Notes: generated by a model not told the origin, from the sequence alone. A stretch of 46,646 nucleotides of DNA from Kiritimatiellales bacterium (GCA_003246265.1 QKAU01000028.1:1-46646), one strand, 5' to 3'; positions 1 to 46,646 are shown, counted from the stretch's first letter. Made by a program: numbers and translations.

Positions 1-144
1 GATCAGCTTCATTAGATTCGATCCCCGCTTTTTGAGCATGCTCATGTAATGCCCGTCATCGTAGGGGATCTGCTCCTTCCAGCATTTGTAGATGATCCGG
101 ATCCACTTGTAGGCCAGCGCACGGACGGCCTGGTGATGGCCCAT
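1..144 (-). pseudogene. IS110-family transposase C-terminal remnant, runs off the left edge
   Basis: The minus strand reads an open stretch beginning MGHHQAVRALAYKW and continuing with WIRIIYKCWKEQIPYDD to the window edge. This resembles the extreme C-terminus of some IS110-type (IS116/IS110/IS902) transposases. It is in the same frame as the upstream transposase fragment but separated from it by TAG and TGA stops. It may be the decayed tail of the same transposase or a piece of a second copy. The family call rests on recall of family motifs. No inverted repeats or intact element are visible. Confidence 0.5.
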
Positions 145-156
145 AAGGTTTCAGCT

Positions 157-380
157 CTACGATACGATCGCTCCTTCGGGAACTTCCCCGAACTCGACGA
201 ACTTCCACAATGCAACCAGCAGCTTCCTCGCCAATGCCACGATACCGATCCGCCGCGATCGTTTCGATCCGATGCCGTACCGCTCCTCGTACCACTGCGC
301 CAGCTTGCTTTGCGGCTGGAACTTCAGCCACGACCACGCGAGTTCAACCATGACACTTCGTATCCGTCCGTTAGGCTTCC
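157..380 (-). pseudogene. Truncated IS110-family transposase (C-terminal part)
   Basis: The minus-strand reading frame carries NGRIRSVMVELAWSWLKFQP followed by RRIGIVALARKLLVALWKFV. This is the region just after the catalytic serine motif in IS110/IS116-type transposases. The N-terminal RuvC-like DEDD domain and the serine motif are absent. Homology begins abruptly near 372-380, exactly where the inverted-end element at 381 starts, and the frame closes at TAG 157-159. Only about 70 codons remain of a family usually 300-400 residues long, so this is a non-functional remnant. Confidence 0.75.
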
Positions 381-508
381 GGGAACAGGGTCAACCCGTA
401 CATTGTAGCATTTTGGACTTCATCCGCCAGGGTCCGCCAGGGTCGGAAGGGATTGCACTTACCATTTGAATTGACGTCCTCCGAAAGAAATGGCGTTTGA
501 CCTGTCCC
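381..508. mobile_element. 128-bp MITE-like element with imperfect inverted ends
   Basis: The left end reads GGGAACAGGGTCAACCCGT and the reverse complement of the right end reads GGGACAGGTCAAACGCC. These are imperfect inverted repeats sharing GGGA-CAGG-TCAA. The element encodes nothing, abuts the point where the transposase remnant loses homology, and contains a 10-bp tandem duplication. No clear target-site duplication is seen at its edges. It could be a MITE or a repetitive unit mobilised by a REP-type (Y1) transposase. Multi-copy status cannot be tested in this window. Confidence 0.5.
423..442. repeat. 10-bp direct tandem duplication
   Basis: TCCGCCAGGG occurs twice back to back inside the inverted-end element. 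It is probably a slippage duplication and may be polymorphic between copies of the element. Confidence 0.8.
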
Positions 509-525
509 GCGCAAATACGCACAAT
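497..525 (+). promoter_or_regulatory. Candidate sigma-70 promoter for pyrK
   Basis: TTGACC (497-502, 5/6 match to the -35 consensus) and CACAAT (520-525, 4/6 match to the -10) are 17 bp apart. Transcription would start near 532, only a few bases before the pyrK ATG at 537, so the mRNA would be leaderless or nearly so. No Shine-Dalgarno sequence is visible before that ATG. The -35 hexamer lies within the right end of the inverted-end element. Confidence 0.4.
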
Positions 526-536
526 CGCCCGCCATT

Positions 537-1316
537 ATGAAGCAGGAAAAAGCCGCCGTTCTCGAGCACCAGAACTTCCAGGGGGAGTACCGCATCCTGC
601 GCCTGGCCGCGCCGGAAATCGGGCCGCAGGTGCGCCCGGGCCAGTTCATCCACCTCCAGATCCCCGGAATGGGCGACCGCATCCTCCGCCGCCCCTTCAG
701 CATCTACAAGGCTTCCGGCGAGGGGGTTTCGATCCTTTACAAACCGGTCGGCCGCGGGACGGAAGCCATGATCCCGCTGCGGCCGGGCGCCCCCGTCGAC
801 CTGATCGGCCCGCTGGGCAACGGCTACCCCGAGCTGGGCAAAGGCCGGACGCCGGTCCTCGTCGCCGGCGGATACGGGAACGCCGCGCTCTTCCTCAAGG
901 CAAAGGAGCTTCCGCTGAAGGGAGTCGCCTTCTTCGGCGGCCGGACGGCACAGGACATCCTCTGCGTAGAGGAATTCAAGGCCCTTGGCTGGGATGTCCG
1001 GCCGACGACCGACGACGGGTCGCTCGGGACGAAGGGGCTCGTCACGGCCGCGTTCGATCCCTGGCTGGAACAGCAGGATGCCAACACGCTGGAACTGTTC
1101 GTATGCGGGCCGAATCCGATGCTGAAGGCCATGGGCGACCGGGCGATGGCGCACGGCTTTACCGCATGGCTCTCGCTCGACAAGAACATGGCTTGCGGGG
1201 TCGGCGCCTGCCTCACCTGCGTCATAAGGCGAAAGACCGCAGACGGATGGGAATGGGCGCGCTGCTGCAAGGACGGCCCGGTGTTCGAATCGCGGGAGAT
1301 CTTGTGGGATGAATAA
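537..1316 (+). CDS. pyrK: Dihydroorotate dehydrogenase B, electron-transfer subunit PyrK
   Basis: This 259-residue protein has the ferredoxin-reductase-like FAD/NAD(P)-binding fold of PyrK. An N-terminal FAD barrel contains RRPFSIYKA, a middle Rossmann part contains VLVAGGYGNAALFL, and a C-terminal cysteine cluster (CGVGACLTC, then CCKDGPVF) would hold the 2Fe-2S centre. PyrK takes electrons from the PyrD FMN and passes them to NAD+ in pyrimidine synthesis. The ATG at 537 gives a normal length. The gene overlaps pyrD by 8 bases, as expected for subunits of one heterotetramer. An acidic glycine-rich tail and the cysteine spacing match the family; no damage is seen. Confidence 0.93.
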   Translation: MKQEKAAVLEHQNFQGEYRILRLAAPEIGPQVRPGQFIHLQIPGMGDRILRRPFSIYKASGEGVSILYKPVGRGTEAMIPLRPGAPVDLIGPLGNGYPELGKGRTPVLVAGGYGNAALFLKAKELPLKGVAFFGGRTAQDILCVEEFKALGWDVRPTTDDGSLGTKGLVTAAFDPWLEQQDANTLELFVCGPNPMLKAMGDRAMAHGFTAWLSLDKNMACGVGACLTCVIRRKTADGWEWARCCKDGPVFESREILWDE

Positions 1317-2226
1317 GCCGCGCATGGAAATCAAGATCGGGTCGATGATGATGAAGAACCCGGTGACGGTGGCGTCGGGGACCTTCGGCTACGGGCCTGA
1401 ATATGCCGAGCTCGTCGACCTGAACCGGCTGGGGGCGATCACGGTGAAGGGAATCTGCCCCGATGAACATGTCGGCAATCCCACCCCGCGCACCTTCGAG
1501 ACGCGCGGCGGCATGCTCAACGCCATCGGCCTGCCGGGGCCCGGCGCCAAGGGCTTCCTGAAGAAGTACATCCCTTTCCTGAAGCAGTTCGATACGCCGG
1601 TCATCGTCAACATCTGGGGCAAGGCGATGGAGGACTACGGCCGGGTGGTCGAGCTGCTCGACGACGAACCGGCGGTGTCGGCCTACGAAATCAACCTCTC
1701 CTGCCCCAACGTCAAGGAGGGCGGATCGGCCTTCGGCACCACCCTCGACATGTTTTCCCGGACGGTGGAGCTGGTGCGCGGCAAGACGCAAAAGCCGATC
1801 ATCCCCAAGCTGGCCCCCAACGTACCCAACATCGGCAGCTTCGCCAAGGCGGCCGAGGAGTGCGGATCGGATGCGGTCTCGATCATGAACACCATGCCCG
1901 CGATGGCGATCGACATCGAGACGCTCAAGCCGCAGCTGGCCAACCGGTTCGGGGGCCTGAGCGGCCCGGCCATCAAGCCGATTGCCATCAAGCTGGTCTT
2001 CGACGCCTTCCGGGCCTGCCGCATCCCCATCATCGGCATGGGCGGGATCTTCGAACCGGAGGACGCGATCGAATTCATGGTTGCGGGGGCCACGGCCGTG
2101 GCGGTCGGAACGGCCAATTTCGTCGATCCCGGCACGCTCGTGCGGGTGATCGACGGCATCGAGACCTACCTCGCACGCAAGGGGCATGCGGCCGCCACGG
2201 AGATTGTCGGGATGGTAAAGGCATGA
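1309..2226 (+). CDS. pyrD: Dihydroorotate dehydrogenase B, catalytic subunit PyrD (class 1B)
   Basis: This 305-residue TIM-barrel FMN enzyme oxidises dihydroorotate to orotate in the cytoplasm. The N-terminus MEIKIGSMMMKNPVTVASGTF is typical of class 1B. INLSCPNVKEGG carries the catalytic cysteine characteristic of class 1, in place of the serine of class 2. GLSGPAIKPIA and IIGMGGIFEPEDA form the C-terminal FMN-phosphate site. The adjacent PyrK confirms the NAD-dependent 1B type. The stop overlaps the next start as ATGA, so the two following genes are probably co-translated with the pyr genes. Confidence 0.95.
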   Translation: MNKPRMEIKIGSMMMKNPVTVASGTFGYGPEYAELVDLNRLGAITVKGICPDEHVGNPTPRTFETRGGMLNAIGLPGPGAKGFLKKYIPFLKQFDTPVIVNIWGKAMEDYGRVVELLDDEPAVSAYEINLSCPNVKEGGSAFGTTLDMFSRTVELVRGKTQKPIIPKLAPNVPNIGSFAKAAEECGSDAVSIMNTMPAMAIDIETLKPQLANRFGGLSGPAIKPIAIKLVFDAFRACRIPIIGMGGIFEPEDAIEFMVAGATAVAVGTANFVDPGTLVRVIDGIETYLARKGHAAATEIVGMVKA

Positions 2227-2822
2227 GCCGCCTGCACTCCAGCGCGACGACGGCCGCGGCCGGCATCTTCGTTGCGGCGGCGCTCTGCTGCTCCTTCTGC
2301 CAGCCGTTCCGTCCCGGCGCGGTATGCCGTGCCATCCCGGCGCAGGCCTCCTTCGTGTTCCGGGCGAACAATCTCCAGGAGCTCCTCGAAAGCCCGGTCT
2401 GCACCCAGCTCGACAAGGCGCTGGGGGCGGGCAACAGCCTGAAGGAACTTCTCGGGACTTCCGACTGGACCCGCCTGGGCGCCGCCTCCGAGATCGCCGT
2501 GGCGGACATCCCGTTCCGGCAGGCCGGGCAGAGCAGGAGCTGGGTGGCGGCCAGCTGGGTCGGGTGGCGCAGCCCGTGGCTGCGCTGGAAATTCGAGCAT
2601 GCGCGCGACCCGAACCTCAGGCTGATCTACAAGCGCGCGGTCTGGCCGGTGTGGTCCTACGAGGCTCCGGACATCGCCCGCGGCATGAGCCTGACCTTCG
2701 CGCTCACCGACAACCTCCTGCTGGCCTGCCTCTCGGAGTCGCCGACCGACATCTGCCTGCTGCTCGACACCTACGACCAGCGCAACCCCTCCATCTCCCT
2801 GCCGAAAGGACCCCTGCTATGA
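2223..2822 (+). CDS. Hypothetical exported protein coupled to pyrD
   Basis: This protein of 199 residues has an N-terminal hydrophobic stretch (TTAAAGIFVAAALCCSFC) that could be a signal peptide or membrane anchor. The segment IPAQASFVFRANNLQELLESP resembles the opening of long PVC-type exported proteins of unknown function that begin with an IPAxA-type motif. Those proteins are usually several hundred residues longer, so this may be a shortened version. I do not recognise a domain. The start overlaps the pyrD stop (ATGA) and the stop overlaps the next start (ATGA), so it sits within a four-gene translationally coupled run. Confidence 0.65.
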   Translation: MSRLHSSATTAAAGIFVAAALCCSFCQPFRPGAVCRAIPAQASFVFRANNLQELLESPVCTQLDKALGAGNSLKELLGTSDWTRLGAASEIAVADIPFRQAGQSRSWVAASWVGWRSPWLRWKFEHARDPNLRLIYKRAVWPVWSYEAPDIARGMSLTFALTDNLLLACLSESPTDICLLLDTYDQRNPSISLPKGPLL

Positions 2823-3790
2823 CCCGTCCGACCGCCCTCCTCCTGATCCTTCCCCTCCTATTTGCCGGATGCGCCAGCACCGACAAGCCCCAGCCGGAGA
2901 TCGTACTCTCGCAGGCCAAGCAGCAGTCCTTCCTGGCCAACGCGAAACATCCCGCGGAATTCGGTTTCGATGTCTACCGCACCGAGGACGGAATCGGCTG
3001 CCGCGGCACGGCACGGCTCCACCCGAACCATTTGGCAGGTGTGGAACTGAAGCATGGCCACCTGCCGGTCATCGACATGACCGGTCGCGCCCGCCGCCAG
3101 AAGATGAAGGTGCTGGTCGACACCATGTCGCCTAATTCCTGGATGGAGCTCTCCACCGCCCAGGAGATGAAGGCCTCCTTCCTTGGCGTGGGGAACCACA
3201 GCATACCCTACCGGGGCAACTACGACACCGGCCGCGTCGCCGCCTATGCCGCAGTGGTGCCGCAGATGCGGATCGACCAGCTGTTCATCGAGTCCATCCC
3301 CCTCTACGTGCGCATGGCGATGAACTCGCTTGGACCGCTCGCCCGCGGCATTGGAACGCCGACAGTCGACGCCGCGATGGGGTACGACATCCTGCGCCTG
3401 TTCGAATACGTCCAGTTCGATTTCGTCCACGGCGCCATCAACTTCTCGGCGACGATCCCCTATGTGCCCCACGAGGATCTCGTCATGGCGGAGGCGAAGA
3501 TCGTGCCCGTCAACCATTTCGGCCTGGCCGTCGAAGGGGCCGTTGACGGTGAAACGAAGGGCATCCTGCTCGACTTCGCGGGCGACTACGAATTTGCGCG
3601 CGGCGATGCCAAGGTGGGGACCACCCGCCAGGTCGATCTGGGTGGCGTGGTCTTCGTTCACGTGCCGACCCTGGTCATGCCGATCCACAACGCCCCGCCG
3701 CGGGCCGGGCGGCGGCTGCTGGAGAAGTATATCGTGACGGTCTGCCCCCAGAAGGGGGTCGTCTACTTCGAGCGCCCGCCCGAAGAGTAG
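2819..3790 (+). CDS. Lipoprotein with retropepsin-like fold (predicted)
   Basis: This 323-residue protein begins MTRPTALLLILPLLFAGCAS, a clear lipoprotein signal with lipobox FAGC and the lipidated cysteine at residue 18. The mature part has two features reminiscent of retroviral-type aspartyl protease domains: VLVDTMSPNSWM in the position of the usual DTGAS motif, and GYDILRLFEYVQFDFVHGAI, resembling the fold's late G-x-D/N-h-L segment. The catalytic aspartate is present, but the following Thr-Gly is replaced by Thr-Met, so activity is doubtful. It is probably anchored in the outer or inner membrane facing the periplasm. It overlaps the preceding gene by four bases and converges with the YgbA-like gene, overlapping it by 28 bases. 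Confidence 0.7.
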   Translation: MTRPTALLLILPLLFAGCASTDKPQPEIVLSQAKQQSFLANAKHPAEFGFDVYRTEDGIGCRGTARLHPNHLAGVELKHGHLPVIDMTGRARRQKMKVLVDTMSPNSWMELSTAQEMKASFLGVGNHSIPYRGNYDTGRVAAYAAVVPQMRIDQLFIESIPLYVRMAMNSLGPLARGIGTPTVDAAMGYDILRLFEYVQFDFVHGAINFSATIPYVPHEDLVMAEAKIVPVNHFGLAVEGAVDGETKGILLDFAGDYEFARGDAKVGTTRQVDLGGVVFVHVPTLVMPIHNAPPRAGRRLLEKYIVTVCPQKGVVYFERPPEE

Positions 3791-4080
3791 ACCTTCGATC
3801 GCACGAGGTGCCGCACGGCGAGTACCGGGTGGCGCCAGACCATCCGCGGCCCCGCGAAGCGCATGACCTGCCTGACGGCTTCGCGCATCTCCGGCCTGTA
3901 GCAGTGCACGGTGCACTGGTTGCAGACCGGCTTGCCGGTACCGAAGGGACACTTCGCGATCCGTTCGCGCGCATAGGCCAAAAGCCCGGAACAATCCCCG
4001 CAAAGCCCGCGTGCCGCGCCGTGCCGGGCGCGGCAGTAGATGCGGATCATGGCTTCGATCGTCCGGGCTTCCCAGTCCAT
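3763..4080 (-). CDS. YgbA-like nitrous oxide-stimulated promoter family protein
   Basis: This small protein of 105 residues has the pattern of the YgbA_NO family: EAMIRIYCRARHG, then LCGDCSGLLAYARERIAKCPFG, then KPVCNQCTVHCYRPEMRE, then VMRFAGPRMVWRHPVLAVRHL. The cysteine pairs suggest metal or cluster binding. In enterobacteria the family is associated with nitrosative stress, but its biochemical role is poorly defined. The ATG at 4080 puts EAMIR near the N-terminus as in relatives; an upstream in-frame extension to 4173 would run into the porin gene and is unlikely. It starts 10 bases after the porin stop, so the two may be co-transcribed. Its 3' end overlaps the convergent lipoprotein gene. 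Confidence 0.8.
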   Translation of the reverse strand: MDWEARTIEAMIRIYCRARHGAARGLCGDCSGLLAYARERIAKCPFGTGKPVCNQCTVHCYRPEMREAVRQVMRFAGPRMVWRHPVLAVRHLVRSKVYSSGGRSK

Positions 4081-4090
4081 GCCGCAGGTT

Positions 4091-5326
4091 CTATTCGAAG
4101 ACCCAGCCGATGCCAAGGTTGTACTTGTTGTCGACATCCCATCCAGCCAGTTCGTTGCGGAGGAACTGGACATCGGCCTTGACCACGAACCGGGGCGTTA
4201 GCAGCAGGTTGGCCCCGACCGTGACGTCGGTGCGGTCGTTCGCCCCGGTCGCCGTTGCGCCGCCGGGCAGCCTATGCTGGGTGTCGTAGCGCTCGTAGCG
4301 GACGAAGGGGATGAGTTCGGCCAGCTTCAGGCGCCCCTGCTTCCAGGCATCGGGCAAGACCTCCACCCCGCCCTCGACATACCAGCCGAAAATCTCCTCG
4401 CCCACGCCGGCCGCCAGGTTTTCGGCATGGGAGTTGAACCCGTGCGCAACCACGCCGCGCAGTTGGAGACGGGACAGGATGTACTGGAAGTCGCCGGAGT
4501 ACATCGAGAAGGTGTTGTCGATCCCGTTGCCGCCGCCATTGTTGGCATTGTCGGTGCCGCCATAGTAGCCCGAGAATCCGAGGCGCAGGTTCTGGTTTTC
4601 CGACACGATCGGATGGACATCAATGCGCCCCGTGACGGCCGGATCGTTGAGGTCCTGCCGCTCCTTGATCCGACCGCCGCGGATTCCGCTCGAGGCGGAG
4701 AAGCCCGAGCCATCCAGGCCGGCCACGCCGTAGACCTCGTAGCTCAGCCACCCGAGCGGATTGCCGAAGAGGCCGAGACCATCAAGCGACCAGGTCGAGG
4801 GGATGATGGCGTTGTCGACGGCCGGGCGTTCAACCCCGAGGAAGAGGGTTGGTTCGTGGTGCTGGTTGATGATCCCCATCGGGGCGAGCACGCGCCCAGC
4901 CCGCACGTTGAGCGCATCGCCGAAGAGGAAGTCGACGTAGAGCTGCTCGATGGAGATTTCGCCATCGGCCCCGTCGCCCACGAACGCGTGCTCCAGTTCG
5001 GTTTCGGAAGTGAGCCGGATCCAGTCGGCGAAATCGTAGCCGACGTAGAGCACAAGCCGGTGGATATCGATCTTGTCGTTCCCCGAATCGGTAAAGTTGG
5101 CGTGGATTTCGCCATACCCGCCGAAACGGACCTTCCCCTCCGCGGCTTCCGCGATGCCCGCGAGATCCCGCCGTTCACCCTTCAGCGCGGCGATCTCCTC
5201 CTGTGCATCCGCCATCTGCTTCTCCAGCGCCTGCAGGCGCTCGGCATCGGACACGGCCTGTTCGGCCCGGACGCCTGCCAGCAGCACAACCATGCAGCCA
5301 GCGATCTTTGTCATCTTACTTCTCAT
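4091..5326 (-). CDS. Porin with N-terminal coiled coil
   Basis: This 411-residue outer-membrane beta-barrel has the layout of phosphate-selective porin O/P or DUF3373-like proteins. A signal peptide (MTKIAGCMVVLLAGVRA) is followed by a short coiled coil (AERLQALEKQMADAQEEIAAL) that probably contacts peptidoglycan or forms a trimer stalk. After that come amphipathic strands, beginning VRFGGYGEIHANF and ending NKYNLGIGWVFE with the terminal aromatic expected of a Bam substrate. The ATG at 5326 was chosen because AAGGAGAAACTA lies just upstream. The substrate is not evident. It is divergent from the second porin-like gene at 5748. Confidence 0.8.
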   Translation of the reverse strand: MRSKMTKIAGCMVVLLAGVRAEQAVSDAERLQALEKQMADAQEEIAALKGERRDLAGIAEAAEGKVRFGGYGEIHANFTDSGNDKIDIHRLVLYVGYDFADWIRLTSETELEHAFVGDGADGEISIEQLYVDFLFGDALNVRAGRVLAPMGIINQHHEPTLFLGVERPAVDNAIIPSTWSLDGLGLFGNPLGWLSYEVYGVAGLDGSGFSASSGIRGGRIKERQDLNDPAVTGRIDVHPIVSENQNLRLGFSGYYGGTDNANNGGGNGIDNTFSMYSGDFQYILSRLQLRGVVAHGFNSHAENLAAGVGEEIFGWYVEGGVEVLPDAWKQGRLKLAELIPFVRYERYDTQHRLPGGATATGANDRTDVTVGANLLLTPRFVVKADVQFLRNELAGWDVDNKYNLGIGWVFE

Positions 5327-5747
5327 TAGTTTCTCCTTCTGGCGTTGTCCGGCGCAACAGAGCACGAACCCGCGGAAGGGAGGCGAGGCTGGAACAGAAC
5401 GGGGTCAAGGCCCGGGGGGCCGGTGTCCGTCGCGTTGCAGGTTGATCGCTTCCGTTACCTCGGCGGGTCCGGCACTTGATCCACCCACTGGATCCGCGCG
5501 CCGACATTCAACACATGCAACCTTCAGGGCCACCCTGACAGGACTCGGCAACCCGTCGAACAACGGGTCGCATTGGCGGCCAACCTAGCGTTTCCCTCCC
5601 CCGAGTCAACCTCGAACCCCCGAAATATTGCAAACTACGATCATTTTACTCGTTGTTATTTTTCCCCGAATGCTCCTTCACAGGCTTGATCCCCGGGACG
5701 CGAAGGCTAGAATGGCCGCCAAACAACCCAAACAGGAAGGATGCACC
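5327..5747. other. Divergent intergenic region between two porin genes
   Basis: About 420 bases with no convincing gene. The only element seen with confidence is the Shine-Dalgarno AGGAAGGATGCACC in front of the gene at 5748. AT-rich sequence around 5620-5665 (CGAAATATTGCAAACTACG followed by TTTTACTCGTTGTTATTTTT) is a plausible promoter zone for the plus-strand porin, but no hexamer pair stands out. Upstream in-frame codons from 5628 look like untranslated leader. Confidence 0.5.
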
Positions 5748-7013
5748 ATGAAAGGTTTGTTTGCTGTTGCATTGCTGGCTTCTGCCGGAGCGATTGCCGA
5801 CGAGGGCGCCCCGGCAACGGAATCGGCCCCCACCAACGCCTGTCCGCTCGGCCAATGCCGCTCCCTCGACGAAATGTGGAACGGAACTGCCACCGGCCAC
5901 GGCATCAAGGAGGCCTTGGTCAACGGAACCCCGTCGGTGGAATTCCTCTTTGGATACGAGTATTCCGACCTGGACGACCCGGCCGGGCTGGACGCGGCCA
6001 ACGCCCTGCTGACCCGTACGCGGCTCAACTACGCCACCGGCTCCTACAAGGGGTTCGACGGCTTCGTGCAGGCGCAGTATGTTGGACCGATCAACGACCA
6101 CTTCAATCCCGAGGATCCCTCCTACGATACCGTCGCCGATCCTGAGAACTTCCGCTTCCACCAGGCCTATCTGGGCTATGCCGGCTACGACAGCCAGGCC
6201 CGCCTTGGCTCCCAGGAGATCCTGCTGGACAACGAGCGGTTCATCGGGAACGTCGGGTGGCGCCTCAATGCGCAATCCTTCAACGCCATCTCGGTCGCGA
6301 ACCATTCCATCAGCAACATGACGCTGTACTACGCCTATGCGGACAGCATCAACCAGACCGATGGTCGCATCAACCACGACCGGCAATACCACATGGTCAA
6401 TGCGCAGTTCGACGGTTTCGGTTGCCTCAAGACCGCCGCTTTTGCCTATCTGCAGCGCAACGACGGGGCCGGTCTCGACAAGCTCGACACCTTCGGCCTC
6501 CGCGCCTGGGGCCGGCATGAGGTGATCAGCCACGAGGCCATGCTGGCCCTCCAACGCGATGCCTACTACGGGAGCCTGTTCGGTGAAGTGTCGGTCGAGC
6601 CCGCAAGCATCGGGGCCGGCGTGGAGTACATCTCCGGGGGCAACCGTCCGGGTGAGCGCTTCCAGACCCTCAATGGCACGGCGCACAAGTTCAACGGCTG
6701 GGCCGACCAGTTCCTGGGCACGAACGGCGGGATAGAGGGCGGTTTGGTCGATCTCTACGGCCAGGTTTCCGCCATGGCCGGGGAGAAGCTTAAATTGATG
6801 GGGGTCTACCACTATTTCAACACGGCCGACAAAACCGGCACCGGCTTCTCGGGCGAATATGGGCAGGAGGTCGACGTTCTGGCCAAGTATCCCGTCTGCA
6901 AGAACTTCGACATGCTGGCCAAGGCGGCCTACTACGTGAAGGGGGAAAACGAGGTGGGCAACTTCACGCAGGACGAAACCGTCTTTTGGCTGCGCGGCAC
7001 CTTGAGGTTCTAA
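5748..7013 (+). CDS. Porin-like outer-membrane protein (alginate-export type)
   Basis: This protein of 421 residues has a signal peptide (MKGLFAVALLASAGAIADE) and a barrel resembling the alginate export/OprD-like family. SVEFLFGYEYSDLDD, TRLNYATGSYKGFDGFVQAQY and ARLGSQEILLDNERFIGNVGW are typical of that family. It ends in a strand with terminal phenylalanine (ETVFWLRGTLRF). Four cysteines lie at the mature N-terminus and in the barrel. The ATG at 5748 was chosen for AGGAAGG at proper spacing and a clean signal peptide. The family label does not prove alginate export: many members carry other solutes. A noncoding element and terminator follow directly. Confidence 0.8.
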   Translation: MKGLFAVALLASAGAIADEGAPATESAPTNACPLGQCRSLDEMWNGTATGHGIKEALVNGTPSVEFLFGYEYSDLDDPAGLDAANALLTRTRLNYATGSYKGFDGFVQAQYVGPINDHFNPEDPSYDTVADPENFRFHQAYLGYAGYDSQARLGSQEILLDNERFIGNVGWRLNAQSFNAISVANHSISNMTLYYAYADSINQTDGRINHDRQYHMVNAQFDGFGCLKTAAFAYLQRNDGAGLDKLDTFGLRAWGRHEVISHEAMLALQRDAYYGSLFGEVSVEPASIGAGVEYISGGNRPGERFQTLNGTAHKFNGWADQFLGTNGGIEGGLVDLYGQVSAMAGEKLKLMGVYHYFNTADKTGTGFSGEYGQEVDVLAKYPVCKNFDMLAKAAYYVKGENEVGNFTQDETVFWLRGTLRF

Positions 7014-7028
7014 AAAAAACCGGATTTT

Positions 7029-7061
7029 GGGTAACGGCCGGGATTCTGCCTGCGTATTAAT
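7029..7061 (+). promoter_or_regulatory. Promoter-like motif of noncoding element, copy A
   Basis: GGGTAACG (7029-7036) and GTATTAAT (7054-7061) are separated by 17 bases. The identical pair with identical spacing recurs at 10113-10145, whereas the spacer sequences differ. Conserved boxes with an unconserved fixed-length spacer are what a promoter would look like. Which sigma factor reads it is unknown; the ECF-type factor encoded between the two copies is a candidate. Confidence 0.55.
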
Positions 7062-7065
7062 AGTC

Positions 7066-7174
7066 GAACCCAACAACAACCCGGTCAATTCCAGCGGACC
7101 AAGTGAACCCAAACCCATAGCTGGCAACCTAGGATTACTCCGACAAACCCCGCCTCTTGGCGGGGTTTTCTTTT
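7066..7174 (+). ncRNA. Putative small RNA or leader, copy A
   Basis: A predicted transcript of about 110 bases shares blocks with copy B (10150-10252) in the same order: GAACCCAACAA, AAGTGAACCCAA, ATTACTCCG, and a GC-rich terminator. Between the first two blocks lies a possible hairpin (GGTC/GACC). No ORF is conserved. It lies just upstream of the Ser/Thr kinase gene, so it could be a free small RNA or an attenuated leader of the kinase-sigma operon. The 9-base segment GCTGGCAAC (7120-7128) is the exact reverse complement of GTTGCCAGC in copy B. Confidence 0.5.
7145..7174 (+). terminator. Intrinsic terminator of copy A
   Basis: The stem AAACCCCGCC/GGCGGGGTTT with loop TCTT is followed by CTTTT. 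It would end transcripts of the porin gene and of copy A, and could attenuate read-through into the kinase gene. Confidence 0.85.
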
Positions 7175-7229
7175 GCCCAGAGTCCGGGCCGATGCTAACT
7201 TGCCCCCGTTTTTCCAGCCCCGGCTATCC

Positions 7230-9449
7230 ATGGACGAAATCCCCAGAAAAAAGCAGGAGCCAGGCGATCCCCCCCGCAGGCCCGGGCGTGAAATCGCCAA
7301 TCCCAACCTTTTTTCCGACCAGATCGTCTTCTCGGACACCGAAAAGATCCTCTTCGAGGAGGATCTGCACGACCGGCCCGGACAGGACGGCAACGGATTG
7401 ATGGATGGACGGCCGCACGAGCGCTACACCCCGGACCGGAAGCTGAACGAAGGGGGCATGAAGTCGATCTGGGAAGTCGACGACCACCGGACGGCGCGCA
7501 AGGTGGCCATGGCCCTCATCCAGGATTCGCGCATCGCCTCCGCCGAGGATATCGAGTCCTTTCTCTACGAAGCGCGGCTGACCGCCAATCTCCAGCACCC
7601 GAACATCATCCCGATCTACGACATCGCCCTCGACGAGAACGGCAATCCCTATTTCACCATGAAAGCCCTCAAGGGAGAAACCCTTGCGGAGATTCTCAAG
7701 AAGTTGAAGGAGGGCTACGAGGAATACCGGCGGCGCTATACGCGCACACGGCTGCTCGGCATCTTCCTCAAGGTCTGCAACGCCATCGACTACGCCCACA
7801 CCAAGGGCGTCATCCACCTCGACCTGAAACCCTCCAACGTGATCGTGGGCGATTTTGGCGATGTCCATGTACTCGATTGGGGCCTTTCCACGCTCATCAC
7901 GCATCTGGACGAAGAGGGCGGCGAACCCGTCTCGTGGCACAGCCTCGACGAGGTTTCGCTCGAAAGCGGCGAAACCCTGACCCGCTACCTCGAGAACGCG
8001 GCCCGTCGGCGCGGGCGGGGCAAGGTCGTGGGCGGCACCCCGGGCTATATGTCGCCGGAACAGGCCCAAGGCGTCCCCTCGGACATCGATTTCCAGACCG
8101 ACGTCTACATGCTCGGCGCCATGCTGTATGAAATCCTGACCTACCAGTGCCCCATCGTGGGCGCCACGGTTAAGGAGGTTCTTCACAAGACCGTCCGCGG
8201 CGAACTTCCGCCGCCAGCGAAACGGGCGCCCGGACTGCGGATCCCCGCAGCGTTGGCGGCCATTGCCATGAAGGCCATGCAGACCGGTCCTGCCGACCGC
8301 TACCCTTCCGTGGCGGCGCTGATCCGCGACATCCAGCAGTACCAGGAAGGCTTTGCCACGATCGCCGAAAACCCCACGTTCCTCACCCACGCAACGTTGC
8401 TGGTCAAGCGCCACAAGATGGCGGTCGGCCTCATTGCTGCGGCCCTTGCGGTGGTGGCCGCCATTGCCGGCCGCAGCTACCTCGCCATCAGCAGGAGCGA
8501 GCGCATCGCCGTCGACGCCCTGGCAAAACTGCGGGAGAAGAACGAATACATCGCCGCCACGGCCAAGCAGGTGGCGCCCGACTACCTCGACCTGATGGCG
8601 CAACAGGAGAAGAGCTTCCAGTTCAGCGCGGCCGAGCAGTCGCTCGATACCGGCCTGGCATTCGATCCATCGCTCGCCACGGGGTGGATGTGGAAGGGCA
8701 AGATCCTCCTGTGCCGCCAGGAGTTCGGCGAGGCGTGGCGCATCCTTTCAGGCGCACACGGCCACCCCGTCCAGCGGGACACGCCCGCCGTCCGGCTGGC
8801 CGAACGATACAAGAATTCCGCCCCCCTGCCGGATGCCCGGCTTCCCGGACTGGCAAAGGACTTCGTGGAAGGAAACGTCGCAGGCGGCATCCCCCGGCTC
8901 TTCTACCACCTCAACCGGGCCCCCTTCGACCCGGAGACGCGCTTCCCCGCCATCACCGAAACACTGCGGCTCCTCAACCCCAGGGTGGAATCGCTCCACT
9001 TCGGTTGGAAGACGGCGGCGGACGGCGGATGGGAGATCGACCTCTCCGGCAACGCCAACCTGGACGATATTTCGCCCCTGTGCGGGCTTGATATCCGGTC
9101 GCTGGATGCCAGAGGCACCGGGAACCCGGACCTGCGCCTGCTGACCGAACCGGGCCTCCGCAAGCTCGACCTGGCCGGAACGCAGGTCAGTCACCTGCCG
9201 GAGCTGGACCAGTTTTCGGACCTGGCGACGCTCAACATCCGCGGCACCCGCATCCGCAACATCGCCGGCATTGCCAAATATGCCAAGCTCAGCGAGCTCG
9301 ACCTAGGCGGGATCCCCGGCCTGGACGTATCGCAGCAGCTGGCATGGTGCAGGAACCTGAAGCTCCTCACGGTATCCGAGTCGCTACGGGAAGATCCCAC
9401 CATCCGCCTGCTCGCCCGCCGCGGCACCATCATCATCTATTCCCACTGA
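7230..9449 (+). CDS. Membrane Ser/Thr protein kinase with C-terminal leucine-rich repeats
   Basis: This 739-residue Hanks-type kinase has a kinase domain at about residues 67-370. The catalytic loop HLDLKPSN (196-203), the metal-binding DWG (216-218, in place of DFG), the activation segment end GTPGYMSPEQA (269-279) and the helix-C glutamate in FLYEARLTA are all present. The VAIK lysine position reads VAMA (92-95), so the usual ATP-anchoring lysine is missing. About 45 extra residues sit between DWG and GTPGY. One membrane helix (about 397-420) is followed by a TPR-like region and leucine-rich repeats (about 600-735, for example LRKLDLAGTQVSHLPEL). The ATG at 7230 is preferred over a TTG at 7173 that lies inside the terminator. 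The sigma factor starts one base after the stop, so kinase and sigma factor are an operon. Confidence 0.88.
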   Translation: MDEIPRKKQEPGDPPRRPGREIANPNLFSDQIVFSDTEKILFEEDLHDRPGQDGNGLMDGRPHERYTPDRKLNEGGMKSIWEVDDHRTARKVAMALIQDSRIASAEDIESFLYEARLTANLQHPNIIPIYDIALDENGNPYFTMKALKGETLAEILKKLKEGYEEYRRRYTRTRLLGIFLKVCNAIDYAHTKGVIHLDLKPSNVIVGDFGDVHVLDWGLSTLITHLDEEGGEPVSWHSLDEVSLESGETLTRYLENAARRRGRGKVVGGTPGYMSPEQAQGVPSDIDFQTDVYMLGAMLYEILTYQCPIVGATVKEVLHKTVRGELPPPAKRAPGLRIPAALAAIAMKAMQTGPADRYPSVAALIRDIQQYQEGFATIAENPTFLTHATLLVKRHKMAVGLIAAALAVVAAIAGRSYLAISRSERIAVDALAKLREKNEYIAATAKQVAPDYLDLMAQQEKSFQFSAAEQSLDTGLAFDPSLATGWMWKGKILLCRQEFGEAWRILSGAHGHPVQRDTPAVRLAERYKNSAPLPDARLPGLAKDFVEGNVAGGIPRLFYHLNRAPFDPETRFPAITETLRLLNPRVESLHFGWKTAADGGWEIDLSGNANLDDISPLCGLDIRSLDARGTGNPDLRLLTEPGLRKLDLAGTQVSHLPELDQFSDLATLNIRGTRIRNIAGIAKYAKLSELDLGGIPGLDVSQQLAWCRNLKLLTVSESLREDPTIRLLARRGTIIIYSH

Positions 9450-9450
9450 C

Positions 9451-10059
9451 ATGGCCGAAGAACAATTCAACCCGACGCGCGTCACCCTGCTCGCAAAACT
9501 CAAGAAGAGCGGCGACGATGCGGCATGGCTGGAGTTCGAGGGCATCTACCGGGGCTTCATCCTCAGCCTGATCCTGCGCATGGGTCTGAATGCGGACGAT
9601 GCCGAGGACATCAGCCAGGCCGTCCTGACCAAGGTTTGGCAGAAGATCGAGGATTTCGAATACAACCAGAACAAGGGCAAGTTCCACAACTGGCTGGCGG
9701 CCATGACCCGCAACACCGTCAAGGACTTCTTCCGCACCCGCAGGAACTTCATCACGGGGCGCGACTCGGTGGAGTACCAGGAGCAGTACCTCGGCATCGA
9801 GGAGCAGGTGCTGCCCGACATCGAGAACCTGGCCCGCGAAGAGTGGGTGCTGCACATCACCAATCTGGCATGGGACAACATCAAGGAGGGGATCTACGAA
9901 ACCAAGCGGGAGGTCTTTCGGCTGGTGTCCGAAGAGGTCCCAACAAAGGAAATCGCCGAGCGACTCGGCATCTCCGAAGCCAGCGTCCGGGTCTACAAGG
10001 CCGAGGTCTTCGAGAAAATGCGCGCGGAAATCACCCGGCTCAACCGCGAATTGGGCTGA
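9451..10059 (+). CDS. ECF-type RNA polymerase sigma factor
   Basis: This 202-residue sigma-70-family protein has region 2 around residues 20-90 (DAEDISQAVLTKVWQKIEDF, then KFHNWLAAMTRNTVKDFFR). Region 4 is a helix-turn-helix (VPTKEIAERLGISEASVRVYKAEVF) near residues 165-190. It resembles sigma factors that PVC bacteria pair with Ser/Thr kinases, where phosphorylation or protein contact may replace a classical anti-sigma factor; no anti-sigma gene is present here. Its ATG follows the kinase TGA after one base, implying coupled expression. The noncoding element copies on either side of this operon carry the same promoter-like boxes, so they are natural candidate targets. Confidence 0.85.
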   Translation: MAEEQFNPTRVTLLAKLKKSGDDAAWLEFEGIYRGFILSLILRMGLNADDAEDISQAVLTKVWQKIEDFEYNQNKGKFHNWLAAMTRNTVKDFFRTRRNFITGRDSVEYQEQYLGIEEQVLPDIENLAREEWVLHITNLAWDNIKEGIYETKREVFRLVSEEVPTKEIAERLGISEASVRVYKAEVFEKMRAEITRLNRELG

Positions 10060-10112
10060 AAAGCGCCTTTTTTCCGCCTCCTGGAGAAAAAATTGAAAAA
10101 AGTGGCTTCAAT

Positions 10113-10145
10113 GGGTAACGATCCCTTCCCTGTCCCCGTATTAAT
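10113..10145 (+). promoter_or_regulatory. Promoter-like motif of noncoding element, copy B
   Basis: GGGTAACG (10113-10120) and GTATTAAT (10138-10145) are 17 bases apart, identical in boxes and spacing to copy A at 7029-7061. It begins 53 bases after the sigma-factor stop. Confidence 0.55.
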
Positions 10146-10149
10146 GAGT

Positions 10150-10252
10150 GAACCCAACAATTTCATAGGGCGAATGCAACAACCCAAGTGAACCCAACAC
10201 GTTGCCAGCCCAATTACTCCGGCCCCGCCCTAACCCAGCGGGGTTTTTCTTT
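10150..10252 (+). ncRNA. Putative small RNA, copy B
   Basis: A predicted transcript of about 103 bases contains GAACCCAACAA, AAGTGAACCCAA, GTTGCCAGC, ATTACTCCG and a terminator, collinear with copy A. GGG and CCC segments between the first two blocks could form the equivalent of copy A's hairpin, although the sequence differs. The element is followed by the 3' end of the convergent protease gene, so here it cannot be the leader of a downstream sense gene. This favours an independent RNA. Confidence 0.5.
10223..10252 (+). terminator. Intrinsic terminator of copy B
   Basis: The stem CCCCGC/GCGGGG with a nine-base loop is followed by TTTTTCTTT. It ends the sigma-factor operon and copy B. Confidence 0.8.
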
Positions 10253-10260
10253 GCCCGCAA

Positions 10261-10293
10261 GCGAAAGGCCCCGGCTTGAACCGGGGCCTTTCT
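10261..10293. terminator. Bidirectional intrinsic terminator
   Basis: A perfect 8-bp stem GGCCCCGG/CCGGGGCC with loop CTTGAA is flanked by AAA on one side and TTT on the other, so it can act on both strands. On the minus strand it lies downstream of the protease gene. Confidence 0.7.
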
Positions 10294-10300
10294 GGGATTT

Positions 10301-10344
10301 CCAACCCCTGGGGCAGGCGGGAGGAACCTGGCCCCAGGAATTGG
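10301..10344. repeat. Inverted repeat at the 3' end of the protease transcript
   Basis: CCTGGGGC (10307-10314) and GCCCCAGG (10331-10338), extended by near-complementary CCAA/TTGG ends, form a stable hairpin about 20 bases beyond the protease stop. There is no long U-run, so it may protect the mRNA 3' end or assist the stronger terminator further on. Confidence 0.6.
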
Positions 10345-10362
10345 AGTGTTAGGGAGAATGGC

Positions 10363-13300
10363 CTACCTTCTGACCTCCGCCTTGTAGAAGCACGCACCGT
10401 CATTGACCGTATCCTGCACCGCGACCGGCGCACCGTCGCCGGCAATCTCCGCCACCAGGAGCGTCCAGCCTCCGCCGATCTGCGAACAGCAGTAGACGGA
10501 ATAGGTGCATCCCACCGCGGTGTCGAAGACCACCTCGCATCCGCCGCCCTGCAGCGGCCGGATATCGGTGATGTGGAAGAAGGAGCTCGCATCCACGGGG
10601 CTGGTGCCCGCCACGAATTCTTCGTAGTTGGCCATCCCGTCGCCATCGTCGTCCGCCTCGGCCGAGGCCAGGCCATAGAAGGCGAGATAGGAGGCCAGCG
10701 GACTCGCCGAACCCGCAACGGTCGGGTCGGTTCCCGCGATGATCTCATCCTGGTCCGATACCCCGTCGCCATCCGTATCGGCGATGGGGTGGACATACTC
10801 GAAGGCACCGAAATCGATCTTCGCCACCCCGTCGTTGTTGCCGTCGAGCGGACGTGCAACGCCCTCGAGATCGTACAGCGGGGCCCCGCTGATCGTGCCG
10901 TAGTCGATGCAGGGCGAGGCTCCGGACAGCCGGTAGCCTGCCGCGAACTGCGGATCCGTCTCGATGACGCGCTTAACGGGCTTGATGTAGGTCCCGCCGT
11001 TCTGGACATCGCTGTACCAGACGTCAAGCGCGCCATGGCGGCAATGGATCGACCGGTAGGTCGGCGTGGCTACGACCACCAGGATGTTGGTCTCGACCGT
11101 CTGGACCTGGGGCACCATGTTCGTGACATTGCCACTGATGTTGCCGATGACCCAGTTGGTCGTGCTGTAGCTCAGGTGATCGACCCACTTGTCCTCGGTC
11201 GTGTTCCCCCACAGGATCGTGTTGCGGATCTTCTGGGTGTAGTCGCCATGGTTCGAAAGGCCGCCGCCGCGGCGCGCCGCGTTGCCGGCATAGGTGCAGT
11301 TGTAGTTGGTGAAGACGCAGCCGGCCCCGACATACAGGCCGCCGCCCAGGCCATAGTCCGGCACGGACTTGTTTTCGGGATAGTCGGGGTCGAGGGCCAC
11401 GGCGTTGTTGTCCGCCAGCAGGCTGTTCTGGATGGAGAGCGACGACCCTCCGACCACCAGGATCCCGGCGCCGTTTTCATCTTCGTCGGCAATGTCGGAC
11501 ATGCCTTCGGTATCCGCTGCCAGCAGGGCGATGTTTACCGGCGACTTGAAGGTCGCGGCGCCGACCGCATAGTAGTCGGGCGCAATGTTGCCCTGGATCG
11601 TACATTGATCGACGGCCAGCGAGGAGCCGACGGCCTTCAACCCGCCGAGGTTGCCCTCGATCCGGGTCGCGATGACGGTGCAATCGGCATCGTTGAGGAC
11701 GCTGACGCCACGGCCTCCGCAACCGGTGACCACGGAACCCTCAATCCTGAGGCCCGTGCTGTCGATGGCATAGACGCCCAGCCTGCAGCCATCGATCGTC
11801 GTGTTCACGATGGCGGGGGTCGATCCGCCCGCGGAATAGATACCGATGTTGCAGTTCGTGATGGCCAGTCCGTTCAGGACCGGATCGGACCCGCCGGTGC
11901 AATCCACCGCGTTCAGGGCGCAGCCCACGATCCAGCAGTTCTCGATCGTCGGCGACGATCCATCCCGGCAGACGATACCGTCCTCATAGCCGCAGTCGCC
12001 GTCCGAGCAGGCGCCTGCCGGGCTGGTGATCGTGAAGCCGGAGATGAGGGTGTTGGTCGTTTCGCCGGACTGGACGAGGAAGCACGGACCCAGGCCATCC
12101 CCATCCACGATGGTATCGGCCACGTCGCCGAACGACATGATGCGGATCTTCTTGCCGCGCGGATCGATGTTCATGTTGCCGGCCCCGATGTAGTAGCCGT
12201 TGGTCACCATGACCGTCATGCCGTCCACGAGGTGGATGCTGTCGATGCCTTCCTGGATCGCATCGAACGGGAGGAGCGCGGTGCCGTTTTCGTCGGGATT
12301 GCTGACCAGCGGATCCCCCCACCCATCTTCAGGTTCGCCCGGGTGGTCGTCGTCGACCACGACCGGATCCCAGAAGTTGGTAGCCTGCGTACCCCACGCG
12401 AACTCCACGTCGTCGCGGAAGGTGTCGCCGTCGGTGTCGGCGTTGTTCGGATTGCTGCCGTTGAGATACTCCTGGTAGTTGGTCAGCCCGTCGCCATCGA
12501 GATCGTCTGCGGCGTCATCCACGATCGGGTCGAGCCCGTTGTCGACTTCCCACCCATCGGGCATGAGGTCGCCGTCCGTGTCGGGATCGAGGGGATCGGT
12601 GCCGTAGGTGTTGATCTCTTCCGCATCGGTCAGCCCATCATCGTCGGTATCGGCCTTGAGCGGGTGCGTGTTGTAGCCGTATTCCTGGAGATTGGTGAGC
12701 GTATCGCCATCGGGATCCAGCGAAGCGTCGTTGGTGAGCGGATCCAGGCCCATGTCGATTTCCCATCCGTCCCACATGCCGTCGCCGTCGGTATCGGGAT
12801 TGTTGGGATCGGACTGGGCAACAAACTCCTCGTAGTTCGTCGCTCCGTCGGTGTCGGCGTCCAGGCCGCCGTCGTCGACCAGCGGGTCGAGCCCGTTGGC
12901 GAGCTCCCACTGGTCGCCCATGCCGTCGCCGTCGGTATCGAACAGATAGGGGTCGGTGCCATGCACCAGGACCTCCGCATCGTCGTCCAACCCATCACCG
13001 TCGGTATCCTTCTTGCGCGGGTCGGTATTCCAGGTGCGGACTTCGTCGATGCCGTCCACGAGATGGTCGCCATCCTGGTCGGCGAGCGTAGGATCGAGCC
13101 CGGCCAGGTACTCGCCCCAGTTGATGATGCCATCGTTGTCGAAGTCATTGGTCCAGGTCTGCGAGAGCGACCCGAAGTGCTGGATTTCCCAACCGTCGTA
13201 CAGGCCGTCGCCGTCCGCATCCACTGAGCTGCGGTAGATGTGCAGGCCGGTGGTCTTGCCAGCCACATAGGCGAAGCCGTTGGCCACGGCGATCCCATAG

Positions 13301-15876
13301 GCGGGCGCGTTCGCATAGGCGTCGTGCTGGCCCATGTTCGCCAGGTTCGAGCCGGTCAGGATGCGCAGCCCCTTGACGCCGTCCGCAATGTAGATCAGGC
13401 CTTCGTTCCAGGCCACATCCTCGGCCGATCCGGGGGTTTCCCTGCTGCCCAGCAGCACCTTGGAGGTGTCGTAGGCAAAACAGCCATAATCCTGGAGTGT
13501 AAGCAGCAGCGCCGAACCGGTGTACTGGACCGCCGTGCAGTTGCGGTGCCCTTCCCCGTCGGCGATGGCCTTCACGGAATAGGTGGAAGGTTGCGCCGAA
13601 GTGGCGATCTGCCCCAGGCCACCATCCAGCGCCATGAAGACCGTCGCCCCGACAAGGGCCACATCATTGACACTGAAGCTGGGATCGTAGTTCCCGGTAA
13701 AGGATGTCGTTTCATACGGATTGGCCGGATTGGCGATGCTTACAACCCGCAACCCGTTCGTCGAAGCCGCCAGATAGGCGAATCCTCCGCCCACCGCCAC
13801 CTTCTGGGCCGGCTGGGCTAGCGTTCCCTTGACCTGCGGATGGTAGGGATCCGAAACATCTACGACAAAGAGTCCGGTCACGGCATCGGCCACATACGCG
13901 TAGCCGCCTTCGACCGCGACGCCGCGCGCCGAACCGGAGGTGGCGACCGAGCCTACCAGCTGGGGCGTTTCCGGCCGGGCAAGACTGAGGATCTTCAGTC
14001 CGTACTGGCCGTCGGCGACGTAGGCAAAGCCGTTCGCCACGACCAGGTCACGGGTGTCCTGGCAGTCGCTGTTGAAGCCGACATACTGGAGCCTGGGCAA
14101 TGCGCCCCATACGTTGATCGGATTGAAGCCATAGCGGACTTCCCAGCCATCGACGAGGCTGTCGCCATCGGAGTCGGGGTTGGCGGGGTCGCATCCATTG
14201 CGGAATTCCTCGAGATTGATAAGGAAGTCGCCATCGCCATCCACCAGGGCATCCGCGGGATCTGACGGATCAAGCCCGTGGTCGGTCTCCCAACTGTCGG
14301 GCATCCCGTCGGCATCGGTGTCGCTGGCGCTGGCGAACATGGTCTGCACATTCATGCGGCCGCCGGAAACCACCTTGCCGGCCAGGGACGCGATGGGATC
14401 CACGCTGGCCAGCAGCAGATCCTTGGCGGCGGCGGGGGCGATCTGCGGATCGTACGAGGCCAGCAGCGCCAACGCGCCGGCGACGTGCGGACAGGCCATC
14501 GAGGTGCCGCTGAGCGGCGCGGTCGACCCGTCGAGATAGGTGCTGACGATATCGACGCCCGGGGCGGCGATGTCGACCGAGGTGGCCCCGTAGTTGGAGA
14601 AGGACGCCAGTTGGTCGTTCTGGTCGGACGCTGCGACGGCGATGACGTTCGGCAGGTTGTAGCTGGACGGATAATGCGGCAGGACATCGTTATCGACCGC
14701 ATCGTTGCCGGCCGCCGCCACGAAGATGCAGCCGCGGTCGTTGGCATAGGAGATCGCGTCGTAGGTGGTCTGGCTGAAGCCGGGTCCACCGTAGGAGTTG
14801 GAGAGCACCTTGGCCCCGTTGCGCGCGGCATAGCGTATGCCTTCCACGATATCGGAGTCGAGCAGACCCTGGGCGGTCCCGACGCGCAGCGGCATCAGCC
14901 CCACGGTCCAGCAGACCCCCACCACCTGGTTGGCATTGTTGCCAACCGCGCCGATGGTGCCGGCGCAGTGCGTGCCGTGACCGTCGCCGTCGTTCGGATC
15001 CTTGTCCTCGGTCACGAAGTCCCAGCCATTGACGTCGTCCACATAGCCGTTGCCATCGTTGTCGAGCCCGTCACCGGCGATTTCGCCCGAATTGATCCAG
15101 AGATTGGCGGCCAGGTCGGGATGGTCCATGTCCATCCCGGTATCGATGACCGCGACCACGGTGCCGTAGCTGCCGGTGCGGGTGTCCCATGCGCCGGGGG
15201 CGGAGATCTTGGGCAGGCCCCACAGCTCGCCATACATCAGGTCGTTGGGCACCTTCGAGAGGTGGCGGACATAGTCGGGTTCGGCATAGGCCACGCTGGC
15301 GGCCTCTTGCCCGAAGAATTCGACGGCTTCGCGCACGGCATCGAGCGAAGGGGCCTGGAGGCGGACCACGTAGGTCCGGCCGTCCGAAAGCGCCCGCGCC
15401 ACCGAGGCGCCGCATCGTTCGGCGAGTTTCTGCAAGCCATCGACCGTTTCGCCTTCGCGCAGCGAGACGAGCAGATGGTCGGCCACCATCTCGGTGCGGC
15501 CCGACGGCTCAAACCTGCGCTTGGCATCGTCCTTGCGCAGTGTTTCGACCACGAGACGGCTGGGCTGCTCGCCTCCAATCGACACCAGACGCTCTTGCAG
15601 CACCGTTCCGTCGGCCTGCGCGGTCTGCCGTTCATCGACGACCGTCCAAACATCGGCCGGCGCGGCCGGACGGGCCGGCGCATTCCGCAGCACCTCGGCT
15701 TCGACGGTGGGATCGATCCCCTTCACGGCTGCCACGAAGACCGGACTCCCCGTGCGAGCCGCATCTACGGCTCCGGTACCAACCGCATCACGGTTGCTCC
15801 CGAAATGCGCGATGCCTGACACAAAGGCAAGGAGGGCTCCGCCGGCGATTCCCCATACTATGGCTTTTCTTTTCAC
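10363..15876 (-). CDS. Giant secreted S8 (subtilisin-like) protease with TSP3 repeats, beta-propeller and beta-helix regions
   Basis: This 1837-residue exported protein begins with signal peptide KRKAIVWGIAGGALLAFVSG. The start is taken as GTG at 15876, with GGGAG nearby; in-frame starts at 15888 and 15906 are possible. A pro-domain-like region precedes the subtilase domain, whose triad is Asp245 (VAVIDTGMD), His300 (DGHGTHCAG) and Ser459 (LSGTSMACPHVAG). Next come Ca-binding thrombospondin type 3 repeats (DxDxDG), an LVIVD-type propeller block (VVANGFAYVADGQYGL), a longer TSP3 array (about residues 900-1200), a parallel beta-helix block with many ISG/IENC-type turns, and a final TSP3 pair with a PVC-style C-terminal module ending KAEVRR. 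No PEP-CTERM or LPXTG anchor is seen. It lies 57 bases downstream of the secretin gene, on the same strand. Confidence 0.9.
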   Translation of the reverse strand: MKRKAIVWGIAGGALLAFVSGIAHFGSNRDAVGTGAVDAARTGSPVFVAAVKGIDPTVEAEVLRNAPARPAAPADVWTVVDERQTAQADGTVLQERLVSIGGEQPSRLVVETLRKDDAKRRFEPSGRTEMVADHLLVSLREGETVDGLQKLAERCGASVARALSDGRTYVVRLQAPSLDAVREAVEFFGQEAASVAYAEPDYVRHLSKVPNDLMYGELWGLPKISAPGAWDTRTGSYGTVVAVIDTGMDMDHPDLAANLWINSGEIAGDGLDNDGNGYVDDVNGWDFVTEDKDPNDGDGHGTHCAGTIGAVGNNANQVVGVCWTVGLMPLRVGTAQGLLDSDIVEGIRYAARNGAKVLSNSYGGPGFSQTTYDAISYANDRGCIFVAAAGNDAVDNDVLPHYPSSYNLPNVIAVAASDQNDQLASFSNYGATSVDIAAPGVDIVSTYLDGSTAPLSGTSMACPHVAGALALLASYDPQIAPAAAKDLLLASVDPIASLAGKVVSGGRMNVQTMFASASDTDADGMPDSWETDHGLDPSDPADALVDGDGDFLINLEEFRNGCDPANPDSDGDSLVDGWEVRYGFNPINVWGALPRLQYVGFNSDCQDTRDLVVANGFAYVADGQYGLKILSLARPETPQLVGSVATSGSARGVAVEGGYAYVADAVTGLFVVDVSDPYHPQVKGTLAQPAQKVAVGGGFAYLAASTNGLRVVSIANPANPYETTSFTGNYDPSFSVNDVALVGATVFMALDGGLGQIATSAQPSTYSVKAIADGEGHRNCTAVQYTGSALLLTLQDYGCFAYDTSKVLLGSRETPGSAEDVAWNEGLIYIADGVKGLRILTGSNLANMGQHDAYANAPAYGIAVANGFAYVAGKTTGLHIYRSSVDADGDGLYDGWEIQHFGSLSQTWTNDFDNDGIINWGEYLAGLDPTLADQDGDHLVDGIDEVRTWNTDPRKKDTDGDGLDDDAEVLVHGTDPYLFDTDGDGMGDQWELANGLDPLVDDGGLDADTDGATNYEEFVAQSDPNNPDTDGDGMWDGWEIDMGLDPLTNDASLDPDGDTLTNLQEYGYNTHPLKADTDDDGLTDAEEINTYGTDPLDPDTDGDLMPDGWEVDNGLDPIVDDAADDLDGDGLTNYQEYLNGSNPNNADTDGDTFRDDVEFAWGTQATNFWDPVVVDDDHPGEPEDGWGDPLVSNPDENGTALLPFDAIQEGIDSIHLVDGMTVMVTNGYYIGAGNMNIDPRGKKIRIMSFGDVADTIVDGDGLGPCFLVQSGETTNTLISGFTITSPAGACSDGDCGYEDGIVCRDGSSPTIENCWIVGCALNAVDCTGGSDPVLNGLAITNCNIGIYSAGGSTPAIVNTTIDGCRLGVYAIDSTGLRIEGSVVTGCGGRGVSVLNDADCTVIATRIEGNLGGLKAVGSSLAVDQCTIQGNIAPDYYAVGAATFKSPVNIALLAADTEGMSDIADEDENGAGILVVGGSSLSIQNSLLADNNAVALDPDYPENKSVPDYGLGGGLYVGAGCVFTNYNCTYAGNAARRGGGLSNHGDYTQKIRNTILWGNTTEDKWVDHLSYSTTNWVIGNISGNVTNMVPQVQTVETNILVVVATPTYRSIHCRHGALDVWYSDVQNGGTYIKPVKRVIETDPQFAAGYRLSGASPCIDYGTISGAPLYDLEGVARPLDGNNDGVAKIDFGAFEYVHPIADTDGDGVSDQDEIIAGTDPTVAGSASPLASYLAFYGLASAEADDDGDGMANYEEFVAGTSPVDASSFFHITDIRPLQGGGCEVVFDTAVGCTYSVYCCSQIGGGWTLLVAEIAGDGAPVAVQDTVNDGACFYKAEVRR

Positions 15877-15933
15877 GTCCGCTCCCATCCGGCCGCGCGC
15901 CGACAAACGGCGGCACGCGGCGCATATTGGTCC

Positions 15934-17796
15934 TTAGTTGGCGTAGGCCACGCCGTTACCCGCATCCTTGCGGAGCTTGCGCTCGCGCTTTTCGGTGCGC
16001 TGCTGCTCCTGCTGCTGCATGACCTTCATCATGTCGTCGAGCTTGTCGTCTTCCTGGGCCTGGTAGTATTCGCGGCCCTGGTCGCGCAGCTTGCGGCTGT
16101 TGATATCCTGGATCACCTGGCGGCGGGCCAGCTCGGCGTCGCCCGGCAGGCCCGTTTCCGCATCGAGCTGCTGGGTGTTGGCCAGGCCCACGGTAACGAA
16201 GATGATCGTCTCGTCCTGCCCGCGGATCGTCTGGGTCCACGAGAAGAGGCGCCCGATGTAGGGAATGCTGCCCAGCAGCGGAACCTTCCGCTCCTCCTCG
16301 CTCTCGGTGACTTCCGTCAGGCCGCCGATGGCCGCGGTCTGCCCGCTGGCCAGGTTGAAGATGGTATCGATGCTCTTTTCATCGATGATCGGATAGGTAT
16401 TGTCGCCCGCCTGCTTGTCGGCGAACTTGCGGGTCAGCGACGGCTTGATCTGCACCGTGATGTTGCTGGAGGTGTTGATCGAGGGCACGACGTCGAGCTT
16501 GATGCCGAAGTCGAAGAAGGGCTGTTTCTCGTCGAGCTCGAAGACGATGGTGTCGGGCGTGTCGTTGAGCGCCTGCTGGCGACTCTGCCGCAGGTTGGGC
16601 TCCTTGCGGACGATCGAGATGTTGGCCATCTCTTCGTTGGCCACGATGATCTTCGGGTTCGAAACGATGTTGACGCCCTTGTTCTGTTCCAGTGCGCTCA
16701 GGACCAGGCGGAACTCGTCGGCGCTGAGAACGCTGGTGAGTATTTCGCTCGATCCCTTGGTGCTGACGTCGCGCACGGCGGGCGTAACCCCTTCGAGGGT
16801 GAAGATGCCCGAGCCGGGAATGCGCTGGCCCTGGTTTGCGTAGCTGTCGGCCTCCTCGAACGGCAATCCGTTGGCGTCGGTCAGGCGGGTGGTGGTCTTC
16901 GAGTCGGTGTCGCTCTTGGAAAAGGTATCGCGCAGCGGTCCGACCGTTCCCGCGCTATATCCCTGCAGTACCTGCCAATCGATGCCGAGATCCTTCTGGG
17001 CGTCGTCGGTCAGCTCCATGAACTTGGATTCGATGTAGACCTGCTGGCGGACCGTGTCGATGCTCTCCAGGACGGCGCGCACTTCGCCGAGGCTCGACTC
17101 GGTGCTCTTCACGACAAGCATGTTGCGGGAAGCAAACTCCGAAACCTTCGCTTCAGGCGGAAGGAGCTCGCGCACCAGCGCCGCCGCATTGGGAACGGTG
17201 GCGTATCGCAGGACGAAGGTTTCCACCACCTGCGGCTCGGGGGATCCGGCGGGACGGCGGCGGACACTGTAGACGTTCGATCCGGCCACGCGCTGGTAGA
17301 GCTCGTAGTTGTAGGTGTCGAGGATCGACTGCAGGGCGGGCCGCCACTCGACATCCTTAAGGTTCACCGAAATCTGCGCGGCCTCGGTGAGCTCGGGAAC
17401 GATGATGTTGGCGCCGGAAAGCTGGGCGAAGAGGTTGATCGCCTCTTCCAGGCTTACCCGGTTGAGCCGGACCGAAATCAGGTTCCCTGCGGAGGATCCT
17501 TCCGCGGCGTCGACCTCCTCCATGCCGAGGGCGTCCACGGCATGGCCGGCATCGACGGTTCCCGCCAAGGCAACATCGACGACCTCGGCACCCATGGCAT
17601 CGACCGCCGCCGCAACCGGGGCCGGGTCGACAGGAGCCGCTTCCGCAGCGGCACCGCCATCCACCTGATCGACCGTTTCGAGCAGGTTGAGTAGATCGCG
17701 GTCATCGATCTTGCCCTGCTGCGCGATCGTGGATGAAACCACGAATATCGCCGCCACGAGGGCCGGGCTGAACGTAAGAGTCTTGTTTGATTTCAT
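15934..17796 (-). CDS. Secretin (PilQ/GspD type)
   Basis: This 620-residue outer-membrane secretin has a signal peptide (KTLTFSPALVAAIFVVSSTIA), an Ala/Asp-rich linker, and an STN/N0-like domain (ISVRLNRVSLEEAINLFAQLSGANIIV). An N1-type segment (VETFVLRYATVPNAAALVRELLPPEA) is followed by the C-terminal secretin domain with GQTAAIGGLTEVTESEEERKVPLLGSIPYIGRLFSW, the family signature. A charged tail rich in Lys, Arg and Gln (MMKVMQQQEQQRTEKRERK) follows the barrel and is not typical. The ATG at 17796 is chosen because a GTG three codons upstream overlaps the ribosome-binding stretch GAAGGTGAAGG. It is the fifth gene of the pilMNOP-secretin run and would form the outer-membrane gate. Confidence 0.9.
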   Translation of the reverse strand: MKSNKTLTFSPALVAAIFVVSSTIAQQGKIDDRDLLNLLETVDQVDGGAAAEAAPVDPAPVAAAVDAMGAEVVDVALAGTVDAGHAVDALGMEEVDAAEGSSAGNLISVRLNRVSLEEAINLFAQLSGANIIVPELTEAAQISVNLKDVEWRPALQSILDTYNYELYQRVAGSNVYSVRRRPAGSPEPQVVETFVLRYATVPNAAALVRELLPPEAKVSEFASRNMLVVKSTESSLGEVRAVLESIDTVRQQVYIESKFMELTDDAQKDLGIDWQVLQGYSAGTVGPLRDTFSKSDTDSKTTTRLTDANGLPFEEADSYANQGQRIPGSGIFTLEGVTPAVRDVSTKGSSEILTSVLSADEFRLVLSALEQNKGVNIVSNPKIIVANEEMANISIVRKEPNLRQSRQQALNDTPDTIVFELDEKQPFFDFGIKLDVVPSINTSSNITVQIKPSLTRKFADKQAGDNTYPIIDEKSIDTIFNLASGQTAAIGGLTEVTESEEERKVPLLGSIPYIGRLFSWTQTIRGQDETIIFVTVGLANTQQLDAETGLPGDAELARRQVIQDINSRKLRDQGREYYQAQEDDKLDDMMKVMQQQEQQRTEKRERKLRKDAGNGVAYAN

Positions 17797-17822
17797 TTCC
17801 TTCACCTTCTGCTTTCCTCAGT

Positions 17823-18284
17823 TTATTTGCCCTGCACTGCCGATACGCGACGGAGCTTCACCGCTCCAGGCGGCTGGATACTGTCGACAGCCCACGTGTA
17901 GATGGTTCCTCCATGACTAACCGAAATCGTTTCGCCGACGCTCAGCACCTGGCCGTTGATGACCGCGAAGTACTCGTTGTCCGCCCTGCTGCTCACCCCG
18001 TTGATCACTATTTCCTTCATGGCTTCGCTCCACCCGGTCTTCCCTTGCGGGGCCGAGGCCGCGACCGGAGCCTGCCGGGGGCTTGCCGTGTACCCTTCGG
18101 GTTCGTATCCCACCGGCCAGAACGGATCGCGCTTCACCTTGGCCGGCTGATTCCGAGCATCTTCCATGCCATTGGATGGTACCGGTGCCGCTCCCGCGTG
18201 GATCGCGGCGACGAGGAGGGTGCCCACCGCCAGCCGTGGCCACGCAGATGCCCCCATGGCGATAGAATGGTTATTTCTTTTCAT
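17823..18284 (-). CDS. PilP/GspC-like periplasmic protein
   Basis: This 153-residue protein has an N-terminal signal or anchor (AWPRLAVGTLLVAAIHAGAA) and the motif KRDPFWPVGYEP, common in PilP/GspB-like proteins. The C-terminal small beta domain contains AMKEIVINGVSSRADNEYFAVINGQVLSVGETI, as in the homology region of GspC, PilP and GspB. This domain normally contacts the N0 domain of the secretin, whose gene follows directly. The ATG at 18284 lies inside the end of the PilO gene (14-base overlap), implying translational coupling. Assignment to PilP rests on position and domain style rather than strong identity. Confidence 0.7.
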   Translation of the reverse strand: MKRNNHSIAMGASAWPRLAVGTLLVAAIHAGAAPVPSNGMEDARNQPAKVKRDPFWPVGYEPEGYTASPRQAPVAASAPQGKTGWSEAMKEIVINGVSSRADNEYFAVINGQVLSVGETISVSHGGTIYTWAVDSIQPPGAVKLRRVSAVQGK

Positions 18285-19743
18285 GCATATCCCCCACCAG
18301 CCCATCGAGGAACGATCCCAGCGAAGCCGGAGATTTTGTCTGGTTCATCTTGAGCATCTCTTTGAGAATCCTTGACCCGTTGTCCTGGGGTGCCACATAG
18401 GGCGGATAGTAGATCGGAGAATCGACGATCGGGTCCTCCTCGGAGATTTCCCCATCCGCAGCATCTGCGACCATCGCGGGCACCTCGATCCCCGCATCCT
18501 TGGGAAGCACCGCCACGGCCTCGATCGGCGGCGTCTGCGCGGCAGGTTCGACAACCGGTGCAGGAGGCGGGGCTACAGTCGGTGCCGGTTCGGGCAGAGG
18601 GTCGGCCGGTGCGGGCTTGACGACAGCGATCGGTTGCGGCCGAGGTGCGGGGGCCTCGGCAGGTTCCGGCCGTTGAGTCGGCGCGGGGGCGACCACGATC
18701 ACAGGCGCGGGAACCGGGACGGGTTCCACCGGAGGCACGGGACGCGGTTTCTCGGCAACAACCGGTTTCGGCAGGGATTCGGCAACCGGCTCGACCGGAG
18801 GCTCGGGCATTGCGACGACAGGCGCAGGCGCTACAACGGGCGGCAGGGGCCCGGGCTTCGGCACCACCGCGGTCGCTGGCTGCGCGGCCTCGACAGGCTT
18901 GGGAGCCGGCATCGGCTTGGCCGCCACCTTCGGTTCCGGACGGGAAGGCGGCTCTGCGGGAGCTGCCGGCGCTAGCGGCGCAGGCCGGGCAACGACGGCC
19001 GGTTCCTGCTTCGCCAAGGGCATGGGCGTAGTCGCCGGAGTCGCCTTGGCTTCCTGAGGCCGAACCGGCTCCGGCGACGGAGCCTCTGGGCGGACAGGAG
19101 CGATCGGCAATGAGGCCTCGTGCCTCGCAACCTCCACCTGCTTCCTAGCCACATCATCCCAAAGCTTTGCCATCTCGCCCAGGTTGAAGGGCCATTGGAC
19201 AAAAAGCTGGATGTCGTGTGCATAGGGCGTGCGGCCGGTGCTGATTTCAATTCCGGTGACGCGCGCCAAGGGATGGTTTTCCTCGATGCCGACCAGGAAA
19301 CATTTCACCCCTTCGTAGCCGCCATGCGCGGTGATGCGCAGCGAATAGGATTCCAGCTGCAGGTCGGCCTGCGCAGCGCTTTCCCGCTTGGGCAGGTTGA
19401 TCTCCTCGATCGAATCGATCTCCAGCCCCGCCGTGCCCGCCGTGGCATAGATGATTTCCGTCGCCCACGAATAGTAGTTCCGTTCGGGAGGGGCGCTTTC
19501 AACATAGCGTCGCAACACGGAAACGGTCTGCCCGAAATCCCTGCTGGTGGTGTCGCGGCGCGCCAGGGAGCGGTTGGCACCCTCGATCTTTTCCTGCAGT
19601 TCCTTGAGGTCGCTCTTCGCCACGGTGATGGAGGAGAGGCTAAAGCGGATGCCGAGGACGACCAGGATGGCCAGGATGGCGGTGGCAAGCGCCCCGAGCA
19701 GCAGATACTGCTTCTGCTCCTTGCTCATGTCGGAAAGGCTCAT
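18271..19743 (-). CDS. PilO-like protein with long Pro/Ala/Val-rich tail
   Basis: This 490-residue bitopic inner-membrane protein has a short cytoplasmic end, a membrane helix (YLLLGALATAILAILVVLGI, about residues 13-32), a coiled coil (LKELQEKIEGANRSLARRD), and a ferredoxin-like periplasmic domain (residues about 70-190; LESYSLRITAHGGYEGVKCFL). Typical PilO proteins end near 200 residues. Here a region of roughly 200 residues dominated by Pro, Ala, Val and Glu follows, then a short acidic segment with SPIYYPPYVAPQDNGS. GGAGG precedes the ATG at 19743, which overlaps the PilN stop (ATGA). PilO pairs with PilN to join the cytoplasmic PilM ring to PilP and the secretin. Confidence 0.8.
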   Translation of the reverse strand: MSLSDMSKEQKQYLLLGALATAILAILVVLGIRFSLSSITVAKSDLKELQEKIEGANRSLARRDTTSRDFGQTVSVLRRYVESAPPERNYYSWATEIIYATAGTAGLEIDSIEEINLPKRESAAQADLQLESYSLRITAHGGYEGVKCFLVGIEENHPLARVTGIEISTGRTPYAHDIQLFVQWPFNLGEMAKLWDDVARKQVEVARHEASLPIAPVRPEAPSPEPVRPQEAKATPATTPMPLAKQEPAVVARPAPLAPAAPAEPPSRPEPKVAAKPMPAPKPVEAAQPATAVVPKPGPLPPVVAPAPVVAMPEPPVEPVAESLPKPVVAEKPRPVPPVEPVPVPAPVIVVAPAPTQRPEPAEAPAPRPQPIAVVKPAPADPLPEPAPTVAPPPAPVVEPAAQTPPIEAVAVLPKDAGIEVPAMVADAADGEISEEDPIVDSPIYYPPYVAPQDNGSRILKEMLKMNQTKSPASLGSFLDGLVGDMHEKK

Positions 19744-20366
19744 TGCACACCTCCCTCGAGCGATTCGCTTTCCATCCTGAACTCGCGCATGTTGATGTTG
19801 CCGGCCTTTTCGCGTTTGCGCATCGATACCAGCTTGACCGATTCGAACACCTTGGAGAGGTCGTCGCTTTGCAGCAGGTCCTTGCGGAACTGGATCACTT
19901 CGTTCTCCGCCCGCGCCCCCTGCGAGAACCCTTCCAGGACCAGATCGAACTTCAAGGTGATCGCCGAGGGATCGCTGTAGGTCGACGTCTTGGGTTCGCT
20001 GCGCATCGAGAGGCGGGTGAACTGGATATCGGCGGGAACCCGCTGCTGCACCTTGTCCAGCAGCTCGGCGAACGAGACCTTGGAGTGGTCCCATCCCTCG
20101 AACAGCTCCAGCGCCTTGCGGTTGGTCGCAAGGCCGCGGCTCTCCTCCTTGTAGAGTGCCAGGCGCGGCTCCAGCTCCGTCCAGATATCGCGGCTGGCTT
20201 CCAGATCGGATTGCAGTCCGTTGTACTGGATCATCTTGATGCCGCTGAGCACCGCGATCAGCAGGATGGGCGTCGCGACCGCGCTAACCAGGATGAACCG
20301 TCGGCTGACGGCACCCTGGTACCGCTGTTCGCTTTTCCGGAGCAGGTTGACTCGTGGGTAGGTCAT
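19740..20366 (-). CDS. PilN-like assembly protein
   Basis: This 208-residue protein starts MTYPRVNLLRKSE, matching the PilN N-terminus (INLLP-type motif) that docks into PilM. One membrane helix (RFILVSAVATPILLIAVLSGI) is followed by a coiled coil and a periplasmic domain with FAELLDKVQQRVPADIQFTRLS, the usual PilN pattern. Overlaps of four bases with pilM upstream and pilO downstream indicate a tightly coupled operon. Confidence 0.85.
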   Translation of the reverse strand: MTYPRVNLLRKSEQRYQGAVSRRFILVSAVATPILLIAVLSGIKMIQYNGLQSDLEASRDIWTELEPRLALYKEESRGLATNRKALELFEGWDHSKVSFAELLDKVQQRVPADIQFTRLSMRSEPKTSTYSDPSAITLKFDLVLEGFSQGARAENEVIQFRKDLLQSDDLSKVFESVKLVSMRKREKAGNINMREFRMESESLEGGVQ

Positions 20367-21379
20367 GCTTCTTCAAATCCTCCCAATGCCGCCCCGACCG
20401 CCGCGGCAAAGCGCGTGGCTTGCGCCTTCATGTCGTCGGTCAGCACGTCGGCATCGCATACGATGTTTTCAAACGGGTTCCATTGCATGACGTCGCAATG
20501 CATCATCTGCCCGACTTCCCCCACCCAGCTGGGAAGCAGGCTGAGGCCTCCCGACACGAAGACCTTCGCAACGCGAATGCCCTGGTGCCGCTCGATGAAA
20601 TCCTTCGAGATGGACAACTGCTTCAGGATCGGTTGCAGGACCCCGGACAACGAACTGGAGATGTTGATGGAGCGGTCGCTCAGGATCGATTGGGCGAGTT
20701 CTTCGTCGACCCCCAGGTCTTTCGCCAGCTTCTGGCGCAGGGAACGCGCCCCGAACGGAAGCTTCCCAACCAGCACCACTTCCCCCTGGTTGAGGAATGC
20801 GTAGTGGCTGACGGACTCGCCCGCTTCGACAAGGCCTACGGCCTCTCCGCCGAGCGTCTGCCCGCAGGCATGCATGAAGGCCGATACGAAGGCCAGTCCC
20901 GAGACTTCCAGCGATGCCGGAGCCGGCGGTCCGGAAGGAAACATGTTGAGCAGGAACCGGGCATCGTCCTGCGGAATAGCCGCCGCAAGCAGGCTGGAGT
21001 CCTGGCGCCCCTTGCCCCGCTTGACCAGCCGGGCGGCCACGCGGAAATCATCGGTGACGTTCAACAGCTCGCGAAGCCTCGGCTCGGGCAAGCCATTTTC
21101 ATCGGGCTGCAGCGAAGCGTTGACCATGCGTACGACCGCCGCATGCCCCGTATAGGCCAGGCAGCCGTAGTAGGAGGACATGTTGCGCGGCAGCTCCATG
21201 CGCGACGACGACGCCCCGAAATCGACCGCCGGCAACAGGTCCAGACCCGCCAGCACGACGTCGGACTTCCCCTTCTTCAGGCGGACGACCTTGGTCGCCG
21301 TCGTGGAAAAATCGATGCCGACAAGATCGCTGAACTGACGCTGCTTGGCGAACCTACTGGTGGCAACCTTCTTGATCAT
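20363..21379 (-). CDS. pilM: PilM-like actin-fold ATPase
   Basis: This 338-residue cytoplasmic protein has an actin/FtsA-type nucleotide-binding fold. LVGIDFSTTATKVVRLKKGK is the phosphate-1 motif and VAKVFVSGGLSLLPSW the adenosine motif near the C-terminus. PilM binds the N-terminal tail of PilN and couples the assembly ATPase to the envelope complex. It is first in the minus-strand pil operon; the intergenic region to the divergent gene at 21562 should contain its promoter. Similar folds occur in GspL, but the separate PilN downstream favours PilM. Confidence 0.87.
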   Translation of the reverse strand: MIKKVATSRFAKQRQFSDLVGIDFSTTATKVVRLKKGKSDVVLAGLDLLPAVDFGASSSRMELPRNMSSYYGCLAYTGHAAVVRMVNASLQPDENGLPEPRLRELLNVTDDFRVAARLVKRGKGRQDSSLLAAAIPQDDARFLLNMFPSGPPAPASLEVSGLAFVSAFMHACGQTLGGEAVGLVEAGESVSHYAFLNQGEVVLVGKLPFGARSLRQKLAKDLGVDEELAQSILSDRSINISSSLSGVLQPILKQLSISKDFIERHQGIRVAKVFVSGGLSLLPSWVGEVGQMMHCDVMQWNPFENIVCDADVLTDDMKAQATRFAAAVGAALGGFEEA

Positions 21380-21469
21380 GCTTGCTTCACTCCCTCGCCC
21401 GATATTCCGACGGCTTCGTTGGTTGTGCCTGACGTGATAGCACTATCCATACCATGATCATCCGGCCAC

Positions 21470-21485
21470 TTTAGCTCTTGCTAAA
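21470..21485. promoter_or_regulatory. Inverted repeat between the divergent pil transcription units
   Basis: TTTAGC-TCTT-GCTAAA is a 6-bp dyad with a 4-base spacer in the 182-base gap between pilM (minus) and the GspB-like gene (plus). It could be an operator or a small hairpin. No clear -10/-35 pair was identified on either side. Confidence 0.3.
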
Positions 21486-21561
21486 AAGATCGCTCGTACC
21501 AATGATATGCGCGGAAAAAATCGATTGCCTTCCGATCCAGCACTGATCAATTGTGAGGGAC

Positions 21562-22086
21562 ATGAACGAAGAACCCTTGAACCCCGAAGAAGAAATCGAA
21601 GGTGGCGGGAACGAGGCCCCCGCCCCCCGCTCCATGATCTTCACCCTGCTGCTGCTCATCGCGGGATTCCTGTTTGCCAGCGCACTGCTGTTGCACCACG
21701 GCATGAAGGCGGCCGACCCGGAAACGCGCCAGCAGCTCGATCCATCGGCCCTGATACAGCAGGCCAAGGAATACACCGCCTCGCTGCAGAAGCCCGGGCC
21801 GGTCGAGGAAGAGGCTTCGGGGGAATCCGGCGGACCGATGCCCGCAGCCATCGGAAAACTTTTCACGCCCGACCGGGACGGCACGGCAAAATGGCCCAAG
21901 ATGAAGCTCACGGGATTTGGGCGTTCCACGGAGGGCAACGGCGGGTTCGCCATCATCAACGGCAGGCAGATCCTGCTGGGCGAGCAGATCGACGACGATG
22001 TCACGCTGGTCGAGATCCGCACGCACGACGTAGTGGTGGAGCGCATGGGAGAGCGGAAGACCTTGACGGTGGAAGTCCGCAACTAG
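21562..22086 (+). CDS. GspB-like membrane protein
   Basis: This 174-residue protein has an acidic N-terminus, one membrane helix (SMIFTLLLLIAGFLFASALLL), a linker, and a small C-terminal beta domain (NGGFAIINGRQILLGEQIDDDVTLVEI) ending in a hydrophobic strand. That C-terminal pattern resembles type II secretion GspB and is similar in layout to the PilP-like protein encoded at 17823 (FAVINGQVLSVGETI). It probably stands in the inner membrane and touches the secretin or PilNO complex. The ATG at 21562 follows GAGGG closely; a GTG at 21553 is an alternative. It is divergent from pilM. Confidence 0.6.
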   Translation: MNEEPLNPEEEIEGGGNEAPAPRSMIFTLLLLIAGFLFASALLLHHGMKAADPETRQQLDPSALIQQAKEYTASLQKPGPVEEEASGESGGPMPAAIGKLFTPDRDGTAKWPKMKLTGFGRSTEGNGGFAIINGRQILLGEQIDDDVTLVEIRTHDVVVERMGERKTLTVEVRN

Positions 22087-22088
22087 CC

Positions 22089-22919
22089 TCAGGCCGCAAG
22101 GGCACGCCAGCGCGACAAGGCCCGGTCGTAGTCCTCGGGGGCGACGAGATAGGTATGGCAACGGTGGCCGGATGCGGCCTCGGCCTTCTCGACCAATGCT
22201 CCGTTGAAGGGATTGAGCACAGCCATCAGCAGGTCGTTTCCGAAAAATGCAAACGGGAGGGCCCCTTCGTGCACGGGGATGTCCGCCGGCACAACACCCG
22301 CCAACTTGTCGGTGAGCTCGAACTGGGAGAGCTCAAGGCAGGGCACGCCCGACCGGGAGGAGAGATAGTTGATGATCCGGTTCATCTGGGTGAAGCCGCG
22401 GTCGTTGAGTACATGGAGAACGCTTACGGGCACATCGAGCTCCTTGGACGAAACCTCCGTCAGGTCGTGCAGGACGCTGGAATATTCTTCCTGGGAAAGC
22501 TGGCTCTCCTCGTAGAGCCGCCAGGCCAGCGCGATCTCTTCGCCGATATCGAGCTCGACCTTCCTGTCCTTGGCTGCGCCGGAAGCTGCCGTCCTGGATG
22601 CCCCGGAACCACCGCCGGAGCCCCCTTTGTTATAGATGGTCCGCAACCGGGCCTTCTGCGCGGCCACTTCGGAGGGGAAATCATCCTCGAAACTTCCCAG
22701 TTCTTCCTGCACGAATTCCAGGATCTCGCCACCGCCCTGGTTGGCGGCAATGGCCACCAGGCGGTTGAGGTATTCGAACGCCCTCGGCCGATTGCCGGCC
22801 TTTCCATAGGCGTTGTAGAGCGCCCTCAGCGATACCGCATCCTCCGGCATGACTTCGAGAATCTGCTCGAGCATGGCGATGCTGTTGGCCAGGTTGCTGT
22901 TGGGATCGGGTGCCTGCAT
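22089..22919 (-). CDS. TPR plus stand-alone MshEN (GspE N-terminal) domain protein
   Basis: This 276-residue cytoplasmic protein has an N-terminal TPR-like helical part (NSIAMLEQILEVMPEDAVSLRALYNAYGKAGN), a Gly/Ser/Ala linker, and a C-terminal T2SSE_N/MshEN-type lobe (MNRIINYLSSRSGVPCLELSQFELTDKLAGVVPADIP, then NDLLMAVLNPFN). In assembly ATPases this lobe precedes the ATPase core, which is missing here. The RLGxxL-type c-di-GMP binding motif is not apparent. The ATG at 22919 has GGAAGG upstream; longer in-frame versions read through non-coding-like sequence. It converges with the GspB-like gene (two bases apart) and is divergent from the assembly ATPase gene. It could act as a regulatory partner of that machine. 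Confidence 0.7.
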   Translation of the reverse strand: MQAPDPNSNLANSIAMLEQILEVMPEDAVSLRALYNAYGKAGNRPRAFEYLNRLVAIAANQGGGEILEFVQEELGSFEDDFPSEVAAQKARLRTIYNKGGSGGGSGASRTAASGAAKDRKVELDIGEEIALAWRLYEESQLSQEEYSSVLHDLTEVSSKELDVPVSVLHVLNDRGFTQMNRIINYLSSRSGVPCLELSQFELTDKLAGVVPADIPVHEGALPFAFFGNDLLMAVLNPFNGALVEKAEAASGHRCHTYLVAPEDYDRALSRWRALAA

Positions 22920-23089
22920 ACCGGTTTTCCTTCCACGTTGCTTTCCTCCCCGCAAAGCAAATAGCAGGCCATGGTTGGCGAAGGCCTGCTTGAAGAGGCC
23001 CCCGGCTCCTGGGGAAAATGCAACGGCACCCCACCCCGAGACCTGTTCGGCATGGGTAATGCTTATGATGTGGCGATCCCTTAGGAAGC

Positions 23090-24805
23090 ATGGACATGAC
23101 GACAAGTACGAAAAGCCTGATGGAGTGCCTCAAGCAGATCCGCCCGATCGAGTCGGAAGTTTTCGAGGAGGCCGAGAAGGAAGCGATGCAAACCAGTGTT
23201 CCGCTGGAGCGGCTGCTGATCGAGCAGGGCGTGGTTTCCGATGCAGACATGGCGCTGGCCATGGCCGACTACCTGGACCTCCGGCCCATCTCGCTGACCG
23301 GTTTCACCCCCAAGCCCTCCCTGGTCGAACTGATTGCGCGGGAGCGCTGGAAGGAGTACAAGGCGCTGCCGGTCTGCCAGTTTGGCAACCGCCTCACCGT
23401 CGCCATGTCCGACCCGTTCGACATCGTCGCCCGCGAGGCCATCGCTTCGGGCTCCCAGATGGAACTCGTTCCCCTCGTCGCCCTGGAGAAGGAGATCGCC
23501 GACGCCATCGCATCGATCGAGCAGAAGCCGGCCCAGGCGCTGGAGGACATCCTGAAGGACATGGCCGACGAGGGCGATGTGGAGGTGGGAAAGGAGCTCC
23601 TCGAGGATGCCAGCCTTGACGACATGGTTGAGAATGCCGGGGAAGCCCCCGTCATTCGCATCGTCAACTCCATCCTGATCGAGGCGCTGCGCAAGCATGC
23701 GTCGGACATCCACATTGAACCGATGGAAAAGCATGTCCGCCTGCGCAACCGTATCGACGGCATTCTCTACGAGTCGCCGAGCCCGCCGAAGAACCTGCAG
23801 AACGCCATTGTCTCGCGCCTCAAGATCATGTCGCAACTGGACATCGCCGAGCGGCGCATTCCGCAGGACGGCCGCTTCAAGATCAAGGCGCTCGGCAAGG
23901 AGGTCGACGTCCGCGTGAGCATCCTGCCCACCGTCCATGGCGAGAAGGTGGTCATGCGTATCCTCGACAAGACGGCGCTGGCCCCGAGCCTCAGCGCCCT
24001 GGGGCTCGACGAGGTGGCGTACGACAATTTCACCTATGCCCTGGCCCAGCCCTACGGGATGATCCTTGTGACCGGCCCGACCGGCAGCGGCAAGACCACC
24101 ACCCTCTATTCCGCCCTGCAGGAGCTCAACGAAATCGGAACCAACATCATCACCACCGAAAACCCGGTGGAATACCAGCTCGACGGCATCAACCAGGTGC
24201 AGATCAACCCGGCGGTCAAGCTGACCTTCGCGGCGGCGCTGCGCTCCATCCTCCGCCAGGACCCGGACGTGGTGATGGTCGGGGAAATCCGCGACGCCGA
24301 GACGGCCACCATCGCGGTCGAAGCGGCGCTGACCGGGCACATGGTGCTCAGCACGCTGCACACCAACGATGCCGCCGGGGCGATCGCCCGCCTGACGGAC
24401 ATGGGCATCGAGCCGTTCATGCTGGCCTCGTCCGTCCTGCTGACCCAGGCCCAGCGGCTCTACCGCAAGCTGTGCCCCGTGTGCAAGAAGGAGGTCGACA
24501 TCCCGCTCGAGATTCTGAAGAAGAACCGCCTCGACCCAAAGCTTTTCGACGGTGCCCAGTTCTTCCAGAAGGCGGGATGCCCCAAGTGCAACGGCATCGG
24601 CTACAAGGGCCGCGGCGCCGTCATGGAGATCCTGCTGGTGAACGAGGCGATCCGCCGGACCATCCTCAGCACGCCGGAAGCGGATGCCATCGCCAAGATC
24701 GCCATCGAGAGCGGGATGCGCACCCTGCGCCAGGCCGGCATCGAACGGGTCCGCCAGGGGCTGACCACGATCGAGGAAATCCTGCGTGTAACCAGTGAAC
24801 ATTAG
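23090..24805 (+). CDS. Type IV pilus/type II secretion assembly ATPase (PilB/GspE)
   Basis: This 571-residue ATPase has an N-terminal MshEN lobe (LERLLIEQGVVSDADMALAMADY; then DLRPISLTGF), an N2 domain (SDIHIEPMEKHVRLRNRIDG) and a RecA-like core. Walker A is GPTGSGKTTTLYSAL (about 328-342), followed by the Asp box, the Walker B region ILRQDPDVVMVGEIRDAETA and the His box STLHTNDAAGAIARL. A four-cysteine zinc site (CPVC...CPKC) lies near residues 462-503, as in PilB and GspE. AGGA lies five bases before the ATG. It powers polymerisation of the pilin or pseudopilin. Context with PilM/N/O and pilin favours a PilB role. Confidence 0.92.
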   Translation: MDMTTSTKSLMECLKQIRPIESEVFEEAEKEAMQTSVPLERLLIEQGVVSDADMALAMADYLDLRPISLTGFTPKPSLVELIARERWKEYKALPVCQFGNRLTVAMSDPFDIVAREAIASGSQMELVPLVALEKEIADAIASIEQKPAQALEDILKDMADEGDVEVGKELLEDASLDDMVENAGEAPVIRIVNSILIEALRKHASDIHIEPMEKHVRLRNRIDGILYESPSPPKNLQNAIVSRLKIMSQLDIAERRIPQDGRFKIKALGKEVDVRVSILPTVHGEKVVMRILDKTALAPSLSALGLDEVAYDNFTYALAQPYGMILVTGPTGSGKTTTLYSALQELNEIGTNIITTENPVEYQLDGINQVQINPAVKLTFAAALRSILRQDPDVVMVGEIRDAETATIAVEAALTGHMVLSTLHTNDAAGAIARLTDMGIEPFMLASSVLLTQAQRLYRKLCPVCKKEVDIPLEILKKNRLDPKLFDGAQFFQKAGCPKCNGIGYKGRGAVMEILLVNEAIRRTILSTPEADAIAKIAIESGMRTLRQAGIERVRQGLTTIEEILRVTSEH

Positions 24806-24814
24806 GGAGACGAT

Positions 24815-25906
24815 ATGAAGAAGGAAAAGATCAAGGCCAAGGGCGGCCTGCCCGTCGTGCGCGGCGCCCGCAAGATCCGGCTCAAGGAACTCTCCGTGTT
24901 TACACGGCAGATCTCCGCCATGCTTTCCGCCGGCATGCCGCTGGTGCAGTCGCTCAGCGCCATGGAGCAGCAGACGGACGACAAGAACTTCAAGGAGGTC
25001 ATCCACGGCATCCGCACCCGGGTCGAAGGCGGCTCGATGTACTCGGAGGCGCTGGCCTACTACCCCAGCATCTTCGACGAGCTCTACGTGAGCATGATGC
25101 GGGCGGGCGAAGTGGGCGGCATCCTGCCCGACACGTGCGGCCGCGTCGCCGTCTTCCTTGAATCGAGCAACAAGCTGCGTTCGAAGGTGAAGTCCTCGAT
25201 GATGTATCCCTCGGTGGTGATGGTGGTCGCCATCGGGTTGTCGACGGCCCTGATCATGTTCGTGGTTCCGGTCTTCGCCGAAATGTTCACCGATTTCGGC
25301 TCCGACCTGCCGGGGCTCACGCAGGCGCTGCTGGATTTCAGCCACATCCTGACCGGCTTCTGGTACATGTTCGTCCTGGGCGTTGCCGGGCTGGTCTACG
25401 GATTCAAGCGCTACAACAAGACCGACAAGGGCCAATACAAGGTCGACGAGATCAAGCTGCGCTTCCCCATCCTGGGCCAGCTGGCCACAAAGGTGGCGAT
25501 CAGCCGTTTCGCGTCCACCTTCGCACAGCTGATGCATAGCGGCGTCCAGATCATCGAATCGCTGGAGATCGTGGGGCTGGCCACCGGCAACCGCGTCATC
25601 GGGGACTCGCTGATCAAGGCGCGCAAGACGATCGAAGAGGGCCAACCCCTCTCCACGGCCCTCGAAAAGAACAAATACTATCCGCGCATGCTGGTGCACA
25701 TGCTGTCCGCCGGCGAGAAGACCGGGCAGGTCGAGGAGATGATGGACAAGGTGGCCGAGTTCTACGAGAACGAGGTCGAAACCATGCTCAACGGCCTGAC
25801 CTCCATGATCGAACCACTGCTGATGGTGTTCATCGGCGGAATCATCGGTACGATCGTGGTGGCCATGTTCCTGCCTATCTTCAAGATGAGCGAAGTGGTG
25901 ATGTAG
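24815..25906 (+). CDS. Inner-membrane platform protein (PilC/GspF)
   Basis: This 363-residue polytopic protein has two T2SSF repeats, each carrying the family motif. LKELSVFTRQISAMLSAGMPLVQSLSAME is near residue 20 and ISRFASTFAQLMHSGVQIIESLEIV is near residue 225. Three membrane helices are evident (two central, one C-terminal: LLMVFIGGIIGTIVVAMFLPIF). It sits above the assembly ATPase and holds pilin subunits during polymerisation. AGGGAG precedes the ATG, and the gene begins nine bases after the ATPase stop. Confidence 0.92.
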   Translation: MKKEKIKAKGGLPVVRGARKIRLKELSVFTRQISAMLSAGMPLVQSLSAMEQQTDDKNFKEVIHGIRTRVEGGSMYSEALAYYPSIFDELYVSMMRAGEVGGILPDTCGRVAVFLESSNKLRSKVKSSMMYPSVVMVVAIGLSTALIMFVVPVFAEMFTDFGSDLPGLTQALLDFSHILTGFWYMFVLGVAGLVYGFKRYNKTDKGQYKVDEIKLRFPILGQLATKVAISRFASTFAQLMHSGVQIIESLEIVGLATGNRVIGDSLIKARKTIEEGQPLSTALEKNKYYPRMLVHMLSAGEKTGQVEEMMDKVAEFYENEVETMLNGLTSMIEPLLMVFIGGIIGTIVVAMFLPIFKMSEVVM

Positions 25907-25925
25907 CCGCCGGGAGGAGATGCGG

Positions 25926-27230
25926 ATGGATGGGCACAAGACAACCTCGATCTGGCCGGAGCTGGCAGCCATCCTGCTCGCCCGGCTCGGATTCCTGTGG
26001 CTTCTGGTGCTGATCGCACTGCTGCTGCCGCACGACGACCTTGCGTTCCCGGCATTCATGGGAATCGCCTTCATCGTCACCATCCCCTACTCGCTCTGGA
26101 TGCGCAGCAAGCTGCGGACCGCGCAGTTTACCCCGTTGCAATTCGCGGTCGATCTCGTTGTCGTAAGCGGCGTGGTCTATTTCACGGGCGGGATCCGGAG
26201 CGATCTCGTGCTGCTCTATCCACTGGTCATCCTTTCGTCAGGCATCGTCGGAACCCCGCGGCAGGCCGGGCAGATCACCCTGCTCTCGATGGCCATCTAC
26301 TCCCTGATGGCCACCCTCATCGCGAACGGGCATCTGGTGGAATACCGCTCCTATGCGGCCTCGCTGCGCCCCGAGCTCCCGACCGTCGCGGTGATCATCG
26401 TGCGCGACATCATCTTTGCCTGCTCGGGGGTCGCCAGCATCTACATCGCAAAGCGGTGCAACTACATGGACGCCCACGAGAACGATCTTTCGGAGACTCT
26501 CTCCCGGGTGCTGGCCAGGATGCCGGCGCCGACACTGGTGCTGGCCGAAGACGGCCGGATCCTGTCCGCGAACGAATATGCCTGCTCCCTGCTGGCACGG
26601 AAGCCGGAGGAACTTTGTTCGTTGCGCTTCGCCGACCTGGTTCGCGACGGCAAGATGCCGATCCCCGAAAGCTTTGGCAAAAGCGCCTACCTGGCCAAGG
26701 CAGGCGGCGGAACCCTGCCCATCGCCTATGGGACCGGCGATATCGACCTGCCGGGCAACGCCCTCCCCGGAGAGCGTGGGCGCAAGGAGGAGTGGATGCG
26801 GGCCACCCTGCTCGTCTTCGCGGACATCTCGCATCCCATGGAAATCCAGCGCCATTTGGAAAAGGTGGAGCACATCACCTCCGCCACCCGGCTGGCCGGC
26901 GAAATGGCGCATGAGATCCGGACGCCGCTGACCGCCCTTTCGGCCTCCATACAGCTGCTGCGGCGCTACGAGGAACAGGCCACCGCCTCCGACTGGCTCC
27001 CCCACAGCCCCCGGCGCCGCGACCGGCAGGAATTGTTCGACCACATCGAAGATGCCTCGGTGCAGATGGAGACCGTGGTAAAGAACTTCGTCGACTTCGC
27101 GGAGTTCTCTCCGGCCGATCTTCTATCCATCATTAGACTTGACTCAAATAGTGAAAACCGGGGTTATATAAGCCATCTGAATACCATAGGGAGAGGGTTC
27201 CAGCATGGCGAAAATTCTCATAGCGGATGA
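25926..27230 (+). CDS. PilS-like sensor histidine kinase lacking the HATPase domain
   Basis: This 434-residue protein has several N-terminal membrane helices (about residues 10-170) and a PAS-like domain (LSRVLARMPAPTLVLAEDGRILSANEYACSLL). A HisKA dimerisation/phosphoacceptor domain follows, with MAHEIRTPLTALSASIQLL and His329. Soon after the second HisKA helix (VKNFVDFAEFSP) the frame runs into the start of the next gene. No N, G1 or G2 ATP-binding boxes follow in any frame. The last 35 or so codons overlap a promoter-like sequence and the response-regulator start. It therefore cannot autophosphorylate alone, though it could be a phosphoacceptor or sensor partner for another kinase. The start at 25926 has AGGAG at good spacing. 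Confidence 0.85.
   Translation: MDGHKTTSIWPELAAILLARLGFLWLLVLIALLLPHDDLAFPAFMGIAFIVTIPYSLWMRSKLRTAQFTPLQFAVDLVVVSGVVYFTGGIRSDLVLLYPLVILSSGIVGTPRQAGQITLLSMAIYSLMATLIANGHLVEYRSYAASLRPELPTVAVIIVRDIIFACSGVASIYIAKRCNYMDAHENDLSETLSRVLARMPAPTLVLAEDGRILSANEYACSLLARKPEELCSLRFADLVRDGKMPIPESFGKSAYLAKAGGGTLPIAYGTGDIDLPGNALPGERGRKEEWMRATLLVFADISHPMEIQRHLEKVEHITSATRLAGEMAHEIRTPLTALSASIQLLRRYEEQATASDWLPHSPRRRDRQELFDHIEDASVQMETVVKNFVDFAEFSPADLLSIIRLDSNSENRGYISHLNTIGRGFQHGENSHSG
27139..27170 (+). promoter_or_regulatory. Candidate promoter for the response regulator
   Basis: TTGACT (27139-27144) and TTATAT or TATATA (27164-27170) are spaced 19-20 bases apart, slightly long. They lie in an AT-rich patch within the 3' end of the kinase frame, 35-66 bases before the regulator ATG. 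The composition contrasts with the GC-rich surroundings. Confidence 0.4.
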
Positions 27231-28590
27231 TGATCCGACCATTCTCAGCTTGCTCAACAAGATACTGCTTTCCAAGGGTTACGACGTGCAGTTGGCAGAA
27301 AACGGGTCGGTCGCCGAAAAGAAGCTCAAGAGCGAACAGTACGACCTGCTCATTTCCGACATCAAGATGGAGCCGGTAGACGGCATGCAACTGCTCAAGC
27401 GCACGCGCCAGCTCCGCCCGCACGTCGGCGTCATCATGCTTACCGCCTACGCCACCGTCGCCACCGCCGTCGAGGCCATGAAGGAAGGGGCCTTCGACTA
27501 CATCCCCAAGCCGTTCAAGATCGATGAGCTGCTCGAAACCGTCAAGCGGGCCCTCGACTACCAGCGGTCGCTCTCCGCACAGATCGGCGACCAGGCCCAC
27601 ATGGAGTCCAAGAAGTACTTCGGCAACATCGTCGCCGAAAGCGAACCGATGGTGAACGTTTGCGAGATGATCAAGCGCGTCGCCCCGACAAAGACCACCA
27701 TCATGATCACCGGCGAGAGCGGCACCGGCAAGGAACTTGTCGCCGAGGCGATCCACAGCTTCAGCGCCCGCTCCGAAGGTCCCTTCCTGCCCGTCAACTG
27801 CGCCGCGCTGCCCGAAACGCTGATCGAGTCCGAGCTGTTCGGCCACGTCAAGGGATCCTTTACCGGGGCCAACGCCAACAAGGAAGGGTTGTTCGAAGCC
27901 GCCAAGGGCGGCACCCTCTTCCTCGACGAAATCAACTCCATCCCCCACGGGCTGCAGTCCAAGCTCCTTCGAGCCATTCAGAACAAGAAGATCCGAAAGG
28001 TGGGCGGGACCGAGGAGTTCGACGTCGACGTGCGCATCCTTGCCGCTTCCAACCGCAACCTTGAGGGAATGGTCAAGGAGGGGCTGTTCCGCGAGGACCT
28101 CTTCTATCGGCTGAGCGTCATATCCATCGACATCCCTCCGCTCAAGCAGCGTCCCGAGGACATCCTGCCGCTCGCGCGCCATTTCATCGCCCAGGAGATG
28201 GACGGGAGCGAATTCCCGACCATGGACAATGCCGTGCTTTCCATCCTCCAGAACTACAGCTGGCCCGGCAACGTACGCGAACTGCAGAACGTCATCCAGC
28301 ACTGCCTGACCTTCCTCAAGGACAACAAGATCACCAAGGAGACCCTGCCTTCCAAGCTGATCGTTTCCTACGAGGAGAATCCCGGGGCCCAGAACGCCGC
28401 GCTCACGGGCGAATTTGAAAAGGGCAAGTCCCTCAAGGCTTTCCTGCGCGCCAAGGAGAAGGAATACCTCAAGACCGTCATCGACTCCATGGGGGGCGAC
28501 AAGGTGGCCGCCGCCAAGGAGCTCGACATCAGCCTCGCCACGCTCTACCGCAAGCTTCCGGAAGGCGAAGAGGGAGCGCCGCAGGAATAG
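27205..28590 (+). CDS. Sigma-54-dependent response regulator (PilR/NtrC type)
   Basis: This 461-residue protein has an N-terminal receiver domain with phosphoacceptor Asp52 (LLISDIKM), Thr/Lys switch residues (MLTAYAT; PKPFK), and a AAA+ sigma-54 interaction domain. The Walker A variant is [18 protein letters not shown], the sigma-54 contact loop is GSFTGA and Walker B is GGTLFLDEI. A C-terminal Fis-type helix-turn-helix (DKVAAAKELDISLATLYRKL) binds DNA. It would activate the -24/-12 promoter 330 bases downstream, in front of the pilin gene. The ATG at 27205 lies within the end of the kinase frame. GGGAGAGG precedes it at proper distance. Confidence 0.93.
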   Translation: MAKILIADDDPTILSLLNKILLSKGYDVQLAENGSVAEKKLKSEQYDLLISDIKMEPVDGMQLLKRTRQLRPHVGVIMLTAYATVATAVEAMKEGAFDYIPKPFKIDELLETVKRALDYQRSLSAQIGDQAHMESKKYFGNIVAESEPMVNVCEMIKRVAPTKTTIMITGESGTGKELVAEAIHSFSARSEGPFLPVNCAALPETLIESELFGHVKGSFTGANANKEGLFEAAKGGTLFLDEINSIPHGLQSKLLRAIQNKKIRKVGGTEEFDVDVRILAASNRNLEGMVKEGLFREDLFYRLSVISIDIPPLKQRPEDILPLARHFIAQEMDGSEFPTMDNAVLSILQNYSWPGNVRELQNVIQHCLTFLKDNKITKETLPSKLIVSYEENPGAQNAALTGEFEKGKSLKAFLRAKEKEYLKTVIDSMGGDKVAAAKELDISLATLYRKLPEGEEGAPQE

Positions 28591-28737
28591 GGCGGGTCTC
28601 GCCAGCCCGCCACGAGCGGACGGATCGCGGCCACGCGATTCAGGCGCCCGCATCAGCAAGCACAGCCTTGTTTACGTTGGGGGACTGATGGAACCGCTGC
28701 GATCCCCTTTTTATCCAGCCTGCTTTCCCGCTTCTGA

Positions 28738-28771
28738 GCCCCGTTTTTCTCAACCCTGCTGAAAAACGGGC
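28738..28771. terminator. Hairpin after the response-regulator gene
   Basis: GCCCCGTTTTTC and GAAAAACGGGC form an 11-bp stem with one bulge and an 11-base loop. No U-tract follows, so termination efficiency is uncertain. A smaller GGCGGG/CCCGCC hairpin lies directly after the stop at 28591-28611. Confidence 0.45.
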
Positions 28772-28832
28772 TTGTCCATCTCCGCCTGCCGGGAGGGTTC
28801 CTATTTTCACGAGGGAGCGATACGTTATCCAA

Positions 28833-28854
28833 AAACCACCGTTTTCCTTGGTTT
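28833..28854 (+). promoter_or_regulatory. Candidate activator-binding dyad upstream of the pilin promoter
   Basis: AAACCA-N10-TGGTTT is a perfect 6-bp dyad. Its centre is about 100 bases upstream of the start site predicted from the -24/-12 element, the usual position for enhancer sites bound by sigma-54 activators. Binding by the adjacent PilR-like regulator is inference. Confidence 0.4.
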
Positions 28855-28918
28855 CAGACCTGGATTCACCCCGCAACGCACGGGGCCTGCCACGCCGCCT
28901 TCTCGCAGGATCAAAATG

Positions 28919-28935
28919 TGGCACGGCCGTTGCTA
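28919..28935 (+). promoter_or_regulatory. Sigma-54 (-24/-12) promoter of the pilin gene
   Basis: TGGCACGGCCGTTGCTA matches the sigma-54 consensus almost perfectly, with GG at 28920-28921 and GC at 28932-28933 separated by ten bases. Transcription would start near 28946, giving a leader of about 77 bases before the pilin ATG. Confidence 0.9.
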
Positions 28936-29022
28936 TATACACAACCGTCTGGAGAGGAATTGAGGCGAGCTCGATCCGGACAAGCAGGTGAATAGCATCA
29001 AACAAACCATTAGGAGAATAAC

Positions 29023-29361
29023 ATGAAGAAGATGAACAAGAAGTCGGGTTTCACCCTGGTAGAAATCATGATCGTAGTGGCCATCATCGGTCTGCTTGCC
29101 GCGATCGGTATTCCTTCGTTCCAGAAGGCGCGCGCCAACTCCGTTGAAAAGTCCAAGGCCAACAACGTCCGCATCGTCAATGCGGCGGTTGAGCAGTATG
29201 CCATGGAAAACGCCATTCTCGATGGCGGCACGGTTACTTCCGCCCAGTACCTCCCCTACGTCAAGGGTGGCGCAACTGCCCTGTCCGTAGGTACCACGAC
29301 GGCTACCACGCCTGACGCCACGGTTGGCACCGACCTGACCATCGCCCAGATGTATCCGTAA
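29023..29361 (+). CDS. Type IV pilin (major prepilin)
   Basis: This 112-residue prepilin has a short basic leader MKKMNKKSG cleaved before GFTLVEIMIVVAIIGLLAAIGIPSF. Gly at -1, Phe at +1 and Glu at +5 are all present. The rest is a small globular domain with no cysteines, ending in IAQMYP. TAGGAG precedes the ATG at 29023. It follows a sigma-54 promoter and is followed by a strong terminator, so it is a separate, probably highly expressed unit. The size is also compatible with a GspG-like pseudopilin, but the monocistronic sigma-54 control next to a PilR-like regulator favours a pilin. Confidence 0.92.
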   Translation: MKKMNKKSGFTLVEIMIVVAIIGLLAAIGIPSFQKARANSVEKSKANNVRIVNAAVEQYAMENAILDGGTVTSAQYLPYVKGGATALSVGTTTATTPDATVGTDLTIAQMYP

Positions 29362-29385
29362 TCGAAACGATACAGATCGCAGAGA

Positions 29386-29413
29386 GGATTCCGGGCAACC
29401 GGAATCCTTTTTT
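29386..29413 (+). terminator. Intrinsic terminator of the pilin gene
   Basis: GGATTCCGG-GCAA-CCGGAATCC is a perfect 9-bp stem with a GNRA-type loop, followed by six T residues. Confidence 0.95.
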
Positions 29414-29532
29414 GTTTTCCCCATCCCCTCGCGTCCTGCCTCTCGCCCCCGCCAGTCGTCACTCGTTATTACGTGACCTCATCCCATTTTCCATTTGGCC
29501 GGGCCATTGGTTCGTGATACGAACCGTTCGTC

Positions 29533-31254
29533 ATGAAAACCATTACGCAGGAAGCGTTCGTAGAGCTCATGTCGAAGGCGCTGCCGGAGTTGATCGGCGC
29601 GGTCATGCGGGGCGACACGAGCGCGGTGTCGAAAGGCCATGTGTCGGTTCCCCAGTTCTGGGCATTGCACTACCTGGGCCAGTCCGGCACCCTGACGGTC
29701 AACGGACTTGCCCAGGCGTTGCACCGGAGCAAATCCACCACCTCCGCCCTCCTCCAACGGCTGGAAAGATCGGGCCTGGTGCGCCGTGAACGCAGCCCGG
29801 TCGACCAGCGGACCGTGGAAGCTACGCTCACTTCCAAGGGGCGGCGGCTGATCGACGAACTGGTAAAGAACCGCAAGCAGGGCATCCGGGAAACCTATGC
29901 GGTACTCTCGAGCGAGGAGCGTTCCCAGCATGCTACGGCCATGACAAAGATCCTGCGGCATGTTGGCAGGCCCATCGCCATGCTCGCGGCCACCCTCCTG
30001 CTCCCGCTGGCCGCACACGGGCAGACCAACAGCTATACCCTGGCCCAAAGCGTCCGAATCGGCCTCGACCGGTCGCTGGAAGTGGCAAACGCGGCCCGCC
30101 AGATACAAATTGCGGATACCACGAAACTCCGGGCGCTTTCGGAGGCCCTGCCCCAGCTTACGGGATTGGCCGACTACGCGCTCTACGATGCGAAAAACCT
30201 GACCGATTCCGGCACCAAGACCATCGGGGCCGAAGCCACGTGGACCATCTATGCCGGCGGGCGCACCCTCTCGGCCCTTCGTGCCGCCAAAGCCTACAAG
30301 CAGTTGACCACGTGGCAGGAGCAGCGGATCCGCGAAACCCAGGCGCGCGACATCGCCGTAGCCTACTATGCCGTCCAGCTGGCGTGCGCCCAGGCCGACG
30401 TACTGGAGCAGTCGGTCCGACAGCTTGCCGATTTCGAGGCCGACACCCGCATCAAGTACGAGGCCGGAACGGCATCGGAGTTCGACTGGCTCAGCGCCAA
30501 GGTCGCGCTCGCCAACGAATCGCCGCGTCTCATCGCCGCCCGAAACGACCTCTCTCTCGCCATGGAGCGCTTCCGCAACCTGACCTACATCGACGACGGC
30601 GATTTCGCCCTTTCCGATCCATTGGAATACCGGCCCATGGAAACCGGCCTCGATACCGCCATCGCAACGGGATTGCGCCAGCGACCCGAACTTCTCGAAA
30701 AAACCAGTGCGATCGATCTGCGCAGGGAAGACGTGAACCAGCAGAGAAGCGACTACCTCCCCAGCGTCGACCTCTACGCCAACTACAACTACTACAATCC
30801 CGATCCCTTTGGATTCATTCCCGGATCGACCGTCGACGGCTGGCAGGACCACTGGAATGCCGGGGTGCGAGCCAGCTGGGCCTTGTTCGACGGCGGCGCC
30901 CGCAAAGCGGACCTGGGGGAGAGCAAACTGAACCTGGCGATCGAGGAGGATGAATACCGCGATCTGGCGCGCGCCGTTTCACTCGATATCCGCACCCAGT
31001 GGCTGCGCGCCCGTGACGCGGCCGAGGTGATCGCCTCTACCAGCGAGAGCGTCGGACTGGCCACGCGCGCGCTCGAGATCGCCCGCGCACGGTTCGATGC
31101 CGGGCTGGGGACCAACCTTGAAGTGACGCAGGCCAATCTTGAACTCGGCAATGCGAGACTGGCACGCTCGCGGGCGCTGTATGAACACCTCGTGGCCGCC
31201 ACCGGCGTGAAGTACGCCATGGGAACCCTGCTGGAGGACTTCGACCATGACTAG
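29533..31254 (+). CDS. MarR regulator fused in frame to a TolC-family outer-membrane efflux protein
   Basis: One uninterrupted frame of 573 codons contains two proteins that are normally separate. Residues about 5-140 are a MarR-type winged helix (VPQFWALHYLGQSGTLTVNGLAQALHR, then SALLQRLERSGLVRRERSPVD with the wing). Residues about 137-160 form a signal-peptide-like segment (RPIAMLAATLLLPLAAHGQ). Residues about 165-573 are a TolC-type channel with two repeats of long helices (LAQSVRIGLDRSLEVANAARQ; ALEIARARFDAGLGTNLEVTQAN). No stop separates them. An internal ATG at 29941 (MTKILRHVGR) could start the TolC part alone, but no convincing Shine-Dalgarno is seen there. The gene overlaps the adaptor gene by eight bases. 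A literal fusion would have a cytoplasmic DNA-binding domain tied to an exported barrel, so internal initiation is likely. Confidence 0.85.
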   Translation: MKTITQEAFVELMSKALPELIGAVMRGDTSAVSKGHVSVPQFWALHYLGQSGTLTVNGLAQALHRSKSTTSALLQRLERSGLVRRERSPVDQRTVEATLTSKGRRLIDELVKNRKQGIRETYAVLSSEERSQHATAMTKILRHVGRPIAMLAATLLLPLAAHGQTNSYTLAQSVRIGLDRSLEVANAARQIQIADTTKLRALSEALPQLTGLADYALYDAKNLTDSGTKTIGAEATWTIYAGGRTLSALRAAKAYKQLTTWQEQRIRETQARDIAVAYYAVQLACAQADVLEQSVRQLADFEADTRIKYEAGTASEFDWLSAKVALANESPRLIAARNDLSLAMERFRNLTYIDDGDFALSDPLEYRPMETGLDTAIATGLRQRPELLEKTSAIDLRREDVNQQRSDYLPSVDLYANYNYYNPDPFGFIPGSTVDGWQDHWNAGVRASWALFDGGARKADLGESKLNLAIEEDEYRDLARAVSLDIRTQWLRARDAAEVIASTSESVGLATRALEIARARFDAGLGTNLEVTQANLELGNARLARSRALYEHLVAATGVKYAMGTLLEDFDHD

Positions 31255-32320
31255 AAGCAACACCGTGCGCATGGGACTGGTTGCCGCGATGGCGGCCAGC
31301 CTGCTCCTGATCATCCTGATGGCCCTGCTCAAGCCGAACGGGAAACCGGTTCCGGAATCGCACGAAACCGCGTTGCCGGTCACCGTCATTCAGGTCACGC
31401 TGACCAACATGGCAGACCTGGTATATCTTCCGGCCGTGGTCGAGGCCCATGTGGACGCCCTGCTCGCCGCGGAAAAGGCGGGTCGGATCGTCGAGCTTGC
31501 GGCAGACCGCGGAGACCATGTCCAGGCCGGCCAGCTGCTCATGCGGATCGACGACCGGATATGGCAGGCGAATCTAAGCCAGGCCACCATCGCCGCCGAA
31601 AACGCCCGCAGGAACCATGAACGGTTCCAGGTCCTGCAGAAATCCGGAGCGGTGGCGGAGAGCGAATACGACAATATCGAAAAGGCCTATATCCAGGCCG
31701 ATGCCCTCGCCACGGAAGCTCGCATCAACATCGAACAATGCCGCGTGGTCTCGCCGATCGGCGGCATCGTGAACAACCGTTTGGTCGAAGCCGGCGAATA
31801 TGTCCAACCCGGAACGCCGGTTTTCCAGGTGGTCGACGCGGCCACCGTCCGCATCGTAATCCAGATTCCGGAACGGGATATTTTTGCCGTCCACGCCGGC
31901 GACAGGATGTCATTTACAATCCAGCCCCTGCCTGGGCAGCGCTTCGAAGGAACGGTCACCTTCGTGGCGACCCAGGCCGATCCCCGAAACAATGCCTTCC
32001 GTACCGAGATCACCGTCAACAACGACGGCGGGATCCTGCGGCCTGGAATGATCGCCCAGATTGAATTCCACCGCGGGAATTTCCAGGACATGGTGGCACT
32101 GCCGATGTCCGCCGTGCTGCCATCGAAGGGCGACCATATCGTCTTTCTGGCCAAGGACGGCCGGGCCATCCGGCGCAAAATCCAGCTTGAGAGCCTCGCG
32201 CGCAAGCAGGCGCTGGTTTCCCGTGGGCTGGAAACAGGCGACCTGGTCATCGTGGAAGGCAACCGGAACCTGCGGGACGGGCAGCGCGTGGAGATCCAGG
32301 AAGCGGAGCGCGGCGAATGA
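31247..32320 (+). CDS. RND efflux periplasmic adaptor (HlyD/AcrA family)
   Basis: This 357-residue membrane-fusion protein has an N-terminal anchor (MGLVAAMAASLLLIILMALL) and a lipoyl half-motif (AAEKAGRIVELAADRGDHVQAGQLLMRID). An alpha hairpin and the second lipoyl half (RVVSPIGGIVNNRLVEAGEYVQPG) follow, then beta-barrel and membrane-proximal domains. It links the inner-membrane pump encoded next to the TolC-type channel encoded just before. It overlaps both neighbours (8 and 4 bases), so the three are one operon. There is no lipobox, so it is anchored by the helix. Confidence 0.92.
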   Translation: MTRSNTVRMGLVAAMAASLLLIILMALLKPNGKPVPESHETALPVTVIQVTLTNMADLVYLPAVVEAHVDALLAAEKAGRIVELAADRGDHVQAGQLLMRIDDRIWQANLSQATIAAENARRNHERFQVLQKSGAVAESEYDNIEKAYIQADALATEARINIEQCRVVSPIGGIVNNRLVEAGEYVQPGTPVFQVVDAATVRIVIQIPERDIFAVHAGDRMSFTIQPLPGQRFEGTVTFVATQADPRNNAFRTEITVNNDGGILRPGMIAQIEFHRGNFQDMVALPMSAVLPSKGDHIVFLAKDGRAIRRKIQLESLARKQALVSRGLETGDLVIVEGNRNLRDGQRVEIQEAERGE

Positions 32321-35300
32321 TCCTGACCGAATACGCCATCAAATTCAGGACGGCCGTCTTCATCTTCATGGTGGTGCTGGCCGTAATGGGCGTCGTCTCC
32401 TATAACTCCCTGCCCCGCGAAGGGAATCCGGACATCACCATTCCCCAGGTCTTCGTGACCGCCATCCACCCCGGCACCGCTCCCGAAGAGATGGAGAACC
32501 TGGTGGTCATCCCCATCGAGAAGCGGCTCAACGAGCTGGGCAACATCAAGACCATCTCGGCCATGGCGGCCGACAGCGTGGCCGTCTTTGCGGTCGAGTT
32601 CCTTGCGGGCGCCGACGTCGATACCGCCATCCAGCGGGTCAAGGACAAGATCGACCTTGCGCGGCCGGACCTCCCGGACGACCTCGACGAACCGGTGGTT
32701 GAAGGACTGAACTTCAGCACCGACATCCCCATCATGCGCTTCGCCCTGTCCGGCGACCCGGACCTGGAGCGGCTGAAGAGCACGGCCGAGTCGCTGCAGG
32801 ACGAGATCGAAGCCATCTCCGGCGTGAAGGAGGCACGCATCGCCGGCACGCGGGAGCGGGAAATCCGGATCGAATTCGACCTGCCCCGGCTCGTGGCCTA
32901 CAACATTCCGCTCGCCGATGTCTTGGCGCTCATTGCCAAGGAGAACATCACGGTTTCGGCAGGCATGCTCGAAGTGGACCGCAACAAGGTGCAGGTGCGG
33001 GTGCCCGGAGAGTTCTCGCTGGCCTCCGACCTCCGCGACCTGGTGGTCGTCCAGCGGGACAACCGCCCCGTATACCTCCGCGACATCGCGTCCGTCGCGG
33101 ACACCTTCAAGGACCGCGAGTCGATCTCGCGCATCAACGGCGAACCCGCCGTATCGGTATCGGTCTACAAGCGCGCCGGCGAAAACTCGGTCCGGCTCAT
33201 CAACGAGGTGAAGCATTTCCTCGGGTCCGACCGACTACCGGGCGACATCCACATCACCGTGGTGCAGGATGATTCGAAGGACATCCGCGACATGCTCGCC
33301 GAGCTGGAAAACAATATCGTCTCGGGCTTCTTCCTGGTCATTGTCGTACTGCTGCTCTTCATGGGCAAGCGCAACAGCCTGTTTGTCGGGCTGGCCATCC
33401 CCTTCTCGCTGATGCTTTCATTCACGGTGATGATGCTCATGGGCATCACGCTGAACATGGTGGTCCTGTTCGCACTGATCCTGGGCGTAGGCATGCTGGT
33501 CGACAACGGCATCGTCCTCGTCGAAAACATCTACCGGCTGCACTGCGAGGGCCTGTCGCGGGTCGAGGCCGCGCGCCAAGGCGCGGCCGAAGTCGCCTGG
33601 CCGGTCGCGACCTCCACCCTGACCACGCTGGCTGCCTTTTCTCCGCTGCTGTTCTGGCCCGACATCATCGGCGAGTTCATGGGCTACATCCCCGAAACGC
33701 TCATTATAACATTGATCTCCTCCCTCTTCGTTGCGCTGGTCGCAAATCCCGCCCTCTGCTCCGTGCTCATCAAGCGCGGGCGCCTGCGGTTCGACGACGC
33801 CCGGACCGAACACCACCCGTTTGTGAGGGCCTACGAACGGACCTTGCGGGGCGCCCTGCGCTACAGGGGCCTCCTCGTTGCCATCAGTGCCTTGTTCCTT
33901 GTTCTGAGCGCGCAGCTCTACGGCCGCTTCGGGCCGGGCGTCATGCTGTTTGTGGATGTCGAACCGCGGGCGGCGCAAATCGAGGTACGCTTCCCCGAGG
34001 GTACCGCGCTGGATAAAACCGATGACGCCCTGCGGAAGATCGAGATGGCGATCCGCGATCTCGACGACATCGAATTCATCCTGGCCACGACGGGTCAGGG
34101 CATTGGCAGCGGCTTCGCCCAGGGAAGCGGGGGCACCTATCTGGGCTCCCTCTACATCAAATTCGTCGACGAGGATCTGCGCAAGGGGAGCACTTCCGAT
34201 CTCATCAAAACCTTCCGCGACCGCATTGGCCGGATTCCCGGAGCGGACATCAAGGTCCAGGAGACGGAAGAGGGGCCTCCCCAGCAACCCCCCGTCAGCA
34301 TCGAAATTGCTGGCGAAGACCTGGGCGTACTGAGCGATATCGCGTCCGACATCAAGCGGAATATCAGTCACGTACCGGGACTGGTGGACCTGAGGTCCGA
34401 TTTCGAGAACGCCCTCCCGGAACTGCAGTTCATCGTGGACCGGCAGCGCGCCGGGATGCTCGGCCTGGACACGGAGACCATTGGCTTCTTCCTGCGCACC
34501 GCCATCTATGGCACCGAATCGCCGCGCGAATTCCGCGCCGGCGAGGATGAATACGACATCACCGTCCGCCTCCCCCTGCCCGATCGCGAGCAGTTCAACC
34601 TGATGGACGCCATCTATATTCCGGTGCAGGATGGCCAGCCGGTTCCCCTCTCCTCGCTGGGCAGCTTTGTCTACACCGCCGGACGCGGCGTGATCCATCG
34701 CAAGGACCAGAAGCGCGTCGTCACGATTACGGGAAACAAGGCCGATGGACGCGAATCCCAGGAGTTGCTGGCCGACATCCAGCCCCTCGTCGACCAACGG
34801 GAACTGCCGCCCGGATATTCGATCACCTACACCGGCGACAAGGAGGATCAGGACGAATCCACGGCCTTCCTGATCAAGGCCTTCCTACTGGCCCTCGCGG
34901 GCATCACCGTCATCCTGGTCATCCAGTTCAACTCCGTGCTGCTACCCCTAATCATCTTCTCCTCGATCGTTTTGTCGATCATCGGCGTCATGTGGGGCCT
35001 GCTGATCACCCGCATGCACTTCAGCATTGTCATGACCGGCGTGGGCATCATCAGCCTGGCCGGCATCGTGGTGAACAACGCCATCGTCCTGGTCGACTGC
35101 ATCAACCAGCTGAAGCGGAAGGGTTTCGCTACCACCGAGGCGGTGGTGCATGCCGGCCGCCTCCGTTTGCGGCCCGTCCTGCTGACGGCGGTGACCACCA
35201 TCCTGGGACTGATCCCCATGGCCGTGGGCTTCAGCTTCGACATCCACGAAATGCGCTTTGCCGTCGGGGGGGCAACCTCGGCATGGTGGGCCCCCATGGC

Positions 35301-35427
35301 GATCGCCGTGATCTTCGGCTTGGCGGTTTCCACCGTGCTCACGCTGGTCATGGTTCCGCTGATGTACAGCCTCGCCGATTCCTTTACCGCCCTGCTCAAG
35401 CGCCATGTCCGCCTAGGAACGGATTGA
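32317..35427 (+). CDS. RND-family efflux pump, inner-membrane permease
   Basis: This 1036-residue protein has the AcrB/HAE layout: a first membrane helix (TAVFIFMVVLAVMGVVSYNSL), a porter loop, helices 2-6, a duplicated second half, and a C-terminal helix pair. ENLVVIPIEKRLNELGNIKTISAMA is typical of the PN1 region. In helix 4 the motif is LGVGMLVDNGIVLVENI, with Asp396 followed by Asn, so one of the two classical proton-relay aspartates is replaced, as in several other RND branches. It is the last gene of the marR/tolC-adaptor-pump operon, overlapping the adaptor by four bases. Substrate cannot be told; the MarR domain suggests induction by a small aromatic or toxic compound. Confidence 0.93.
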   Translation: MILTEYAIKFRTAVFIFMVVLAVMGVVSYNSLPREGNPDITIPQVFVTAIHPGTAPEEMENLVVIPIEKRLNELGNIKTISAMAADSVAVFAVEFLAGADVDTAIQRVKDKIDLARPDLPDDLDEPVVEGLNFSTDIPIMRFALSGDPDLERLKSTAESLQDEIEAISGVKEARIAGTREREIRIEFDLPRLVAYNIPLADVLALIAKENITVSAGMLEVDRNKVQVRVPGEFSLASDLRDLVVVQRDNRPVYLRDIASVADTFKDRESISRINGEPAVSVSVYKRAGENSVRLINEVKHFLGSDRLPGDIHITVVQDDSKDIRDMLAELENNIVSGFFLVIVVLLLFMGKRNSLFVGLAIPFSLMLSFTVMMLMGITLNMVVLFALILGVGMLVDNGIVLVENIYRLHCEGLSRVEAARQGAAEVAWPVATSTLTTLAAFSPLLFWPDIIGEFMGYIPETLIITLISSLFVALVANPALCSVLIKRGRLRFDDARTEHHPFVRAYERTLRGALRYRGLLVAISALFLVLSAQLYGRFGPGVMLFVDVEPRAAQIEVRFPEGTALDKTDDALRKIEMAIRDLDDIEFILATTGQGIGSGFAQGSGGTYLGSLYIKFVDEDLRKGSTSDLIKTFRDRIGRIPGADIKVQETEEGPPQQPPVSIEIAGEDLGVLSDIASDIKRNISHVPGLVDLRSDFENALPELQFIVDRQRAGMLGLDTETIGFFLRTAIYGTESPREFRAGEDEYDITVRLPLPDREQFNLMDAIYIPVQDGQPVPLSSLGSFVYTAGRGVIHRKDQKRVVTITGNKADGRESQELLADIQPLVDQRELPPGYSITYTGDKEDQDESTAFLIKAFLLALAGITVILVIQFNSVLLPLIIFSSIVLSIIGVMWGLLITRMHFSIVMTGVGIISLAGIVVNNAIVLVDCINQLKRKGFATTEAVVHAGRLRLRPVLLTAVTTILGLIPMAVGFSFDIHEMRFAVGGATSAWWAPMAIAVIFGLAVSTVLTLVMVPLMYSLADSFTALLKRHVRLGTD

Positions 35428-35485
35428 AGCAGGAGCCGCGCAGCCTCCGTGGCCGGCACCACCCCGCCGCAGAGGCCGACACATC

Positions 35486-35504
35486 GGTCCGCCGGACCAT
35501 TTTT
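35486..35504 (+). terminator. Probable terminator of the efflux operon
   Basis: GGTCC-GCC-GGACC followed by ATTTTT lies 59 bases beyond the pump stop. The stem is only 5 bp, so strength is moderate. Confidence 0.5.
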
Positions 35505-35519
35505 AGTATTTTTTACTAA
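35503..35519. repeat. AT-only inverted repeat upstream of the DUF4186 gene
   Basis: TTAGTA-TTTTT-TACTAA is a perfect 6-bp dyad, overlapping the U-run of the preceding hairpin. It may contribute to termination on the minus strand or be an operator for the next gene. Confidence 0.35.
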
Positions 35520-35604
35520 TTTTTCGGCACCCCGAGGCTTGCGGTCATGACGTAGGCCCTTTATGCTATCGAAGTTGCATGAGAATCCAACAGAGGGATG
35601 CACT

Positions 35605-35976
35605 GTGGCGAAGCTGACGGACAAGGAATGGAATGCGTTCAGGGATACCTTGGTAAAGGATGGTCGCTTCGAGAAATTCGTGCTGGGCGAGCCAGAACAT
35701 GAATACGTGACCTCCCGGGGCATGGACATCCTGCGCCTACACGCGACCGATTTTGTCAACAAGCGCCTGGCCCCGGCCAACCCCAAGAACGACGGCCGGC
35801 AAACCCCCACGAAAGGCCATCCGGTCTTCATTGCGCAACATGCCTGCGGGTGCAACGATCGCAGCACCCTGGAACAGTTCTTCGGCATCGAAAAGGGCCG
35901 GGAGCTGTCAGGGGATGAGGTCGAGCGCGTAGTGGACGTGATCCTGCGCTGGATCGAGGAACATCTCGGCTCATAG
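35605..35976 (+). CDS. DUF4186 family protein
   Basis: This small cytoplasmic protein of 123 residues matches the DUF4186 pattern: RGMDILRLHATDFVNKRLAPANPKNDGRQTP, then KGHPVFIAQHACGC, then IEKGRELSGDEVERVVDVILRWIEEHL. The HPVFIAQHA core and nearby cysteines suggest a metal or substrate site, but no function is established. The GTG at 35605, with GAGGG seven bases upstream, is preferred over an ATG at 35563 that lacks a ribosome-binding site. It stands alone between the efflux operon and pcnB. Confidence 0.75.
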   Translation: MAKLTDKEWNAFRDTLVKDGRFEKFVLGEPEHEYVTSRGMDILRLHATDFVNKRLAPANPKNDGRQTPTKGHPVFIAQHACGCNDRSTLEQFFGIEKGRELSGDEVERVVDVILRWIEEHLGS

Positions 35977-36057
35977 TCCGCCGCCCCTGCCGAAAAGAAG
36001 CGCGGGCCAAAGGTTTTCCTTTTTTCGCTCTGCGGCTTCGCCTATTCTCCGCCTCTT

Positions 36058-37284
36058 ATGGAACCCGTCATCGTACAGCGCGCCAACCACAACATCAGCC
36101 GCAAGAACATCAGTTCCGCTGCGGTCAAGGTGCTCTACCGCCTCAAGGAGGAGGGCTTTACGGCCTACTTGGCCGGAGGCGGCGTTCGCGACCTGCTCCT
36201 CGAACGAAACCCCAAGGATTTCGACGTTGCAACGGATGCAACGCCGGAGCAGATCCGCCGGATTTTCCGTAATTGCCGGCTGGTGGGCCGCCGCTTTCGC
36301 CTGGCCCATGTGCTTTTCCGAGGCGAAACCATCGAAACCTCCACCTTCCGCGCCCCCGTACCCGAAGACGAGAGCACCCACTGCGAGAACACCTTCCGGA
36401 CCAGCGAAACCGGCTTCGTTGAACGCGACAACATCTTCGGCACCCCCGAACAGGACGCCCTGCGCCGCGACTTCACCATCAACGCCCTCTTCTACAACAT
36501 CTCCGACTTTACACTCATCGACTATGCCGGAGGATTGAAGGATCTGGAAGAGCGCGTCGTCCGGGTGATCGGCGATCCCGACCGCCGGTTTGCCGAAGAT
36601 CCCGTGCGGATGATCCGCGCGGCGCGCTTCGCCGGCACCCTTGGATTCGACATCGAACCGGCGGCCTACGATGCGATCTGCCGGAACAAGGAGTTGCTGG
36701 CCCACGCCTCGTCTTCGCGCATGTACGAAGAGGTGCAGAAGCTCTTCTTCTGCGGCCATGCCAAGGAGGTCTTCCTGTGGCTGGAACGGACCGACCTGCT
36801 CCATCCCATGTTCCACGACTTTTCCCACTGGATCGACGAAGACAAGGCGCGGCACGACTGGGTCATCCACACCCTGGAGCAGATGGACCGCTGGCGCAAG
36901 GCGGGCCTGCGCGTCCATCCGGCCCTGCTCTTCGCGCTGATTTTCGGGGAATACCACGAATTCCTCGCCAGCCGCCTCGAAGAGGAGGGGCAATCCCCGC
37001 AGGACGCCGCCCGCAATGCGGTTCAGGAACATCTGCGGGGCATGTGCGACAATGTACGCGTACCCAAGCAGGTAATCTTCCAGGTGGGCGACATCATGGC
37101 CAACCAAGGGCGCTTCCACCGGACAAAGGGCCGCCACCCCGCGCGCTTCCTCCACAACAAGGGGTTTCTCGACGCCTTCCTCTATTTCAAGTTCGCTTCC
37201 AGGGCCCACGACCGTAACCTTGATCTGCTGGAACATTGGGTCGTCCTGCACCGGGAACAGCACGGCAAGGGCGAACGCGCCTAG
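36058..37284 (+). CDS. pcnB: Poly(A) polymerase PcnB / tRNA nucleotidyltransferase family
   Basis: This 408-residue class II nucleotidyltransferase has the head domain motif [25 protein letters not shown], with the metal-binding DxD. It also carries the PcnB-type signature [19 protein letters not shown], then [16 protein letters not shown] and the RNA-binding segment [22 protein letters not shown]. The tail is shorter than in E. coli PcnB and lacks its long basic extension. PcnB adds 3' A tails that promote RNA decay; the CCA-adding enzyme is the close alternative, but the [15 protein letters not shown] signature favours poly(A) polymerase. It precedes the NifA-like gene on the same strand by 106 bases. 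Confidence 0.85.
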
Positions 37285-37390
37285 CACCATCCCGCGATTT
37301 GATCCGGAAAACACCCTTGTGCACCCCCTCTCCGGTTGCTACATTTTTGACCCTATTGCCCGGAAGGGGAACACTCACGAGGGTGCCATC

Positions 37391-38923
37391 ATGAACCAGA
37401 GCGAAAAGGAACTCAGCGTCCTTTACAAGATATCGCAGACCATTTCGTCGCGTCGGCACACGGTGGCCGACCTGCTGAGCGAAGTGCTGCAGATCATGGA
37501 AAACGATATGGGCGTGCTGCGCGGCACGCTCACCCTGCGCAAGCCCGGAACCGACATCCTCAACATCGAGGCGTCGCGGGGCCTGTCGGAAAGCGAGATC
37601 CGGCGGGGCCAATATCGACTCGGCGAAGGGGTTACCGGACGCGTTGCGCAAAGCGGCAAACCCGCGCTGGTGGCCGATATCAGCCAGTCGCCCGACTTCC
37701 TCAACCGGACTAGGGCCCGCGGCGACCAGAAGACGGCCTTCCTCTGCGTCCCGATCATCCATCACAAGGAAGTGATCGGCACCATGAGCATCGACCTTCC
37801 CTCGGGCATGCCCGAGGAGCTCAAGGGCTACCTGATCTTCCTGGAACACGTCGCCCAGATCCTCGCCTCGGCGGTATCCACGATCCGCGAAGAGCTCGAG
37901 GAGCGCCATGCCCTCGAATCTGAAAACGAAATGCTTCGCCGCCAGCTGGGCGGGCGCTACAGCATCGACAACATGGTCGGAAACTGCAACTCGATGCGGT
38001 CCATCTACGAGCAGATCGTGCAGGTCGCCGACAGCGCGGCAACCGTCCTTGTCCGAGGCGAATCGGGAACCGGCAAGGAGCTCGTCGCCCGCGCCATCCA
38101 CTTCAACAGCCCGCGCAAGAACAACGCCTTCATCAGCGTCAACTGCGCCGCCCTGCCCGAAAACCTGATTGAAAGCGAACTCTTCGGCCACGAAAAGGGT
38201 GCCTTCACGGGCGCGGCCCAGCAACGCAAGGGGCGCTTCGAACTGGCCAACGGAGGCACGATCTTCCTCGACGAAATCGGCGACATCTCTCCGGCCGTCC
38301 AGGTGCGCCTGCTGCGGGTGCTGCAGGAGAAGACCTTCGAACGCGTCGGCGGCAACGAGCCCATCAAGGTCAATGTCCGCGTCATCGCGGCCACCAGCCG
38401 CAACCTGGAAGAGGGCATTGCCAAGCAGACGTTCCGCGAGGACCTCTACTACCGGCTCAACGTCTTCCCGATCCTGCTCCCGCCCCTGCGCGAACGGAAA
38501 TCCGACATCATGCTGCTCGCCGACCACTTCCTGCAGAAATACGGCGACATGTACGGCAAGGAGATGAAGCGCATCTCCACCTCGGCGATCAACATGATGA
38601 TGGCCTACCACTGGCCGGGAAACGTGCGCGAACTCGAAAACTGCATCGAGCGCTCCGTGCTGACTTCGTCCGACGGCGTGATCCATGGATTCAACCTCCC
38701 CCCATCGCTCCAGACCAGCGATGAAACGCATACCGCGCTACTGCCCGAGAGCGGAGCCAACCTCAGGCAAATGGTCGATGCCTACGAGCGAGAAATCCTC
38801 ATTGATGCCCTGAAAAAGCACCGCGGGAACGCCGCCGCCGTGGCGCGCTATCTCCAGACGACGCAGCGCATCATCAACTACCGGATCAAGAACCTCGGCA
38901 TCGAACCGAGAAGCTACAAGTAG
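37391..38923 (+). CDS. NifA-like sigma-54-dependent activator with GAF domain
   Basis: This 510-residue protein has an N-terminal GAF domain (residues about 20-165; [24 protein letters not shown], a sequence style characteristic of NifA) and a AAA+ domain. Walker A is [16 protein letters not shown] (about 222-237), the sigma-54 contact loop GAFTGA is intact, and Walker B is [13 protein letters not shown]-terminal Fis-type helix-turn-helix ([20 protein letters not shown]) binds DNA. It has no receiver domain, so control is through GAF ligand or a partner such as a PII protein. No nif structural genes are in the window, but glnN with a likely sigma-54 promoter lies 5 kb away. The start has GAGGG at proper spacing. 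Confidence 0.88.
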
Positions 38924-38949
38924 CTTCGGCAAACACGCATCCCCTCCCC

Positions 38950-39816
38950 ATGGAACCCGTGAAACTAGCCGAATCGCTCGCCTTCCGCTTTGCCGGTGCG
39001 GGCATCGACAACGCCCGACGGGTGGCGGAGGAACTGCTGGCGCATGTACTCGACTGCCGGCCGCTGGAAATCTATACCGCAGCGATTGCGGCACCGGCGT
39101 CCCACGAAGACCAGGCCGCCCTGGTGCGCAGACTTGAACCGCTGGCCGTCCGCATCGAGATGGGCGAACCGCTCCAGTACGTGGTCGGGCATACCAGCTT
39201 CTGGGGACTGGAGATCCGCTGCGACCCCCGCGCCCTGATCCCCCGTCCCGAAACGGAGCTGCTGGTAGAGGATGTCCTCGCTTCGCCAATCTGGAAGAAT
39301 CGCCCCGCCACCGTCGTCGATGTGGGAACCGGAACGGGGTGCATCGTGCTGACGCTGGCGTCACAGCGTCCCGATGCCGACTTCATCGCCGTCGACCGAC
39401 ATGCCTCCTCCCTCGGCCTGGCACGGGAAAACGCGCGTATTCACGGACTGGACAGGCGCATCCTCTGGCTGGAAAACGACCTGCTCGACGGTTTCGCCCC
39501 GTGCAGCGCCGATGCCATCGTCGCGAACCTCCCCTACATCGCCACCGATGATTGGCGGAAGCTTTCGCCATCCGTGCGGGACTTCGAACCGCAAGCGGCC
39601 CTTGAAAGCGGGCCCTCCGGCATGGAATTGATCGCCCGGCTGGCCACGCAGGCGAGATACGTCCTCGTGCCTGGCGGCATGCTCTTTCTCGAATTCGGTT
39701 TCGACCAGGGCGAATCGGTCCGCCACTGCCTGGAGAAGCTCGACTACCGCGAGGTGGAGATCAAGCGCGACCTCGCCGGGCTCGACCGCATCGGAATCGC
39801 GACCAACCCCGGCTAG
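38950..39816 (+). CDS. prmC: Release factor glutamine methyltransferase PrmC
   Basis: This 288-residue SAM-dependent methyltransferase modifies the GGQ glutamine of peptide-release factors. The N-terminal helical domain contains PLQYVVGHTSFWGLEIRCD. LIPRPETELLVEDVL is the family hallmark, VVDVGTGTGCIVLTLA the SAM motif I and IVANLPYIATDDW motif IV. Motif IV usually reads NPPY in PrmC; here it is NLPY. The C-terminus GLDRIGIATNPG matches the family. The stop overlaps that of the convergent rsmA gene by three bases (CTAG). Confidence 0.88.
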   Translation: MEPVKLAESLAFRFAGAGIDNARRVAEELLAHVLDCRPLEIYTAAIAAPASHEDQAALVRRLEPLAVRIEMGEPLQYVVGHTSFWGLEIRCDPRALIPRPETELLVEDVLASPIWKNRPATVVDVGTGTGCIVLTLASQRPDADFIAVDRHASSLGLARENARIHGLDRRILWLENDLLDGFAPCSADAIVANLPYIATDDWRKLSPSVRDFEPQAALESGPSGMELIARLATQARYVLVPGGMLFLEFGFDQGESVRHCLEKLDYREVEIKRDLAGLDRIGIATNPG

Positions 39817-40643
39817 GCCAGCAGGCGAGCGAGCGCCGCCCACCGCTCGATGCCGATGACTTCCGGGCGTTCGTTGTGATCGATGCCGGCATCCGCCAGC
39901 AATTCATCTAGCGGCGAAATCCCCAGCCTTCTCAGTATGGTGCCGATCTGCTTGCGGCGTTGCGAAAAGCACGCTTTCACGAGCTGTTTGAATACAGCAT
40001 ATTCCGAGGAACCCACCAGTGGATGATCGCGGCGCTCCATCTTGACCACGGCGGACCAGACCTTAGGCGGCGGGAGGAAACAGGTAGGGCTTATTTTCTT
40101 CACCAGTGTATTTACATAGAAGGCCCCGGTCAGGATGCCCAGCACACCATAATGCTTGTCGTCCGGAGGGGCCGTCAGCCGGTCGGCAACCTCCTTCTGG
40201 ATAGTGAGTGCCATGAGGGCCGGCCGATGCTCGCACTCCGCTATGTCCACCATCAGCCGGCTCGCCACGGAATAGGGAAGGTTGGCTGCAACCTTTGCGA
40301 TCCCGTCCGCAAAAAGCCTGTCCAGGTCGACCTCGAGGGCGTCGGATTCGATCAGCCTGAATCCGGAAAAGCGCGACCGCAGGTATTCGGCCATGGTCGG
40401 ATCCTTTTCAATGCAGGTCACGGATTTAGCCCGGGGTATGAGCCGTTCGGTCAAGGCTCCCAATCCCGGCCCGATTTCAAGCACCGAATCGTTCGGGTGC
40501 AATGCGGCGGTAGCGGCGATGAGGTCCAGGATGTTCGCATCAATAAGGTAGTTCTGACCCAGTCCCTTGTTGGGGCGGTGCCCAAGTTGCGCAAGCAGGC
40601 CGCGCACCTCCTTTGGACTGGTCAGACGAGGTTCGTTCGCCAT
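39813..40643 (-). CDS. rsmA: 16S rRNA dimethyladenosine transferase RsmA (KsgA)
   Basis: This protein of 276 residues dimethylates two adjacent adenosines near the 3' end of 16S rRNA. HRPNKGLGQNYLIDANILD, VLEIGPGLGALTERL (SAM motif I), VAANLPYSVASRL (motif IV) and the C-terminal helical domain with VKACFSQRRKQIGTILRRL are all present. The ATG at 40643, with GGAA six bases upstream, is preferred; an ATG at 40655 in the end of pdxA would add four residues. It lies directly after pdxA, and the pdxA-ksgA order is widespread in bacteria. Confidence 0.93.
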   Translation of the reverse strand: MANEPRLTSPKEVRGLLAQLGHRPNKGLGQNYLIDANILDLIAATAALHPNDSVLEIGPGLGALTERLIPRAKSVTCIEKDPTMAEYLRSRFSGFRLIESDALEVDLDRLFADGIAKVAANLPYSVASRLMVDIAECEHRPALMALTIQKEVADRLTAPPDDKHYGVLGILTGAFYVNTLVKKISPTCFLPPPKVWSAVVKMERRDHPLVGSSEYAVFKQLVKACFSQRRKQIGTILRRLGISPLDELLADAGIDHNERPEVIGIERWAALARLLA

Positions 40644-40645
40644 TG

Positions 40646-41596
40646 CTATTTCCATTGATTGGATTTTCCGGCCAGGTCGATGGCCAGCATGAGCGCATTC
40701 CGCATGCTTTTCCCGGAGGCCACGTTTCTCCCGGCAATTCCGAACGCCGTTCCGTGGTCGGGCGAAGTGCGGATGATCGGCAGGCCAAGCGTCAAGTTGA
40801 CCCCTTCATCGAATCCGAGCATTTTCAACGGAGCCAGCCCCTGGTCGTGGTACATCGCCACGACCGCATCGTAGTCGCCAGCCAACGCCTGGTGGAAAAC
40901 CGTATCGGCAGGGACCGCGCCGTGGACATTGAATCCCCTGCGTCGCATTGCGGCGACCGCCGGGTTGATGATTTCGATCTCCTCCCGCCCGATCACGCCG
41001 CCGTCTCCGGCATGTGGATTAAGCCCGCACACCGCGACCCGCCCGAACTCGAAACCAAACAGATCCAAAGCCTTTGCAGCAAGTTCTATCGCCTCCCCAA
41101 TATTGCGTTTCGATAGCGCGGAAGGGACCGCGGCGATAGGGATGTGGCGGGTTGCCAGCATCACGCGCAAGCCCCCACCCACCAGCATCATACCGTACTT
41201 CGTTGTACCGGTCAGCCCGGCCAGCAGCTCGGTATGGCCCGGCACGTCGATCTTCGCCTTGTGGAACCCCTCCTTGCTGATCGGGGCGGTTACCATGGCA
41301 TCGAACTCCCCTGCCAGACACCCCTCCACAGCCCTCCGGATCGCCCGTTCCGCCAGGCGCGAAGCTTCGGCACGGATTTTCCCAGGATTCCATCGGACCC
41401 TCCATCCGGCCTCTTGGAACGACAGCCTGCGCGAAACCGGAACACCAAGATGGGCGGCCTGTTCGCGCACCATCTGCTCATCCCCCACGAGAACAAATTC
41501 GACGTCGGCCGGCCACCGGTGCCGTGCCAGCGCCTTGAGCGCCACCTCGGGCCCGATTCCGTTGACATCCCCAATGGTTATCCCTATCCGTTTCAT
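40646..41596 (-). CDS. pdxA: 4-hydroxythreonine-4-phosphate dehydrogenase PdxA
   Basis: This 316-residue enzyme of the DXP-dependent pyridoxal phosphate pathway oxidises 4-phosphohydroxy-L-threonine with NAD. The N-terminus KRIGITIGDVNGIGPEVALKAL is diagnostic. The metal-binding histidines lie in VPGHTELLAGLTGT (first), VHGAVPADTVFHQAL (second) and DAVVAMYHDQGLAPLKML (third). TSPDHGTAFGIAGRNVA is the C-terminal motif. It is first in the pdxA-rsmA pair, with a terminator separating it from glnN upstream. No anomalies seen. Confidence 0.95.
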   Translation of the reverse strand: MKRIGITIGDVNGIGPEVALKALARHRWPADVEFVLVGDEQMVREQAAHLGVPVSRRLSFQEAGWRVRWNPGKIRAEASRLAERAIRRAVEGCLAGEFDAMVTAPISKEGFHKAKIDVPGHTELLAGLTGTTKYGMMLVGGGLRVMLATRHIPIAAVPSALSKRNIGEAIELAAKALDLFGFEFGRVAVCGLNPHAGDGGVIGREEIEIINPAVAAMRRRGFNVHGAVPADTVFHQALAGDYDAVVAMYHDQGLAPLKMLGFDEGVNLTLGLPIIRTSPDHGTAFGIAGRNVASGKSMRNALMLAIDLAGKSNQWK

Positions 41597-41607
41597 GCGC
41601 CGAACGA

Positions 41608-41640
41608 TAAAAAAAGGCCTCGCGCAATGCGAGGCCTTTC
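41608..41640 (-). terminator. Intrinsic terminator of glnN
   Basis: On the minus strand GGCCTCGC-ATTGC-GCGAGGCC is a perfect 8-bp stem followed by seven or more T residues. Confidence 0.92.
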
Positions 41641-41659
41641 GTGGTTCTGCCCTTCCCGA

Positions 41660-43693
<2,034 letters not shown>

Positions 43694-43820
43694 TTTGTCT
43701 CCTTAAGAATTAAATGCCCCTAAACCGGAGGCATTGCACCCTGCCCGGCAAACCGTCCAAGCAGATGCTGCAATTGCCAACATCCTTCCCGAACATGATT
43801 GCCCCAAAAAATATTTTCGT

Positions 43821-43836
43821 AGCAATGCACGATCCA
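43821..43836 (-). promoter_or_regulatory. Likely sigma-54 promoter of glnN
   Basis: On the minus strand TGGATCGTGCATTGCT has the essential GG and GC exactly ten bases apart and the strong TTGCT -12 box; the -24 box TGGATCG differs from TGGCACG at two positions. The start site would be near 43810, giving a leader of about 117 bases. The surrounding 280 bases are much more AT-rich than the genes. No NifA-type TGT-N10-ACA site was found upstream. Confidence 0.65.
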
Positions 43837-43940
43837 TACCACAAGACCATAGCATTCGTATCATATTAAACAGGAACACTTTACCAAATACAACCACAAG
43901 CAAATTTAATACATAAATGCAACTACGGTCCATGCGACAC

Positions 43941-43964
43941 AAAAAAGATACAATACTGTACATC
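43941..43964 (-). terminator. Weak terminator-like hairpin after lpxD
   Basis: On the minus strand GATGTA and TGTATC can pair (with two G-U pairs) and are followed by six T residues, 12 bases after the lpxD stop. The stem is weak. Confidence 0.35.
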
Positions 43965-43975
43965 GCTCCATTTGC

Positions 43976-45007
43976 CTATCTGGCCCCACCCTTTAGATGC
44001 TCGACCTGCTCTTCCAACTGCTTGATGCGGTCCTTTAGCTTGGGAAGCGTCACCATGTTCGCAATCATCTTCTTGGTCTGCAGGTGGTTCATCGCCGGCG
44101 ATCCCATTACAAAATCCTTGGGCTCGATGTCCTTCATAACGCCCGACTGGGCTCCTACGATCGCCCCGTCACCCACCTCAAGATGGCCGGCCAATCCCGC
44201 CTGTCCAGCAAGGATCACTCGCGATCCGATGATGGTGCTGCCCGAAATGCCGGCCTGGCCGCACATCACGGAATGCTCCCCAACCACGACGTTGTGTGCA
44301 ATCTGCACGAGATTGTCGATCTTCGTTCCCTTGCCGATTTTCGTCTTGCCAAAGCGTGCGCGGTCGATAGCCGTATTGGCCCCGATTTCAACATCATCCT
44401 CAATGACCACCTTGCCGATTTGGGGAATCTTTGTCCGTGATCCGTCCTTTTGAACCGCATAGCCAAACCCGTCGGAGCCGATCACGGCCCCGTTGTGGAT
44501 GATCACCCGCTGACCAATTTCAGTAAACTCCCGAATGGAAACCAGGGGATAGATCAGGCAGTCGCCACCAATGGAACTCTTGTATCCGATCACGCAATTC
44601 GGGTGGATGACCGTACGAGGGCCAATGGTCACGCCCTCTGCGATGGAGCAATGGGCTCCAATATGTACTCCTTCCCCCAGTTGGGCGGATGGGGAAACCA
44701 CCGCAGTGGGATGGACCCCGGGCGCTGCCGCAGGCACCGGCTCGTAGAACCGCTCCGCCACCCATGCAAACGCCTGGTCAGAGTTGTCGACCCGGAGGAG
44801 CGCACACTTGGCCGATCGATCCCAGTCTTTCGGCACGATGACCGCCGAGGCCCTGGTTGAAGCGACTTGAGCCGCGTATTTTGGATTGGCTAGGAAGCTT
44901 ATATCACCCTCGGAAGCCTCTTTCAGCCCTGCAACCGCCACGATGTCGACCTCGCCATCACCCTCCAAGGTTGCACCCAGATGCTCAGCAATATCTGAAA
45001 GTTTCAC
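43976..45007 (-). CDS. lpxD: UDP-3-O-acylglucosamine N-acyltransferase LpxD
   Basis: This 343-residue enzyme adds the N-linked acyl chain in the third step of lipid A synthesis. The N-terminal uridine-binding domain ([29 protein letters not shown]) is followed by a left-handed parallel beta-helix of hexapeptide repeats ([19 protein letters not shown] onward). The catalytic histidine region is [15 protein letters not shown], and a C-terminal coiled helix ([18 protein letters not shown]) closes the trimer. It starts with GTG at 45007, and its Shine-Dalgarno GGAGG lies in the last codons of ompH, so the two are translationally coupled. The ompH-lpxD order is standard in diderms and shows that this organism makes lipid A-type LPS. 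Confidence 0.96.
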
Positions 45008-45010
45008 GAA

Positions 45011-45622
45011 TTACTCCTCCACCTTGACTTCGGGCTGACCACCGTCGGATGGAACGACCTCTCTGCCCTGGTTGAGCATCGCCAGCACGTTGGCGGTGAT
45101 ATCCATCTGAGGGGTGACGTAGAGTACCGCGTCCGTGCCGATACGGCTCTGGGCAGAACGGTCGATCACGGCTGCATATCCCTGTGCCTTGGCATAATTA
45201 ATCACCGCTTCGTGAATCTCATCGAAAAGTTTTTTGGTCATCCGCGTGTTCTGCTGCTCCATCTGCTGGCGCCGGAGCTTCTCAAAATCAACCATCTCCT
45301 GCTCTTTTTTCTGGAGTTCGACCAGTTTCTCCTCGAGCTGGTTCCGTTTGTTTTCCCGGATTTCCTTGCTGAGGGTCTCGTCGCGGGAGTCGGTGCGAAG
45401 GACTTCGATCTCCTCCTTCATTACCTTGACCTCCTCCTCGATCTCATCGCGCTCCATCTTGATATCGTCGGCCTGCTGGCGGATCTGGTCCTGGGCAAGC
45501 TGCGTCTTATAGAAACGCTTGAACACCTCCTGCAAGTCCACATAGGCGGTCTGACCTTCGCCGAAGGCCGCTCCTGAGAGCATCGCGCACGCAACCAGGG
45601 GGAGGGGAAACAACCTTTTCAT
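45011..45622 (-). CDS. OmpH/Skp-family periplasmic chaperone
   Basis: This 203-residue protein has a signal peptide (KRLFPLPLVACAMLSGAAFG) and the conserved start of the mature protein (TAYVDLQEVFKRFYKTQLAQDQI). A long coiled coil rich in Glu, Lys and Gln forms the jellyfish-like arms (residues about 45-140), and the C-terminal strand region is YAAVIDRSAQSRIGTDAVLYVTPQMDIT. It would hold unfolded porins, two of which are encoded in this window, before delivery to the Bam complex. The ATG at 45622 gives the signal peptide directly. bamA, often the upstream neighbour, is absent. A Glu/Asp-rich tail ends the protein. Confidence 0.88.
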   Translation of the reverse strand: MKRLFPLPLVACAMLSGAAFGEGQTAYVDLQEVFKRFYKTQLAQDQIRQQADDIKMERDEIEEEVKVMKEEIEVLRTDSRDETLSKEIRENKRNQLEEKLVELQKKEQEMVDFEKLRRQQMEQQNTRMTKKLFDEIHEAVINYAKAQGYAAVIDRSAQSRIGTDAVLYVTPQMDITANVLAMLNQGREVVPSDGGQPEVKVEE

Positions 45623-46108
45623 GGCAACCTTTCTTTCTCGGGAACAAGCGGGAAAAGTACCGGACACGGGCGAATCTGACAAACAAATCGTGCGGGATTT
45701 GGCATCGGGAAGGCCTCAAAAAAAACGGCCGGGCGTTTGAACGTTCGTCTGGCAAGGAGTCTAACTACCTGTAACAACTCCCTGAAAACATGGCTTCCTC
45801 GGAAGCCCTGTTTGCGGCGTGCGGTGCCCCCTTCCGTGCGCCGCTTTTTTTTGCTCTTGTCCCATTTCCGGGGGGACGGTGTGCTCGACCGCCGGGCGAT
45901 CCGCGCAAGGAGAGAACTTCCATGGCGGTTGCGGATTCCGTGTAGCCGCGATTCGTGATCTTGGCGTGGAGTCGCGGAACCCTCCCTGTATTTGCCGGCC
46001 ACGGGATTTACACCCCATGCCGCCGCCTTCAATGCGCCAGCGGACGGGGGCCCGGGATCAGCACCTTCTACCAGCGAACGCGAAGTTCCCCTCAAATGGA
46101 CCATGAAC
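45623..46108. other. Intergenic region between ompH and the rRNA operon
   Basis: About 485 bases without a convincing gene: minus-strand open frames here have no recognisable protein features. A hairpin at 45786-45813 pairs AAACATGGCTTCC with GGAAGCCCTGTTT (two-base loop, one mismatch). The promoter of ompH-lpxD should lie here, but I cannot single out -35/-10 boxes. Confidence 0.5.
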
Positions 46109-46137
46109 AAAAAAAAACCTTGGGCCTAGGCCCAAGG
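46109..46137 (-). terminator. Intrinsic terminator of the rRNA operon
   Basis: CCTTGGGCCTAGGCCCAAGG is a perfect 20-base palindrome; on the minus strand it is followed by nine T residues and lies 13 bases after the 5S gene. Confidence 0.92.
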
Positions 46138-46150
46138 CTGAAATTTAAAA

Positions 46151-46262
<112 letters not shown>

Positions 46263-46329
46263 AAAATTTATAAAATCACAACTGCATAGTATTGAAATAA
46301 CGGCAACCCGCTGTATGCCTTAAAAGAAT

Positions 46330-46646
<317 letters not shown>

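Follow-up and report, generated by a model that had tools for sequence, protein, structure and literature searches.

Two copies of a small RNA gene flank a Ser/Thr kinase gene and an ECF sigma factor gene in the window, by which we mean the whole 46,646-nucleotide stretch of DNA that was analysed. They almost certainly belong to a real, previously undescribed and genus-wide family of sibling small RNAs (sRNAs) with an ECF-type promoter. The explanation that we consider reasonably probable as a whole is that these sibling sRNAs are controlled by the kinase and the ECF sigma factor and engage partner sRNAs. The source genome was judged to be a Pontiella (Pontiellaceae, Kiritimatiellota) from the named orthologues of its sigma factor, among them those of Pontiella sulfatireligans F21 and of a metagenome-assembled genome (MAG) of P. 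desulfatans.

Inspection of the window sequence recovered every block named in the preliminary description at 7029-7174 and again at 10113-10252, in the same order and with an exact 17-base spacing (Table 1). The RNA of about 105 bases with a built-in terminator that had been proposed from these blocks was borne out by the predicted fold, by covariation and by a terminator common to the copies. From 5' to 3', an unpaired GAACCCAACAA is followed by a hairpin whose stem covaries and whose loop is conserved, then by an unpaired UUACUCC and the terminator. The unpaired 5' end GAACCCAA was found in 40 of 44 copies and the unpaired ACTCC segment in 43; the large hairpin loop carried AACCCA, with AAGTGAACCCAA present in 29/44. 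In an alignment fitted to the model, which leans to the structure, 95.9% of cells were paired and two-sided changes occurred in all 14 pairs. None of 500 shuffles was as good, and slid registers reached 30-53%. The stems differed between copies and the loop and tails were constant, a pattern that would be expected of an RNA acting through its unpaired segments. The members have the characters of sibling sRNAs: related intergenic RNA genes, two of them in the source genome, with common unpaired segments and their own terminators. No Rfam 15 family scored above its gathering threshold, the best overlap reaching 29.1 bits where 55 would have been required. A peptide-coding role was rejected, as copy A has no ATG and the copies have no common reading frame.

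Table 1. Coordinates of the RNA copies, the enclosed genes and the group ii partner RNAs. Positions are those of the window unless a contig is named.
Feature	Position	Strand	Details
Copy A blocks	GGGTAACG at 7029; GTATTAAT at 7054; GAACCCAACAA 7066-7076; AAGTGAACCCAA from 7101; ATTACTCCG 7134-7142	+	Terminator stem 7145-7168
Copy A promoter	7029..7061	+	-35 GGGTAAC (7029-7035), 17-nt spacer, -10 CGTAT (7053-7057)
Copy A small RNA (predicted)	7065..7174	+	5' end near GAACCCAACAA 7066; model R1 78.8 bits, genome-wide E 1e-16; fold; covariation
Copy A RNA hairpin	GGT 7083-7085/ACC 7127-7129; CCAGC 7091-7095/GCTGG 7120-7124	+	AAGTGAACCCAA in loop
Copy A RNA 3' part	TTACTCC 7135-7141; terminator 7145-7168	+	TTACTCC unpaired
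Kinase operon promoter, sigma70-like	7173..7201	+	-35 TTGCCC (7173-7178), 17 nt, extended -10 TGC-TAACTT
Ser/Thr protein kinase gene	7230..9449	+	739 aa; Pfam PF00069 E 2.5e-28
ECF-type sigma factor gene	9451..10059	+	202 aa; Pfam Sigma70_r2 E 3.6e-12; TIGR02937 above cut-off
Copy B blocks	GGGTAACG at 10113; GTATTAAT at 10138; GAACCCAACAA 10150-10160; then AAGTGAACCCAA, ATTACTCCG	+	Terminator 10221-10245
Copy B promoter	10113..10145	+	-35 GGGTAAC (10113-10119), 17-nt spacer, -10 CGTAT (10137-10141)
Copy B small RNA (predicted)	10149..10252	+	R1 122 bits (copy B is itself among the model R1 sequences), genome-wide E 1e-27; R2 124 bits
Copy B RNA hairpin	GGGC 10168-10171/GCCC 10208-10211; GCAAC 10176-10180/GTTGC 10201-10205	+	
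Copy B RNA 3' part	TTACTCC 10214-10220; terminator 10221-10245	+	TTACTCC unpaired
Group ii RNA, own genome (G000, L283)	C72:17320-17403	minus	Model R3
Group ii loci elsewhere	L279, L281, L291, L296, L301, L302, L305, L308, L311, L315, L318, L323		

A search with a covariance model (R1) identified homologues in 23 of 28 Pontiella genomes, with 1-4 copies in each and exactly two in the source genome, so that the small RNA family anticipated in the preliminary description was indeed found beyond the window. Covariance-model matches in these genomes had E values of 1e-38 to 1e-10, well past what chance would give. A rebuilt model (R2) applied to 288 genomes of the class returned the same 23 genomes and no credible match in the 260 genomes outside the genus. 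Two weak R2 matches in the sister family (L145, L146) were rejected as they have neither the promoter nor the conserved segments, and two R1 matches (L111:237-345 and L059:130-249) as they have neither promoter nor fold. Four genomes of 63-85% completeness (G002, G013, G018 and G022) gave no R1 match despite encoding the kinase or the sigma factor; G016, the sole genome of the genus without kinase and sigma factor, also has no RNA. The kinase, the sigma factor orthologues and the RNA have the same phylogenetic range.

The observation that the copies precisely flank the kinase-sigma pair holds in part of the genus only. Copies were present on both flanks in eight typical genomes (G000, G004, G005, G009, G017, G023, G024 and G027), and diverged copies on both flanks in two more (G011 and G019), including two sigma-side copies (L060:4202 and L059:903) below what the model can detect. 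Elsewhere there was a copy on a single flank (G006, G015, G021 and G025, as well as G001 and G026, where flanks are cut by contig ends), or, in several other genomes, on neither flank. In P. sulfatireligans F21, a copy follows the sigma factor gene. In genomes without a flanking copy, the RNA was found at unlinked sites that recur between genomes. In one such clade it lies 47-143 nt upstream of a DEAD-box RNA helicase gene (L094, L095, L098, L101, L104 and L108), some of these copies following the porin-like gene that is also found 5' of copy A; in other genomes it is bounded on one side by fusA and on the other by a pair of type II/IV secretion ATPase genes. The arrangement in the window is therefore one of several for this family. 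Since unlinked copies occupy conserved, recurring sites, the RNA most likely acts in trans. For the same reason, and because its likely partners are RNAs encoded elsewhere in the genome, the notion of a self-contained regulatory locus was not supported as it stood. The sigma-side RNA of the diverged G011/G019 clade (L059 903-1026, minus strand; L060 4202-4323; L115 1407-1529, minus strand) has a different 5' hairpin, GTAGT..ACTAC, with ACUCC in its loop, and retains the promoter and the AACCCACAG loop.

Because several copies exist and variable stretches separate their fixed blocks, both segments could be read as decayed remains of one mobile repeat. The copies are however few and at syntenic sites, promoter spacing is fixed in all of them and the stems covary. 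This constraint already contradicts the mobile repeat, to which we give a negligible probability.

The fixed-spacing boxes had been described as promoter-like, and their conservation is in full agreement with this: TAAC-N17-CGTA was present in all 44 aligned copies and CGTAT in 41. The usual form of an ECF promoter is a -35 AAC and a -10 CGT(A/C) at a spacing of 16-17 nt, and these elements were found in this arrangement in 44/44 copies. Besides the two copies, GGGTAAC-N16..20-GTATTAAT occurred nowhere in the 3.0-Mb genome (0 for the reversed control). The pattern RRTAAC-N14-C-NN-CGTAT matched copies A and B only in this genome and gave 62 matches across the genus, 40 at genes of this RNA family and 22 elsewhere, the latter to be compared with 18 for the reversed control. 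Because these other matches are at chance level genus-wide, the regulon of the enclosed sigma factor, if it reads the motif, seems to be essentially this RNA family. The likeness of the 3' GTTACTCC to an inverted -35 GAGTAAC was left as a coincidence, since a -10 partner is missing at the appropriate distance.

The enclosed sigma factor is likely to transcribe the RNA genes, an assignment based on gene position, the type of promoter and co-occurrence, and one that the near-exclusive use of the motif also fits. These genomes contain many related ECF genes, up to 28 in each, one of which could read the RNA promoter, and in six genomes the RNA is unlinked to the kinase-sigma pair; the sibling sRNAs might accordingly be read by a non-adjacent sigma factor, the gene neighbourhood being historical. 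We regard this as unlikely, given that 10 genomes, the most diverged clade included, have a copy on either side of the operon, that kinase, sigma factor and RNA share one phylogenetic range, and that no other use of the motif is evident.

The kinase product combines a kinase domain, a transmembrane-like stretch and LRR-like repeats. Orthologues were detected in 27/28 genomes of the genus and in the genus only, none being found in the sister family at E 1e-60. The sigma factor has orthologues with 73-91% identity in 24 of the other 27 genomes. Its region 2.2 reads NADDAEDISQAV and contains DAED, a motif absent from region 2.2 of ECF43 (PMC8999054); it is therefore not an ECF43 member. For kinase-linked ECF groups, activation by phosphorylation has been proposed (PMC8999054).

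The terminator of copy A lies directly 5' of the kinase gene, and copy A had alternatively been viewed as an attenuated leader of the kinase operon. Directly 3' of this terminator we found a TTGCCC-N17-TA promoter for the kinase, which is present in 18 of 23 orthologous loci and also in genomes with no RNA copy upstream. Because the kinase has its own conserved promoter past the terminator, copy A does not appear to be its leader. As already noted for copy B, the RNA that follows the sigma factor gene has no sense gene downstream to lead, and the RNA is also found at other sites where there is no such gene. An attenuator is thus highly improbable.

A search for the antisense of the RNA 5' end led to a second family, in which a terminator with the loop UUUCCYUCCUCUUUU follows a hairpin; the antisense 11-mer alone was hardly enriched over the reversed control once the RNA family to which it had led was set aside. 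Group i RNAs (C23:3205-3282 in the source genome) display UUGUUGGGUUC, antisense to the 5' end of the first RNA, in a hairpin loop. Group ii RNAs carry GGUUUGGGUUUCACUUGRGC, which is antisense to the hairpin loop of the first RNA with a one-base bulge. Group ii (the GGUUUGGGUUUCACUUG RNA) was recovered with model R3, which contained GTTGGGTTC and whose hits are biased toward part of the complementarity, as 13 RNAs in 12 genomes (the source genome and 11 others). It is a conserved intergenic RNA with a GAARCUC..GGUUUGGGUUUCAC hairpin and the CU-rich terminator loop, present once per genome except in G005, which has two. GTCAAC-like and CGTC/CGTA boxes upstream of it suggest another ECF promoter.

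Whole-duplex energies including the terminators were uninformative, and restricted segments were scored instead, each partner or control being matched with the RNA copies encoded in the same genome. Predicted group ii duplexes had z values of -2.0 to -6.4 (mean -4.4, n = 10), compared with a mean of -0.09 for control CU-loop RNAs (n = 30); the best, of about 25 pairs, were in G005, G017 and G024. The group i mean of -1.3 was weakly significant in a group chosen by the motif itself. The predicted pairing site is partly within the partner hairpin and nearly always has a one-base bulge. No compensatory changes between RNA and partner were found; in G014, a suggestive single case, the AAGUGAA of the RNA and the CACUUG of the partner are both missing. 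As in sponges and anti-sRNAs, extended complementarity between two sRNAs is kept across species. On these predictions, it is plausible to likely that the RNA interacts with its group ii counterpart.

AACCCA recurs after the 5' end in 44/44 copies, mostly in the hairpin loop, and the RNAs could instead sequester an RNA-binding protein by means of repeated single-stranded ACCCA motifs in a CsrB-like manner, the antisense match being secondary. We consider this improbable: the long antisense match to a conserved partner extends beyond the repeated core, no candidate protein is known and no Hfq gene was detected in the source genome. Hfq-dependent sRNAs imply an Hfq encoded in the genome, and no PF17209 match was found in this 96%-complete genome, control genomes being positive.

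Several features of the wider CU-loop family were also recorded. A likely further CU-loop sRNA lies in the window at 45784-45851 (+), with TTTGAAC and AGTCTAA boxes upstream, followed by CTGTAACAACTCCCTGA, a hairpin and a terminator (R3, 25.8 bits). Tandem arrays of CU-loop RNAs, with a spacing of about 160 nt, are present (L267, L269, L271, L280 and other R3 loci), and there are up to 15 matches per genome. An RpoE-like promoter, TTGAA(C/T)-N14..20-GTC(T/C)A, precedes 12 of 30 non-antisense CU-loop RNAs. At L273, L275, L276 and L317, the hairpin and CU-loop terminator are 3' of genes with a PEP-CTERM-like tail (a hydrophobic stretch and an RRRF-type end), suggesting 3'UTR-derived RNAs.

We propose that the membrane Ser/Thr kinase would sense a signal and activate the neighbouring ECF sigma factor, which would transcribe the RNA genes, nearly or wholly its entire regulon, from GRGTAAC-N17-CGTAT promoters. 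The RNAs would act in trans via three conserved unpaired segments, the 5' GAACCCAACAA, the loop AAGUGAACCCAA and UUACUCC. Other sRNAs would make up at least one class of partners, the loop being antisense to group ii and the 5' end to UUGUUGGGUUC hairpin loops, and one RNA would probably titrate the other, as in sponge and sibling-sRNA circuits. More tentatively, a kinase-activated ECF sigma factor with sibling sRNAs as its sole output, acting chiefly on sRNAs made from other ECF-type promoters, might form an Hfq-less RNA-on-RNA layer wiring several ECF pathways in the PVC superphylum.

In the literature searched, neither the small RNAs of Kiritimatiellota nor Pontiella sigma factors were the subject of any paper. 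What is new here is a defined RNA family, its promoter, a likely sigma factor and a candidate partner RNA, including the predicted complementarity to the group ii family; together they make the output of a kinase-linked ECF sigma factor directly testable. RybB and MicA are trans-acting sRNAs driven by an alternative sigma factor that also controls many protein genes. StsR of Rhodobacter is likewise a sigma-factor-dependent trans-acting sRNA (PMC8307010). The sigma factors of these systems control many protein genes too, whereas the motif described here is almost only at RNA genes. In Caulobacter, the CrfA sponge and the SisA-D sibling sRNAs form an Hfq-based system (PMC12559287), which resembles ours in its titration logic and in having a multicopy sRNA family and another sRNA complementary to each other, a complementarity that is predicted here; it differs in phylum and control, and here no Hfq was found and an ECF sigma gene adjoins the RNA genes. 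The Neisseria siblings NgncR_162/163 are related sRNA genes with common target-binding segments (PMC9973317), as is proposed for Pontiella, but they do not enclose a kinase-sigma operon and no sequence relation was seen. ECF43 (EcfP/PknT and EcfK/PknS) and ECF59/61/62 of Planctomycetes pair an ECF sigma factor with a Ser/Thr kinase (PMC8999054). As in those systems, for which activation by phosphorylation is proposed, the kinase gene adjoins the ECF gene with no anti-sigma gene between them; unlike ECF43, the Pontiella sigma factor keeps DAED, and the known outputs of kinase-linked ECFs are protein genes. It would be unusual, if true, for a sigma factor to serve sRNAs alone.
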